Shown here in pieces: positions 1 through 44,436 of a stretch of 44,436 bases of DNA. The DNA comes from an uncultured Pirellulaceae bacterium. GTDB lineage: Bacteria; Planctomycetota; Planctomycetia; Pirellulales; Pirellulaceae. The position numbers and the translations under genes were made by a program. The stretch spans positions 1-44,436 of the forward strand of contig CALJOA010000025.1 in assembly GCA_937981585.1 (NCBI GenBank), in the 5' to 3' direction. The notes under the pieces are model-generated. The model was given only the letters and a program-made list of their open reading frames with translations, had not been told where the DNA came from and ran no database searches. Each line of letters opens with the position of its first letter. The stretch's first letter is position 1.

Positions 1-128
1 TCAATGGTTGGAACAAAAAAACTTCTGGGCTTAATTGCTCAAGCTCAACGCTTGTTTTAGGATGCGAGTTCGACGCCAGCATTTTAGTTGCTAAATTTGG
101 TTTGAAAGTCCACCCAACTATTTTTTGA

Positions 129-551
129 ATGAAACTTGTGAGCTCACCTTTTACTGACGCCGAACTTGAAGCTTACCTTGACGAGTCGCTAGATTCCACA
201 CGGGCGACCGAAATCGAGGAAGCGATCAAGGGCGACGAGAATTTGCTCCAGCGTTTGTCGGTCATCAACAGCCGCCGAGACGCCGGCGTTCATACGCTTG
301 GGGAGATTTGGCGCCGAAACCAGATTGGGGTTCCGACAGCCGAAGTGATGGGCAACTATTTGCTGGGCGTGCTAGAAGATGAACAAGCTGACTATATCAA
401 GTTCCGAATGGAGGAGCTGAAATGCCCGTTCACGGTCGCGCTGTACGACGACTTGTTGGCTCGGAAAAATGAAAGCGCTGAATTGTCGGCTTCTCGTCGC
501 GAAAAGTTCTACAAAACCAGTGCTGGTTTTTTGAAGAAGCTGGACGATTAG
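129..551 (+). CDS. Small conserved-type hypothetical protein
   Basis: Encodes 140 residues with no signal peptide or membrane segment, so it is probably cytoplasmic. The N-terminal 45 residues (DAELEAYLDESL followed by an acidic helix) resemble the short helical start of anti-sigma-factor or zf-HC2-like proteins, but the zinc-binding His/Cys set is missing: I see only one Cys (in KCPF). The middle has a hydrophobic segment GNYLLGVLEDEQ and the C-terminus is Lys/Arg rich. The ATG at 129 is the only sensible start. It stands alone, converging on dapA, with a decayed hairpin repeat between them. Function is unknown; a regulatory adaptor is one guess from the N-terminal resemblance only. Confidence 0.6.
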   Translation: MKLVSSPFTDAELEAYLDESLDSTRATEIEEAIKGDENLLQRLSVINSRRDAGVHTLGEIWRRNQIGVPTAEVMGNYLLGVLEDEQADYIKFRMEELKCPFTVALYDDLLARKNESAELSASRREKFYKTSAGFLKKLDD

Positions 552-590
552 TTGGGCCCTGCGCCAGCCATTGTTCTTCTCTGCACCAGT

Positions 591-651
591 TAGTAGCACG
601 CGCTCTCGCGGCCGTGAAGTAACTGGTCACGTCTCGGGGAGCCAAGCTACT
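591..651. repeat. Decayed copy of the hairpin repeat seen at 10028-10088
   Basis: A 61-base stretch starting TAGTAGCACG and ending GCCAAGCTACT matches, base for base over most of its length, the reverse complement of the intact hairpin at 10028-10088, including the central GCCGTGAAGT segment. Mismatches in the arms (for example TCTCGCGGCC) have broken the perfect stem. It lies between two converging genes, where it may still act as a weak bidirectional terminator. Confidence 0.6.
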
Positions 652-669
652 TTGTTGACAACTTAGAAC

Positions 670-1581
670 CTAAGCCGTGACTTTGGCGCCGATCCCGTAG
701 TTGGCCAACGTTTTGCGAAGTGCCTCCAGCTCCGCATCATCGAGTTGATACATCGGTAGTCGAAGATCACCTGAATCGCGCCCTATCTCGGCCATAGCGG
801 CTTTGAGTGGAACGGGATTGCTGGCGATGCCAAGCATGTCACGGCACAAGGGAAACAATTTGCGGTGCCAAGTTTGAGCGCCCGCGATGTCGCCACTGCG
901 GAATGCGTCAACCATTGCAATCATGTCCTGGGGCACAATGTTGCCAACGACAGACACAACGCCTTCCCCCCCTATCGCGAGCAAAGGCAACGTTAGGCTG
1001 TCATCGCCACTGAGGACAGTGAGATCGGTCAAGTCGAGAACTTGCGAAGCCTGATCAAGCGAACCAGTTGCTTCTTTAACCATCGTCACGTTGTCGAACT
1101 CGCCAATGCGGGCAATCGTTTCGGGTTCGATATTTTTACCAGTACGTCCCGGGATGTTGTAAACGCAAATCGGAATATCGACTGCTTCGGAAACCGCTTG
1201 GTAATGTCGGAAGAATCCTTCTTGGGTCGGCTTGTTGTAATAAGGCGCTACTTGCAGGGTTGCGTCGGCGCCTTCTCTGGCCGCCCATTGCGTCAGACTA
1301 ATTGCTTCGTCGGTGCTGTTGGACCCAGTTCCCGCCATGACCTTAACTCGGCCCGCTGCAATCTGAATGGTCTCGGAAATGACCCGCTCATGCTCGGGAT
1401 GTGAAAGCGTCGGAGATTCACCAGTCGTTCCACAGGGTACCAGACAATTCGTCCCATTCTCGATCTGAAACTCGATCTGTTCTTTGAACCGGTCCATGTC
1501 CAGTTTGCCATTCTTAAATGGCGTAACTAGCGCGACAGACAGACCGGCGAAATCAGAACCCTTACGAGATACTTCGGACAT
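670..1581 (-). CDS. dapA: 4-hydroxy-tetrahydrodipicolinate synthase
   Basis: DapA condenses pyruvate with aspartate semialdehyde at the start of the lysine and diaminopimelate branch. At 303 residues it is close to the usual 290-300. Family signatures are visible: ALVTPF near residue 18, [11 protein letters not shown] around residue 50 for substrate binding, YNIPGRTG around residue 142 carrying the catalytic Tyr, and MVKEATGS around 168 with the Schiff-base Lys. The start at 1581 ([13 protein letters not shown]) is followed directly by the barrel. It is on the same strand as pdxJ but separated from it by about 400 bases containing a short inverted-repeat element, so it probably has its own promoter. 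Some N-acetylneuraminate lyase-family members look similar, but the motifs favour DapA. Confidence 0.93.
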
Positions 1582-1784
1582 TTGGAACTCCGTGACAAAG
1601 AAATCGTTGCGCTTGAAATTGAACCATCGAAACTTGCGCAGCTCAAATCATACGTGGTACTGAGCCTATTTTCTAGGCGCGAAAAAGTGGAATTGAAAGT
1701 AAAGACTAAAAGGTGTTGAGAAGGTTGATTCCAAGCTCAATGGTTCGTGCATGGAGGGAGTTGAAAAACTGTAGGGCTTGCGCC

Positions 1785-1906
1785 CAATGGCCCTTGCTTT
1801 GTAGCGGTGGAGCGCAAGCTCTCCGGTTTTATTCAAGCGGAACTCTGAGAAACCGGAGGGCTCGCGCCCAAACGCTACAATTTTGCAGGCGAAGTAAGGG
1901 CCATTG
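1785..1906. mobile_element. Short terminal-inverted-repeat element B, copy 1 (MITE-like)
   Basis: A 122-base segment is bounded by inverted termini CAATGGCCCTTGCTT and AAGTAAGGGCCATTG (one mismatch). Inside, GTAGCGGTGGAGCGCAAGCT and CTCGCGCCCAAACGCTAC form an imperfect long stem around an AAACCGGAG region. A near-identical copy lies at 26849-26970. There is no coding capacity, so if it ever moved it did so with a transposase supplied elsewhere. It sits in the 397-base gap between dapA (ends at 1581) and pdxJ (begins at 1979), which otherwise shows nothing recognisable. Confidence 0.75.
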
Positions 1907-1978
1907 AGCGTGCGCCCGACGTCGCCCAATTAAGATTTGATCCGCTTGATCAAAACCGATGCCTACCGGCGCTGGCCG

Positions 1979-2704
1979 CTATTGGCTTCCAACCAAGCTA
2001 CACAGTTGTTTCATTTCTCTTACTGCCTGTTGAAATCCGACGAAGATCGAACGGGCAACAATGCTGTGGCCAATGTTAAGCTCTTCCATTCCGGCAATTT
2101 TGACGACTGGCAGAACGTTGGTGTAGGTCAACCCGTGCCCGGCATGGACAGCCAAACCCTTGGATTTGGCCAGTCGGGTTCCTTCAGTTAGCAGCACCAA
2201 CTGCTTCTCCTGCTCGGCTCCCGAAGTGTTGGCGTAAGTTCCGGTGTGAAGCTCGACTGCACCGACACCAAGTTCCTTGGAAAGCGAAATTTGCTCTGGA
2301 TGAGCGTCGATGAAAAGCGAGACAAAGATTCCAGCGTCGGCAAGCCGTTTGATTGAATCTTCGACTTTGGAGCGATGCTTCACTACATCGAGACCGCCTT
2401 CGGTGGTGACCTCTTCCCGGTTCTCGGGAACAAGACAGACTTGGTGCGGCTTCAACTCGCACGCGATCTTCAGCATTTCTTCTTCACAAGCACACTCTAG
2501 ATTCAATCGAACGTTCACCGTTTCTTTTAAGACATGAATGTCGCGATCCTGAATGTGGCGTCGGTCTTGGCGAAGATGAACCGTGATCTGATCGGCGCCA
2601 CCAAGCTCAGCCATCGCCGCAGCCCACACCGGATCCGGCTCGGTCGTCCGACGGGCTTGTCGGACTGTTGCGACGTGGTCAATGTTGACTCCAAGTGTTG
2701 GCAT
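1979..2704 (-). CDS. pdxJ: Pyridoxine 5'-phosphate synthase
   Basis: PdxJ joins 1-deoxyxylulose 5-phosphate and 3-amino-2-oxopropyl phosphate to make pyridoxine 5'-phosphate in the DXP-dependent vitamin B6 route. The 241-residue product has the classic N-terminus [19 protein letters not shown], then [24 protein letters not shown] and [10 protein letters not shown], and ends with [14 protein letters not shown], the phosphate-binding end of the barrel. The open frame extends upstream to 2794, but the family start is clearly MPTLGVN at 2704, which also removes an overlap with the upstream gene. It follows the beta-RFA-P synthase gene by 22 bases, so it is probably the last gene of that transcription unit, though B6 synthesis has no direct tie to methanopterin. 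Confidence 0.95.
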
Positions 2705-2726
2705 CGTTTTTTTCCAATTGAATTGC

Positions 2727-3728
2727 TTAAACCGAATCTGTCTCGATGAACTTCGCACCATGATTGTCAGCCTTGGTGATTTCAATAGCAACACCGTCGC
2801 AATGTTGATCTAGATGCTCAGACAACCTGGCAGCCGTTTCTTCGTTTTCAGTAACGGCAAAAACACAAGGCCCCCATGAGCTTTGCCCGACGGCTTTGAC
2901 TCCAAAACTACGACAACGAGCAACTAAACCAGCGACCGCTTTGTTTTGATAGGGGCCGCCTTGAATCGAATCGAACATCATTCCACTTCGCCGCCCAAAC
3001 TCAAAAACAGATTCTCCAAACTGATTGTAGTCGCGTTGTGCCAAGCCGGGAATGATCTGGTTCTTGACCAGTTCGACCATTTCTCCACGCTGCTGCTGCG
3101 TCGTCGGAGGCAGATTCCTGAACGCTTCGATTTCCTGTTGGCCCGAAACGCTGGCCAAGCAATCGGCCTTTTGACGGACCAAAACAATGGTCCAAGGTTC
3201 AGGGAATTCGGCTTGGAAATCTAGCGGAGCCAAGATTTCATTCTCCAGCTTGCCTCGGTCCACCAGAAATCCACCGCGACAGAATCCGTGAGTTCCAATT
3301 GCGGAGCGTTTCCCACGGTTGAGAGTTGAAGCGAAATCCTCAGGCGATTGAGAGGGGAGTTGAAGAAGTTTGCCAGCCACTGCCGCAGCTGAGAGTGCCA
3401 GTTGGGTTCCGCTTCCAAATCCGCAGTGGCGTGGGGCAACCGTTTTAACCTCCAAGCTGACGGGGAGGTCGTCGACCGATTCGATTGAAAGTTCTTTCTT
3501 TAGCTGGAGAGCCAGATTATCGAACCAAACCGAAATTGCATCACGGCAGGCGTCGGCTTCAGGACCGCTAACGGACAATTGCTTACTTTTTCGAGCGGTG
3601 ATAATCGTCCGTGGTTGATTGATCATCAATCCGATCCCGCCAAACTTTCGTTCAACAAGATCGCCGACTGAAAAAAGCCCAAAATGCAAACGCGCTGGAG
3701 TCGAGATGGTTACGTGGTCAGTTGCCAT
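2727..3728 (-). CDS. Beta-ribofuranosylaminobenzene 5'-phosphate synthase (GHMP-type)
   Basis: This family condenses p-aminobenzoate with phosphoribosyl pyrophosphate, releasing CO2 and pyrophosphate, the first committed step to the H4MPT cofactor. The 333-residue protein begins [16 protein letters not shown], the family's N-terminal signature, continues with [11 protein letters not shown] and the GHMP glycine-rich segment [18 protein letters not shown], and has [19 protein letters not shown] and [13 protein letters not shown] near the end. The frame is open to 3794, but MATDHVTIS at 3728 fits the family length and leaves an 11-base overlap with the end of the DUF447 gene, which implies translational coupling. 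In bacteria the family is restricted mainly to H4MPT-using methylotrophs and planctomycetes. Confidence 0.9.
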
Positions 3729-4350
3729 CGTTGGTTTCCTGATTCGAACCGGTCGATGACTGGTTGGTTTGGCTTCCGCGATTGACAAACTCATTCAGCA
3801 TTGCGATGGCTGCGTGCTCTTCTGGTCCGCCGGTTTTCTCAACGATCGTGTTGAGCCGGAAGAACTGGTCTGTAATTTCTGAAGCCGGGAGGAAATCCAA
3901 ACGAGTTGCCAGAATTGCGGCTTCGAGGACGGCATGCTTGGCTCGATTGAAGCCAACAAAGTCCCGGTGGCGGTGAGATTTCACGGATTTGCAATTCAGG
4001 TTCATCCGTGGTCCGGTTTCATCGATGAACTCGACAACAAACTCGTAGCTACGGCAAGCACCAACGATGATGTTGCCCACGATCTCTTGGGCAGCTCTAG
4101 TTTCGGGAAACGGATCGAGCGATCCTATTGCCGCGCGAGCAAACATCGCCGCGTCGTCAGTGATGTGAAGGACCCCGGACTTGGTACGTTTCAAATTGGC
4201 GAACGTTCGAGATGTGTCGAATGGTCGGAGTTCAAACGACTCGATCGTTTGGAGGGACGTGCCAGACGCGACGTCGATCGTTGGTCCCATCGGTGAAGCG
4301 TTTGGGGAACCATCCTGGTTGATTGTCGTCACGATTGTTTCGAGAATCAT
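3718..4350 (-). CDS. DUF447 family protein, probably H4MPT-associated
   Basis: A 210-residue protein starting MILETIVTTINQDGSPNASPMG, the typical start of DUF447 proteins, which are predicted to have a flavin-reductase-like split-barrel fold. Other conserved-looking segments are SFELRPFDTSRTFANL, GVLHITDDAAMFARAAIG and the C-terminal FLPASEITDQF. DUF447 proteins occur in archaea and in H4MPT-containing bacteria and are poorly characterised; a role in methanopterin synthesis is an inference from distribution and from this context. The start overlaps the pabA stop by four bases and its own end overlaps the beta-RFA-P synthase start, so it is embedded in a coupled operon. The tail after about residue 190 is Ser/Asn/Gln rich and probably disordered. 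Confidence 0.85.
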   Translation of the reverse strand: MILETIVTTINQDGSPNASPMGPTIDVASGTSLQTIESFELRPFDTSRTFANLKRTKSGVLHITDDAAMFARAAIGSLDPFPETRAAQEIVGNIIVGACRSYEFVVEFIDETGPRMNLNCKSVKSHRHRDFVGFNRAKHAVLEAAILATRLDFLPASEITDQFFRLNTIVEKTGGPEEHAAIAMLNEFVNRGSQTNQSSTGSNQETNDGN

Positions 4351-5045
4351 GGGGTTTCCTCTGGCAGCAATCGTTGTGACAACCGCTCCGATAGTTGCCG
4401 AGTCTGCGGCACGTCATGAGCGTTGCCCCAACTCCCTTTGGGTTGGGCATTCAAAAAGTCGGGATTGGGGATTTCAATCTTTGCCAGTTTCAAAAAGTTA
4501 ATCAGCAGTTGATAGCCGCACTGAGTCAGAATCGATTCGGGATGAAACTGCAGCCCAACCAGCGGCCATTGCTTATGCTCTACCGCCATGATGATCTGAT
4601 CGTCGGTGGTTGCCGTTACAGAAAACTCATTTGGTAGATCTGATTTCTGAGCGACCAACGAGTGATATCGACCTGCAAAGAATGGCGATTTGATTTCGCG
4701 AAACATCTCCGAGCCAGTGTGGTGGACTTCGCTTTGTCGGCCGTGGACCGGCTGGTAGGCTTGGACGATCGAACCACCGAGCGCCTCAATCATGGCTTGG
4801 TGGCCAAGGCAGATTCCCAGGATCGGAATCGAACGGCCGAACTGGCGAACAACGTCGATCGAACATCCGGCTTGGTCGGGCGCGCACGGACCTGGCGAGA
4901 TGACGATGGCATCGGGAGCCAGTTTCGCAATCGCTTCAATCGTGATCGCGTCATTTCGCTTGACTACGGTTTCACAGCCCAACTGCCGGAAGTATCTGGC
5001 AAGGTTATGAACGAAGCTGTCATAGTTATCAATTACGAGAATCAT
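4347..5045 (-). CDS. pabA: Glutamine amidotransferase subunit of aminodeoxychorismate synthase
   Basis: A class I glutamine amidotransferase of 232 residues that supplies ammonia to the chorismate-binding partner. It starts MILVIDNYDSFVHNLARYF, has the oxyanion segment ISPGPCAPDQAG, the nucleophile Cys in GICLGHQ (about residue 79), and the His-Glu pair in LQFHPESILT. PabA and TrpG cannot be told apart from these motifs alone; the immediately abutting pabB gene, whose stop touches this start codon, decides the call. About 40 residues after the catalytic Glu are an extra, poorly structured tail (family members are usually near 190 residues). Confidence 0.9.
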   Translation of the reverse strand: MILVIDNYDSFVHNLARYFRQLGCETVVKRNDAITIEAIAKLAPDAIVISPGPCAPDQAGCSIDVVRQFGRSIPILGICLGHQAMIEALGGSIVQAYQPVHGRQSEVHHTGSEMFREIKSPFFAGRYHSLVAQKSDLPNEFSVTATTDDQIIMAVEHKQWPLVGLQFHPESILTQCGYQLLINFLKLAKIEIPNPDFLNAQPKGSWGNAHDVPQTRQLSERLSQRLLPEETP

Positions 5046-6587
5046 TTATTTTTCGTCGCCGTCTTTCATCGTCACCGCTCGCAGCATCCCGGAGGCTTTG
5101 GTCCACGTCTCCTCGTACTCGCGAGCCGGGTTGGACTGGGTTACGATCCCGCCGCCAACCGGAATCTGCCACCAGCCACCAGCGGCAGTGATCGTCCGGA
5201 TCAAAATGTTGAGGTCGGCATTGCCGTCGAAACCAAGATAACCCAACGCACCGCAATACGCACCACGGGCAGTCGGTTCGAGTTCGGCGATGATCTCCAT
5301 TGCGCGGACTTTTGGCGCCCCAGTGATCGAGCCACCAGGGAAAACCGATTTCAAGAGGTCGATCAAGTCGTGTTCTGGTTTAAGCCGACCTTGGACGGCG
5401 GAAACAAGATGAAAGACGCTTTGATACTCTTCAAGTTCGCAGTGTTGTGTGACTATGATTGAATCGTCTAGGCAGACTTTGGAAAGATCGTTTCGCATCA
5501 AGTCCACGATCATTGTGTTCTCGGCTCGATCCTTCTCACTGGCCAGCAGTTCTTCTTTGGCGGCGATATCGACCATCGGGCGACCAGTCCGTCTCCGAGT
5601 TCCTTTGATCGGTCGAGTTTCAACCAAGCCATCTCGAACCGAGAACAGACGCTCCGGAGAAGCGCTGACAATCTGAGCTGCGGTTTCGCCGAATCCTGAT
5701 TCGTCCACCAATCCACTAAGATCAAAATATCCGCCAAAGGGCGCGGGGTTGCATTTGGTCAGCCGATGATGAAGCTCCAGTGAGCTGCAGTTGGCCGGGA
5801 ACAACAATCGCTGAGCAAGGTTGATTTGAAATACGTCGCCTGCGTTGATGTAGTCGATAGATTTTTGAACCGAGTCGACATAGTCTTTGGGGGAGAAATT
5901 GCTTTTTAAATCTTTGGGACCGTCAACCTCGTACGTCGGAGCGAGATCCGATTCGGCGATGGGCTCGACCGGATCGTGCTTAGTTGGCAAGGCACCGATT
6001 TCCAGCAAGCATTGAATGAACCGGGCTCGCGTTTGGGCTTGGGTTCTTCTGGCTTCTGGTTCCTCTGCCGGAAAGCCCTGTGAGATGATCCAGGACTTGT
6101 CGAGTTGATGGTCCCAAGCCACAACGACGTCGTAGGCTCCGACCGCAATCGCGGGGAGCTGAAACTCGTCGTGCTCTACGGCGTTGACTCGTTCGATCGA
6201 GCGGTTGAGGTCATAGCTGAACAGGCCCGCCAAACCGCCTTGCATCGGTGGTAAGTCCGCAACTGTTTGAGTCTGAAATTTTTGTAGCAGCGATTTCAAT
6301 CGCGTGAATATCTTTTCCGATCCGACCGGTTCAACGATGGTTTCAATCGGATCGGCCATCAAAAAAGAGTATCTGCCCAGCGGCTGGGATTCTGGCGTGT
6401 CCCCGGTTTGGGAAATTTTCATGGCGCTTTGGAGCAATAGGCAACCCGGCAGATGAGCCAGGCGGCTGGCCGCAGATTCAACTGATAGCGCAGGGGGCAA
6501 CTCAATGACGGTTGGTGCGAATTGAGTAACACCGATCGAGGGGGCGTTTGATGGGTCGGTTTTGGTCACGTTTTCTCTATAGGGCAC
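5046..6587 (-). CDS. pabB: Aminodeoxychorismate synthase component I
   Basis: PabB converts chorismate with ammonia to 4-amino-4-deoxychorismate, the precursor of p-aminobenzoate. The 513-residue protein has the chorismate-binding C-terminal domain: SPERLFSVRDG, ETRPIKGTRRRTG, MIVDLMRNDLSKVC, FPGGSITGAPKVRAMEII and IPVGGGIVTQSNPAREYEETW. The Lys in PIKGT is the residue characteristic of PabB; anthranilate synthase TrpE has Ala (PIAGT). That supports a p-aminobenzoate rather than a tryptophan role. The start used is GTG at 6587; another GTG lies six codons downstream and a slightly shorter N-terminus is possible. No separate aminodeoxychorismate lyase (pabC) is seen here. The product could feed both folate and H4MPT. 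Confidence 0.92.
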   Translation of the reverse strand: MPYRENVTKTDPSNAPSIGVTQFAPTVIELPPALSVESAASRLAHLPGCLLLQSAMKISQTGDTPESQPLGRYSFLMADPIETIVEPVGSEKIFTRLKSLLQKFQTQTVADLPPMQGGLAGLFSYDLNRSIERVNAVEHDEFQLPAIAVGAYDVVVAWDHQLDKSWIISQGFPAEEPEARRTQAQTRARFIQCLLEIGALPTKHDPVEPIAESDLAPTYEVDGPKDLKSNFSPKDYVDSVQKSIDYINAGDVFQINLAQRLLFPANCSSLELHHRLTKCNPAPFGGYFDLSGLVDESGFGETAAQIVSASPERLFSVRDGLVETRPIKGTRRRTGRPMVDIAAKEELLASEKDRAENTMIVDLMRNDLSKVCLDDSIIVTQHCELEEYQSVFHLVSAVQGRLKPEHDLIDLLKSVFPGGSITGAPKVRAMEIIAELEPTARGAYCGALGYLGFDGNADLNILIRTITAAGGWWQIPVGGGIVTQSNPAREYEETWTKASGMLRAVTMKDGDEK

Positions 6588-6748
6588 GAGTTTGAAAGGC
6601 GGTTTGTCGTTTAGTCACTCCCGCGTAGACGGCAGTCCATTGTGGCGTTAGGAGACTGGGTTCCCGACTGAGCGGCAATGGCAGACTGGGTGATTCCGAT
6701 TGGAGCAACCGAACAGTTCCGATGCCGCAAACGCCCAATCGTTGCATG

Positions 6749-8146
6749 TCACGGCTCACTCTTCTTTCTTCCCCGCTTTAACCGATGGCGATCCGTTTCA
6801 GGATTTGTCAAAAATCCCCAGTCGAGCGCTTCGTCTTGAGTGTACTGCTTTCCCAGCTGCAACGCAGTAAGTGCTTTACACATTTCGTAACCGAGATAAA
6901 ACGCATGAGACGCATCCACGTTTTTGGGTGCCGTCTCCATCAGCTGGTCAAAGGCATTGAAGGGGTCGGGATCGTGAAAGTGATGGCCGCTTCCCAACAA
7001 ATGGACCTCGCCGTCTTCGGCCACAATTCTGTAATTGTTGTCTTTGATCTGTGCAGCCAATTGTTCAATTTGCTCAGTACCAAACTCCAGCAGTTTGGGA
7101 TCACGAAGGATGACCAACTCGTTACTCAGATGTTTCGGAGGTACTTTCTGCGTTACGGCATAGTAAACCAGCCGTCTGGCAATGTCGCATTCCTTGACAC
7201 TGGTTCTGGCCCAGTTAATCACTTGAGTCGTCAACACACTACGGATGCCCAGTTCCTGGCAGATCGCCAGCAGGATCAGATTGACACCAGCCGAATCGAC
7301 GTCAGTTAGTTCACTGATGTTGCCGATCCCCATCATCATTTCGGCTTCGGGCCAACGCTTTCTCGATTCGATGTAACGCGAAAGGCTATTAGCGAAACCC
7401 ATTCCAATCGGTTCGAGAATTGGATCGATTCGAAGAGAGACGTTATTGGAAGCCAGCAATTCGATCGTTGATTCCATCGAATTGATGTCTCGAATGTCGT
7501 CAGGAATCACGACGACTTCGCATCCCCAATCGAGAGCCGAGTCCCGATTGGAGCTATTGACTGACAATACCAGTTCGGCGCCGGCGTTGACTGCTGGTGC
7601 GATTTCGTCAGGATTGAGACTATCGATCGAAACACGCAGTCCAATGTCTTTGAGGGCTTTGACGCAGTCGCCGACGCCCGACCAGTTTGAATTGGGTTCG
7701 CAACCGACATCGATTAGCGTGGCTCCATCGGCGGAGAGCTTTTTTCCTGCAGCGATAATCTCGGCCAACGAGAAACGCGGCGCGTGATTGATCTCCGCGA
7801 TAATGTCGATGTCCCACGCACCGTAGTCCGAACGATCAGGTGTCTGGCCGAAATACTCCGGCAGCCGGCGAAGATCTTTTGGGCCGCGTTCGACTGGAAC
7901 CGAAGTCGTTTCCGTGATCGGTGTTAGATCGCCCAGACAATAACCGGGCAAGACGATCCGAGTCGTTCCGGCGGGAATTTCCAAACGTGGTGCTACCCAT
8001 TTAGGTGTCAACAGCGCTGCCACGGTGATCGGAAGGACTTGAATGGAAAACTCAAATTCAGCTGCCTGTGCGACGCTTGGCAAGATCTGTCGCAGTGCTG
8101 ATTCGGCAAGGCGTCCGGTAACAAAATGAAATTTTTCTTTCGACAT
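6749..8146 (-). CDS. Dihydropteroate-synthase-like DUF6513 protein
   Basis: A 465-residue protein with an N-terminal region starting FHFVTGRLAES (DUF6513-type) followed by a pterin-binding-like TIM barrel. Barrel signatures are IIAEINHAPRFS, GATLIDVGCEPNSNW, LRVSIDSLNPDE, ELVLSVNSSN and MGIGNISELTDVDSAG, reminiscent of dihydropteroate synthase and its archaeal and methylotroph relatives. The canonical bacterial DHPS is about 280 residues, so this is a distinct longer family. Dihydropteroate-synthase-related proteins occur in bacterial H4MPT clusters, and its place at the head of the run with pabAB and beta-RFA-P synthase suggests a pterin-joining or related step. That function is inference. 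A 161-base gap separates it from pabB. Confidence 0.85.
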   Translation of the reverse strand: MSKEKFHFVTGRLAESALRQILPSVAQAAEFEFSIQVLPITVAALLTPKWVAPRLEIPAGTTRIVLPGYCLGDLTPITETTSVPVERGPKDLRRLPEYFGQTPDRSDYGAWDIDIIAEINHAPRFSLAEIIAAGKKLSADGATLIDVGCEPNSNWSGVGDCVKALKDIGLRVSIDSLNPDEIAPAVNAGAELVLSVNSSNRDSALDWGCEVVVIPDDIRDINSMESTIELLASNNVSLRIDPILEPIGMGFANSLSRYIESRKRWPEAEMMMGIGNISELTDVDSAGVNLILLAICQELGIRSVLTTQVINWARTSVKECDIARRLVYYAVTQKVPPKHLSNELVILRDPKLLEFGTEQIEQLAAQIKDNNYRIVAEDGEVHLLGSGHHFHDPDPFNAFDQLMETAPKNVDASHAFYLGYEMCKALTALQLGKQYTQDEALDWGFLTNPETDRHRLKRGRKKSEP

Positions 8147-8296
8147 CTGTTACCAATGACAACATAAAAGCTTGTTCGAAGATAGCTGTTGTTCTATTTT
8201 TAATAGAAGTGTTCGAGATTTTATAGGTCCAGCCTTTGATGATGGTCGAATCTTGCCATACGGTACCTTCCCGAAATCCGTTCATGAAAGCCTGTC

Positions 8297-9427
8297 ATGA
8301 AAGCTCTTAGATACGCGAAACGATTGGTCGGATTTGATTCCACCAGTTGCGTTTCCAACAGTTTGATCAGCAAGTATTTGGAATTGAAGCTGACCAAGCA
8401 CGGTTTCGTTGTTGAGAAGATTGAGTACTGGGACCACAAGAAAGTCAGAAAGACCAATCTCGTTGCCAAGAAAGGCGGCGGTCAGGGCGGGTTGGCTTAT
8501 TGTAGCCACTCCGATGTCGTACCTGCCAAGAAGTGGTTCACCAAAAAGTTTGGCGCGTTTGAACCCGCCATCGCGCGGGAGCGGCTTTATGGACGTGGAA
8601 GCTGCGACATGAAGGGCTCGATTGCGTGCATGTTAACCGCTGCGCAGCAATTCGCCTGGGATGAATTGAAGCAGCCCATCTACTTCATCGTCACGGCAGA
8701 CGAAGAGGTCGGGTTCCATGGTGCCAAGTGCGTTGTCGAAGAAAGCAAGCTCTACCGGGAAATGGTTGCCACGGGTACCAAGGCGATCATTGGCGAGCCG
8801 ACTTCGTTGGAAGTCGTTCACGCTCACAAAGGCTCGATCGACATCGTGGCCACCGCGCGCGGCAAAGCCGGTCATTCAGGTGGCCGAAAAGGTAGCAACG
8901 CAAATTTGAAGATGATTCCGTTTCTGGCCGATATCAAAGCGATCTACGACGAAACCGAAACAGAAAAGAAGTGGCACAACGACAGCTTCGATCCTCCGAC
9001 GCTAAGCTGGAATATTTCTGTCAAAGACGACGCGCCGGCGCTCAACGTTACCGCTGGCAAGAGTGTTTGCCAGATGTACGTTCGTCCGATGCCGGGAATC
9101 GATGCCGAGCCGTTGCTCAATCGAGTTCGTGAGTCGGCTCAAAAGAATGATCTTGAGCTGGAAATCAATCCCTACGGCAACGGATTTTTTGTCGATCCGG
9201 GCAGTGATTTTGTTCAGGAGTCGTTGAGACTGGCTCATCGGCCAAAATCAAAAACGGTCTCCTACGGAACCGACGGTACGATGTTTACTGAAATTGAGAA
9301 CAAGATCGTATTTGGGCCAGGAAGCATCGACCAGGCCCACACGGTCAACGAGTGGATCGCGCTGGAGCAGCTTGAAAAAGGAACCGAAATGTATGTCAAA
9401 ATGATCCGTCACTGGTGTTGCCAGTAA
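8297..9427 (+). CDS. M20-family zinc amidohydrolase (ArgE/DapE-like)
   Basis: A 376-residue metallopeptidase-family deacylase. Zinc-ligand motifs are in order: AYCSHSDVVP (His), YGRGSCDMKGSIA (Asp), TADEEVGFHGAK (the Glu-Glu pair with the catalytic base) and IIGEPTSLEVVHAHKG, with a final His in PGSIDQAHTVNEW. The layout, with the dimerisation domain around residues 175-290, fits acetylornithine deacetylase or succinyl-diaminopimelate desuccinylase. The substrate cannot be fixed from the sequence; a GNAT gene follows about 100 bases downstream, which leans towards an N-acyl amino acid substrate. It is divergent from the DUF6513 gene, with 150 bases between the starts. Confidence 0.88.
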   Translation: MKALRYAKRLVGFDSTSCVSNSLISKYLELKLTKHGFVVEKIEYWDHKKVRKTNLVAKKGGGQGGLAYCSHSDVVPAKKWFTKKFGAFEPAIARERLYGRGSCDMKGSIACMLTAAQQFAWDELKQPIYFIVTADEEVGFHGAKCVVEESKLYREMVATGTKAIIGEPTSLEVVHAHKGSIDIVATARGKAGHSGGRKGSNANLKMIPFLADIKAIYDETETEKKWHNDSFDPPTLSWNISVKDDAPALNVTAGKSVCQMYVRPMPGIDAEPLLNRVRESAQKNDLELEINPYGNGFFVDPGSDFVQESLRLAHRPKSKTVSYGTDGTMFTEIENKIVFGPGSIDQAHTVNEWIALEQLEKGTEMYVKMIRHWCCQ

Positions 9428-9526
9428 AAACTGGTTCAAGCCTGCCTGTTTTGCCGATGCTAAATAGAGTCGGCTCATTCTTTTCTGCTCGATAGGTAGC
9501 ACAACGCAAATCGAAATTTTCCTCCC

Positions 9527-9955
9527 ATGGCAAATCCTGAGTTCAAAATTGTCCCTGCCTCTCACGACGATTTCGTGGATGTTCGTGACTTCCTGGCACC
9601 GTTTATGGACGGGGTTCATTTGCTTCCACGAACTTCGGTTGAGCTGGAACTGTTGCTAAAGCATTCGTTCAAAGCGGTCGAGCTGAAGGAAGATGGAGGG
9701 CCCGGACGGATCGTCGGTTTTTGCGCGTTGGAGATCTACTCCAAGAAACTGGCGGAGCTTCAGTGTCTGGCTGTCGATGAAGCGTTTCGTCGAAGAGGCG
9801 TCGGGTCTGGACTGGTGCAAGCCTGTGTTGCCAAGGCACGTGAAGAGAAAGTCAAGGAGATGATGGCGATATCGTCGTCCGACGAAATGTTCAAAGCCTG
9901 CGGGTTTGACTATTCGCTGCCCAACCAAAAACGAGCTCTGTTTATCGAGCCATAG
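9527..9955 (+). CDS. GNAT-family N-acetyltransferase (ArgA-type)
   Basis: A single 142-residue GNAT domain. The beta4 strand and acetyl-CoA pyrophosphate loop are seen as LAELQCLAVDEAFRRRGVGS, with RRRGVGSGLV matching the Q/R-x-x-G-x-G/A motif. The end FKACGFDYSLPNQKRALF resembles the C-terminus of stand-alone N-acetylglutamate-synthase-like proteins. It lies 99 bases after the M20 deacylase on the same strand, so the two may be co-transcribed. A role in arginine biosynthesis is plausible but unproven. Confidence 0.82.
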   Translation: MANPEFKIVPASHDDFVDVRDFLAPFMDGVHLLPRTSVELELLLKHSFKAVELKEDGGPGRIVGFCALEIYSKKLAELQCLAVDEAFRRRGVGSGLVQACVAKAREEKVKEMMAISSSDEMFKACGFDYSLPNQKRALFIEP

Positions 9956-10027
9956 TTGTCGCCACCGTCATTAAGGGTTGGCAACTGCCTTGGGCAAACT
10001 TTAGATTCGAAGATAGTAGCTTGAAGA

Positions 10028-10088
10028 TAGTAGCTCGGCTCTCCGAGCCGAGACCATTCACTTCACGGCTCGGAGAGCCGTGCTACTA
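10028..10088. repeat. Intergenic hairpin repeat (CGGCTCTCCGAGCCG type)
   Basis: Arms TAGTAGCTCGGCTCTCCGAG... and ...CTCGGAGAGCCGTGCTACTA pair over 23 bases with one mismatch around a 15-base middle. Just upstream, GAAGATAGTAGCT is duplicated in tandem. It sits between the convergent GNAT and CPBP genes, so it can form a strong stem in both transcripts. A decayed inverted copy is at 591-651, showing it is a dispersed family rather than a private terminator. Confidence 0.85.
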
Positions 10089-10151
10089 TGAAGCCACGCT
10101 TCGAAAACTTATGTCTAACGAGCGCTTGACGGGATTTGAAATGCGTTCTAT

Positions 10152-10910
10152 CTAAAGCATATCTCTGATCAAAAAATAGCCTAGCGAAAAGATCCCGGCA
10201 TCGACAATCATGTGACTGATCCATGGAGCTTGCAAGCGGCCGGTGCGATGGTATTGCCAAGCCCAAAACATTCCGCCGGCGGCGATGCACAAGGACAAAA
10301 GATAAGTCAACGGTGAAGCCCAGCCGAAAAAGAAAGCGAGCAGGATAACGTGGTGAGCCATGAATCCAAGGCTTGAAAGAATATTCGCCGCTAACGTCGA
10401 TGTGAACTTCTTGAGGTAGTCAAACACAAACCACCGCCAGTAATACTCTTCAAGAAATGAGTGGCCAAGCGTATAGAAAAGGCCCAAGCCTGCGTACTTC
10501 CAAATCGAATCGACGCCCAGGCCGGAAACTTTCTCTCTGACCATTTCAGTAAGTCCGGCCGCAACTTCCGACGGTTGTATCAGCAGGAAATAGACGACGA
10601 ACATGGTTGCCACGACTAGCAAACCAAAACCGATGCCCAGCAGGATTTGTTTGGGATCGCTCTGGCTCGAACGATTGAGTTTGTGACGGTACCATATCCA
10701 GACCCAAATCACGGGGAAACCGAACTGTATTGCTTTGCCAATCCCGTAGGCGATCTGTTGAAATGATGAGCCAGAATCCTTGAGCCATTGAAAGTAAACA
10801 AGGGTCACGATCGTCGGAATCAACATCGCGAACACAACAGCGATCCAATCGGAACTTGTAGCGGGCGGTTGGTCGAGTCGATTCTCAATACTTGGTTGGT
10901 CTTGATTCAT
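10152..10910 (-). CDS. CPBP-family intramembrane glutamic endopeptidase
   Basis: A 252-residue polytopic membrane protein with about six to seven hydrophobic segments, the first at WIAVVFAMLIPTIVTLVYF. The CPBP (Abi/Rce1) motifs are present: SFLEEYYWRWFVFDYL with the paired Glu and the Arg, and SLGFMAHHVILLAFFFGW with the catalytic-region His. The family includes CAAX prenyl proteases and bacteriocin-immunity-type proteins; the substrate here is unknown. The gene is monocistronic by spacing. Start at 10910 is the first Met and leaves a short cytoplasmic N-terminus. Confidence 0.85.
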   Translation of the reverse strand: MNQDQPSIENRLDQPPATSSDWIAVVFAMLIPTIVTLVYFQWLKDSGSSFQQIAYGIGKAIQFGFPVIWVWIWYRHKLNRSSQSDPKQILLGIGFGLLVVATMFVVYFLLIQPSEVAAGLTEMVREKVSGLGVDSIWKYAGLGLFYTLGHSFLEEYYWRWFVFDYLKKFTSTLAANILSSLGFMAHHVILLAFFFGWASPLTYLLSLCIAAGGMFWAWQYHRTGRLQAPWISHMIVDAGIFSLGYFLIRDML

Positions 10911-11337
10911 TTATGGTCAACTTGGCAAGTAGTACAGGGCACGCGTCGAAAGGTAATTCAGGAGATCGGGCACTTTTTCCCATGGAAGCATGCCGTCTTG
11001 TGAGTGCAGGGAGTTTCGATCCGTCGAACAAATCAATTGGTTTCGGACAGGATAAACATGATGGGCATGATCCGGCAACATCTTGTTGAGCATGTAAATC
11101 CTGTCACAGCTTTCCTTTCGATTCTGTAAAACTCGAGTCGTGCAAGAGTCAGACGGAATCGTCGACGGGCAAGAGTCGGCAAGTCGATGGCTAATGGGTA
11201 AAGAGTGGGGCGTAAAGCGCGGATCATAAAGCGCGGATCATAAAGCGCGGTTTGTGAAAGATGAGGGTGGCTGGGGTCGAACGTAGTGAGCCCCCAGTTT
11301 ATTGAGTGCCCGAATCTACATTTGCTCAGTTGAGTAG
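10911..11337. other. Gene-free 427-base gap
   Basis: No convincing coding frame lies here. It holds the upstream region of the CPBP gene, a 14-base tandem repeat at 11211-11252, and a small CTGGGG/CCCCAG inverted pair near 11271-11297. No clear promoter or RNA gene was recognised. Confidence 0.5.
11211..11252. repeat. Three tandem 14-base units (CATAAAGCGCGGAT)
   Basis: Three consecutive units: CGTAAAGCGCGGAT, CATAAAGCGCGGAT and CATAAAGCGCGGTT. The middle unit is the consensus and the outer ones differ by one base each. It is located upstream of nothing obvious, downstream of the DegT gene end and in front of the CPBP gene start region. Confidence 0.85.
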
Positions 11338-12534
11338 CTAACTCGGAGTGTTGATGATTTTTTCGATCGCTTGAGCCGCTTGAACGATCACTGATTCAGG
11401 CTGCAATAAAATCGGATGGGATAGAAGAACGGTTTGCTGCGCCGCAATTTGACTTTGCACCAACGTCCCAACTTTTCGACATCGACGAGGCGATCGACGC
11501 AGGAACCCGCGGAACCCTTCACCGACTTGTAAGCCTTCTGCGTTGAGTGCTGCGATAAAGTCGACTCGAGGCCAGCCCCTGGGCCGATCACGTAGCAGCC
11601 AAGGCAGTTTGTAGAACGCGGTTGTCAGTTCCCGATCTTCGGTTGTACATGATTCCAACTGAGTCAGGCAGCTCAGCGAATCAAATTCAACAGTGTTTCG
11701 GATCAGATTCTGAGCATTTCGGTTTCTCGTTTCGTTCATTGTCCCAAGCGTCGCCAACTGCGGCGTCAGAACGGCGGCTTGCAATTGCGAAAGCGGAAAT
11801 GATTCGTTTCCGCGTTGTGCGTAGATCTTTGCCCGCTGATGAATGTCAGCCGAATTGGTGAGGACTGCCCCACCCCGCCCTGCCGAAAGCAATTTGCTTC
11901 CGCCGAAACTGAGCGCTGCAACGTCGCCAAGTGAACCTAGCGGAGTCCCGCGCAGCGTTGCTCCAGGGACTTGGCAAGCGTCTTCAACGATGGAGATTTT
12001 CTTTTCCGTCTTAGCGTTGTGTCGGTCGATGATCTGGCGGATTGAATGGATGTCGGCGATTTGGCCGTGCAGGTGAGAAACGATAATCGCCGAAGTCTGA
12101 TCGCTAAGCGCTTCTTCAACGCCGTTTGCGTCGATCACCCAGCCGTCTTTGACGACGTCGATCAAGACCGGCCTGGCACCGATCGATTCGATTGCACGAA
12201 AGTTACCGGGAAAATCGTACCCGGCAAGAATGACTTCGTCGTCGGCTTGCACGCCAGCGCCGCGCAGTGCCAGTTCAACCGCAATCGTCCCGCTGCAGCA
12301 CAACGAGACTTGCTGGGTTTGAAATTCACGTTGTAGTGTTGCCGTCAGTTGATCCGTCCAGCGGCCTTCGTATTGCCCCCACGATCCGTCTGCGATGGCT
12401 TGATCGACATTCGCCTTGATCTCCTGACTGGCGATTGGCCAGTTGAGCGGTAGGTCAAGCGAACCGACGTCAATCGCAGGAGCACCTCCGTTAATCGCGA
12501 GCGACGTCTGATTCTTGGAAGGCTTGGAATTCAA
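11338..12534 (-). CDS. DegT/DnrJ/EryC1/StrS-family PLP aminotransferase
   Basis: A 398-residue member of the sugar aminotransferase family, which transaminates keto-sugars for surface glycans or antibiotics (AHBA-synthase-like members also exist). It shows LAINGGAPAI at the start, LCCSGTIAVELALRGAGV, VILAGYDFPGNFRAIES, SIVEDACQVPGA and the Schiff-base Lys in LSFGGSKLLSAGRGGAVL. The frame stays open to an ATG at 12594, but that ATG lies inside a dispersed hairpin repeat (12582-12643). A TTG at 12534 has GAGG six bases upstream and is the start I prefer. No other sugar-nucleotide gene is adjacent, so the pathway is unknown. Confidence 0.85.
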   Translation of the reverse strand: MNSKPSKNQTSLAINGGAPAIDVGSLDLPLNWPIASQEIKANVDQAIADGSWGQYEGRWTDQLTATLQREFQTQQVSLCCSGTIAVELALRGAGVQADDEVILAGYDFPGNFRAIESIGARPVLIDVVKDGWVIDANGVEEALSDQTSAIIVSHLHGQIADIHSIRQIIDRHNAKTEKKISIVEDACQVPGATLRGTPLGSLGDVAALSFGGSKLLSAGRGGAVLTNSADIHQRAKIYAQRGNESFPLSQLQAAVLTPQLATLGTMNETRNRNAQNLIRNTVEFDSLSCLTQLESCTTEDRELTTAFYKLPWLLRDRPRGWPRVDFIAALNAEGLQVGEGFRGFLRRSPRRCRKVGTLVQSQIAAQQTVLLSHPILLQPESVIVQAAQAIEKIINTPS

Positions 12535-12540
12535 CTGGTT

Positions 12541-12544
12541 CCTC
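12541..12544 (-). promoter_or_regulatory. Ribosome binding site deciding the DegT-family start
   Basis: Read on the minus strand this is GAGG followed by six bases and TTG (start at 12534). The alternative ATG at 12594 lies within a repeat arm. Confidence 0.45.
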
Positions 12545-12581
12545 GGTCTTGTGAGCTTCAATAATCGTTGTGTCGGGATTG

Positions 12582-12643
12582 AGCGGCAGGGCATTAGCCG
12601 CCGGTTCGTTGCGCTGACTACCGGCGGCTAGTGCCTTGCCGCT
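12582..12643. repeat. Intergenic hairpin repeat (GCCGCCGG/CCGGCGGC type)
   Basis: Left arm AGCGGCAGGGCATTAGCCGC(CGG) pairs with right arm CCGGCGGCTAGTGCCTTGCC(GCT) over 23 bases with two mismatches, both compatible with G-U pairing on one strand. The loop is about 16 bases. It overlaps the longest open frame of the DegT-family gene. Confidence 0.85.
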
Positions 12644-12701
12644 AACATTTAGCTACTCTAATTGAGGACTAGAACGTACGTTGAATCGATTTTCACGTGC
12701 G

Positions 12702-12771
12702 AATACCAGCCCGAAGCGCCAGCGAGGAACGTCTGCAGGAGGAATCCTCGCTCGCGCTTCGGGCTGATATT
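12702..12771. repeat. Intergenic hairpin repeat (AGCCCGAAGCG/CGCTTCGGGCT type)
   Basis: Arms AATACCAGCCCGAAGCGCCA(GCGAGGA) and (TCCTCGC)TCGCGCTTCGGGCTGATATT pair over about 27 bases with few mismatches, around a 16-base middle. It is a different family from the hairpin 58 bases away. Both lie in the 390-base gap between the DegT-family gene and the CobW-family gene; I see nothing else there. Confidence 0.85.
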
Positions 12772-12925
12772 ACTGAACTTAAACACTGACGGAAAATGGA
12801 AACGCTCAATCTGAGTAGCTAGTCAGTTTGTATAACCAGCGCTGTCGGTCGCTCAAAGATTCAAGTATAGTCACTTGCAGCGGTTCAAGTAGGCGAGGCT
12901 TAGGAGTTGAGGCGATCAAGCGATA

Positions 12926-14020
12926 ATGAAACCAATTCGATTTCTGATGGTGGGAGGGTTCCTCGGCGCGGGCAAAACCACGACGATCGGTCGGCTTGCC
13001 AGCCACTACGTCGCTCAGGGTTTGCGTGTCGCGCTAGTGACCAATGATCAGGCTTACAACCTCGTCGACACCCACACGCTCCGGGCACAAGGGTTTCAGG
13101 TCGGAGAAGTCCCAGGGGCATGTTTTTGCTGCAAGTTTGACGATCTGATCGATACCGTTGGTTCGCTTTCCGACGAAAAGGTACCCGACATCGTGATCGC
13201 CGAGCCGGTTGGCAGTTGTACCGATCTTGTCGCGACTGTGATTGAACCGATGCGCGAGTTGTTTGGTGATCGGTTCGAAATGGGGCCGCTGGTTGTGCTG
13301 CTCAAGCCAGTTCACGGGAAGAAGATTCTGGCTGAGGAAAAAGGAAAGGGCTTCTCGCCCAAGGCCGAATACATTTTTCTAAAGCAATTGGAAGAAGCTG
13401 ACGCGATCGCGATCAACAAGATCGACCGGTTGTCGGAATCCGATCAGGAAGGCTTGCTACGACTGGTGACAAAGCGATTTCCCGATGTACCAGTGTTTGG
13501 GGTCAGTGCCCGTGAAGGAACCGGATTTGAGCAGTTGGTCGAAGCCGCAGCTGCCCAGCCGAAGAGGCGAAGCAAGATGATGGAGATGGACTACAAGACT
13601 TACGCCGAGGGCGAAGCCGAACTTGGATGGCTTAATTGCCAGACGCGTGCTGATAGCGAGATAAAGTTCAACCTCGACGATCTGGTGTTGAAGCTTGTTC
13701 AAGGAATCGGAACCGAACTGAAAGAAGCCGGTCTCGAGGTCGCGCATCTTAAGGTCCTCGGGCAAACGCTCAACGATGCTGCCGTGGCTAACCTTGTTGG
13801 GTCGGAGGTCGAAAGTGAACTTAGCCTTGCCAGTGAGATCAATACGCAAGGTGCAGATCTTTTGGTCAATGCTCGAGTCGCTGCCAGTCCCGAAGAATTG
13901 GAAACGATCGTCAAGTCGGTTACATCAAGACTGGCGAACGAGCTGCAACTGAAGTTGACCGTCGGAAACATGCAGAGCTTTCGACCTGGAAAGCCAGAGC
14001 CAACCCATCGCGCTACTTGA
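12926..14020 (+). CDS. CobW/HypB/UreG-family GTPase metallochaperone
   Basis: A 364-residue P-loop GTPase of the G3E group. Visible parts: Walker A MVGGFLGAGKTTTIGRLA at residues 8-25, VALVTNDQAYNLVDT, the metal-binding CFCCKFDDL (a C-x-C-C type site, about residue 70), IAEPVGSCTDL as the Walker B/switch region, and the guanine-specificity motif AINKIDRL. The C-terminal 150 residues do not look like a typical CobW C-terminal domain. Members load zinc, cobalt or nickel into target enzymes; which metal and client apply here cannot be seen. The gene stands alone. Confidence 0.88.
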   Translation: MKPIRFLMVGGFLGAGKTTTIGRLASHYVAQGLRVALVTNDQAYNLVDTHTLRAQGFQVGEVPGACFCCKFDDLIDTVGSLSDEKVPDIVIAEPVGSCTDLVATVIEPMRELFGDRFEMGPLVVLLKPVHGKKILAEEKGKGFSPKAEYIFLKQLEEADAIAINKIDRLSESDQEGLLRLVTKRFPDVPVFGVSAREGTGFEQLVEAAAAQPKRRSKMMEMDYKTYAEGEAELGWLNCQTRADSEIKFNLDDLVLKLVQGIGTELKEAGLEVAHLKVLGQTLNDAAVANLVGSEVESELSLASEINTQGADLLVNARVAASPEELETIVKSVTSRLANELQLKLTVGNMQSFRPGKPEPTHRAT

Positions 14021-14214
14021 TTGCGTGTATCTGCGGCCTATTTAGCGGTCTATTGGCCAGCTAGTCTGACAGCGTTGACGACAAAGTTGGCCAATACAAA
14101 CGGTTTTAGCCAACGAAATTGGCGAGCTAGCACAAATGCAGTTGAGCTTGGGTGCTTAATCCTTTAACTCTCTGCGCCACTTTGCGCAAACCCTGGCTGG
14201 TCGGTTGCTCTAGC

Positions 14215-14232
14215 CGCCAACGTGGCGGTTTT
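14215..14232 (+). terminator. Possible weak terminator after the CobW-family gene
   Basis: CCGCCA, three-base loop ACG, TGGCGG, then TTTT. The stem is only six pairs and it lies about 190 bases past the stop, so this is a candidate only. Confidence 0.35.
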
Positions 14233-14285
14233 GTCGAGCCGACAGCGGGCTTGACGATTGCGCACTCCCTCCCCACCAACTGTTG

Positions 14286-16451
14286 ATGTACCCAAAAGTC
14301 AAAATCCCCAATTCAAAAAAATGCCAACGGCTTGTTGGTCGATGTGCGATTGCGCTCTTGGCGATTTTGGTTTCGCTTCAAACTGGCTGCAATGTAACTC
14401 GGCAAATGGTGACCCAGCGAGCCGCGACGATTGCGACTCTCGGTAGTCGTCCGCTTGTGGAACTGAGACCTGCTAAGCGTTTGAGCGAGCGAAAGAAATT
14501 GTTCAATCGGTTTGCCAAAAAAGATCGTCGACCGTCGGAGCGATCTGAGTTGCTGCTGCGAAAGTACGACCTGCTGCCGCGTTATGATCAAGACCCTGAC
14601 GCGGTGCTCGAATTCTTGCGGGAGCTTTCTCACAACGGCCCAACAATGGAAGAGATCTACGCGCTCTCGGAGATTGCCGAGATCCAAGCCGATCGTTCTG
14701 CCGAGCTGGGCAACAAAGAACGTGCCACTCGGCTTTACGCCACCGCAGTCTTGCACGCCTATCAGTTCCTGTTCGACACCAAGCACGACAACAATCGAAA
14801 TGCCTACGATCCGCAGTTCCGAAGTATCTGCGATATATATAATCGCTCGCTTGAAGGATTGCTTCGCGAGGTCTGTGCCAGCGGTCACTTGCAACCGGGG
14901 CAGATCATCAGCTTGGGGAATGCTCAACAGGGAATCGAGTTTGAAGTACGTTTGGAAGGACGCTGGCAGACCGAGGAGTTCGAGCGGTTTGAGCTGGTCA
15001 ACGACTACGAAACCAGTGGGTTGGACAATCACTATCACACATTCGGTTTGGGGGTGCCGCTGATTGCCGTTCGTCGCCAGCAGGAAGACGCGCGTTCGGT
15101 ACACGAGAAGTACTATCCTCCTGACCTTACCCTGCCGATGACGGCTTTTATGAGTCTGGTGCCTGGCGAACTGGAATCGTTGCATCGCGACAGTTCGATT
15201 CAAGGGCCCGATTTCAATCTGTATCGGGCTGTATTGTCGCTTTACGATCCGCTTGAAAAGACACAAGTCACAACCGAATCAAAAGTTGTACCGTTAGAAA
15301 GCGACATTACCACGCCGCTGGCCTATGGTTTGAAGAACCCGCTACTCAATCGCGGCGTCTATGCGACCGCTTCACTTTTGAACGCCGATTTTGCTCCTGA
15401 TGCTTTTGGCATGTACATGCTTGAACCGTACGATCCAACCAAGATTCCAGTCGTGATGGTCCACGGTTTCTGGTCCAGTCCAGTGACGTGGGTGCACATG
15501 TTCAACGATCTCAGAGCAAACCGAGACATTCGAGAGAACTGTCAGTTCTGGTTTTATTCATATCCAACCGGGCAGCCGTTCTGGATCTCGGCTCAGCAAA
15601 TGCGCAGGGATCTGGCCAATATCAAACGAGAACTCGACCCTCGAGGTGATTCAATGCCGCTTGATCAAATGGTTCTGGTTGGGCACAGCATGGGCGGGTT
15701 GGTTTCGCTGATGCAGACGATGGAAAGCGATGATCACTTTTGGAACATCGTCAGCGACCAGTCGTTAGACAGTCTTCAAGGCGACGCAGCTACGGTTGAG
15801 CTGTTGCGAGAGACGTTTTATTTTCATCCCAATCCGTCAATCGAACGTGTCGTCACGATCGCCACGCCGCGTAAAGGCAGTGAGTTTGCCAATGCGGCAA
15901 CCAGATGGGTTGGTCAAAAACTGATCACCTTGCCGACCGTTGTGTCGCAGGACATCAATGCGCTGGCCAAGCGAAACCAGGACAAGCTGAAGGCGTCTTC
16001 ATTGTTGACTCGTGCGACGAGTATCGATTCTTTGGCAACTGACGACCCGGTTTTCCAAGCCATGGCCATCGCACGTCAGTCTGCCGGGGTCAAAACGCAC
16101 AACATCGTCGGACAACTGCCAGCGAGCTTGTTGCAGAATCTAGCCAAGACCAAGCCGGCTTCTTCGGGAGATGGTGTCGTGTCTATTGAAAGCGCGACAT
16201 CAGGTTCAGCAGAGTCACAGATTTTCGTGCCGGCCGAACATTCCCATGTCCACCAGCATCCCGGTAGTATTTACGAGGTCCGACGAATTCTATTGGAGCA
16301 CCTCGCCGAACATGATCGCGTTCGCGTGCGGGAGATACCTCGGCGGCCAGCGGTTCGACAGGCGACTCACGTCGAGCCCGCCATTGCAGACCCAAGCAAA
16401 CAGCATTTTAGCTATGGCTGGTACGGGCCTGGAACGTCGGAGAGCAAGTAA
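14286..16451 (+). CDS. Lipoprotein alpha/beta hydrolase (PGAP1/lipase-like)
   Basis: A 721-residue protein whose N-terminus ends in a lipobox, LVSLQTGC, so it is likely a lipid-anchored envelope protein. The first 380 residues are mostly helical with no recognised domain. The hydrolase domain begins at IPVVMVHGFWSSPVTW and contains the nucleophile elbow MVLVGHSMGGLVSL, then VVTIATPRKGSEFA, and a likely catalytic His in AEHSHVHQHPGSIYEV. The layout resembles esterases/lipases of the PGAP1 type. An in-frame TTG lies directly before the ATG at 14286; the ATG is preferred. The substrate is unknown. Its C-terminus is followed by two hairpins that can stop transcription. Confidence 0.85.
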   Translation: MYPKVKIPNSKKCQRLVGRCAIALLAILVSLQTGCNVTRQMVTQRAATIATLGSRPLVELRPAKRLSERKKLFNRFAKKDRRPSERSELLLRKYDLLPRYDQDPDAVLEFLRELSHNGPTMEEIYALSEIAEIQADRSAELGNKERATRLYATAVLHAYQFLFDTKHDNNRNAYDPQFRSICDIYNRSLEGLLREVCASGHLQPGQIISLGNAQQGIEFEVRLEGRWQTEEFERFELVNDYETSGLDNHYHTFGLGVPLIAVRRQQEDARSVHEKYYPPDLTLPMTAFMSLVPGELESLHRDSSIQGPDFNLYRAVLSLYDPLEKTQVTTESKVVPLESDITTPLAYGLKNPLLNRGVYATASLLNADFAPDAFGMYMLEPYDPTKIPVVMVHGFWSSPVTWVHMFNDLRANRDIRENCQFWFYSYPTGQPFWISAQQMRRDLANIKRELDPRGDSMPLDQMVLVGHSMGGLVSLMQTMESDDHFWNIVSDQSLDSLQGDAATVELLRETFYFHPNPSIERVVTIATPRKGSEFANAATRWVGQKLITLPTVVSQDINALAKRNQDKLKASSLLTRATSIDSLATDDPVFQAMAIARQSAGVKTHNIVGQLPASLLQNLAKTKPASSGDGVVSIESATSGSAESQIFVPAEHSHVHQHPGSIYEVRRILLEHLAEHDRVRVREIPRRPAVRQATHVEPAIADPSKQHFSYGWYGPGTSESK

Positions 16452-16591
16452 AAGAAGGTCAGCCGAATTGGCGCAAATGCGGAATCTGAGAGATGGTTCG
16501 CCGATTGCTCAAGGCAAAGAAGGCGCAACGCGTGGCACAGTAGAAGCCGAAAAGAATCGTGGGCATCCTTGCCACGAGTCGATTTCGATTC

Positions 16592-16616
16592 AACGTTGCT
16601 TAGAAAAAGCAACGTT
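16592..16616 (+). terminator. Perfect 10-base hairpin downstream of the hydrolase gene
   Basis: AACGTTGCTT, loop AGAAA, AAGCAACGTT, followed by CCTCTTT. The stem is perfect but the T tract is weak. It lies about 140 bases after the hydrolase stop, between it and the convergent csrA gene. Confidence 0.5.
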
Positions 16617-16630
16617 CCTCTTTCGGGTAA

Positions 16631-16654
16631 TCCGCGGAAAAGCGGAGTCTTTTT
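16631..16654 (+). terminator. Rho-independent terminator candidate
   Basis: TCCGC, loop GGAAAA, GCGGA, then GTCTTTTT. It comes 15 bases after the preceding hairpin, making a tandem pair. The rest of the 314-base gap up to csrA shows no gene. Confidence 0.5.
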
Positions 16655-16765
16655 GCGGCGCGTGTTCAACGCCAAAGCCAGTTGAAATATCGGATCAACG
16701 GCTGATTGTCACGACTTGATTGCAAAAGCGCATCCAGAGCAGATCCGAAGCGCGTTCTTGCAGAG

Positions 16766-17179
16766 TTACTTTGAAGTCAACTGGCTAACGATTTCCTTCA
16801 GCCGATTGTGCTGAAGGACTTCGGGCAGTTGATCGCGAAAACGGATCGTCGATTCTGTTTGGGGCTGGCTGCGAAGTTTTGTCCCGCCGCTAGATCGATT
16901 GACGGTTTCCGCTTGCGATTCGAACGGAATGACATCTACTTTGGAACCTTGTTCCTCATCGTTGGTAAAGACAACAGTGAACTCGCCGGCGGGCTGTTGC
17001 TTGGCTGCTTCTGGTCCAACGACGTCCGATTTTTTTGGAATCTCACCACGGAGAACATGAATGTCGCGAGGTGCTTCGATACCTAGACGGACTGAGTTTC
17101 CTTTTACTTTCAGGACGGTGATCTTGATGTTTTCACCGATCAAAATTTCTTGTTTTAGCTTCCTTGAGAGAACTAGCAT
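16766..17179 (-). CDS. csrA: Carbon storage regulator with an extended C-terminus
   Basis: CsrA binds GGA motifs in mRNA leaders and blocks or stabilises translation. Residues 1-60 are canonical: MLVLSRKLKQEILIG, ITVLKVKGNSVRLGIEAPRD and IHVLRGEIP, including the Leu4/Arg6/Arg44-type RNA-binding edge. The protein is 137 residues, whereas most CsrA proteins are about 60-75; the additional 75 residues have FTVVFTNDEEQGSK and a C-terminal helix LPEVLQHNRLKEIVSQL. Its own ribosome binding site is a GGA, so autoregulation is likely. Whether the tail is a partner-binding or intrinsically disordered region is unknown. Confidence 0.93.
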   Translation of the reverse strand: MLVLSRKLKQEILIGENIKITVLKVKGNSVRLGIEAPRDIHVLRGEIPKKSDVVGPEAAKQQPAGEFTVVFTNDEEQGSKVDVIPFESQAETVNRSSGGTKLRSQPQTESTIRFRDQLPEVLQHNRLKEIVSQLTSK

Positions 17180-17592
17180 TTTACATTCCTTTGCTATAAG
17201 TCTGATTTGTTGTCGAACACCTAAATGACGTTCCCAACTTGAACTTCTTTCAGATAAATTTCTTGAAAAAGTGAATTTGCTTGTGCAAGCACTTTTTTGA
17301 AATATCCGAACAACTTTGTTGCAAGAAGTTGATGCACGAACCGTGCCAAGAAAGAGCGTTTAACATGATTCATTGGCAAACGTCGAGGAGTTCGACTCCT
17401 TGACGGTGCTCTTGATTATTGACAGCAGTCCAGAGTGAAGGTTCGGCGTTTCATTTCGTGAAAAATTTGCTCAATTTGAACAACTTACTCAAGTCGATGA
17501 AGACTGCTCTACGCTAATCAATACCGCTAGCATCTGGTTGACGACCAACCAAGTTCGAAAGTGGGAATGTAAGAAACCCAGCTATCCACCAA
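17180..17592. other. Gene-free csrA upstream region
   Basis: The 413 bases between csrA and the UVR-motif gene contain no credible coding frame. It is AT rich compared with its neighbours. A self-complementary TGCTTGTGCAAGCA followed by CTTTTTT at 17278-17300 resembles a terminator on the plus strand, although no plus-strand gene precedes it; read on the minus strand it lies about 100 bases before the csrA start. Confidence 0.45.
17187..17189 (-). promoter_or_regulatory. GGA in the csrA ribosome binding site
   Basis: Upstream of the csrA ATG the minus strand reads AAAGGAATGTAAA then ATG. The GGA is both Shine-Dalgarno core and a minimal CsrA target, consistent with feedback control. Only one GGA is obvious, so this is an inference. 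Confidence 0.4.
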
Positions 17593-18351
17593 CTACTGAT
17601 TGCGTTTGGAAAGCTGATCACGGATTGATGCTGCCAATTCATAGTCTTCATTGAAGACCGCGCTTTCGAGTTGCTCATTGAGCGTCATTCCAACGTCGTA
17701 CTTCTCACGAAGCCCTTCCCGAAACTCGGTCAGACGTTGGACCAGTTCGTCCTCTTCGAATTGCTCTTCAGCATCGTACTCAACGAAGAGCGTTTTGAGG
17801 TGCGTTAGACCTTCGTTGACCTCCTCGATCGCGTACTCGGCAGCGTCCCGGTTTTCTGGGCTCTCATCATCTTCTTCGCCATTGAGATGGGCCAAAGCGG
17901 CCGCTTGAGTGCGGTGGTAAAGCACAAACGGGCGATACTGTTCGTGTGAGATGGTCCATTGTTCGTCGGGCGAATGAGTTTTGCAAAAGTCCATCAGTCC
18001 AAGCGTATGGTCAGCATCCTCAACCGCTCGTTTGAATTCTTTGAGTTGAAGCCAGCAAACTCGCCGGTGGTAGAACTGAACAAACTCCCGATCAATCTCG
18101 AGACAGCGATCTTCGTCCAGTTCAAATTCGGCCGTCTCAGAGTGGACTCGTTGAAGGTACTCAAAGTAAGTCGTTGCGCCTTGAAAGCGATTGCCATCGG
18201 GGCGACCCTCGGTCTCAAGTTGAAGAATCCCCATATCAACACGCATCTGAAGCACGCGTCGTTGAGCCGAATCAAGCAGGCGAACGTTGACGCTCATCGG
18301 GTCAAATGGCCACTGCTTTAGAATGTCGTCGATGTCTTGTTTATGATCCAT
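17593..18351 (-). CDS. UVR-motif (UvrB/UvrC-motif) protein
   Basis: A 252-residue soluble, acidic protein. The last 35 residues, TLNEQLESAVFNEDYELAAS followed by IRDQLSKRNQ, form a UVR motif, the helical hairpin found in UvrB, UvrC and ClpC/McsA-type proteins. The rest is mostly helical, with repeats suggestive of TPR-like pairs (FVQFYHRRVCWLQLKEFKRA and AVEDADHTLGLM). The start at 18351 (MDHKQDIDD) is chosen because GGAG lies seven bases upstream; the earlier Met at 18369 has no such site. A DNA repair role should not be assumed, since UVR motifs also mediate protein contacts. Confidence 0.75.
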   Translation of the reverse strand: MDHKQDIDDILKQWPFDPMSVNVRLLDSAQRRVLQMRVDMGILQLETEGRPDGNRFQGATTYFEYLQRVHSETAEFELDEDRCLEIDREFVQFYHRRVCWLQLKEFKRAVEDADHTLGLMDFCKTHSPDEQWTISHEQYRPFVLYHRTQAAALAHLNGEEDDESPENRDAAEYAIEEVNEGLTHLKTLFVEYDAEEQFEEDELVQRLTEFREGLREKYDVGMTLNEQLESAVFNEDYELAASIRDQLSKRNQ

Positions 18352-18358
18352 GATGTTT

Positions 18359-18362
18359 CTCC
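18359..18362 (-). promoter_or_regulatory. Ribosome binding site for the UVR-motif gene
   Basis: GGAG on the minus strand, seven bases before the ATG at 18351. It decides between two in-frame Met codons. Confidence 0.6.
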
Positions 18363-18572
18363 ATGGCAACTCGCAACCGTCTATTGAACTATATCATTTG
18401 TTTAAGACCAAAAGTTTAGGCAATCGGCTTAACGCCTTCCGGCGCGGGGCCGAGTCGTTTCAACTGCCCGCAAAACCGATACGACTTAACGTATCTGCTA
18501 CCACAATCGAAATGACCGTTTTAACTGGGCGCCCAAGTCCGACAGTCCCCAAACAACATTGGGCTCGACAGT

Positions 18573-18995
18573 TCAGCCATCCATTTTTGGGGGTTTGCGG
18601 GACTGCTTGGTCGCCGCTCGACGTTTCTTGTTTTCCAGTCTTCGTTTCTTTGCTCCCATTGAGACTCTGGTCTTCTTCCGCTTAACCGGTTCCGATTCGA
18701 CTGACAAAATCATCTCTCGCAATTTTGAAAGACAATCAGCAACATTGCGTCCCTGGTCACGGAAGCGATGACTCGAAATCACGAGTGCACCTTCTTTGTT
18801 AATCCGCTTGGAGAACTTCTTCACAAATCGAGCTTTGACTGCCCCCGGCATCGCCGTTGTCCGATCTACGTTCCATTTCAGAATGACTTTCGAGTTCACT
18901 TTATTGACGTTTTGCCCGCCAGGGCCCGGCGAACGCGCGTAGCTGAACTTAAACTCGGTTAGTCGGATTGAGATTTTTTCGCTTACATTCAACAT
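18573..18995 (-). CDS. arfB: Alternative ribosome-rescue factor / class I peptidyl-tRNA hydrolase
   Basis: A 140-residue RF-1-domain protein lacking the codon-recognition domain. It carries the catalytic GGQ in YARSPGPGGQNVNKVNSK and ends in a long basic tail (KRRLENKKRRAATKQSRKPP) that in ArfB/YaeJ plugs the empty mRNA channel of stalled ribosomes. Length matches E. coli ArfB (140). It releases the stalled peptide from non-stop ribosomes. The start at 18995 gives MLNVSEKISIRL, fitting the family N-terminus. It is divergent from the PQQ-propeller gene, with about 95 bases between the chosen starts. Confidence 0.92.
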   Translation of the reverse strand: MLNVSEKISIRLTEFKFSYARSPGPGGQNVNKVNSKVILKWNVDRTTAMPGAVKARFVKKFSKRINKEGALVISSHRFRDQGRNVADCLSKLREMILSVESEPVKRKKTRVSMGAKKRRLENKKRRAATKQSRKPPKMDG

Positions 18996-19089
18996 TTGGG
19001 ATACAAAACTTTATTCGTCACGACGTAACGTGACAACGGGCTGTAGGATGGTTAGGGATTGTGAAACTCAAAGAAGGTCGGGTTTAAGA

Positions 19090-20523
19090 ATGACAACCAA
19101 TCGAATCACATTGATGGCTTTGGTTTCAATGGTCTTGCTGGCGGTTATTTCTGGCGAGTCCTGCCTCGCACAGAAAATGAAACTTCCTGGCTCAGAAAAA
19201 GTTCAAAATAACCATCAAATTCCTCACGGGAAACAACGCATAAGTTTGTGGACGCGAACTCAGGGCGAAGACTGGCCAACGTTTTTAGGTTCCGACGGCT
19301 TGAGCAAGTCCAGCGAAACGGGGATTTTGAAAGATTGGACCGATGGGAAATTAAAGTTGATTTGGAAACGCCCGACTGGAGCCGGTTATGGAATGGGCTC
19401 GGTTGCCAATGGCAGGTTTTATCATTTCGGTTTGATCGACTCCAAAGCGACTTTGGTTTGCATGAATGCCGAGACCGGCAAAGACATCTGGAAGTTTTCT
19501 TATGAATCTGACTACGAAGATCTGTATGGTTACGACAGTGGCCCGCGTGCCAGCCCCGTAATCGATGACAGTCGTGTTTACATCTACGGAGTTGGCGGTC
19601 AGCTCCATTGCCTCGACGCCGACAGTGGTGAACCAATTTGGAATGTTGAGCTCAACAAAAGGTTCGGCGTTATTCAAAACTTTTTCGGTGTCGCCAGCAC
19701 GCCCGTGGTGTTTGAAGATTTAATTTTGGTAATGGTCGGCGGTAGTCCAGATGAATCAAAAAAGGCGCCGCCGGGGGCGCTTGATCAAGTCGAGCCCAAT
19801 GGGACCGGATTGGTGGGGCTTGATAAAGTCACAGGCGAGATCAAGTTCCAAACGGTCAATGATCTGGCCAGTTACAGTTCGCTCAAGGTCGCGGATTTTG
19901 GCGGCCAACCGCTTGTGTTGGCGTTCATGAGAAGCGGTTTGTTTGGCGTCAACCCTCGCGATGGAGAGGTCGCGTTTGAGTTTCCCTGGCGGTCGACAAA
20001 ACTGGAAAGTGTCAACGCCTCGGTGCCTTTGAAGCTGGACGATCATGTGTTGATCTCAGAATGCTATGAAATCGGTTCGGCGCTCTTGAGGATTAGCGAC
20101 TTGAAATCCAAGCTGATCTGGAGCGATCGGGGCAAACGAGATGAGTCACTAAAGGCGCATTGGTGCACCCCGGTCGCTTCTGGCGACGTGGTTTACGGGT
20201 GCAGTGGTCGCCATCCCGGTTCTGCCGAGTTGCGGTGTATTGACTGGAAGACCGGGAAAGTGAATTGGTCCAAACGCGGTTTGACGCGAACATCGTTGAC
20301 CATGATCGACGGGCACCTCATTGTCTTGGGCGAAGACGGTGAGCTGATGCTGGTTAAGGAAAACAAAGAGACGTTTGAATTGGTGACCCAGTATCAACCA
20401 GGCGCTGACGGAATACGTTTTCAGGCACCATGCTGGGCAGCGCCGATCGTTTCCCATGGCCTGCTGTATGTTCGTGGAAAAAAAACGCTGGCGTGTTTCG
20501 AATTGATTTCAGCGTCAAAGTAG
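19090..20523 (+). CDS. Secreted PQQ-like beta-propeller protein
   Basis: A 477-residue protein with a signal peptide (MTTNRITLMALVSMVLLAVI, cleavage near CLAQ). The mature part has repeating propeller blades with the W-docking pattern: LVCMNAETGKDIWKFSYES, LHCLDADSGEPIWNVEL, LVGLDKVTGEIKFQTV, LRCIDWKTGKVNWSKRG and LACFELI. This fits the PQQ-like / outer-membrane-assembly-type fold common in planctomycetes; PQQ binding itself is not shown. The frame opens at 19030, but the signal peptide places the start at 19090. A terminator follows the stop. Function is unknown; substrate sensing or a structural role are options. Confidence 0.85.
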   Translation: MTTNRITLMALVSMVLLAVISGESCLAQKMKLPGSEKVQNNHQIPHGKQRISLWTRTQGEDWPTFLGSDGLSKSSETGILKDWTDGKLKLIWKRPTGAGYGMGSVANGRFYHFGLIDSKATLVCMNAETGKDIWKFSYESDYEDLYGYDSGPRASPVIDDSRVYIYGVGGQLHCLDADSGEPIWNVELNKRFGVIQNFFGVASTPVVFEDLILVMVGGSPDESKKAPPGALDQVEPNGTGLVGLDKVTGEIKFQTVNDLASYSSLKVADFGGQPLVLAFMRSGLFGVNPRDGEVAFEFPWRSTKLESVNASVPLKLDDHVLISECYEIGSALLRISDLKSKLIWSDRGKRDESLKAHWCTPVASGDVVYGCSGRHPGSAELRCIDWKTGKVNWSKRGLTRTSLTMIDGHLIVLGEDGELMLVKENKETFELVTQYQPGADGIRFQAPCWAAPIVSHGLLYVRGKKTLACFELISASK

Positions 20524-20558
20524 AGGCACTCAATAGAGTTACCCAAACTTGGCGACCG

Positions 20559-20578
20559 ACCCGCAACAGGCGGGTTTT
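20559..20578 (+). terminator. Rho-independent terminator after the PQQ-propeller gene
   Basis: ACCCGC, loop AACAG, GCGGGT, then TTT and a T-rich stretch (TTTTCATTCTTTT). It is located 35 bases past the stop codon. Confidence 0.65.
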
Positions 20579-20700
20579 CATTCTTTTGCCGATCCATAAA
20601 ATCTTTGTTAGCTACCGAACAGACGCAAATCGTTGTTCATTCAGAAGCTGTTCATTCGGAGCGAATTCTTTTTTGACCTAAGCCTAAAAACAGGTGGAAC

Positions 20701-22149
20701 ATGTTCCTAGATTTTTCAAAGTTCAGAGCAACTGTATTCCCAGTCAGCATTGCGTGTAGCTTGCTGATGGGATTTCTCTGTTTGACGAGTGGCTGGGGGC
20801 CGCAAAGTTCAATCGCACAGGTAGTTGGGAACCAGGGAGGGCTAGTTGTCCAGCAGCCAGCGATTGTTCAACCTGGCCAAGTAATCCAGGGCCAGCCAAT
20901 TCAGGGCGGAGTCATTCAAGGCCAGCCGATTCAGGGCGGAGTCATTGGGCCCGGTCAAATCATTCAACAGCCGATACCAAATCAGAGTATCCAGCCGGGC
21001 GGACCGATTTATCAAGGCCAGTCTGTGCAGCAGACGCTTCCGCCAATTGTCACGACGGTGCCCCAGCCGCAAGACGACAACGCGAGGAAGGCACTCGAAG
21101 CCGAACGCGCAGCGTACAAAGCCGCCAAAATAGAAGTTGAGAAACTCCTCGAAAAGAACAGAAATTTGGTTGCGCAAAATGAAGGTGCGCGAGAGCAGTT
21201 CGAATCACTGACCCAGGAGAACAAAAGTCTCAAAACAAAGATGGGGCAGATCAATGAAGCCAAGTCAGAGGCCGACGCCCAAGTAGTTGAGTTGAAGAAA
21301 AAGCTCGAGGCCGCTGGCGACAACGACCCCGAGGCCATGCAGGCAGCCGAGCGTTTGAGGGCTCAGATAGAAGAAGCCTCCAATCAAAACCAAACGCTGC
21401 GAGGCCAGATCAAAACACTGACCGGCCAAAATGATGGATTCCGCGTCAAGATTGCGGAGCTTACCGAGGCGATGAGCGCGAAACCTGAGCAAGACAATTT
21501 GTCTGAGCTGACTCAACTGAATCAGAATCTGACTCAGGAGCTCCAATTGGCAACCCAGAGCAACCAAAAACTTACGACTGATTATCGAACTGCTGTTGCC
21601 GAGAATCAAAGGCTTGCTCAAGAAAAGCAAACCTTGGAGCAGCAGCATCAACTGGCCCTTGAGGAGGCGAAGAAAACACACGCTGAACAAATTACCGAGC
21701 TAACCGCTTCCAATGACGGCTACGCTAAGGAGATTGCGTCCCTCAAAGCTCGCCCCAAAACTGTCGCCCAACCAACTACTAATGTTGCTGCGTTGGAAAC
21801 CAAGATCGCCAGGCTGGAGCGAGAGAACCGGAATCTCAGCCAGATCAATGCTGAATTTGAAGAGAACTTATTGCTAGATCGACAGGTGAAAGACCTCGAA
21901 ACCCAACCTACCCAGCCCGAAATCGAGACGGCGTTGTTGGATGTTACTGCGGAACCTGCCGTTGCCTTGGCAGCGCCGGCGGAAGCACTTGGGTTCGACT
22001 TTTCTCGATTTGGCGTCTGGGGTTGGATGATTCCGTTTCTTGCTTTGGGGCTTGGAATCGCCTTCTTTGTTATCATGCGGGACGAAATTCATCGTCCGCC
22101 AACAGCAAGTGGCTCTGTCCGTGACGCGGGCAAGAGTTCGAACGAGTAA
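20701..22149 (+). CDS. Coiled-coil protein with signal sequence and C-terminal membrane anchor
   Basis: A 482-residue protein. The N-terminus has a long hydrophobic segment (VFPVSIACSLLMGFLCLTSG), then a Gln/Gly/Pro low-complexity part built of repeats such as VIQGQPIQGG (a 30-base DNA unit repeated around 20881-20946). Residues about 125-400 are a long heptad-rich coiled coil (for example LEAERAAYKAAKIEVEKLLE). A transmembrane helix, WGWMIPFLALGLGIAFFVIM, lies near residue 450, followed by a short basic tail. It looks like a protein anchored at both ends of a rod in the envelope. No function can be assigned. Confidence 0.75.
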   Translation: MFLDFSKFRATVFPVSIACSLLMGFLCLTSGWGPQSSIAQVVGNQGGLVVQQPAIVQPGQVIQGQPIQGGVIQGQPIQGGVIGPGQIIQQPIPNQSIQPGGPIYQGQSVQQTLPPIVTTVPQPQDDNARKALEAERAAYKAAKIEVEKLLEKNRNLVAQNEGAREQFESLTQENKSLKTKMGQINEAKSEADAQVVELKKKLEAAGDNDPEAMQAAERLRAQIEEASNQNQTLRGQIKTLTGQNDGFRVKIAELTEAMSAKPEQDNLSELTQLNQNLTQELQLATQSNQKLTTDYRTAVAENQRLAQEKQTLEQQHQLALEEAKKTHAEQITELTASNDGYAKEIASLKARPKTVAQPTTNVAALETKIARLERENRNLSQINAEFEENLLLDRQVKDLETQPTQPEIETALLDVTAEPAVALAAPAEALGFDFSRFGVWGWMIPFLALGLGIAFFVIMRDEIHRPPTASGSVRDAGKSSNE

Positions 22150-22187
22150 GCGTCAAAAGACTGAGGCGAGGCAATGACGGGATCAGA

Positions 22188-23003
22188 TCAATGGAGTGAT
22201 ACCTGATCTTCAAAGAAAAGCTGTGCTTGATCAAGAAGTTCGAAATACTCAAGTTCGTTTTTGACTTGGCGATGAACTTCCAACTCATACTGGCCGGTAT
22301 AACCAAACTGTTCCAGTCGAGCTATCCAGTTCGTTACCGGAGCATCACCCACTCCCGGAGATAAGCGGGTTTCCAGAGCATCCTCTGCTCGATCCGCGAG
22401 TTGGACCAGCGAAATCCGGTCGACAAAATCTGGTATCGCGTCAAAGACTTTTTCGTCAAATCCAATGGCGAATAGATCCAAAACCAATCCTAGGTAACGG
22501 CTAGGGAACCGGTGGAGGAATTCAAGCGTTTCGTCGAACCGGCGAAAGAAAGTCAGTCGATCTGCAGCTTTGACGAACATTGGTTCCAGCGCAAGCTGTA
22601 CTCCGTAGTCAGCTGCGGCAGGCATCAACTCGTTCAAAGCCGTTTCTAGCAACCGTTTAGCATGTGAGTTCGTGTGACCATTTCGAGATCCCGGATGAAG
22701 AATCAAGCAATTGGCATCAACTTTACTGGCCAGTTCAATTGCCGAAACCGCGTCCTCGATAGCTTCTTTCAAAGACGTTCCATCGCCAGTAAAGCCACCT
22801 GCCCAATGGACGCTCGATATCGACATGCGTTGTTCATACAGCAAGTCGATGGCCTCTGCGTTTCCAAAATCTTCCAGCTTGCGACGCCAGATGCCCATCG
22901 AGCCAAACCCGTAACCGGAAAACCTCAAAACGTCTTCTTCAAAGCTCCAACGATAGGTAGAAAGTTGAGAAACAGAGACACGACGCTGGGTTTTCGTCTG
23001 CAT
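22188..23003 (-). CDS. Sugar phosphate isomerase/epimerase-like TIM-barrel protein
   Basis: A 271-residue member of the xylose isomerase-like TIM-barrel/AP endonuclease family 2. Signatures: VSQLSTYRWSFEEDVLRF at the start, AIDLLYEQRMSISSVHWAGG, CLILHPGSRNGHTN with metal-ligand His, VQLALEPMFVKAADRL with metal Glu, LGLVLDLFAIGF with Asp, and QYELEVHRQV with the last Glu. The substrate is unknown; planctomycete genomes encode many such enzymes. It converges with the coiled-coil gene, with only 38 bases between the stops. Confidence 0.82.
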   Translation of the reverse strand: MQTKTQRRVSVSQLSTYRWSFEEDVLRFSGYGFGSMGIWRRKLEDFGNAEAIDLLYEQRMSISSVHWAGGFTGDGTSLKEAIEDAVSAIELASKVDANCLILHPGSRNGHTNSHAKRLLETALNELMPAAADYGVQLALEPMFVKAADRLTFFRRFDETLEFLHRFPSRYLGLVLDLFAIGFDEKVFDAIPDFVDRISLVQLADRAEDALETRLSPGVGDAPVTNWIARLEQFGYTGQYELEVHRQVKNELEYFELLDQAQLFFEDQVSLH

Positions 23004-23799
23004 AACCGTACCGGTGAGAATGACAGAGAATGGCTCTGGGAGTCCGAAATCGCAGTCGTTTGCTCAATCGGAAAATTCTATCGTGTCAATCGCCAAGGTC
23101 GTTACCCCAAGGCAGGTCAACTCTTCGCTCGTGGCTAGCGCGATCTCCCAGAATTAACTTGCCTGCAGTATGTCGATTTGAAGTAAATCTGTAAACCTAA
23201 ATGCATTGTGGCATCACTAGTGAAAGCAATTGGCAAAGAACTCAGGCTTCGAATTGCTGATGATTGGAATCCATCACCAAGCATTTCGGAGTGGTTGCTT
23301 TCGGGGCGGTTGCCAGCCTCGAATTGGTTTCTGGTTGAGTGAGTCGCGTGGCAGCAGTTACGCTTGTATTCATTTGGTTATCGAGAACGTGATTTTGGAT
23401 CACGATTACTTTTCAATCGCTGCCAGTTGGATCGTTTGATCAGCTTGCAACCTGTTTGACCTAGCTTCGCCTGTGTTAAATAAATCTGATGCTTTCGCAA
23501 CTTCATCTGCCCCAGGGCGCGGCTAATGGTTGATAGCAGTCGGGGAGGGATTTCTGCTTTTTCGCAAAACTGAGTGAGATTGTTTGCTCGAATTTTAGTG
23601 AAATTGTATACCATTGCGGCGACGATGGTCAGCCGCTTGTCTTCCCACCTTTGAAACATTGTCATCGACAGGAATGGATTTTCCTGCCTTTTCACAGCCT
23701 GCCATACAAGATCTCGTCGTTTTTTGTGACTTGATCGCTAGTTCGTTTTCCGTTGAGGCTTGGTTCTCAACTGGTTCATCGGCAAGAAGGAGCGTAGTG
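23004..23799. other. About 800 bases with no supported gene
   Basis: Open frames of 60-105 codons exist on both strands (for example on the minus strand 23378-23695), but none has a recognised motif or ribosome binding site. A CAGGAA/TTTCCTG inverted pair lies near 23668-23690. The region includes the upstream parts of the isomerase and BON genes. A small RNA or decayed gene is possible but unsupported. Confidence 0.4.
23787..23792 (+). promoter_or_regulatory. Ribosome binding site for the BON-domain gene
   Basis: AAGGAG, seven bases before the ATG at 23800. It selects this start over Met codons farther upstream in the same open frame. Confidence 0.7.
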
Positions 23800-24078
23800 A
23801 TGCACATGGCGAAGAAAGTTCGAATCGAAGATTCCAACGCCGAAGTTCGTCGGCGCGTGTCAAGTTTTCTCCACAGCCGGCACTTTCCGGCTTTTAGAAA
23901 CTTTGAAATCGAAGTTGATCGAGGCGCCGTTACTTTGACGGGCAAAGTTCACTCTTACTACGAGAAGCAAATCGCAATTACATCGTGTCAGAATGTTGCG
24001 GGTGTTGTTTCGCTGATCGACGAAATCGTAGTTCAGCTCGACTGTGATTCGAAACGATTGAGCGACACTTCGCTGTAG
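23800..24078 (+). CDS. BON-domain protein
   Basis: A 92-residue protein consisting of a single BON (OsmY and nodulation) domain: NAEVRRRVSSFLHSRHFPAF, IEVDRGAVTLTGKVHSYYEK, then AITSCQNVAGVVSLIDEIVV. BON domains are thought to bind phospholipid or membrane surfaces and often occur in stress proteins. No signal peptide is visible from the chosen start, so its compartment is unclear. The strong AAGGAG site fixes the start at 23800. It is a single gene, followed by a hairpin repeat at 24148-24211. Confidence 0.85.
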   Translation: MHMAKKVRIEDSNAEVRRRVSSFLHSRHFPAFRNFEIEVDRGAVTLTGKVHSYYEKQIAITSCQNVAGVVSLIDEIVVQLDCDSKRLSDTSL

Positions 24079-24147
24079 AGCGGGCTGGAATTTCAAAATA
24101 GTGGTTTGTCGGGATTGAACTCGGCCGTTTGGCCAGTGTTCTGGTCT

Positions 24148-24211
24148 TAGCCGTTTTGACGATAGTCCCAGTTCTTCTCGTCAGTAACCGTGGCTATCGC
24201 CAAAACGGCTA
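24148..24211. repeat. Element A core hairpin, inverted copy
   Basis: Arms TAGCCGTTTTGACGATAG and CTATCGCCAAAACGGCTA flank a 28-base middle. Read on the minus strand, it begins TTAGCCGTTTTGGCGATAGC and continues CACGGTTA, identical to the start of the element A copies at 26796 and 44362. It lies between the convergent BON and TIGR03545 genes. Confidence 0.8.
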
Positions 24212-24249
24212 AATGATTTTCGTAAAACCACCACCCCTGTTGATTCAGG

Positions 24250-25989
24250 TTATCTGATCTTAGGGAGACGTGAATCCGGTTTGGGAAGCAAGCTTCCCAA
24301 ATCCGCGATCTCGGTTGCTTCTTGCCTTAGCGAGTTTTCAAGCTCCAGCAATTGTGGCGTTATTTCGTTCTCCAGTATTTCCAATTGAGTTTGCAACAAG
24401 CGATCAAGAGCTTGCTTCCTTGCGCTGACTGCTGCTTCTTCTTTCTCGTTAAGCACTGCAACGACCGCATTGGAAAAACGAATGCCCAAGTCGCTTTTGA
24501 GTTCGTACTCGTAATCGTCGAGCGTTCCGAAGAGCCGGACTCTAGTTTCAAAGCGATTTAAACCCGCCAGGCCTTGGTTGATCTTTAGTGCTGCACCTTC
24601 GCCGCCGGCCAAGCTGTTGAGTTCGTCGACATGAAAGGAGACATTTGTGTGGCGAAAGATGATGTCGCCCGAGAGTTGGTCGTCGATTGCTTGGAGTTTG
24701 ATGTCGGCTTGAATTCGGCTGCGAGGTCCCATGGTAACCAGAATGCTATTGGCTTCACCAAGTTGCTGGGACTCGCGAATTTCAAGATCCGGGCAAATGA
24801 TATCGAGCGAATCGACAGACTGTCTGCCGCGTCGGTCAAGGATGCACTTCACCATGACATGTTGATCGCCCTGAGCTCGAAGCTCAAACGAAGCGGGCTG
24901 ATCGTGGAGCTGTGGTTGCGACGTCAGGTTAAATGCGGTCCCGGCAAAGGTGGTGTGCCGATTGGCAAAACGGCCTTCTCCTTCAATGTCGATCGACTTG
25001 ATCAACAAGCCAGGCTTCTTATTGGGTAATGGGATCTTGAGATCAAGCCCTCGTTTTGATTTTGGCAAAAAGTCGACTCGTGGATCGGGCATCGTTTTTC
25101 GAAATTGGTGAAACCAGCCGATGATCTCGTTGATATTTCGTTCTTCGGTTTTCGACAAAAGCAGTTGGGTAATCGAGTCGCTGTCAAATTTGGAGACTGG
25201 ATTGGCCGAGTTGATACGCGCAACGTCTTCGTTGAAGGCTTTCCGCAACGCTGCTCGCTGAGCCTCCAGCGTTTGCTGCAACTCCACCAGTCGCTGGCCA
25301 ATCGAGCTCGAAGCCGTTGCGATCTCCGAATGAACGAGCGACGAGTTGACTCGTTTTTGACGAAGCGGGTTGGTAGAGTCCGGTTTGACCAGTCGTTTGA
25401 GTTCCTCGGTGCGTGTTTTGAGCGCCGCGACGTTGCTTTTTTGCTCAGCTAATTCCCGGCCCCAAAACTGGTTTAGCCCGCTGGCAATGTTAGCGATCGA
25501 CGTGGCTTCGATTTTGGGGCGCGCGTCGGATCTGACTGGAAGTTGATCAAGCCATCTCAATCCGATTTGTTCAATCGGTTCAAATGTTTTTGGTTTCCAG
25601 GTGGGTGCCACTTCGGGCGGGGCAGCGTCTTGATCCAAGGCTCCCGAGTTGGTTCGAGGGGCGCCGAAAACGGCTTGTGATGTTTGGCCGCGCTCAATAA
25701 CGACGCAGCCGTTGATAAGGCTCTGGGTATCCACTTCGACGTAGGCCATATCGGCTTGAATCAAATTGCTCATGGGATCACGCGGGTTGGCGATCACCAG
25801 ATCCTCGATAAATAGCTGGCGCTTGTCGAAGGAGGTGCGCAAGTGACCAATTTCGACTTGAGCACCGATTGAGCTCTCAAGATTGTTCACAATTGCACGG
25901 CGGATCAATGGGTCCGAGCCGACCCACATCGCTAGCGCAATGAGACCAAGGATGATCAATCGAGGAATCAGGTAAGTCCAACGCGACAT
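24250..25989 (-). CDS. TIGR03545 family envelope protein
   Basis: A 579-residue protein with one N-terminal membrane helix (LIPRLIILGLIALAMWVG), then a domain like the start of AsmA-type proteins (LIRRAIVNNLESSIGAQVEI, LRTSFDKRQLFIEDLVIANP), a central helical part, and a beta-rich C-terminal region ending in a coiled coil. This pattern, together with the partner gene, fits the TIGR03545 family, known as a rare two-gene set in bacteria with outer membranes. Its start lies 3 bases after the partner's stop. A lipid or envelope maintenance role is suggested by the AsmA resemblance only. Confidence 0.75.
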   Translation of the reverse strand: MSRWTYLIPRLIILGLIALAMWVGSDPLIRRAIVNNLESSIGAQVEIGHLRTSFDKRQLFIEDLVIANPRDPMSNLIQADMAYVEVDTQSLINGCVVIERGQTSQAVFGAPRTNSGALDQDAAPPEVAPTWKPKTFEPIEQIGLRWLDQLPVRSDARPKIEATSIANIASGLNQFWGRELAEQKSNVAALKTRTEELKRLVKPDSTNPLRQKRVNSSLVHSEIATASSSIGQRLVELQQTLEAQRAALRKAFNEDVARINSANPVSKFDSDSITQLLLSKTEERNINEIIGWFHQFRKTMPDPRVDFLPKSKRGLDLKIPLPNKKPGLLIKSIDIEGEGRFANRHTTFAGTAFNLTSQPQLHDQPASFELRAQGDQHVMVKCILDRRGRQSVDSLDIICPDLEIRESQQLGEANSILVTMGPRSRIQADIKLQAIDDQLSGDIIFRHTNVSFHVDELNSLAGGEGAALKINQGLAGLNRFETRVRLFGTLDDYEYELKSDLGIRFSNAVVAVLNEKEEAAVSARKQALDRLLQTQLEILENEITPQLLELENSLRQEATEIADLGSLLPKPDSRLPKIR

Positions 25990-25992
25990 CGT

Positions 25993-26499
25993 TCAGCTAT
26001 TCTGCAAGTTGGTTGAAGGTGAACCGACTAGCCAACGGCTAAGACGGTTTTGAAAAACGATTCGGAAAATAGTTTCGCCGTAGGCTTCGAAAAATTGCTT
26101 GCTCAGAGCATAAATTGGGACGCTTGAAAGCAACCCGAGCACCAGATTCCCCATCACGACCGTGTTTTCGAATCGTGTCCAAGGCATTAAGGGAATCTGA
26201 TATAGCCACGCCCAAACCGACTCCAGAGGGTCAAATGTCAACAACCAGCCGCCAATCTGGTGAGTCAGCGGGTCAGCAACTGGCCCAATCCAACTGAAGA
26301 AAATCCCAGAGAGAATCAGGGTCAGTAGGTTAGCATTGGTCAGCAGGCCGATCACAGCGATCACGTAGGGCAGCAACGAGTCTTTGGGTAAAAGTCCAAA
26401 AACCAAGCCGATGGATACTCCAAGCGCAAGTTGTTTAGGAGAGTCAAAACCTTTGACCGAAGCCAAAAACGCTTGCCATAGTTCCGCAAAGAAGTTCAT
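25993..26499 (-). CDS. TIGR03546/DUF2062-like membrane protein
   Basis: A 168-residue protein with about four membrane segments, including QLALGVSIGLVFGLLPKDSL and VIAVIGLLTNANLLTLILSG. The G-x-x-x-G-L-x-P start and ANLLTLILSG resemble DUF2062 proteins and the TIGR03546 family, whose genes lie beside TIGR03545 genes. It is the first gene of the pair and the three-base spacing to the next start indicates an operon. Function is unknown. Confidence 0.75.
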   Translation of the reverse strand: MNFFAELWQAFLASVKGFDSPKQLALGVSIGLVFGLLPKDSLLPYVIAVIGLLTNANLLTLILSGIFFSWIGPVADPLTHQIGGWLLTFDPLESVWAWLYQIPLMPWTRFENTVVMGNLVLGLLSSVPIYALSKQFFEAYGETIFRIVFQNRLSRWLVGSPSTNLQNS

Positions 26500-26753
26500 T
26501 TGTGGCCAAACCCAAAATCAGAAATGGATTGCCAACTGCCTCAGAATGGGTGTGTCTGAGGTGTTGGCCAAGATAAATTCTGCCCGTCTTTACTAGAATC
26601 TCGACACCCTGTCGATGCGATTGTTGCGTTCGATGTTGCAAAAAAGGGGGAGCCGGTTAACGACGTTGAGCAGGTAAAACAGATAGATGTGCAATCGGTT
26701 GAGTAGACGATCTGCTGCTGGACGATCTGCTGCAGGATTTTCCAGACAAGGCG

Positions 26754-27009
26754 AGGCTGTGATTTTTTCCAAACACTGCTTAACAACATCAAACATCAGC
26801 CGTTTTGGCGATAGCCACGGTTAATGGCAGTTCAGCCGGGCTATCGCACAATGGCCCTTACTTTGTAGCGGTGGAGCGCAAGCTCCCCGGTTTTATTCAA
26901 GCGAAACTCTGAGAAACCGGAGGGCTCGCGCCCAAACGCTACAATTTTGCAGGCGAAGTAAGGGCTATCGCCGGCTATTGCCCAAACGGCTAATAAAAAA
27001 TCACAGCCT
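26754..27009. mobile_element. Terminal-inverted-repeat element A, interrupted by element B
   Basis: Bounded by a perfect 15-base inverted repeat: AGGCTGTGATTTTTT at 26754 and AAAAAATCACAGCCT ending at 27009. Inside lie AGCCGTTTTGGCGATAGCCA on the left and CTATTGCCCAAACGGCTAAT on the right, which are the core hairpin arms. Compared with the copy at 44327, the middle is split by about 120 bases that match element B of 1785-1906. There is no coding capacity. It occupies much of the 685-base gap in front of the type I secretion locus; the remainder shows nothing clear apart from a tandem repeat. Confidence 0.75.
26849..26970. mobile_element. Short inverted-repeat element B, copy 2, nested in element A
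   Basis: Starts CAATGGCCCTTACTTTGTAG and runs to GCGAAGTAAGGGC, nearly identical to 1785-1906 (about four differences seen over 115 bases). The left terminus is intact; the right terminus is changed from GGCCATTG to GGCTATCG. GGGCTATCGC occurs on the left flank and again as GGGCTATCGC at the right junction, which may be a target duplication or the result of recombination with the host stem. Confidence 0.75.
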
Positions 27010-27063
27010 AGGCCAGACAGGCAAGCCAAGACAGACAAGGCCAGACAGACAAGGCCAGAAAAG
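27008..27063. repeat. Four tandem 14-base units (CAAGGCCAGACAGA)
   Basis: Four consecutive units are seen: CTAGGCCAGACAGG, CAAGCCAAGACAGA, CAAGGCCAGACAGA and CAAGGCCAGAAAAG. It abuts the right terminus of element A and lies about 120 bases upstream of the small secretion-locus gene. Confidence 0.75.
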
Positions 27064-27184
27064 GCGAAGTTGGCTCTGTCGCCTTTCTTTGGTCCCAAGA
27101 ATCTGCTATCTAGAGTCGTGACGTTCTCGGCGATGGCCGATAAGTGAACCTCTTTACAAATCTTTTTCGATCCAGGAAAAACTC

Positions 27185-27472
27185 ATGTCGGATTCAACAG
27201 ATATTTTTGCAGATGGAATCGGGGAAATTACGTTGGCTGGCGGCATGGTTCGGATGGACCTTGTGACGCTTGTTGGCTCTCAGAAAGATTCTGAGAACAA
27301 GCCTCGGCTTGAGTTTTCTCGTCGGGTCGTCATGCCGCCCGATGGTTTTCTACGAAGCTTTAGCGCGATGGAAAACCTTGTAAAGCAGTTGATCGACGCC
27401 GGTTTGGTCAAGCCCCGAGATGGAGAGCAGGCCGCCGAAAAAGGCGCCGAATCAAAATCTCCAAACTTCTAA
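27185..27472 (+). CDS. Small protein at the head of the type I secretion locus
   Basis: A 95-residue soluble protein: DIFADGIGEITLAGGMVRMD, a beta-rich core with RRVVMPPDGFLRSFSAMENL, then VKQLIDAGLVKP and a short charged tail. I recall similar short proteins (DGI-x-x-G-MVR-D plus MP-x-GFL-x-F-x-M-NLV-QL) next to HlyB/HlyD-type genes in marine proteobacteria, but no function is known to me and no database check was made. It lies 34 bases before the chosen start of the RTX protease, so they are probably co-transcribed. A chaperone or regulatory subunit for the cargo or transporter is a guess. Confidence 0.75.
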   Translation: MSDSTDIFADGIGEITLAGGMVRMDLVTLVGSQKDSENKPRLEFSRRVVMPPDGFLRSFSAMENLVKQLIDAGLVKPRDGEQAAEKGAESKSPNF

Positions 27473-27506
27473 AATCCATGGCTTTCTTTCAAACTTCGCA
27501 AATATA

Positions 27507-30500
27507 ATGGAATTTTGCGCTTGCAGTTCGCATCAAACGAGCTACGCCGATTTTCCTGATTCGCCGGCTTTTACCGGCGTTTATACTTACGAGGGTTGGA
27601 TGGATAATATAACTGTCCCATTGGTCATCGCGAATGAAAGTGACGTCGCGGTCGATGGCTCGATTTTCGCTTTCGACATGTTTGATGTATTTGACCCCGA
27701 TGAAGGGCACTTCATATCCAACTACGAAGTGAACGATTTTGGTCCGGACGGGGGCCGGTTTTTCCTCAACGGGCTAACACTCGAATCAGGAGTTTGGCAT
27801 TCTATCGCTCCGAACCAGATCGCCAGTCTGCGCTATCTGGCTGACGATCAGATATCCTCAGAAACCTTTGGAGTGCGGGTAACCGACAGTGCGGGTCAGG
27901 TCAGCGATCCTAGCTTTGCCCTTGTTAACTCGTTGTTGGCCGATAGTGTTACCCCACCCACGGTAACGGCGATTCCTACTGCTAGACCGGTTAATAGTAG
28001 CTTGAGTCTGCTGGACATGATTCGCGTCGATGATGCTGATCCGGGCGCGACCGTCAGAACCTATCAGATTCGTGACAATAGCGTTAACGGCGGCTCATTT
28101 CTACTTAACGACGAAGTTTTGGCTGCCAACCTTTGGCATGATGTCGCCGCCGGGGGGCAGATTGCTGCTTTGGAGTTTCGTACGTCCAGTGAATTCTTCA
28201 TCGAAACATTCTCGGTGCGCGTAATAGATTCTTCTGGCAATATCAGCAACACGGCTACCAGTACGGTCACCAGTGGGAATTCATCTTCGGTTATTACTGC
28301 AACTGACGGGCGAGTCGTGCCATTGCAGTTTGCTTCGATCAGGGATTTCTTCTCAGTAACTGATATCGATGGGGACACTCCAGAAACAATTGGTATTCTC
28401 GATCGAAACAACAATATTGGTGGCGGGCATTTCCAGGTTCGTGGCCAGGATTTGCCACAGGCTCAGTGGGCGTTTTATCCTTGGGAAGAGCTGGATGACA
28501 TTCTCTATCAGGGGGCCGAGAATGCTGAGTCGGAAGTCATTTCTCTCCTCATCAACGACGGTTTTAGTTTAAGCGAAGAAGTAAGTTTTACGATAACAAC
28601 GTCGGCTCGCCCGGTGATCGAAGAAACTGATTTGACTATCTTTGAAAACGAGGTGCTGCCGGCTGGAGCGTTCTTCAATTTCGTTGATGCCGACGGCGAC
28701 CTTCCAGTTGCCTATAGCGTTATCGATCGTCGACTTAATGAAGACGGCGGGCATTTTCTTCTCAACGGTGTTCGTCAAGAGTCTGGAAGGTGGTTCAGTG
28801 TTAGTGCGTTGGAGTTCAATTCACTGCAGTATGTTGGAGCTTCAGAAGGGCCCGATGGGGAGAACATCGCATTTCACGTGTTTGATACAGGTGGGCAGTG
28901 GAGTGCCGTAACCGACATTATTGTCGAAACCAAGGCGTTCCCAGAAGTCCGCGCAACCGATGTTTCGATCAAGCGTGACCAGTACATCAATGTCGCCACC
29001 GGTGGCATTGCGAACGTCTCGGGTGCTCAAGCGCCTGGGACTCCGTTTATTGACTTTGCCGATGCCAACGGCGATCCGGTTGAGCAGTTGATGTTTATTG
29101 ACCGCCAATTGAATACTAACGGTGGTCACTTTCTACTCAATGGCGTTCGCTTGCCGTCAGCGACTCACTTTACCATTACCCCAGCGGAACTGCCCAATCT
29201 TGAGTATCGAGCTGGCTTGTTTGGACCGCAAACCGAGAATCTCAGCGTATTTTCGTTTGCCAACGGTCGCTGGAGTGCTCGAGAGGACTTCCAGATCTTC
29301 ACGTTGCAAAACGAGTACCGCCCTGAAGTTAACCTGTTCAATGGGAGCGCTCGACTGGGCACAATTACTGAGCTTAGCGCTCAGTTCGATTGGATTGATC
29401 GGGACGGTGATCTGCCAGTCAGCTTTAGTATCTTTGACACAGGTGCTACGGCTCAAAGTGGATTCTTTACAGACAACGGAGTTGTGTTGGCGGCTCAGGA
29501 GTGGCACACGTTTGAGTGGAGCAGGCTTGAGGATATTAGATACCAATACGGAAGTGTTGGGAGCTCCGAAGTGATTCGGATATTGCTCAACGATGGCCGT
29601 TCGGTAAGTACGATTGCGTCGGCAACACTTAACTCGGTTGACGCTCCCGAAATTGTGGCCGCCAGTGATTTCCAGTCAATTGACTCTATCGAACGGATCG
29701 CCGCCTCCTCTTTGATCAATCAAACAGATTCGGGGCCAGCGTTTACTCAGTACGAAATTTATGACGAAAACACCGCCCTGCGTTCAGGCCGTTTTGAACT
29801 CAACGGAGTCGATTTGCAGCAAGGTGTGTTGCACACCCTGACCGCTGCTGAGTTTGGCAACCTTGTTTTCAAAGGTGCCGAAGCTGACTTCGGTCGGCAG
29901 CTTGATCCTGTTTTGATTCGGGCAACCAATGGCATCACCGGTTATACAGAATGGGAGCGGATCAACATCAACACTGATCCAGTCGGAAGTGCTTCATTGG
30001 TCTCTGGTTCCCAGTGGACTGATGCTGCCAATTTGGGCAGGACGGTCATTACCTATACCTTTATCGATGGCGATCCAGACAACTTTTCTGGGCCGTCTCC
30101 ACCACTTCCAACCTATTACAATTGTCCCGGTGACGCACAATGCAATCAGCCCAATGCCCTCAACCCCTCACAGCGTGAATCGATTCGTGAAACTTTGGGG
30201 ACGTTTGAAAGATTTACCAATTTGGAATTTCGTGAAGTCGCGTTCACTGCTGACGCCGCTGATGCAACCTTTATCTTTGCCTTAGCGGATCTACCGGCAG
30301 GTGTCTTAGGACAAGCATTCTTTCCCACCGGTGACGTCACTACTGGGCAAGGTGCCGTTGGTGGCGATGTCTTTTTTGACGTTCAGTCGTTCAATCCCGA
30401 TACTAGCTTCGACACCGGACCGGGCACCGATTTTAAGTTTGTCTCACTTCATGAAATTGGGCATGCACTTGGTCTGGCTCACTCGTTCCAAACACCTGCT

Positions 30501-31412
30501 TTGCCCAATGCTTCTGACTTTCAGTACAACACAGTATTGTCGCAGACTCGGGACAGTGTGAACAATCCACTGAGAGATTTGGCTCATCCTGAGTTACCTT
30601 CTTCAGTCCAGCTTTACGATATCATTGAGTTGCAGCGGTTGTATGGTGTTAATACGACGTTCAACGACGGTAACAATCACTACGGAAACTTTCTCTCAGG
30701 TAGCGATCCCCACTTTTTTGATAATGAGACATCGCATCAAACTACACTTTACGATGCCGGTGGATTCGATACCTACAACTACACCAGCCACATAGCTGAT
30801 GAAACGATCGATTTGCGACAGGGCACTTGGTCGTCAATCAACGGTGTTCCATTGTCACTTCGAACTGCTTACCTAAGCGTTATCGAGAATGCTCGCGGTG
30901 GTTCGGGCAACGATACGATTCGAGGAAATGAAATCGAAAACCTGATTTTCGGTAACGCTGGTGACGATCTTCTTCGCGGCGGAGGAGCCAACGATGTGCT
31001 TCGCGGTGGCGACGGAAACGACACCTACGTATGGCAAACTGGCGATGGACGTGATTTGATTCAGGAGCAAAGTTCTGGAGGTATCGACGTACTGTCGGTT
31101 CTGGATCCGTCGGGCGCTGTGGACTCGCTTGAGGACGACCTTATTTTCCGTCGACTAGGCAACGATCTTCGAATCGATTTGACCTACAACCAAGGTGTTG
31201 CGCAAGGAACCGTGACGATCGTTAATTTCGAGGATCCCGGTTCTCAGGTGGAAGTGCTTCGGATCCACGATGCCGTTGGTAATCAGATTGGTGGAGACAT
31301 CGACTTGATCAGCATTTACGAACAAGCAACTGTGGTCCACACGCGATTCCAAGTCACTGCGAACGAGAATGTGTTCGACGGCTACACGGCGTTTGCCGCT
31401 TCGCCAGCTTAA
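27507..31412 (+). CDS. Large RTX serralysin-like metalloprotease with seven N-terminal repeats
   Basis: A 1301-residue protein without a Sec signal, as expected for type I secretion. Residues about 50-830 comprise seven repeats of roughly 110 residues, each with a DADGD-like motif, then GGHFLLNGVR-like and W/H-x-x-x-x-x-x-L-x-x-L-x-Y segments (repeat centres near 27749, 28089, 28422, 28743, 29120, 29457 and 29786). A M10B peptidase domain follows, with the zinc site HEIGHALGLAH at 982-992. RTX nonapeptides lie at 1131-1176 (GGSGNDTIRG, FGNAGDDLL, GGDGNDTYVW). The usual Met-turn MSY is replaced by VLSQ. The start at 27507 avoids overlap with the preceding gene; the frame is open from 27420. 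Calcium-dependent folding outside the cell is expected. Confidence 0.88.
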   Translation: MEFCACSSHQTSYADFPDSPAFTGVYTYEGWMDNITVPLVIANESDVAVDGSIFAFDMFDVFDPDEGHFISNYEVNDFGPDGGRFFLNGLTLESGVWHSIAPNQIASLRYLADDQISSETFGVRVTDSAGQVSDPSFALVNSLLADSVTPPTVTAIPTARPVNSSLSLLDMIRVDDADPGATVRTYQIRDNSVNGGSFLLNDEVLAANLWHDVAAGGQIAALEFRTSSEFFIETFSVRVIDSSGNISNTATSTVTSGNSSSVITATDGRVVPLQFASIRDFFSVTDIDGDTPETIGILDRNNNIGGGHFQVRGQDLPQAQWAFYPWEELDDILYQGAENAESEVISLLINDGFSLSEEVSFTITTSARPVIEETDLTIFENEVLPAGAFFNFVDADGDLPVAYSVIDRRLNEDGGHFLLNGVRQESGRWFSVSALEFNSLQYVGASEGPDGENIAFHVFDTGGQWSAVTDIIVETKAFPEVRATDVSIKRDQYINVATGGIANVSGAQAPGTPFIDFADANGDPVEQLMFIDRQLNTNGGHFLLNGVRLPSATHFTITPAELPNLEYRAGLFGPQTENLSVFSFANGRWSAREDFQIFTLQNEYRPEVNLFNGSARLGTITELSAQFDWIDRDGDLPVSFSIFDTGATAQSGFFTDNGVVLAAQEWHTFEWSRLEDIRYQYGSVGSSEVIRILLNDGRSVSTIASATLNSVDAPEIVAASDFQSIDSIERIAASSLINQTDSGPAFTQYEIYDENTALRSGRFELNGVDLQQGVLHTLTAAEFGNLVFKGAEADFGRQLDPVLIRATNGITGYTEWERININTDPVGSASLVSGSQWTDAANLGRTVITYTFIDGDPDNFSGPSPPLPTYYNCPGDAQCNQPNALNPSQRESIRETLGTFERFTNLEFREVAFTADAADATFIFALADLPAGVLGQAFFPTGDVTTGQGAVGGDVFFDVQSFNPDTSFDTGPGTDFKFVSLHEIGHALGLAHSFQTPALPNASDFQYNTVLSQTRDSVNNPLRDLAHPELPSSVQLYDIIELQRLYGVNTTFNDGNNHYGNFLSGSDPHFFDNETSHQTTLYDAGGFDTYNYTSHIADETIDLRQGTWSSINGVPLSLRTAYLSVIENARGGSGNDTIRGNEIENLIFGNAGDDLLRGGGANDVLRGGDGNDTYVWQTGDGRDLIQEQSSGGIDVLSVLDPSGAVDSLEDDLIFRRLGNDLRIDLTYNQGVAQGTVTIVNFEDPGSQVEVLRIHDAVGNQIGGDIDLISIYEQATVVHTRFQVTANENVFDGYTAFAASPA

Positions 31413-31445
31413 CAAGTTCGCCAATCGTCATAATCGGAAATTCAG

Positions 31446-31476
31446 CCCCCATCGAGTCACTCGGTGGGGGTTTTTT
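31446..31476 (+). terminator. Strong rho-independent terminator after the RTX protease gene
   Basis: CCCCCATCGAG, loop TCA, CTCGGTGGGGG, then TTTTTT. It begins 34 bases after the stop and separates the cargo genes from the transporter genes, which start 165 bases later. Confidence 0.85.
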
Positions 31477-31641
31477 GATCGATCGTTCGAACCGAAATTG
31501 GGAACTTCACAGCATAATGCATGTCTATATTCTCAGTTCTTCGCGTCCGGCTGATTTTCTGGTTGTGAAGTGCTGACAGTATTCGCCTTTAATAAGAGCA
31601 GCGAGCTTGGTTAACAACCAAATCCTCAACTCATTTCATCG

Positions 31642-34428
31642 ATGACAAAACCCAACGACAATCCAGATCCTTTTGAAGGTTATCAATCCGACGACGTCGG
31701 TGCGGAGCTGGATGGAGTCTCCAATTTCGATTCGGAAGTAGAGTTTGATCATTCCGAGTTCGACGACACGACTGATTCAGCGATTGAACCGGAAGACGAT
31801 TTGGGTGAGGTTGAAACGACGCGAACCACCAACGTTGAATTACCGGCCGCGCCTCAACCGTTGGCGTCTCGGCGGACTCCCTCCGACCAGCAGGCCACGC
31901 TTCTAAGCTGCTTCAACTGGATCGCCGGACAGCATGGTGTCGAATTCAGTGCTCCGGAAACGCTGGCTGAATTTGAATTTGCCGATGAAGCCCCCAATGC
32001 CAATGAGATTGCCCAAATCGCCGATGGTATTGAGTTGGGTGTCGTCCAAAACTTCACCAATTGGGATCAGTTGGACGGCGTCGGTTACTCGCTGCCGGCG
32101 ATCGCACGATTGAGGAACGGAAACTTTGTTGTCATTGCCGAACTGCGTGCAGGCAATGAAGAAAACGGAGATGCCCCACAAGTTGCAGTATTCGATCCGT
32201 TGGCGGGATCTCAAGACTTCATCCGCGTCGACCGCGAAAAGTTTGAAAGCTCGTGGGACGGGGAAGCGTTCTTCGTCACCAATTCGAAACATACCGCGCT
32301 CAAATGTCTCGCGCTTGTCGCGAGGCATCATGGGCTTGAATGCAGCGCCGACCGACTGGCTCACGACTATTCGTTGGCGACGCAGGAACCGTCGCTGCGT
32401 CGTATTCTACGGATGGGAAAAGACATCGGGCTCAAGGCCAAGCATGTTCGGCTGACCTGGAAACAACTTGGCAAGATGGATCAGGCGTTTCCGACCATGG
32501 CCCGCCTGATCAACGGGAACTATGTGATCTTGGTTGGGCTTCGTGAAGTCACCGGTGCCAACGGAAGGCCTGCCCAAGAGATCGCGATTTTCGATCCAGC
32601 CATCAATCGCAAGGGCTTCGTCTTTCACAGCCGCGAACAATTTGAGAGCCTTTGGAAGGGAGAAGCAATTCTCACCAAAAAGACGTTCTCGATGTTTGAT
32701 TCGAAACAACCATTCAGCTTGAAATGGTTCATTCCCGAGATCTTCAAGCAGAGAACGGCCTTCATCGATGTTGCCATCGCGGCTCTGTTCATTCACTTGA
32801 TCGCGTTGGTCGTCCCGCTGTTCTTCCAGATTGTGATCGACAAAGTCCTCGTTAACTCGGCTCTGGAGACGCTCAAAGTTTTGACCGTCGGAATCTGCAT
32901 CGCGCTTGGATTTGATGCGATTCTTGGTTTCCTGCGCAGCTATCTGTTGTTACACGCGACTAGCAAGATCGACATTCGAGTCGCCACGAGAACGTTTGGG
33001 CATATGTTGCGGTTGCCGATGAACTATTTCGAACACACAACCGCCGGTGTGCTGACGAAGCACATGCAGCAGACGAATCAGATTCGAGAATTCCTGACAG
33101 GCAACCTGTTTTTGACGTTGCTTGACTCCACGGCGCTTATCATCTTTCTGCCGATCCTTTACTACTACAGCCCTTCATTGACCGTGATCGTGTTGATCTT
33201 CTCGGCGCTGTTGGCGATCAACATTGGCGTTTTACTGGGCCCGTATCGCCGCCGATTGGAGGCACTCTACAACGCCGAAGGCGAACGGCAAGCCATGTTG
33301 GTCGAGACGATTCACGGCGTCCAGACCGTTAAAGCCCTTTCGATGGAACCGGTTCAGCGAAAGAACTGGGATCAAAGCTCCGCCCAAGCCGTCGCGATGC
33401 AGTTCAAAGTTGGCAAGATCTCGATCACCGCGACCACCATTTCGAAGCTCCTCGAAAAGCTGCTCACCGTGATTGTGGTTTGGTACGGGGCTTCATTGGT
33501 TATCGGAAAAGAGCTTTCGGTAGGTGAGTTGGTCGCGTTTCAAATGATCTCCGGTCGAGTGACTGGTCCGCTGGTTCAATTGGTCGGGCTTGTTCATTCC
33601 TACCAGCAATGTGCGCTTTCGGTTCGGATGCTCGGAAGCGTCATGAACCATGACATCGAAGCGGGAATCGGATCGGGATTACGTCCAAGCATCGATGGCG
33701 GACTTGAATTCGAAGACGTAACGTTTCGTTATTCGCCGACAACCGCTCCGGCGCTGGACAATGTGTCGTTTGAGATTTCTTCAGGCAAGGTCGTCGGGGT
33801 GGTTGGTCGCTCGGGATCGGGCAAGACAACGTTGACGCGGATGATGCAAGGCATGCACGCACCTCAGTCTGGACTGATTCGAATCGATAATCTCGATATG
33901 CGGGAACTCGACATCGCTCACCTTCGTCAAAATATTGGCGTCGTGCTGCAGGATAACTTTCTGTTTCGAGGCACGGTTCGCGAGAATATCGCGATGGCCA
34001 AACCCAACAGCAGTTTCCAGGAAATCGTTTACGTTGCTCGCATGGCGGGAGCTTCCGAGTTCATCGAGAGGATGCCGCAGTCGTACGACACGATGCTGGA
34101 GGAAAACGGAGCCAATCTGTCCGGCGGTCAGAAACAACGACTCGCGATCGCCAGGGCGCTACTGAAGGATCCACGGATTCTGATTTTCGACGAAGCCACC
34201 AGTGCGCTCGATCCAGAAAGCGAAGCCATCATTCAAAAGAACCTGAAGGTCATCGCCAAAGGCCGAACCGTGGTTTTGGTTTCCCATCGACTTTCGACGC
34301 TGACCGGTTGCGACGCGATCATCGTATTGGAACGAGGAAAAGTCAGCGCGATGGGAACACACGAAGAGTTACTTGAAGTTTCACAGGTGTATCAAGAGCT
34401 ATGGTATCAACAAATGGGTCGGGTATAG
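31642..34428 (+). CDS. Type I secretion ABC transporter with two tandem degenerate C39-like domains
   Basis: A 928-residue permease-ATPase that would export the adjacent RTX protein. After an acidic N-terminal 75 residues come two C39-peptidase-like domains in series: one at about residues 80-210 (LLSCFNWIAGQHG) and one at about 214-350 (TALKCLALVARHHG). At the position of the catalytic Cys both have Thr, so they are CLD-type docking domains, not proteases. A six-helix membrane domain follows (VAIAALFIHLIALVVPLFFQ onwards). The ATPase has Walker A VVGRSGSGKTTL, signature NLSGGQKQRLAIARAL and Walker B RILIFDEATSALD. Most homologues have one N-terminal domain of about 150 residues. Overlaps the HlyD gene by 28 bases. 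Confidence 0.9.
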   Translation: MTKPNDNPDPFEGYQSDDVGAELDGVSNFDSEVEFDHSEFDDTTDSAIEPEDDLGEVETTRTTNVELPAAPQPLASRRTPSDQQATLLSCFNWIAGQHGVEFSAPETLAEFEFADEAPNANEIAQIADGIELGVVQNFTNWDQLDGVGYSLPAIARLRNGNFVVIAELRAGNEENGDAPQVAVFDPLAGSQDFIRVDREKFESSWDGEAFFVTNSKHTALKCLALVARHHGLECSADRLAHDYSLATQEPSLRRILRMGKDIGLKAKHVRLTWKQLGKMDQAFPTMARLINGNYVILVGLREVTGANGRPAQEIAIFDPAINRKGFVFHSREQFESLWKGEAILTKKTFSMFDSKQPFSLKWFIPEIFKQRTAFIDVAIAALFIHLIALVVPLFFQIVIDKVLVNSALETLKVLTVGICIALGFDAILGFLRSYLLLHATSKIDIRVATRTFGHMLRLPMNYFEHTTAGVLTKHMQQTNQIREFLTGNLFLTLLDSTALIIFLPILYYYSPSLTVIVLIFSALLAINIGVLLGPYRRRLEALYNAEGERQAMLVETIHGVQTVKALSMEPVQRKNWDQSSAQAVAMQFKVGKISITATTISKLLEKLLTVIVVWYGASLVIGKELSVGELVAFQMISGRVTGPLVQLVGLVHSYQQCALSVRMLGSVMNHDIEAGIGSGLRPSIDGGLEFEDVTFRYSPTTAPALDNVSFEISSGKVVGVVGRSGSGKTTLTRMMQGMHAPQSGLIRIDNLDMRELDIAHLRQNIGVVLQDNFLFRGTVRENIAMAKPNSSFQEIVYVARMAGASEFIERMPQSYDTMLEENGANLSGGQKQRLAIARALLKDPRILIFDEATSALDPESEAIIQKNLKVIAKGRTVVLVSHRLSTLTGCDAIIVLERGKVSAMGTHEELLEVSQVYQELWYQQMGRV

Positions 34429-35933
34429 AAACCCCTCCCGACGAAAACCAGACAACTCGAAACGAAACGGTGAAAGAGATCCGTCATCGTCGGCGCCAAG
34501 AGGCTCGCATTGAGTCGCACCGGCAACGATCCAACAACGACGCGCTCTTGAATGAGTTTCAATCCGACGCCGTAGAAATCGAAAAGCGTTCGGTTCCAGG
34601 TGGCGCACGTTGGACGTTGTACACCGTCGTTGGTATGTTGGTCGCGTTTATCATTTGGGCCAATTGGGCACAGGTTGACCGCATCGTCACTGCCAATGGA
34701 AAGCTGATCACGACCGAGCAAGCCGTCGTGATCGACACGAAGTTGCCTTCTCCGATCAAGTCGATCAATGCTAGGTTCGGTGACAAGGTGTCTGCGGGTT
34801 TCGTGATCGCCACGCTCGACCCAACGTTCTCTGATGCTGACTTGAAGCAACTCAACTCCCAAAAAAATGCCCTAACTGCCGCGATCTCCAGACTCAGCGC
34901 CGAACGCGATGGAGTCGATTTTGCGATGGGTGAGTTCGACACCGATCGCGACTGGTTGATGCAGAATCAAGTGTTCCTTGAACGCAAAAAGGAATATGTC
35001 GCTTCGATGAACAAATTCGAAGCCGAGAACAGCAAACTCGTCGTTCAGTTGGAGAACAGCGACGTCGAAATCGAAGGCGGTTTGGAAGCCTACAAGAAGT
35101 TTCGTGAATACGAGGAAGTGATCAAGAAGCTCGTCCAAACCGGCAGCAAGCCCAAGTCCGATGTCATGAATCGTGAGTTGCAAAGCCAGGACGCGCGGAT
35201 GAAATATCTGTCCGCGAAGAATCGTCGGCGAGAGTTGCTGAAATCGGTTGAAACGTTGGCCGCTGAGCGCGAGTCGTTTGCGGCGTCCTGGAGAACCAAG
35301 ACGGTTTCAGATTTGGTTTCAGTACGCGAGCAGTTAGCGCAAGTCGAACAGGAATTAAGCAAGGCGAATAAATCGAATGAGTTTGTGGATTTGGTTGTGC
35401 CCGATGACTTGCCGTACAAGGAGTTTGTCGTGCTCGAGGTCGCTGAAAAGTCGGTTGGCTCGATCATGCAAACCGGAGAACCGCTTTTCAAACTGATTCC
35501 GGTCGGCGTTCCGATGGAAGTCGAAGTCGAAGTCGACGGCAAAGACGTGGCGTTGATTGCAACCGCGACACCGGAACAAGTTCAAGCATTCGTCGACGAT
35601 CCGAAAAACGAATTGCCTAACGGAAGCGACGTGCGAATCAAACTGTCTTCGTTTCCGTATCAAAAGCATGGAACGCTCGATGGTGTCGTGCGAACGATCA
35701 GCGAGGGCTCGTTTGAGAAGCAATTACCCGGAGGTGTTACCAATGGCGTGACGACTTATAAGGCCCGGGTGACAATCCTCGACCCGGAACAGCTTGAACG
35801 CGTGCCAGATAATTTTCGACTGATGCCGGGAATGACCGCAGCCGCTGAGATCAAAGTCGGTCGCCGCAAAGTGATTGAGTATTTGCTTTATCCACTGTTT
35901 CGCTACATGAACGAAGCAATCCGTGAACCGTAG
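34401..35933 (+). CDS. HlyD-family periplasmic adaptor of the type I secretion system
   Basis: A 510-residue membrane fusion protein. A basic cytoplasmic N-terminus (KEIRHRRRQEARIESHRQRS) precedes one membrane helix, WTLYTVVGMLVAFIIWANWA at about residues 72-91, the biotinyl-lipoyl-like half PIKSINARFGDKVSAGFVIA, a long coiled-coil hairpin (about 150-310), the second lipoyl half ending GSIMQTGEPLFKLIP, and the family C-terminal signature LMPGMTAAAEIKVGRRKVIE then YLLYPLFR. It bridges the ABC transporter to a TolC-type outer membrane channel, which is not encoded in this window. The start overlaps the transporter gene by 28 bases, implying coupled translation. The C-terminus is followed by a roughly 490-base gap. 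Confidence 0.9.
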   Translation: MVSTNGSGIETPPDENQTTRNETVKEIRHRRRQEARIESHRQRSNNDALLNEFQSDAVEIEKRSVPGGARWTLYTVVGMLVAFIIWANWAQVDRIVTANGKLITTEQAVVIDTKLPSPIKSINARFGDKVSAGFVIATLDPTFSDADLKQLNSQKNALTAAISRLSAERDGVDFAMGEFDTDRDWLMQNQVFLERKKEYVASMNKFEAENSKLVVQLENSDVEIEGGLEAYKKFREYEEVIKKLVQTGSKPKSDVMNRELQSQDARMKYLSAKNRRRELLKSVETLAAERESFAASWRTKTVSDLVSVREQLAQVEQELSKANKSNEFVDLVVPDDLPYKEFVVLEVAEKSVGSIMQTGEPLFKLIPVGVPMEVEVEVDGKDVALIATATPEQVQAFVDDPKNELPNGSDVRIKLSSFPYQKHGTLDGVVRTISEGSFEKQLPGGVTNGVTTYKARVTILDPEQLERVPDNFRLMPGMTAAAEIKVGRRKVIEYLLYPLFRYMNEAIREP

Positions 35934-36427
35934 AGCAGTGCCGGGCCGCGTTTGATAAATGACAAAACATAAATTCTTGGGTGAGTCGTAACATCGTGGT
36001 GATCGCCTGGTCGTAGCTTTCGACGGAGCATGTCAGGTCAAATTATTTACAAAGTGGACCGGTTGGTTATACTGGTGCGTCGCGGTGAGCTGGTCGGACC
36101 GCTACTAGGAAGTGCTTTCTGTGTCGTCAATCGAAACGTTGGGATCGAAGCGTTGGCGTTGGCGTTGGTTAACTGCATTTGTTTTCAACGACGATGATTA
36201 CTTGGCATTCGAGCGAGTCACTCACCCAGCACTCGAGAACAACCGATGCGAATCACGGGCTATTGCCCAATACCGAAATCTGGCATTTTTTATCGTGGCC
36301 AGAGAATGACTACAGTACAAACAGAGGCACCGACATTAGTTCGAAGCGTTTTGCTGGTTCGATTGTGAAACGATATCTGAGCTCTTGAGTGCTGTTCAAT
36401 CTCATTAAATATTTCTGGTCTCAAAGC
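35934..36427. other. Gene-free gap between the HlyD and protease genes
   Basis: The 494 bases have short open frames without motifs. CGTTGG is repeated three times in tandem at 36151-36168. No terminator with a good T tract was found; the region should contain the promoter of the protease gene. Confidence 0.4.
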
Positions 36428-38467
36428 ATGTGCTCAAAGTCAATTTTTTCGATTCAGACAGCGTCTTGGTTTGTCTTTGTAGCGTTTTCATGCCTGATCG
36501 TTTCTACTGCGGCAGATGCGTTTCAGGTCAATCCGGTCCAAGCTGATTCGGCAGATTGGGAGCAACTGGAATCTCGATTGGTGAAAGCGGCTACGCATGC
36601 TCGAGCTGCGACGGTCGCGATCGAATTGGCTGACGGTTCAGGGGGGGCTTCCGCAGTTATCGTTTCGCCAAAGGGGCTTGTGATGACGGCAGGCCATTGT
36701 GTGATAAAGCCGCACACCGATTTTATCGTCATTCTTCACGATGGTCGCAGTTTTCCTGCAAAGGGATTGGGGCTTGAATCGTCGTACGACTGTGGATTAA
36801 TCCAGATCGATGAACAGGCACTTGGCCAGCAAGAGATTCCGTATGCGGAACTTGGTTGGTCTGCCGAACTGAAGCCCAACCAACCCATTTTTAGTCTTGG
36901 ACATGGGGGCGAGTACAACGAGGCGCGCGGTGCGTACTTGCGATTTGGACGCGTGGTCAATGCTTGTTCAGAAAACGGCTTTATTGAATCCACTTGCATG
37001 ATGGAACCGGGGGATTCAGGTGGACCGTTATTTGATCTCAACGGACGCGTGGTTGGGATCCACAGTATGATCAATCAGCCAGAAGATGAAAATTTTGACG
37101 TGCCAGTTGATGTCTACCGACGCTACTGGAGCCAGCTCAACAAACCGAAAAAATTTCGCTGGAACCGAGCAGAACTGAACGCGAGCTTCGGGATTCGACT
37201 GCTGCGAGGACGCGTGGGATCGAGTCCCAAAAAAGCCTGTGTGCGTGTGACACGCGTGGCGCAGGATTCGTGGGCCGAGCAACAGGGTTTTGAGAAGTCT
37301 GATCTGATTCTTTCTTGGGCTGGCGTGAAGCCGACGAATCCAAAACAGCTGAACATGCTAATGATCAAGGGTTTGTTCCTAAAAGAAAAATCTGTCGCGA
37401 TTGTCATCAGCCGCGAAAACAAACAGGTCGAAATGAACGTTGATTTTTCTAAGTTATCGCAATCCATCACAAATAAGTTTGGTCAATACCGCCGCCAACC
37501 AGAAAAACTGGTCCAGCCGATTCACGAACTAAAAAACATGCAGCAAAGTTTCGCATCCTTGGAGGAACGCTTAGACGACTTTGCGGTCATCATCGAGAAT
37601 GGTGAAAAATCCGAATCCGATTCAAAATCGTTTGGAATGTTGGTTCGGTTGGAAGGGGAGCCGAAGGCTTGGGTTGTTGCGAAGTCTTCGCTCGTCGAGT
37701 CCGAGACTCCTTTTGTTTCGCTTAAAGAAAAAGGTCGTGAGCAGCGAATCAAAAGTCACGTCGTTGCCCGCGATCCAGAAAACGATCTGGCGTTGCTGAA
37801 GATAAAACTCGATATCCCAGCCATTAACCTTGGAAAAGAACTTGAGAAAGAATCCGAGAAACCCCGTCCCTCGTTGAGTGTTGGAAAGCTGTTGGTTTCC
37901 GCGAGCCCCATCGATGGAGGCGAGGTTAGCGTACTGGGTTCCCTCGAAACAGATTCGCGTGGACGAGGCTTTGTCGGTGTGATTCCAAAAGACCGACAGC
38001 ATGAATTTGTCGTTGAAGAAGTGACCGAAGGGTCTCCAGCAGAAAAAGCAGGTATCGAAGCCGGCGACCAGATCACTGAAGTCTGTGGTGAAAAAGTCAA
38101 CGTGCAATACGACGTGATTAGGATTCTTCTAGCAACGAAGGTCAACCAAACGATCGAAATCAAGATCTTGCGAGATGGGAAAGAGCTCGAATTGAAAACG
38201 ACGCTGGGCCAAGTGCCCGAGGGGGTCCAGTCAGCAATGGAGGGCACTCACATCGCAAGTTTTTTTGCCGGCGGGCGCAGCAAAGTCAGCGGCTTTCCAT
38301 GTGTGTTCTTGCACGATGCTCGGGTCGCGGCTGCTGAGTGCGGTGGACCCGTTTTCGATCGCGATGGCAAATTCCTGGGGATGAACATCGCACGCGCAAG
38401 TCGCACGCGAACCTATTTATTGCCGGCTCGAATTGTTCGAGAATTTGTAAGTTCGAATCAAGACTGA
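36428..38467 (+). CDS. Secreted serine protease with tandem pseudoprotease and two PDZ domains
   Basis: A 679-residue protein with a signal peptide (MCSKSIFSIQTASWFVFVAF, cleavage near TAADAFQ). The first trypsin-like domain has the full triad: LVMTAGHCVI, YDCGLIQIDE and EPGDSGGPLFD. A PDZ domain follows (ACVRVTRVAQDSWAEQQGF). A second protease-like domain starts near FGMLVRLEGEPKAWVV; there the His position reads AKSSLV, the Asp is retained in ENDLALLKI, and the Ser motif reads ECGGPVFD, so it is probably inactive. A second PDZ (FVVEEVTEGSPAEKAGIEAG) is inserted before the Cys motif. HtrA-like envelope quality control is possible. A GTG at 36389 is an alternative start, but the ATG gives a proper signal peptide. 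Confidence 0.85.
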   Translation: MCSKSIFSIQTASWFVFVAFSCLIVSTAADAFQVNPVQADSADWEQLESRLVKAATHARAATVAIELADGSGGASAVIVSPKGLVMTAGHCVIKPHTDFIVILHDGRSFPAKGLGLESSYDCGLIQIDEQALGQQEIPYAELGWSAELKPNQPIFSLGHGGEYNEARGAYLRFGRVVNACSENGFIESTCMMEPGDSGGPLFDLNGRVVGIHSMINQPEDENFDVPVDVYRRYWSQLNKPKKFRWNRAELNASFGIRLLRGRVGSSPKKACVRVTRVAQDSWAEQQGFEKSDLILSWAGVKPTNPKQLNMLMIKGLFLKEKSVAIVISRENKQVEMNVDFSKLSQSITNKFGQYRRQPEKLVQPIHELKNMQQSFASLEERLDDFAVIIENGEKSESDSKSFGMLVRLEGEPKAWVVAKSSLVESETPFVSLKEKGREQRIKSHVVARDPENDLALLKIKLDIPAINLGKELEKESEKPRPSLSVGKLLVSASPIDGGEVSVLGSLETDSRGRGFVGVIPKDRQHEFVVEEVTEGSPAEKAGIEAGDQITEVCGEKVNVQYDVIRILLATKVNQTIEIKILRDGKELELKTTLGQVPEGVQSAMEGTHIASFFAGGRSKVSGFPCVFLHDARVAAAECGGPVFDRDGKFLGMNIARASRTRTYLLPARIVREFVSSNQD

Positions 38468-38510
38468 ATTGAAAACTATCAAAACTACTAATTTGGATTC
38501 TAAATCTATC

Positions 38511-39743
38511 ATGACAAAAATAAATAGTGGAAGCCTTACCTTAATAGGAGCCTTTTTGTTGGCGATCAGCGCCCCTGTTTTTTCAACAGCCTCATTTGCT
38601 CAGGCAGAGAAGGACAAACCGGCTGTCAAAAAGCAAGATGCCGAAAAGACTGATGAGGCCGGCAAGACTGACAAGCCCGACAAAAGCAAAAAAGACGATG
38701 TGAGCGATGAAGAGCAAATCGAAGAGTTAATCTTGGACATCGACGAATTGATTTATGACAAAAAGCTGGAGCAAGCTGCAAAGCTGATGACAAAGGAAGG
38801 GCAAAAGATCATCTTTTGGGAGGCGATCATTGACGACGCGATTTTGGTCAATTCCATCGAAAAGGGGACAGAAGCTAGCGACCAAGAAAAAGAGTACGCA
38901 AAGAAGCTTAAGAAGCTGTTCGCAAAATTCAAATTTAAGATCGACCTGGAATTTCCAGATGATGGAGCTTCCGAAGAAGAGCATGCAAAATTCGATGAGA
39001 AGATGAGTGAGCTTGCAAATGCAATTGTCAAGCGAAAAGACCGGTGGGAAATCGCCAAAGGAGTTGAGGAAATTTACGGCGAAGCACCAATTTCACTTTT
39101 CGCTGGAGACATTTTAGAAATAGAGATTGAGAAAGACATCGCCAAAGTGGAGATGGAATCGCAATTCGGTCCGATGCATGTGCTGCTAAAGCGGTCGAAA
39201 AAAACGTGGCTGTTTGACGGGTTCGAAATCGAATTCATGATGGGCGGCGGTATGAAGTTGATCGAAGACATCCAGCTATCTGGTGAGTCTGTAAGTGGCA
39301 AAGAGCTTTCGCTTAAGGACTATCGGGGCAAGGTCGTGTTGGTCGATTTTTGGGCTACCTGGTGCGGTCCTTGTATTGCAGCAATGCCCAAGCTTAAAAA
39401 AATGCATGAGGCATTACACGGACACGGTTTTGAAATTCTGGGTGTCGCCGCTGACGAGAAAGCTGCTGTCAAAAAGTTTTTGAACGAGCGCAAACTGCCC
39501 TGGAAAAGTATCCTTGATGAGTCCGGTGAGATTTGTGACGAGAACGGTGTCGACGCCTTTCCCACCGTTCTGTTGGTTGACAAAAAAGGGAATCATGTCG
39601 CTTCCAATCTTGAAGGATCCGAGTTGTTCGAAAAGATCGTAGAGTTGCTTGAACTGGACGAGAAGCAAGTAAAAGAAGCAAAATCCAAGATGACAAAGAA
39701 GACACCGGAAGGTTCGAAGACTGGTACTCCGAGTGAAAAGTAA
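38511..39743 (+). CDS. Exported TlpA-like thioredoxin-domain protein
   Basis: A 410-residue protein with a signal peptide (TLIGAFLLAISAPVFSTASF, cleavage near SFA-QAE), a highly charged Lys/Asp/Glu linker, a helical domain at about residues 70-190, a small beta domain with EIEIEKDIAKVEME, and a C-terminal thioredoxin fold. The redox site is WATWCGPCIAAMPKLKK, with the cis-Pro in VDAFPTVLLVDKKG. TlpA/ResA-like proteins reduce disulfides in the envelope, often for cytochrome c maturation; the helical part suggests a different client. It begins 43 bases after the protease stop, so the two are likely co-transcribed. An upstream TTG at 38469 is open but gives no better signal peptide. Confidence 0.85.
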   Translation: MTKINSGSLTLIGAFLLAISAPVFSTASFAQAEKDKPAVKKQDAEKTDEAGKTDKPDKSKKDDVSDEEQIEELILDIDELIYDKKLEQAAKLMTKEGQKIIFWEAIIDDAILVNSIEKGTEASDQEKEYAKKLKKLFAKFKFKIDLEFPDDGASEEEHAKFDEKMSELANAIVKRKDRWEIAKGVEEIYGEAPISLFAGDILEIEIEKDIAKVEMESQFGPMHVLLKRSKKTWLFDGFEIEFMMGGGMKLIEDIQLSGESVSGKELSLKDYRGKVVLVDFWATWCGPCIAAMPKLKKMHEALHGHGFEILGVAADEKAAVKKFLNERKLPWKSILDESGEICDENGVDAFPTVLLVDKKGNHVASNLEGSELFEKIVELLELDEKQVKEAKSKMTKKTPEGSKTGTPSEK

Positions 39744-39873
39744 ATCATCAGTTAAAGGAAGCATCCAAGGAAGCGTCCAATAACTGTTGCATCTTGGGTT
39801 CAGTGGCTTCGAGGAAAATGACGGGCTGGAAGCCTATTCTGCCTATTCTGCCAATTCGTTTGAGGTGGATTGG

Positions 39874-41730
39874 CTAAAACTCGAACACCACGTAGGTTGA
39901 CTTCTCCGACGGATCTTCTGGGTAGACTTGCTTGAGTGTCGTAGAAGGACGACCGAGTCGGATTGCAAGATCCACAGTCCCTTGAGGGATCAATAAATGC
40001 GTCGCTTCGTAACGATTGGCTATCTCTTTCAAATACTCATCTGAGTACCACATCAATCCCTCTTCGTATCGACGCTGAGGTTCGTAAAGTTCCTTGAGTC
40101 GTAGGTCCCATTCCAGAATTCCCAGAGAGTCCTGCGGAATGTCTTTCCAGCAGACAATTTCAGATCGGCCCGCGTACCACTTGAACGTCTGTTGCTCATG
40201 AGGAGTGATGAACGTTGCATACTCCGGTGTGTTGGCCGCGATCCAGCGACAGGCCTTGATCCAGTTGTGATAGGTGTCCATCGTCCGGTCAAAATCATCG
40301 TCGTATTTGGGTAGCGAGCGCAGATCGGCGCGCGGCCTGGGATCCGCAAATTTCCCGACGACTAACAGTCCTGTGGCGGCCACGATGCAGCTGATGAAAA
40401 CCAGACAGCTCAACCGTGTTGTGATTCGACGGTCAGTCGAAATCCAGACGTAAATTACAAGACAACTGGAGATCGCTGTCGCAGCTGGAATGGCAAAGTC
40501 AGACAGCCGGAACCAGTAGAGCCTCAGCAATCCGGCTGACCACTGAGCCAGTTGTTGGTTTTGCTCCGCGAGACCACTAAGCAACAATCCGCCAAAAGAG
40601 ATCAACAGTGAAGCAATGCAGAAAAAGTAGAAGGGCAACATCCTCCGATACATCATCCTGTAACGTGACTTTAACCAGCAACTGAGCAGGTAACAGAAAA
40701 CGATGATCACAGTGAATCTAGCGACATGCAGAACCGGAAACGAGTCGAACGTCAGGTGGTGAGCGATCCGGTGGTGAACGTAGATCATGCGGGCCGCAGT
40801 TGAGTGCTCCGGACTGGCTGCCTGGTCAGCCAGCAATGGTGGGATCAATCCCAGCAGTCCGATTGCAGCTCCTGCGCAGAATGGCAACAGTTGCGATTTG
40901 ATTTTGAAGACGGTGCTTTGGAATCGAGACCGGTTGGATCTAGACTCATCAAATTCGGTCAACTGCATCGCGATCCAAGCGAAGGCTGCCGCGATGAATG
41001 CCCAGCCGCCGACCAGAACGTGGAACGCCATGGAGCAGCCGAGCATCGGCCAGGCAAGCCTCCAGTCGCGACTGACGATGCTTCCCAGCGCCATCAAAAC
41101 AAAGAAGTATGCGAACCCCTTGGCTTCGAATCCCCCGACGACCCACTCGCCGGCCAGGTGGAATCGTTCGTTGAGTAGCAGAAAGAAGATTGCCGCTAGA
41201 ACGGACAGCCCCCGGGCGGGCAAGAGTTTCCAACAAAACCGCTGCCACGCCAGCGCCAACAAAGCCCACGTAACGATTCGCCCAATCCAAGCGACGATCG
41301 AAAGCGAAAACAACTTGGTCAGCCAGCCCGTCAAAACATAGAAGATCCAATGGGCGAACGAAGAGCCGAGAAAGATATCACCTGCGCACCAATCGGGATT
41401 CCAATAGTGTTTGGCTTTTGTCAGGTAGTGCGACTCGTTAACATCTGGTGGAAGTTGGCCCGCGATCAGTGCAAAGCAAAGAAAGATCAGCGACGTTTCG
41501 AGAAGTCCACGAATTTTGTCCTGCCTCCTCGCAGCCGGCTTTGAAGAAGACGAAGGTCCATCTGTGTAGCCAATATCGCTTAAATCTGCTTGTTCCTTTC
41601 CTGATGCGGCCTGATCTGGTTCACCATGGTTAATCTGAAACCATGTTTGAAATACACTAGAGGCAGGATCTGAAAGACGACGCGCAACGCAAACTCTTTT
41701 CAAATTCAGATTTTTCAAATTCGAAAACAT
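39874..41730 (-). CDS. Polytopic membrane protein, DUF6798-type
   Basis: A 618-residue protein with about ten membrane helices, starting with LLETSLIFLCFALIAGQLPP and including ILAAIFFLLLN-like and AFHVLVGGWAFIAAAFAWIA segments. The C-terminal 150 residues form a soluble domain (WIAANTPEYATFITPHEQQT, FKWYAGRSEIVCWKDIPQ, HLLIPQGTVDLAIRLGR) as in planctomycete DUF6798 proteins, whose shape recalls glycosyltransferase-like membrane enzymes. The frame is open to 41982, but that would overlap the selD-fusion gene; the start at 41730 (MFSNLKNLNLKRV) is preferred, although unconserved residues before the first helix leave some doubt. Function is unknown. Confidence 0.75.
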   Translation of the reverse strand: MFSNLKNLNLKRVCVARRLSDPASSVFQTWFQINHGEPDQAASGKEQADLSDIGYTDGPSSSSKPAARRQDKIRGLLETSLIFLCFALIAGQLPPDVNESHYLTKAKHYWNPDWCAGDIFLGSSFAHWIFYVLTGWLTKLFSLSIVAWIGRIVTWALLALAWQRFCWKLLPARGLSVLAAIFFLLLNERFHLAGEWVVGGFEAKGFAYFFVLMALGSIVSRDWRLAWPMLGCSMAFHVLVGGWAFIAAAFAWIAMQLTEFDESRSNRSRFQSTVFKIKSQLLPFCAGAAIGLLGLIPPLLADQAASPEHSTAARMIYVHHRIAHHLTFDSFPVLHVARFTVIIVFCYLLSCWLKSRYRMMYRRMLPFYFFCIASLLISFGGLLLSGLAEQNQQLAQWSAGLLRLYWFRLSDFAIPAATAISSCLVIYVWISTDRRITTRLSCLVFISCIVAATGLLVVGKFADPRPRADLRSLPKYDDDFDRTMDTYHNWIKACRWIAANTPEYATFITPHEQQTFKWYAGRSEIVCWKDIPQDSLGILEWDLRLKELYEPQRRYEEGLMWYSDEYLKEIANRYEATHLLIPQGTVDLAIRLGRPSTTLKQVYPEDPSEKSTYVVFEF

Positions 41731-41750
41731 GGCAGGCGTCTTCAGATTTA

Positions 41751-43982
41751 ATGCATAAAAGACTTGGTAGAAATACGGTTGTACTCTTAGGTGTCGGTCA
41801 TACCAATGCCCATGTATTGCGAATGTGGAAAATGAATCCGCTTGAGAATGCTCAACTGGTTTGCATTTCGAATTTTCCCACAGCAACTTATTCCGGCATG
41901 TTACCGGGAGTTCTGGCTGGGCAATACGACGTCGATGCGATGGAGATCGACTTAGTCCGTCTATGCTCGTCCGCCGGTGCACGACTGATTATCGGCGAAG
42001 TGACCGAAGTTGACCATGCTGACCGACAGATTCGCTTTCGCGACCGCCCTCCCCTAGCCTTTGATGTACTTTCGATTGGCATTGGTTCTCGGCCAACGTT
42101 TGCTGGGGTAAATATCGAGAGCTCCAGTTCGCTGGTCGCGGTCAAGCCGATGCAGAGTTTTCTGGAACGTTTGAAAACGAAACTGATGCAGGTCAGTCAA
42201 ACCGCTCAGCCTGGCGCAGTCCCGCCCAGGATTGTTGTCGTTGGCGGTGGGATCGGAAGTATCGAGATTGCGTTTTGTCTTCACCGTCGTATCCAGAAAG
42301 CCCCCGAGAGTTTGGGGCTTGGCTCGGGTGTGACCGCGGAATTGTCGTTGGTGACCGGGGGCAAGCGTGTTGGTGCTGGTTTGCTGGACACGACTCAGGA
42401 CAAGGTCCGAGAGCAGTTCGCCGATCGAGGGATCACGCCAGTTGAGGGCTCGCGAGTCGTCGACATAAAAGCTGACCATTTGATGCTTGCCAACGGCAAC
42501 CGGGTTGATGCCGATGTAGTAATCTGGGCGACTAGTGCTGTTGCTCCAGAATTGCTTCGCCAAATCGGTTTCGAAACTGACGGTCGGGGTTTTCTCTTGA
42601 CACGTCCAACGTTGCAGACCGTTACCAGTGATCGGGTCTTTGCCGTTGGTGATTCAGGGACAATCGTCGATGCCAATCTGGTGAAGGCCGGCGTCTATGC
42701 CGTTCGTCAGGGCCCCGTGCTGTGGGATAATATTCAACGCTTGGTCTCTGAGAGACAGTTGCTCGACTATGTGCCGCAGTCCGGATTTCTCAAATTGATC
42801 AACACGGCTGATAAAAAGTCGATCGCTGAGTACAAGGGGAAAACGATTTACTCGGGGTGGTGTTGGAAGCTGAAGAATCGGATCGACGTCAAGTTCATGA
42901 AAATGTATCAGGACTACACGCCGATGGAGATGGACCATTCCCCTCCTGTTTCGCCGGACGAGATCATGCGTTGTCTCGGTTGCGGCGGAAAAATCGGCAG
43001 CAAGTTGCTCGGCGAAGTGCTCTCTGAGTTGGAAGTGCCGCTGCATGAGGATGTTCTGATTGGACTGGATAATCCCGACGACGCGGCGGTTGTTCGGACT
43101 TATGACGACCGCGTGACGGTGACGACTGATTTTTTTGCCAGCCCGTTTGACGATCCCTATTTGGTGGGCCGGATTGCGTTGCTTAATTCCGCCAGCGATT
43201 GTTGCGTCATGGGGGCTCAGCCGACTGGTGGACTGGCGATCGTGCAATTACCGCTTGGTCATCCACGCGCCCAAGCCCAAGTCATGCGCGAGTTGATGGC
43301 CGGTGGAGTCGAAGAGCTGAAGAAGATGAACGCTACGATCGTTGGTGGGCATTCAATCGAAGGGCCACGGATTACGATTGGCTATACCATTCTTGGCCGC
43401 CAGTTGGTCGATCCGAAGACAAAGGGGATGTTGCAAACCGGCGATCAGTTGGTGATGACGAAGTCGATCGGGACGGGCGTTTTGTTGGCGGCGCTGATGC
43501 AGGGGAAATTGCCCGGTGCGGCTTATCAGCCCCTGATCACTGCGATGTTGCAAAGCAATTACGTTGCTCTGCGTTTGATTCAGGAGTTTGAAATCTCAGG
43601 CATCACCGACGTTACCGGTTTTGGTTTGGCTGGGCATCTGGCTGAAATGCTCAGCGCGAGTCAGCGGTCGGCGGAGATTCAAATGTCTGATGTACCGGTA
43701 TTGCCGGGGTGCCAAACTCTAATCGAATCCGGAATCGAAAGTACCTTAGCCCCTGACAATCGGTTGGTCTCGGAGAAGGTGAAGTTCCAATCGGCTCGAT
43801 CGGATCTCGAAATCGCGAGTCTGTTTGACCCTCAAACCAGCGGTGGTCTATTGTTTGGAGTCGCCGAGGGTAAAGCTCAACGCGTCATTGATTTCTTGAA
43901 GAATGAAGGATTTGGCGACACGACGATTATTGGGCAGGTTGTCGATCCGGCAGATGGCGTTTGTTCGCTGAAGGTCAATTAG
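41751..43982 (+). CDS. selD: Flavin oxidoreductase fused to selenide, water dikinase
   Basis: A 743-residue two-domain protein. Residues 1-380 are an NDH-2-like FAD/NAD(P) oxidoreductase: VVLLGVGHTNAHVLRMW, IVVVGGGIGSIEIAFCL for dinucleotide binding, and DRVFAVGDSGTI for FAD. Residues about 400-743 are SelD, which makes selenophosphate from selenide and ATP: LGCGGKIGSKLLGEVL with the catalytic Cys/Lys region (no selenocysteine codon), VTTDFFASPFDDPYLVGRIA, NSASDCCVMGAQPTG, IVGGHSIEGP, GITDVTGFGLAGHLAEM and FDPQTSGGLLFGV. Such fusions are known in several bacteria. The oxidoreductase may supply reduced selenium. No SelA, SelB, SelU or tRNA-Sec gene is in the window. It starts 20 bases from the divergent DUF6798 gene. 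Confidence 0.9.
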   Translation: MHKRLGRNTVVLLGVGHTNAHVLRMWKMNPLENAQLVCISNFPTATYSGMLPGVLAGQYDVDAMEIDLVRLCSSAGARLIIGEVTEVDHADRQIRFRDRPPLAFDVLSIGIGSRPTFAGVNIESSSSLVAVKPMQSFLERLKTKLMQVSQTAQPGAVPPRIVVVGGGIGSIEIAFCLHRRIQKAPESLGLGSGVTAELSLVTGGKRVGAGLLDTTQDKVREQFADRGITPVEGSRVVDIKADHLMLANGNRVDADVVIWATSAVAPELLRQIGFETDGRGFLLTRPTLQTVTSDRVFAVGDSGTIVDANLVKAGVYAVRQGPVLWDNIQRLVSERQLLDYVPQSGFLKLINTADKKSIAEYKGKTIYSGWCWKLKNRIDVKFMKMYQDYTPMEMDHSPPVSPDEIMRCLGCGGKIGSKLLGEVLSELEVPLHEDVLIGLDNPDDAAVVRTYDDRVTVTTDFFASPFDDPYLVGRIALLNSASDCCVMGAQPTGGLAIVQLPLGHPRAQAQVMRELMAGGVEELKKMNATIVGGHSIEGPRITIGYTILGRQLVDPKTKGMLQTGDQLVMTKSIGTGVLLAALMQGKLPGAAYQPLITAMLQSNYVALRLIQEFEISGITDVTGFGLAGHLAEMLSASQRSAEIQMSDVPVLPGCQTLIESGIESTLAPDNRLVSEKVKFQSARSDLEIASLFDPQTSGGLLFGVAEGKAQRVIDFLKNEGFGDTTIIGQVVDPADGVCSLKVN

Positions 43983-44124
43983 TTTGGTAGCGCCAGTTCT
44001 ATCAGCAATAAAGCCGAGGTAGATAGTATCGCCCCTCTCCGAGGTTGTGATTTTGGGAACACGCCCCAGCAACCATCCGATTTTAAAGCGATTTACGTCA
44101 ACTGGCATCTGAAATGGTAACCCG

Positions 44125-44176
44125 ACGCGTTAGCGAGGGATGATGTAGAAATTGATTGAGTCCCTCGCTTACGCGT
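44125..44176. repeat. Intergenic hairpin repeat (ACGCGTTAGCGAGGGA type)
   Basis: Arms ACGCGTTAGCGAGGGA and TCCCTCGCTTACGCGT pair over 16 bases with one mismatch around a 20-base middle. It is about 140 bases past the selD stop and could act as a transcription stop, but lacks a T tract. Confidence 0.8.
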
Positions 44177-44326
44177 CCTGTTTCCACTGCGCTTTGCTTT
44201 GGGACCTTCGAAGTACGAACAGGAGAGGCGTGACGCAGTTCATCGCCCAACGTAATGCGAGCGCCGAAACGAGCTCATTAAATCACAAGTTGTTCGAGTC
44301 GTAAAAATTTCGGTCTCGGCTGGGAG

Positions 44327-44436
44327 AGGTTGCGATTTTTTCAAAACACTCCTTAACAACATCAGCCGTTTTGGCGATAGCCACGGTTAATGGCAGTTCA
44401 ACCGGGGCTATCGCCCAAACGGCTAATAAAATCACA
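44327..44436. mobile_element. Element A, uninterrupted copy, cut by the window edge
   Basis: Begins AGGTTGCGATTTTTT (the left terminus with two changes), continues ACTCCTTAACAACATCAGCC, then the core hairpin AGCCGTTTTGGCGATAGCCA ... GGGCTATCGCCCAAACGGCT, and ends AATAAAATCACA at the last base, where the right terminus should finish within a few bases. It provides the empty-site comparison for the interrupted copy at 26754-27009. Confidence 0.75.

Follow-up and report, generated by a model that had tools for sequence, protein, structure and literature searches.

Methanopterin-type coenzymes are the C1 carriers of methanogens and many methylotrophs and, to our knowledge, parts of their synthesis have no assigned enzymes. 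The closest described gene clusters are the tetrahydromethanopterin (H4MPT)/methylofuran islands of methylotrophic proteobacteria, with the arrangements orf19-orf20-afpA-orf21-orf22 and mch-orf5-orf7-fae-orf17, along with mtdB and mptG; pabB is commonly associated with H4MPT biosynthesis in the methylotroph literature. For planctomycetes, the accessible part of PMC5020050 establishes H4MPT-linked C1 genes and reports Afp as unrecognised.

The window analysed here, a planctomycete stretch of 44,436 nucleotides, carries a run of six genes that is almost certainly an operon for H4MPT biosynthesis, and quite probably one in which the DUF447 protein acts directly beside beta-RFAP synthase (RFAPS). 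Membership in the pathway is well supported; the individual enzyme roles discussed below are predicted from sequence.

Organization and Conservation of the Gene Run

The six minus-strand genes predicted between positions 1979 and 8146 were confirmed by their open reading frames and family scores. The run opens with the gene for a DUF6513/TIGR00284 dihydropteroate synthase (DHPS)-like protein (6749..8146, minus strand, 465 aa), which combines an N-terminal DUF6513 domain, a DHPS-like half barrel and a C-terminal domain. After a gap of 161 bases come pabB, for aminodeoxychorismate synthase component I (5046..6587, minus strand, 513 aa), and pabA, for its glutamine amidotransferase (4347..5045, minus strand, 232 aa), which abut with 0 bases between them in the list of open reading frames; DUF447 (3718..4350, minus strand, 210 aa) then overlaps pabA by 4 bases. 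RFAPS (minus strand) extends over 2727..3794 from its first ATG and probably starts at an internal ATG at 3728 (333 aa), a start that we favour because the alignments of its relatives begin there. Its overlap with DUF447 is 77 bases from the first ATG and 11 from 3728, so that the spacings originally claimed agree with the coordinates, the last of them with the start at 3728. The final gene, pdxJ, for pyridoxine 5'-phosphate synthase (1979..2794 from the first GTG, minus strand, likely start at an internal ATG at 2707; PdxJ profile, 330.6 bits), adjoins RFAPS also in L004, L005 and G205 and is probably a lineage-specific neighbour outside the pathway, as is probably dapA (670..1581, minus strand), which lies downstream and is kept in the same close relatives.

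We infer co-transcription from the gene spacing only; a scan found 1 promoter-like site (mean of 3.9 in shuffled sequences) and 7 terminator-like sites (mean of 9.6), without excess of either. The arrangement is not due to chance, because its order recurs in relatives. Among 21 loci, from 19 planctomycete genomes plus L004 and L005, pabA is next to DUF447 in 11 (L004, L005 and 9 numbered genomes that represent 5 families), DUF6513 next to pabB in 15, and DUF447 adjacent to RFAPS in 13 and fused to it in 2, the two being separate in the remaining 6; the conserved order that had been proposed is thus borne out. The fusions, as read from two assemblies of about 200 contigs each, are single open frames of DUF447 followed by RFAPS, with pabA upstream, of 525 codons in G064 and 517 codons in G133. 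In the RFAPS tree these two proteins fall in a clade with the unfused ones of G117 and G148 (supports 93/93 and 90/83), a topology that would fit either a single fusion event, followed by separation in some descendants, or two independent events.

Phyletic Distribution

A search of the contig set with the single DUF447 sequence returned only 2 relatives, and the survey was therefore taken from a search of 216 planctomycete genomes. DUF447 above cut-off, strong RFAPS hits and Mch occur in an identical set of 19 of these genomes, leaving out weak matches for DUF447 in G127 (21.2 bits over 48 positions) and for RFAPS in G140 and G186 (about 21 bits); the 19 belong to 13 genera and only 7 families, and shared ancestry inflates the agreement. 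The source genome, an 80% complete assembly, has Mch, Fae, MtdB-like and MyfB-like genes. Of the C1 genes expected from the original prediction, mch and fae were recovered; a search for ftr gave no match in the source assembly at its 80% completeness, although Ftr is present in all 18 other H4MPT genomes. The predicted co-occurrence with RFAPS is exact for DUF447 (19/19) and not strict for DUF6513, which is found in the same 19 genomes and in G167, a genome in which RFAPS, DUF447, Mch, Fae and Ftr were not found.

Among 14 named control genomes, DUF447 and RFAPS are present in the same four, all archaeal. Haloferax has both, with no match to PF20123, while Methanosarcina matches RFAPS, DUF447 and TIGR00284 but not PF20123. 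According to the accessible part of PMC8305020, folate is thought to be the C1 carrier of Haloferax and RFAP production by its RFAPS homologue is doubted; DUF447 therefore follows RFAPS rather than the carrier, and in this organism DUF447 and RFAPS may together have a different function.

Probable Supply of p-Aminobenzoate to Beta-RFAP Synthase

The window PabB and PabA score 283.8 bits for Chorismate_bind and 191.5 bits for GATase, respectively. PabB stays below the TrpE cut-off (345.4 vs. 517.7 bits), and below the PabB cut-offs as well; the same genome encodes a separate TrpE on contig C6 (590 bits, above cut-off), which has PLAGT in place of the PIKGT motif, the Lys of which we take to mark PabB. 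Because of the missed TrpE cut-off, the TrpE encoded elsewhere and the different motif, the chorismate enzyme of the window is identified as PabB rather than TrpE. With PabA it would form aminodeoxychorismate, the precursor of p-aminobenzoate (pABA), the completion of which needs PabC.

The RFAPS of the window resembles the RFAPS/ForT proteins by its TIGR00144 score (114.9 bits, cut-off 113.5; GHMP C-terminal domain, 37.7 bits) and differs from them by its shortfall against the equivalog NF040726 (162.2 bits, cut-off 328), a cut-off that RFAPS reaches in none of the 216 planctomycete genomes. Its phosphate loop, P-x3-GFGSGT, is similar to the PX3GLGSSAA motif given in the accessible part of PMC6787355, and the nearest solved structure is that of a distant relative, ForT-PRPP (6yqq). 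The enzyme, which catalyses the first committed step of H4MPT synthesis, would convert pABA and PRPP into beta-RFAP, releasing CO2 and pyrophosphate. That PabAB feed pABA to RFAPS from the same gene run, as originally predicted, is very likely, and the conserved pab-DUF447-RFAPS order supports it. The pabAB link bears on the substrate of bacterial RFAPS, pABA as opposed to the phenol route that the accessible part of PMC3261824 reports for M. jannaschii, implying a preference for 4-hydroxybenzoate.

DUF447

The window protein scores 64.8 bits for DUF447_N and 49.3 bits for DUF447_C, and matches its solved relative 3b5m with E 2e-29. This structure and 2iml, 2nr4 and 2ptf belong to the same family and were deposited as uncharacterised or hypothetical, with no function in their names. 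The next matches of the profile are FMN-binding or related proteins, including 3in6 and 1eje, at marginal E values of 0.015 to 0.85; from these, DUF447 appears to be related to FMN-binding split barrels. An AlphaFold model (mean pLDDT 42 from a shallow alignment of 3 sequences) was not used. We found no open-licence paper tying DUF447 to methanopterin; one recent paper, in its accessible part, links the family to archaeal cannulae (PMC13140500).

DUF447 probably acts on the product of RFAPS. More tentatively, it could be the ribitol-forming reductase, a flavin-dependent enzyme that would convert the C-riboside into the 1-deoxyribitol of methanopterin.

The DUF6513 Protein and Its Decayed Copy

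The DUF6513 protein of the window scores 74.8 bits for PF20123 and 29.5 for PF00809 (cut-off 25.5). Its AlphaFold model (mean pLDDT 54.5, 3-sequence alignment) is usable only for about residues 1-240. With FolP the protein shares the barrel half and two aligned aspartates, D146 and D175, which HMMER places against Asp residues of Sul3 and which are invariant in 25/25 proteins; barrel aspartates of this kind we take to be residues of the DHPS pterin pocket. It differs from FolP by the additional N-terminal DUF6513 and C-terminal domains and by altered later motifs, the usual ones of FolP being absent. DUF6513 loci score at most 35.8 bits against the FolP model TIGR01496 (cut-off 162.6), and a separate FolP above cut-off is present in all 27 genomes tested. 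Among the controls, Sulfolobus matches RFAPS, DUF447 and DUF6513 and is the only one without a FolP match. M. jannaschii matches both FolP and DUF6513; its FolP-like protein is presumably the methanopterin DHPS, in which case condensation in that archaeon would not have to depend on DUF6513.

The copy in G167 is changed at 18 of the 59 columns that are invariant in 25 other DUF6513 proteins, and the changes concentrate in the barrel (15/32 invariant columns vs. 3/27 outside; Fisher p 0.004), D146, D175 and D241 being among the residues lost. On balance we favour the DUF6513 protein as an H4MPT-specific condensing enzyme, which would couple the pterin with the aryl moiety.

A Divergent Short-Chain Reductase

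A divergent short-chain reductase (SDR) was found at E 1e-55 in 18 of the 19 H4MPT genomes and in none of the 197 others, G167 included; the exception is G185, which has the pathway genes and where three open reading frames downstream of DUF6513 showed no pterin-reductase-like family. In the source genome the SDR gene is on contig C144, outside the window. On that contig an aminotransferase, with a zinc alcohol dehydrogenase, follows mtdB, and its candidacy as MfnC was rejected, the other loci of the database searched having no relative of the aminotransferase. The signature of PTR1-type SDRs is TGxxxRxG with YxxxK; the eight DUF6513-linked SDRs have TGxxxGxG, and in 17 of the 18 orthologues Phe takes the place of the Tyr of YxxxK, on which grounds identity with PTR1-type pteridine reductases was rejected. 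On plasmids, the SDR has relatives in 8 records at E 1e-30 (up to 39% identity), under generic SDR names or without annotation.

A 213-aa AfpA query from Azoarcus had no match in 20 genomes, a search set that did not include a positive genome; the full-length AfpA query matches L142 and L144. The SDR has a near-even chance of being the missing dihydromethanopterin reductase, an NAD(P)-type enzyme that would take over from AfpA/DmrA the final reductive step leading to H4MPT. Open-licence papers on the planctomycete dihydromethanopterin reductase mention no SDR in their titles or abstract openings, and none was found that joins planctomycetes, tetrahydromethanopterin and short-chain dehydrogenase.

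Alternative Explanations

The pABA made by PabAB could serve mainly folate, its genes lying beside RFAPS as a matter of operon convenience: folate also requires pABA, all the genomes tested for FolP having that enzyme, and G167 retains the DUF6513-pabB pair without H4MPT genes. We consider this improbable in view of the recurrent pairing of pabA with DUF447 and of pabB with DUF6513, and of the pabB reported to accompany H4MPT biosynthesis in methylotrophs. For DUF447, there is little likelihood that it fills the AfpA/DmrA gap itself as the planctomycete dihydromethanopterin reductase, leaving another role to the SDR. Its marginal resemblance to FMN-binding barrels and the missing AfpA match, consistent with the published report, would suit such a role; yet AfpA and DUF447 occur together in three of the four proteobacterial plasmid islands opened, where DUF447 is consequently not needed as dihydromethanopterin reductase, its presence in the four archaeal controls seems to reflect a step common to all, and its fusion partner is RFAPS, not a pterin enzyme. 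A non-catalytic or regulatory partner of RFAPS, such as a scaffold or redox sensor, is just as improbable: fusion and overlap demonstrate close functional coupling only, but 13 columns are invariant across 23 planctomycete and proteobacterial DUF447 proteins, and DUF447 is kept wherever strong RFAPS matches occur in the sample.

It is rather unlikely, if less so, that DUF6513 binds a pterin for a different purpose, for instance in methyl transfer or as a carrier. The C-terminal region has a weak match to PF14251 (PterinBD-DUF4346; 26.9 bits, below the cut-off of 29.6), MtrA is weakly matched by one relative (19.6 bits; cut-off 568), the fold list gives a THF methyltransferase the same Z as DHPS, and the GIGN-TE stretch is unlike FolP. 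Against these stand the DHPS-type proteins that make up 34 of 37 profile matches and 49 of the 50 structure matches listed for the model, and the two DHPS-aligned aspartates, invariant elsewhere and lost in G167. For the SDR the balance is closer: there is a substantial, somewhat smaller chance that its place is in methylofuran synthesis or some other branch, or that RFAP is its substrate. Its specificity is unreadable from sequence, the pathway genome G185 does without it, and in G130 it sits beside weak MfnB, MfnE and MfnF matches (24-33% identity); however, 8 genomes, from 6 families, have it directly upstream of DUF6513, the position of afpA in proteobacteria.

The complete scheme is doubtful as a whole: DUF447 would be a flavin reductase opening and reducing the riboside of RFAP to deoxyribitol, in a coupling with RFAPS tight enough to lead to fusion, and the SDR, with its GWD motif, Phe-x3-Lys and rebuilt active site, a further class of dihydromethanopterin reductase replacing AfpA beside DUF6513. 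If true, enzymes that nobody has assigned close both open reductive steps of methanopterin synthesis in planctomycetes, and DUF447 gains a better annotation label. The two-domain DUF447-RFAPS protein and an SDR limited to the pathway in this sample turn these steps into ordinary enzyme assays.

Comparison with Proteobacterial H4MPT Islands

The coupling of pabAB with DUF447 and a DHPS-like protein holds as a specific hypothesis, with less novelty than originally supposed, given that DUF6513 and DUF447 already occur together in proteobacterial H4MPT islands. Of the four plasmid islands opened, three have overlapping DUF6513 and DUF447 genes and one has the pair split by an insertion, and AfpA precedes DUF6513 in three; by elimination, the two families are orf19 and orf20 of the methylotroph literature. 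Their basic link to H4MPT is thus already known, and what is new is the fusion, the decayed copy of G167 and the SDR. We found no open-licence planctomycete paper on methanopterin plus ribofuranosylaminobenzene, and the accessible text of PMC5020050 has neither the fusion nor the candidate SDR nor the order of pab and DUF447.

The proteobacterial islands share with planctomycetes the RFAPS, DUF6513, DUF447, Mch, Fae, MtdB, RimK-type ligase and CitG-like families. In contrast to these islands, planctomycetes have pabB-pabA inserted after DUF6513 and ahead of DUF447-RFAPS, and the 20 genomes searched gave no AfpA match. The neighbours of DUF6513 in planctomycetes include the SDR in 8 genomes and, frequently, a pterin dehydratase, likewise in 8.

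Gene Order around the Run

Reading of the open reading frames together with family models confirmed the six minus-strand genes (window 1979–8146), their families and their spacing: DUF6513/DHPS-like, pabB, pabA, DUF447, beta-RFA-P synthase (RFAPS) and pdxJ. The 11-base overlap reported for DUF447 and RFAPS requires translation of RFAPS to begin at an internal ATG, at position 3728, a start that homologues back; other starts do not give it. The chorismate enzyme of the run is, judged by its sequence, PabB, because the genome encodes a separate TrpE (contig C6) and the window protein has PIKGT versus PLAGT in that TrpE. Among 17 cluster members across loci, PIKGT is present in 15 and PLAGT in one (the C6 TrpE), and one sequence is truncated.

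Gene order was compared in 21 loci, namely those of 19 genomes with tetrahydromethanopterin (H4MPT) genes plus L004 and L005 from relatives (the contig scan gave an uncultured Pirellulaceae bacterium and Mariniblastus sp. as relatives of the window's genome). DUF447 and RFAPS are adjacent in 13, fused in two (genomes G064 and G133) and separate in six (G130, G105, G087, G024, G137 and G194), while pabA adjoins DUF447 in 11 loci and DUF6513 adjoins pabB in 15. The full order including pdxJ recurs in G205, there preceded by a short-chain reductase (SDR) gene, and in L004 and L005 with one additional ORF between DUF6513 and pabB. The window thus unites two blocks, DUF6513-pabB and pabA-DUF447-RFAPS, each of which is also seen repeatedly on its own. 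The additional ORF (L004:7040-7690, L005:1491-2078), absent from the window, shows by eye an HEAGH metalloprotease-like motif. In the window (670-2794), L004, L005 and G205, pdxJ and dapA lie downstream of RFAPS, a placement that is probably a lineage habit.

Distribution of the Pathway Genes

As the original prediction required, H4MPT-dependent C1 genes lie elsewhere in the window's genome: Mch, adjoining an MptN-like ligase (221.9 bits, under the cut-off of the MptN model), and Fae and MtdB-like genes, both on contig C144 with a MyfB-like gene; FolP is encoded separately. Ftr had no match in this assembly, which is 80% complete (3.5 Mb, 158 contigs), and is present in 18/18 other H4MPT genomes.

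In a single draw of 216 planctomycete genomes, DUF447 over cut-off (19, plus one weak match), strong matches of RFAPS (19, plus two weak) and Mch (19) fall in the identical 19 genomes, so that DUF447 tracks RFAPS as proposed. The chance of such overlap is <1e-24 with genomes treated as independent, but the 19 represent 13 genera and seven families, making the effective number much smaller. The companion proposal for DUF6513 was borne out in part: it occurs in all 19 RFAPS genomes, but additionally in G167, which has no RFAPS. The DUF6513 protein of G167 (L103:8733-10196) is without residues invariant elsewhere; the G167 genome, a single contig, has no H4MPT genes, and the DUF6513 gene still adjoins pabB there.

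Among 14 control genomes, DUF447 and RFAPS each match the same four (M. jannaschii, Haloferax, Sulfolobus and Methanosarcina; RFAPS over cut-off in two), Mch three, the DUF6513 model PF20123 two, the DHPS-like model TIGR00284 seven (three over cut-off) and FolP all except Sulfolobus. RFAPS (window 2727-3794) misses the strict cut-off of the equivalog model NF040726 in all 19 planctomycete genomes having it, and therefore automatic annotation with this model will miss the enzyme.

Candidate Roles of DUF447 and the SDR

The solved relatives of DUF447 (3b5m, 2iml, 2nr4 and 2ptf) were all deposited without function, and the next profile matches are FMN-binding or related proteins (E 0.015 to 0.85). 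Over 23 planctomycete and proteobacterial DUF447 proteins, 13 columns are invariant. In Haloferax the carrier is argued to be folate and the RFAPS homologue is doubted to make RFAP, according to PMC8305020. Because DUF447 is tied to RFAPS even there, and is fused to it in two planctomycetes, we would assign it to a step adjacent to that of RFAPS.

No gene is known to have been assigned to the riboside-reducing enzyme of methanopterin synthesis. The riboside must undergo reduction, since methanopterin contains 1-(4-aminophenyl)-1-deoxyribitol (named in a reference in PMC3261824).

A profile of eight SDRs linked to DUF6513, applied at the single threshold of E 1e-55 to the best 12 or fewer first-look candidates per genome, gave one match each in 18 of the 216 genomes, these eight included. 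All 18 are H4MPT genomes; under the same search there was none in the 197 genomes without H4MPT genes, nor in the H4MPT genome G185. The SDR gene lies directly upstream of DUF6513 in eight genomes of six families, with a pterin-4a-carbinolamine dehydratase gene between them in four; in G130 it lies beside weak MfnB, MfnE and MfnF matches, and in the window's genome (C144:7665-8423; L183, L162) some 6 kb separate it from fae and the mtdB-like gene. The motif GWD...GM-G-S is found in 18/18 SDRs, and the residue preceding x3-Lys is Phe in 17 and Tyr in G133; an alignment with FabG suggests that this residue occupies the catalytic Tyr position. The dehydratase gene itself adjoins DUF6513 in eight of the 19 genomes (L108, L109, L110, L113, L114, L115, L117 and L120) and, on an Azospirillum plasmid (L143:24606-24983), fhc/RFAPS.

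Comparison with Proteobacterial Islands

DUF447 is found on 36 plasmid records, and in all four plasmids inspected it lies with DUF6513 within an H4MPT island; the two genes overlap by four bases in three of these islands, and an AfpA-like flavoprotein precedes DUF6513 in three of the four, though not in the same three. On the fourth, a Paraburkholderia plasmid (L144:7611-15998), DUF6513 is separated from DUF447 by the gene of an IS5 transposase and by a block of Calvin-cycle genes. The methylotroph order is orf19-orf20-afpA-orf21-orf22 in PMC3615186, and Orf22, Orf21 and Orf9 are MfnB, MfnE and MfnF in PMC8141765. By elimination, this leaves orf19 and orf20 for DUF447 and DUF6513, so that the methylotroph literature had already implied, under other names, a connection of the two with H4MPT. 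An Azoarcus AfpA query found no match in 20 genomes, in agreement with PMC5020050.

Overall, the reading of the run as joining PabAB to H4MPT synthesis is supported. The operon represents an already known type of island in its planctomycete form. Three findings go further, namely the fusion of DUF447 with RFAPS, the decayed copy of DUF6513 in G167 and the SDR as a marker, and together they would yield testable putative roles.
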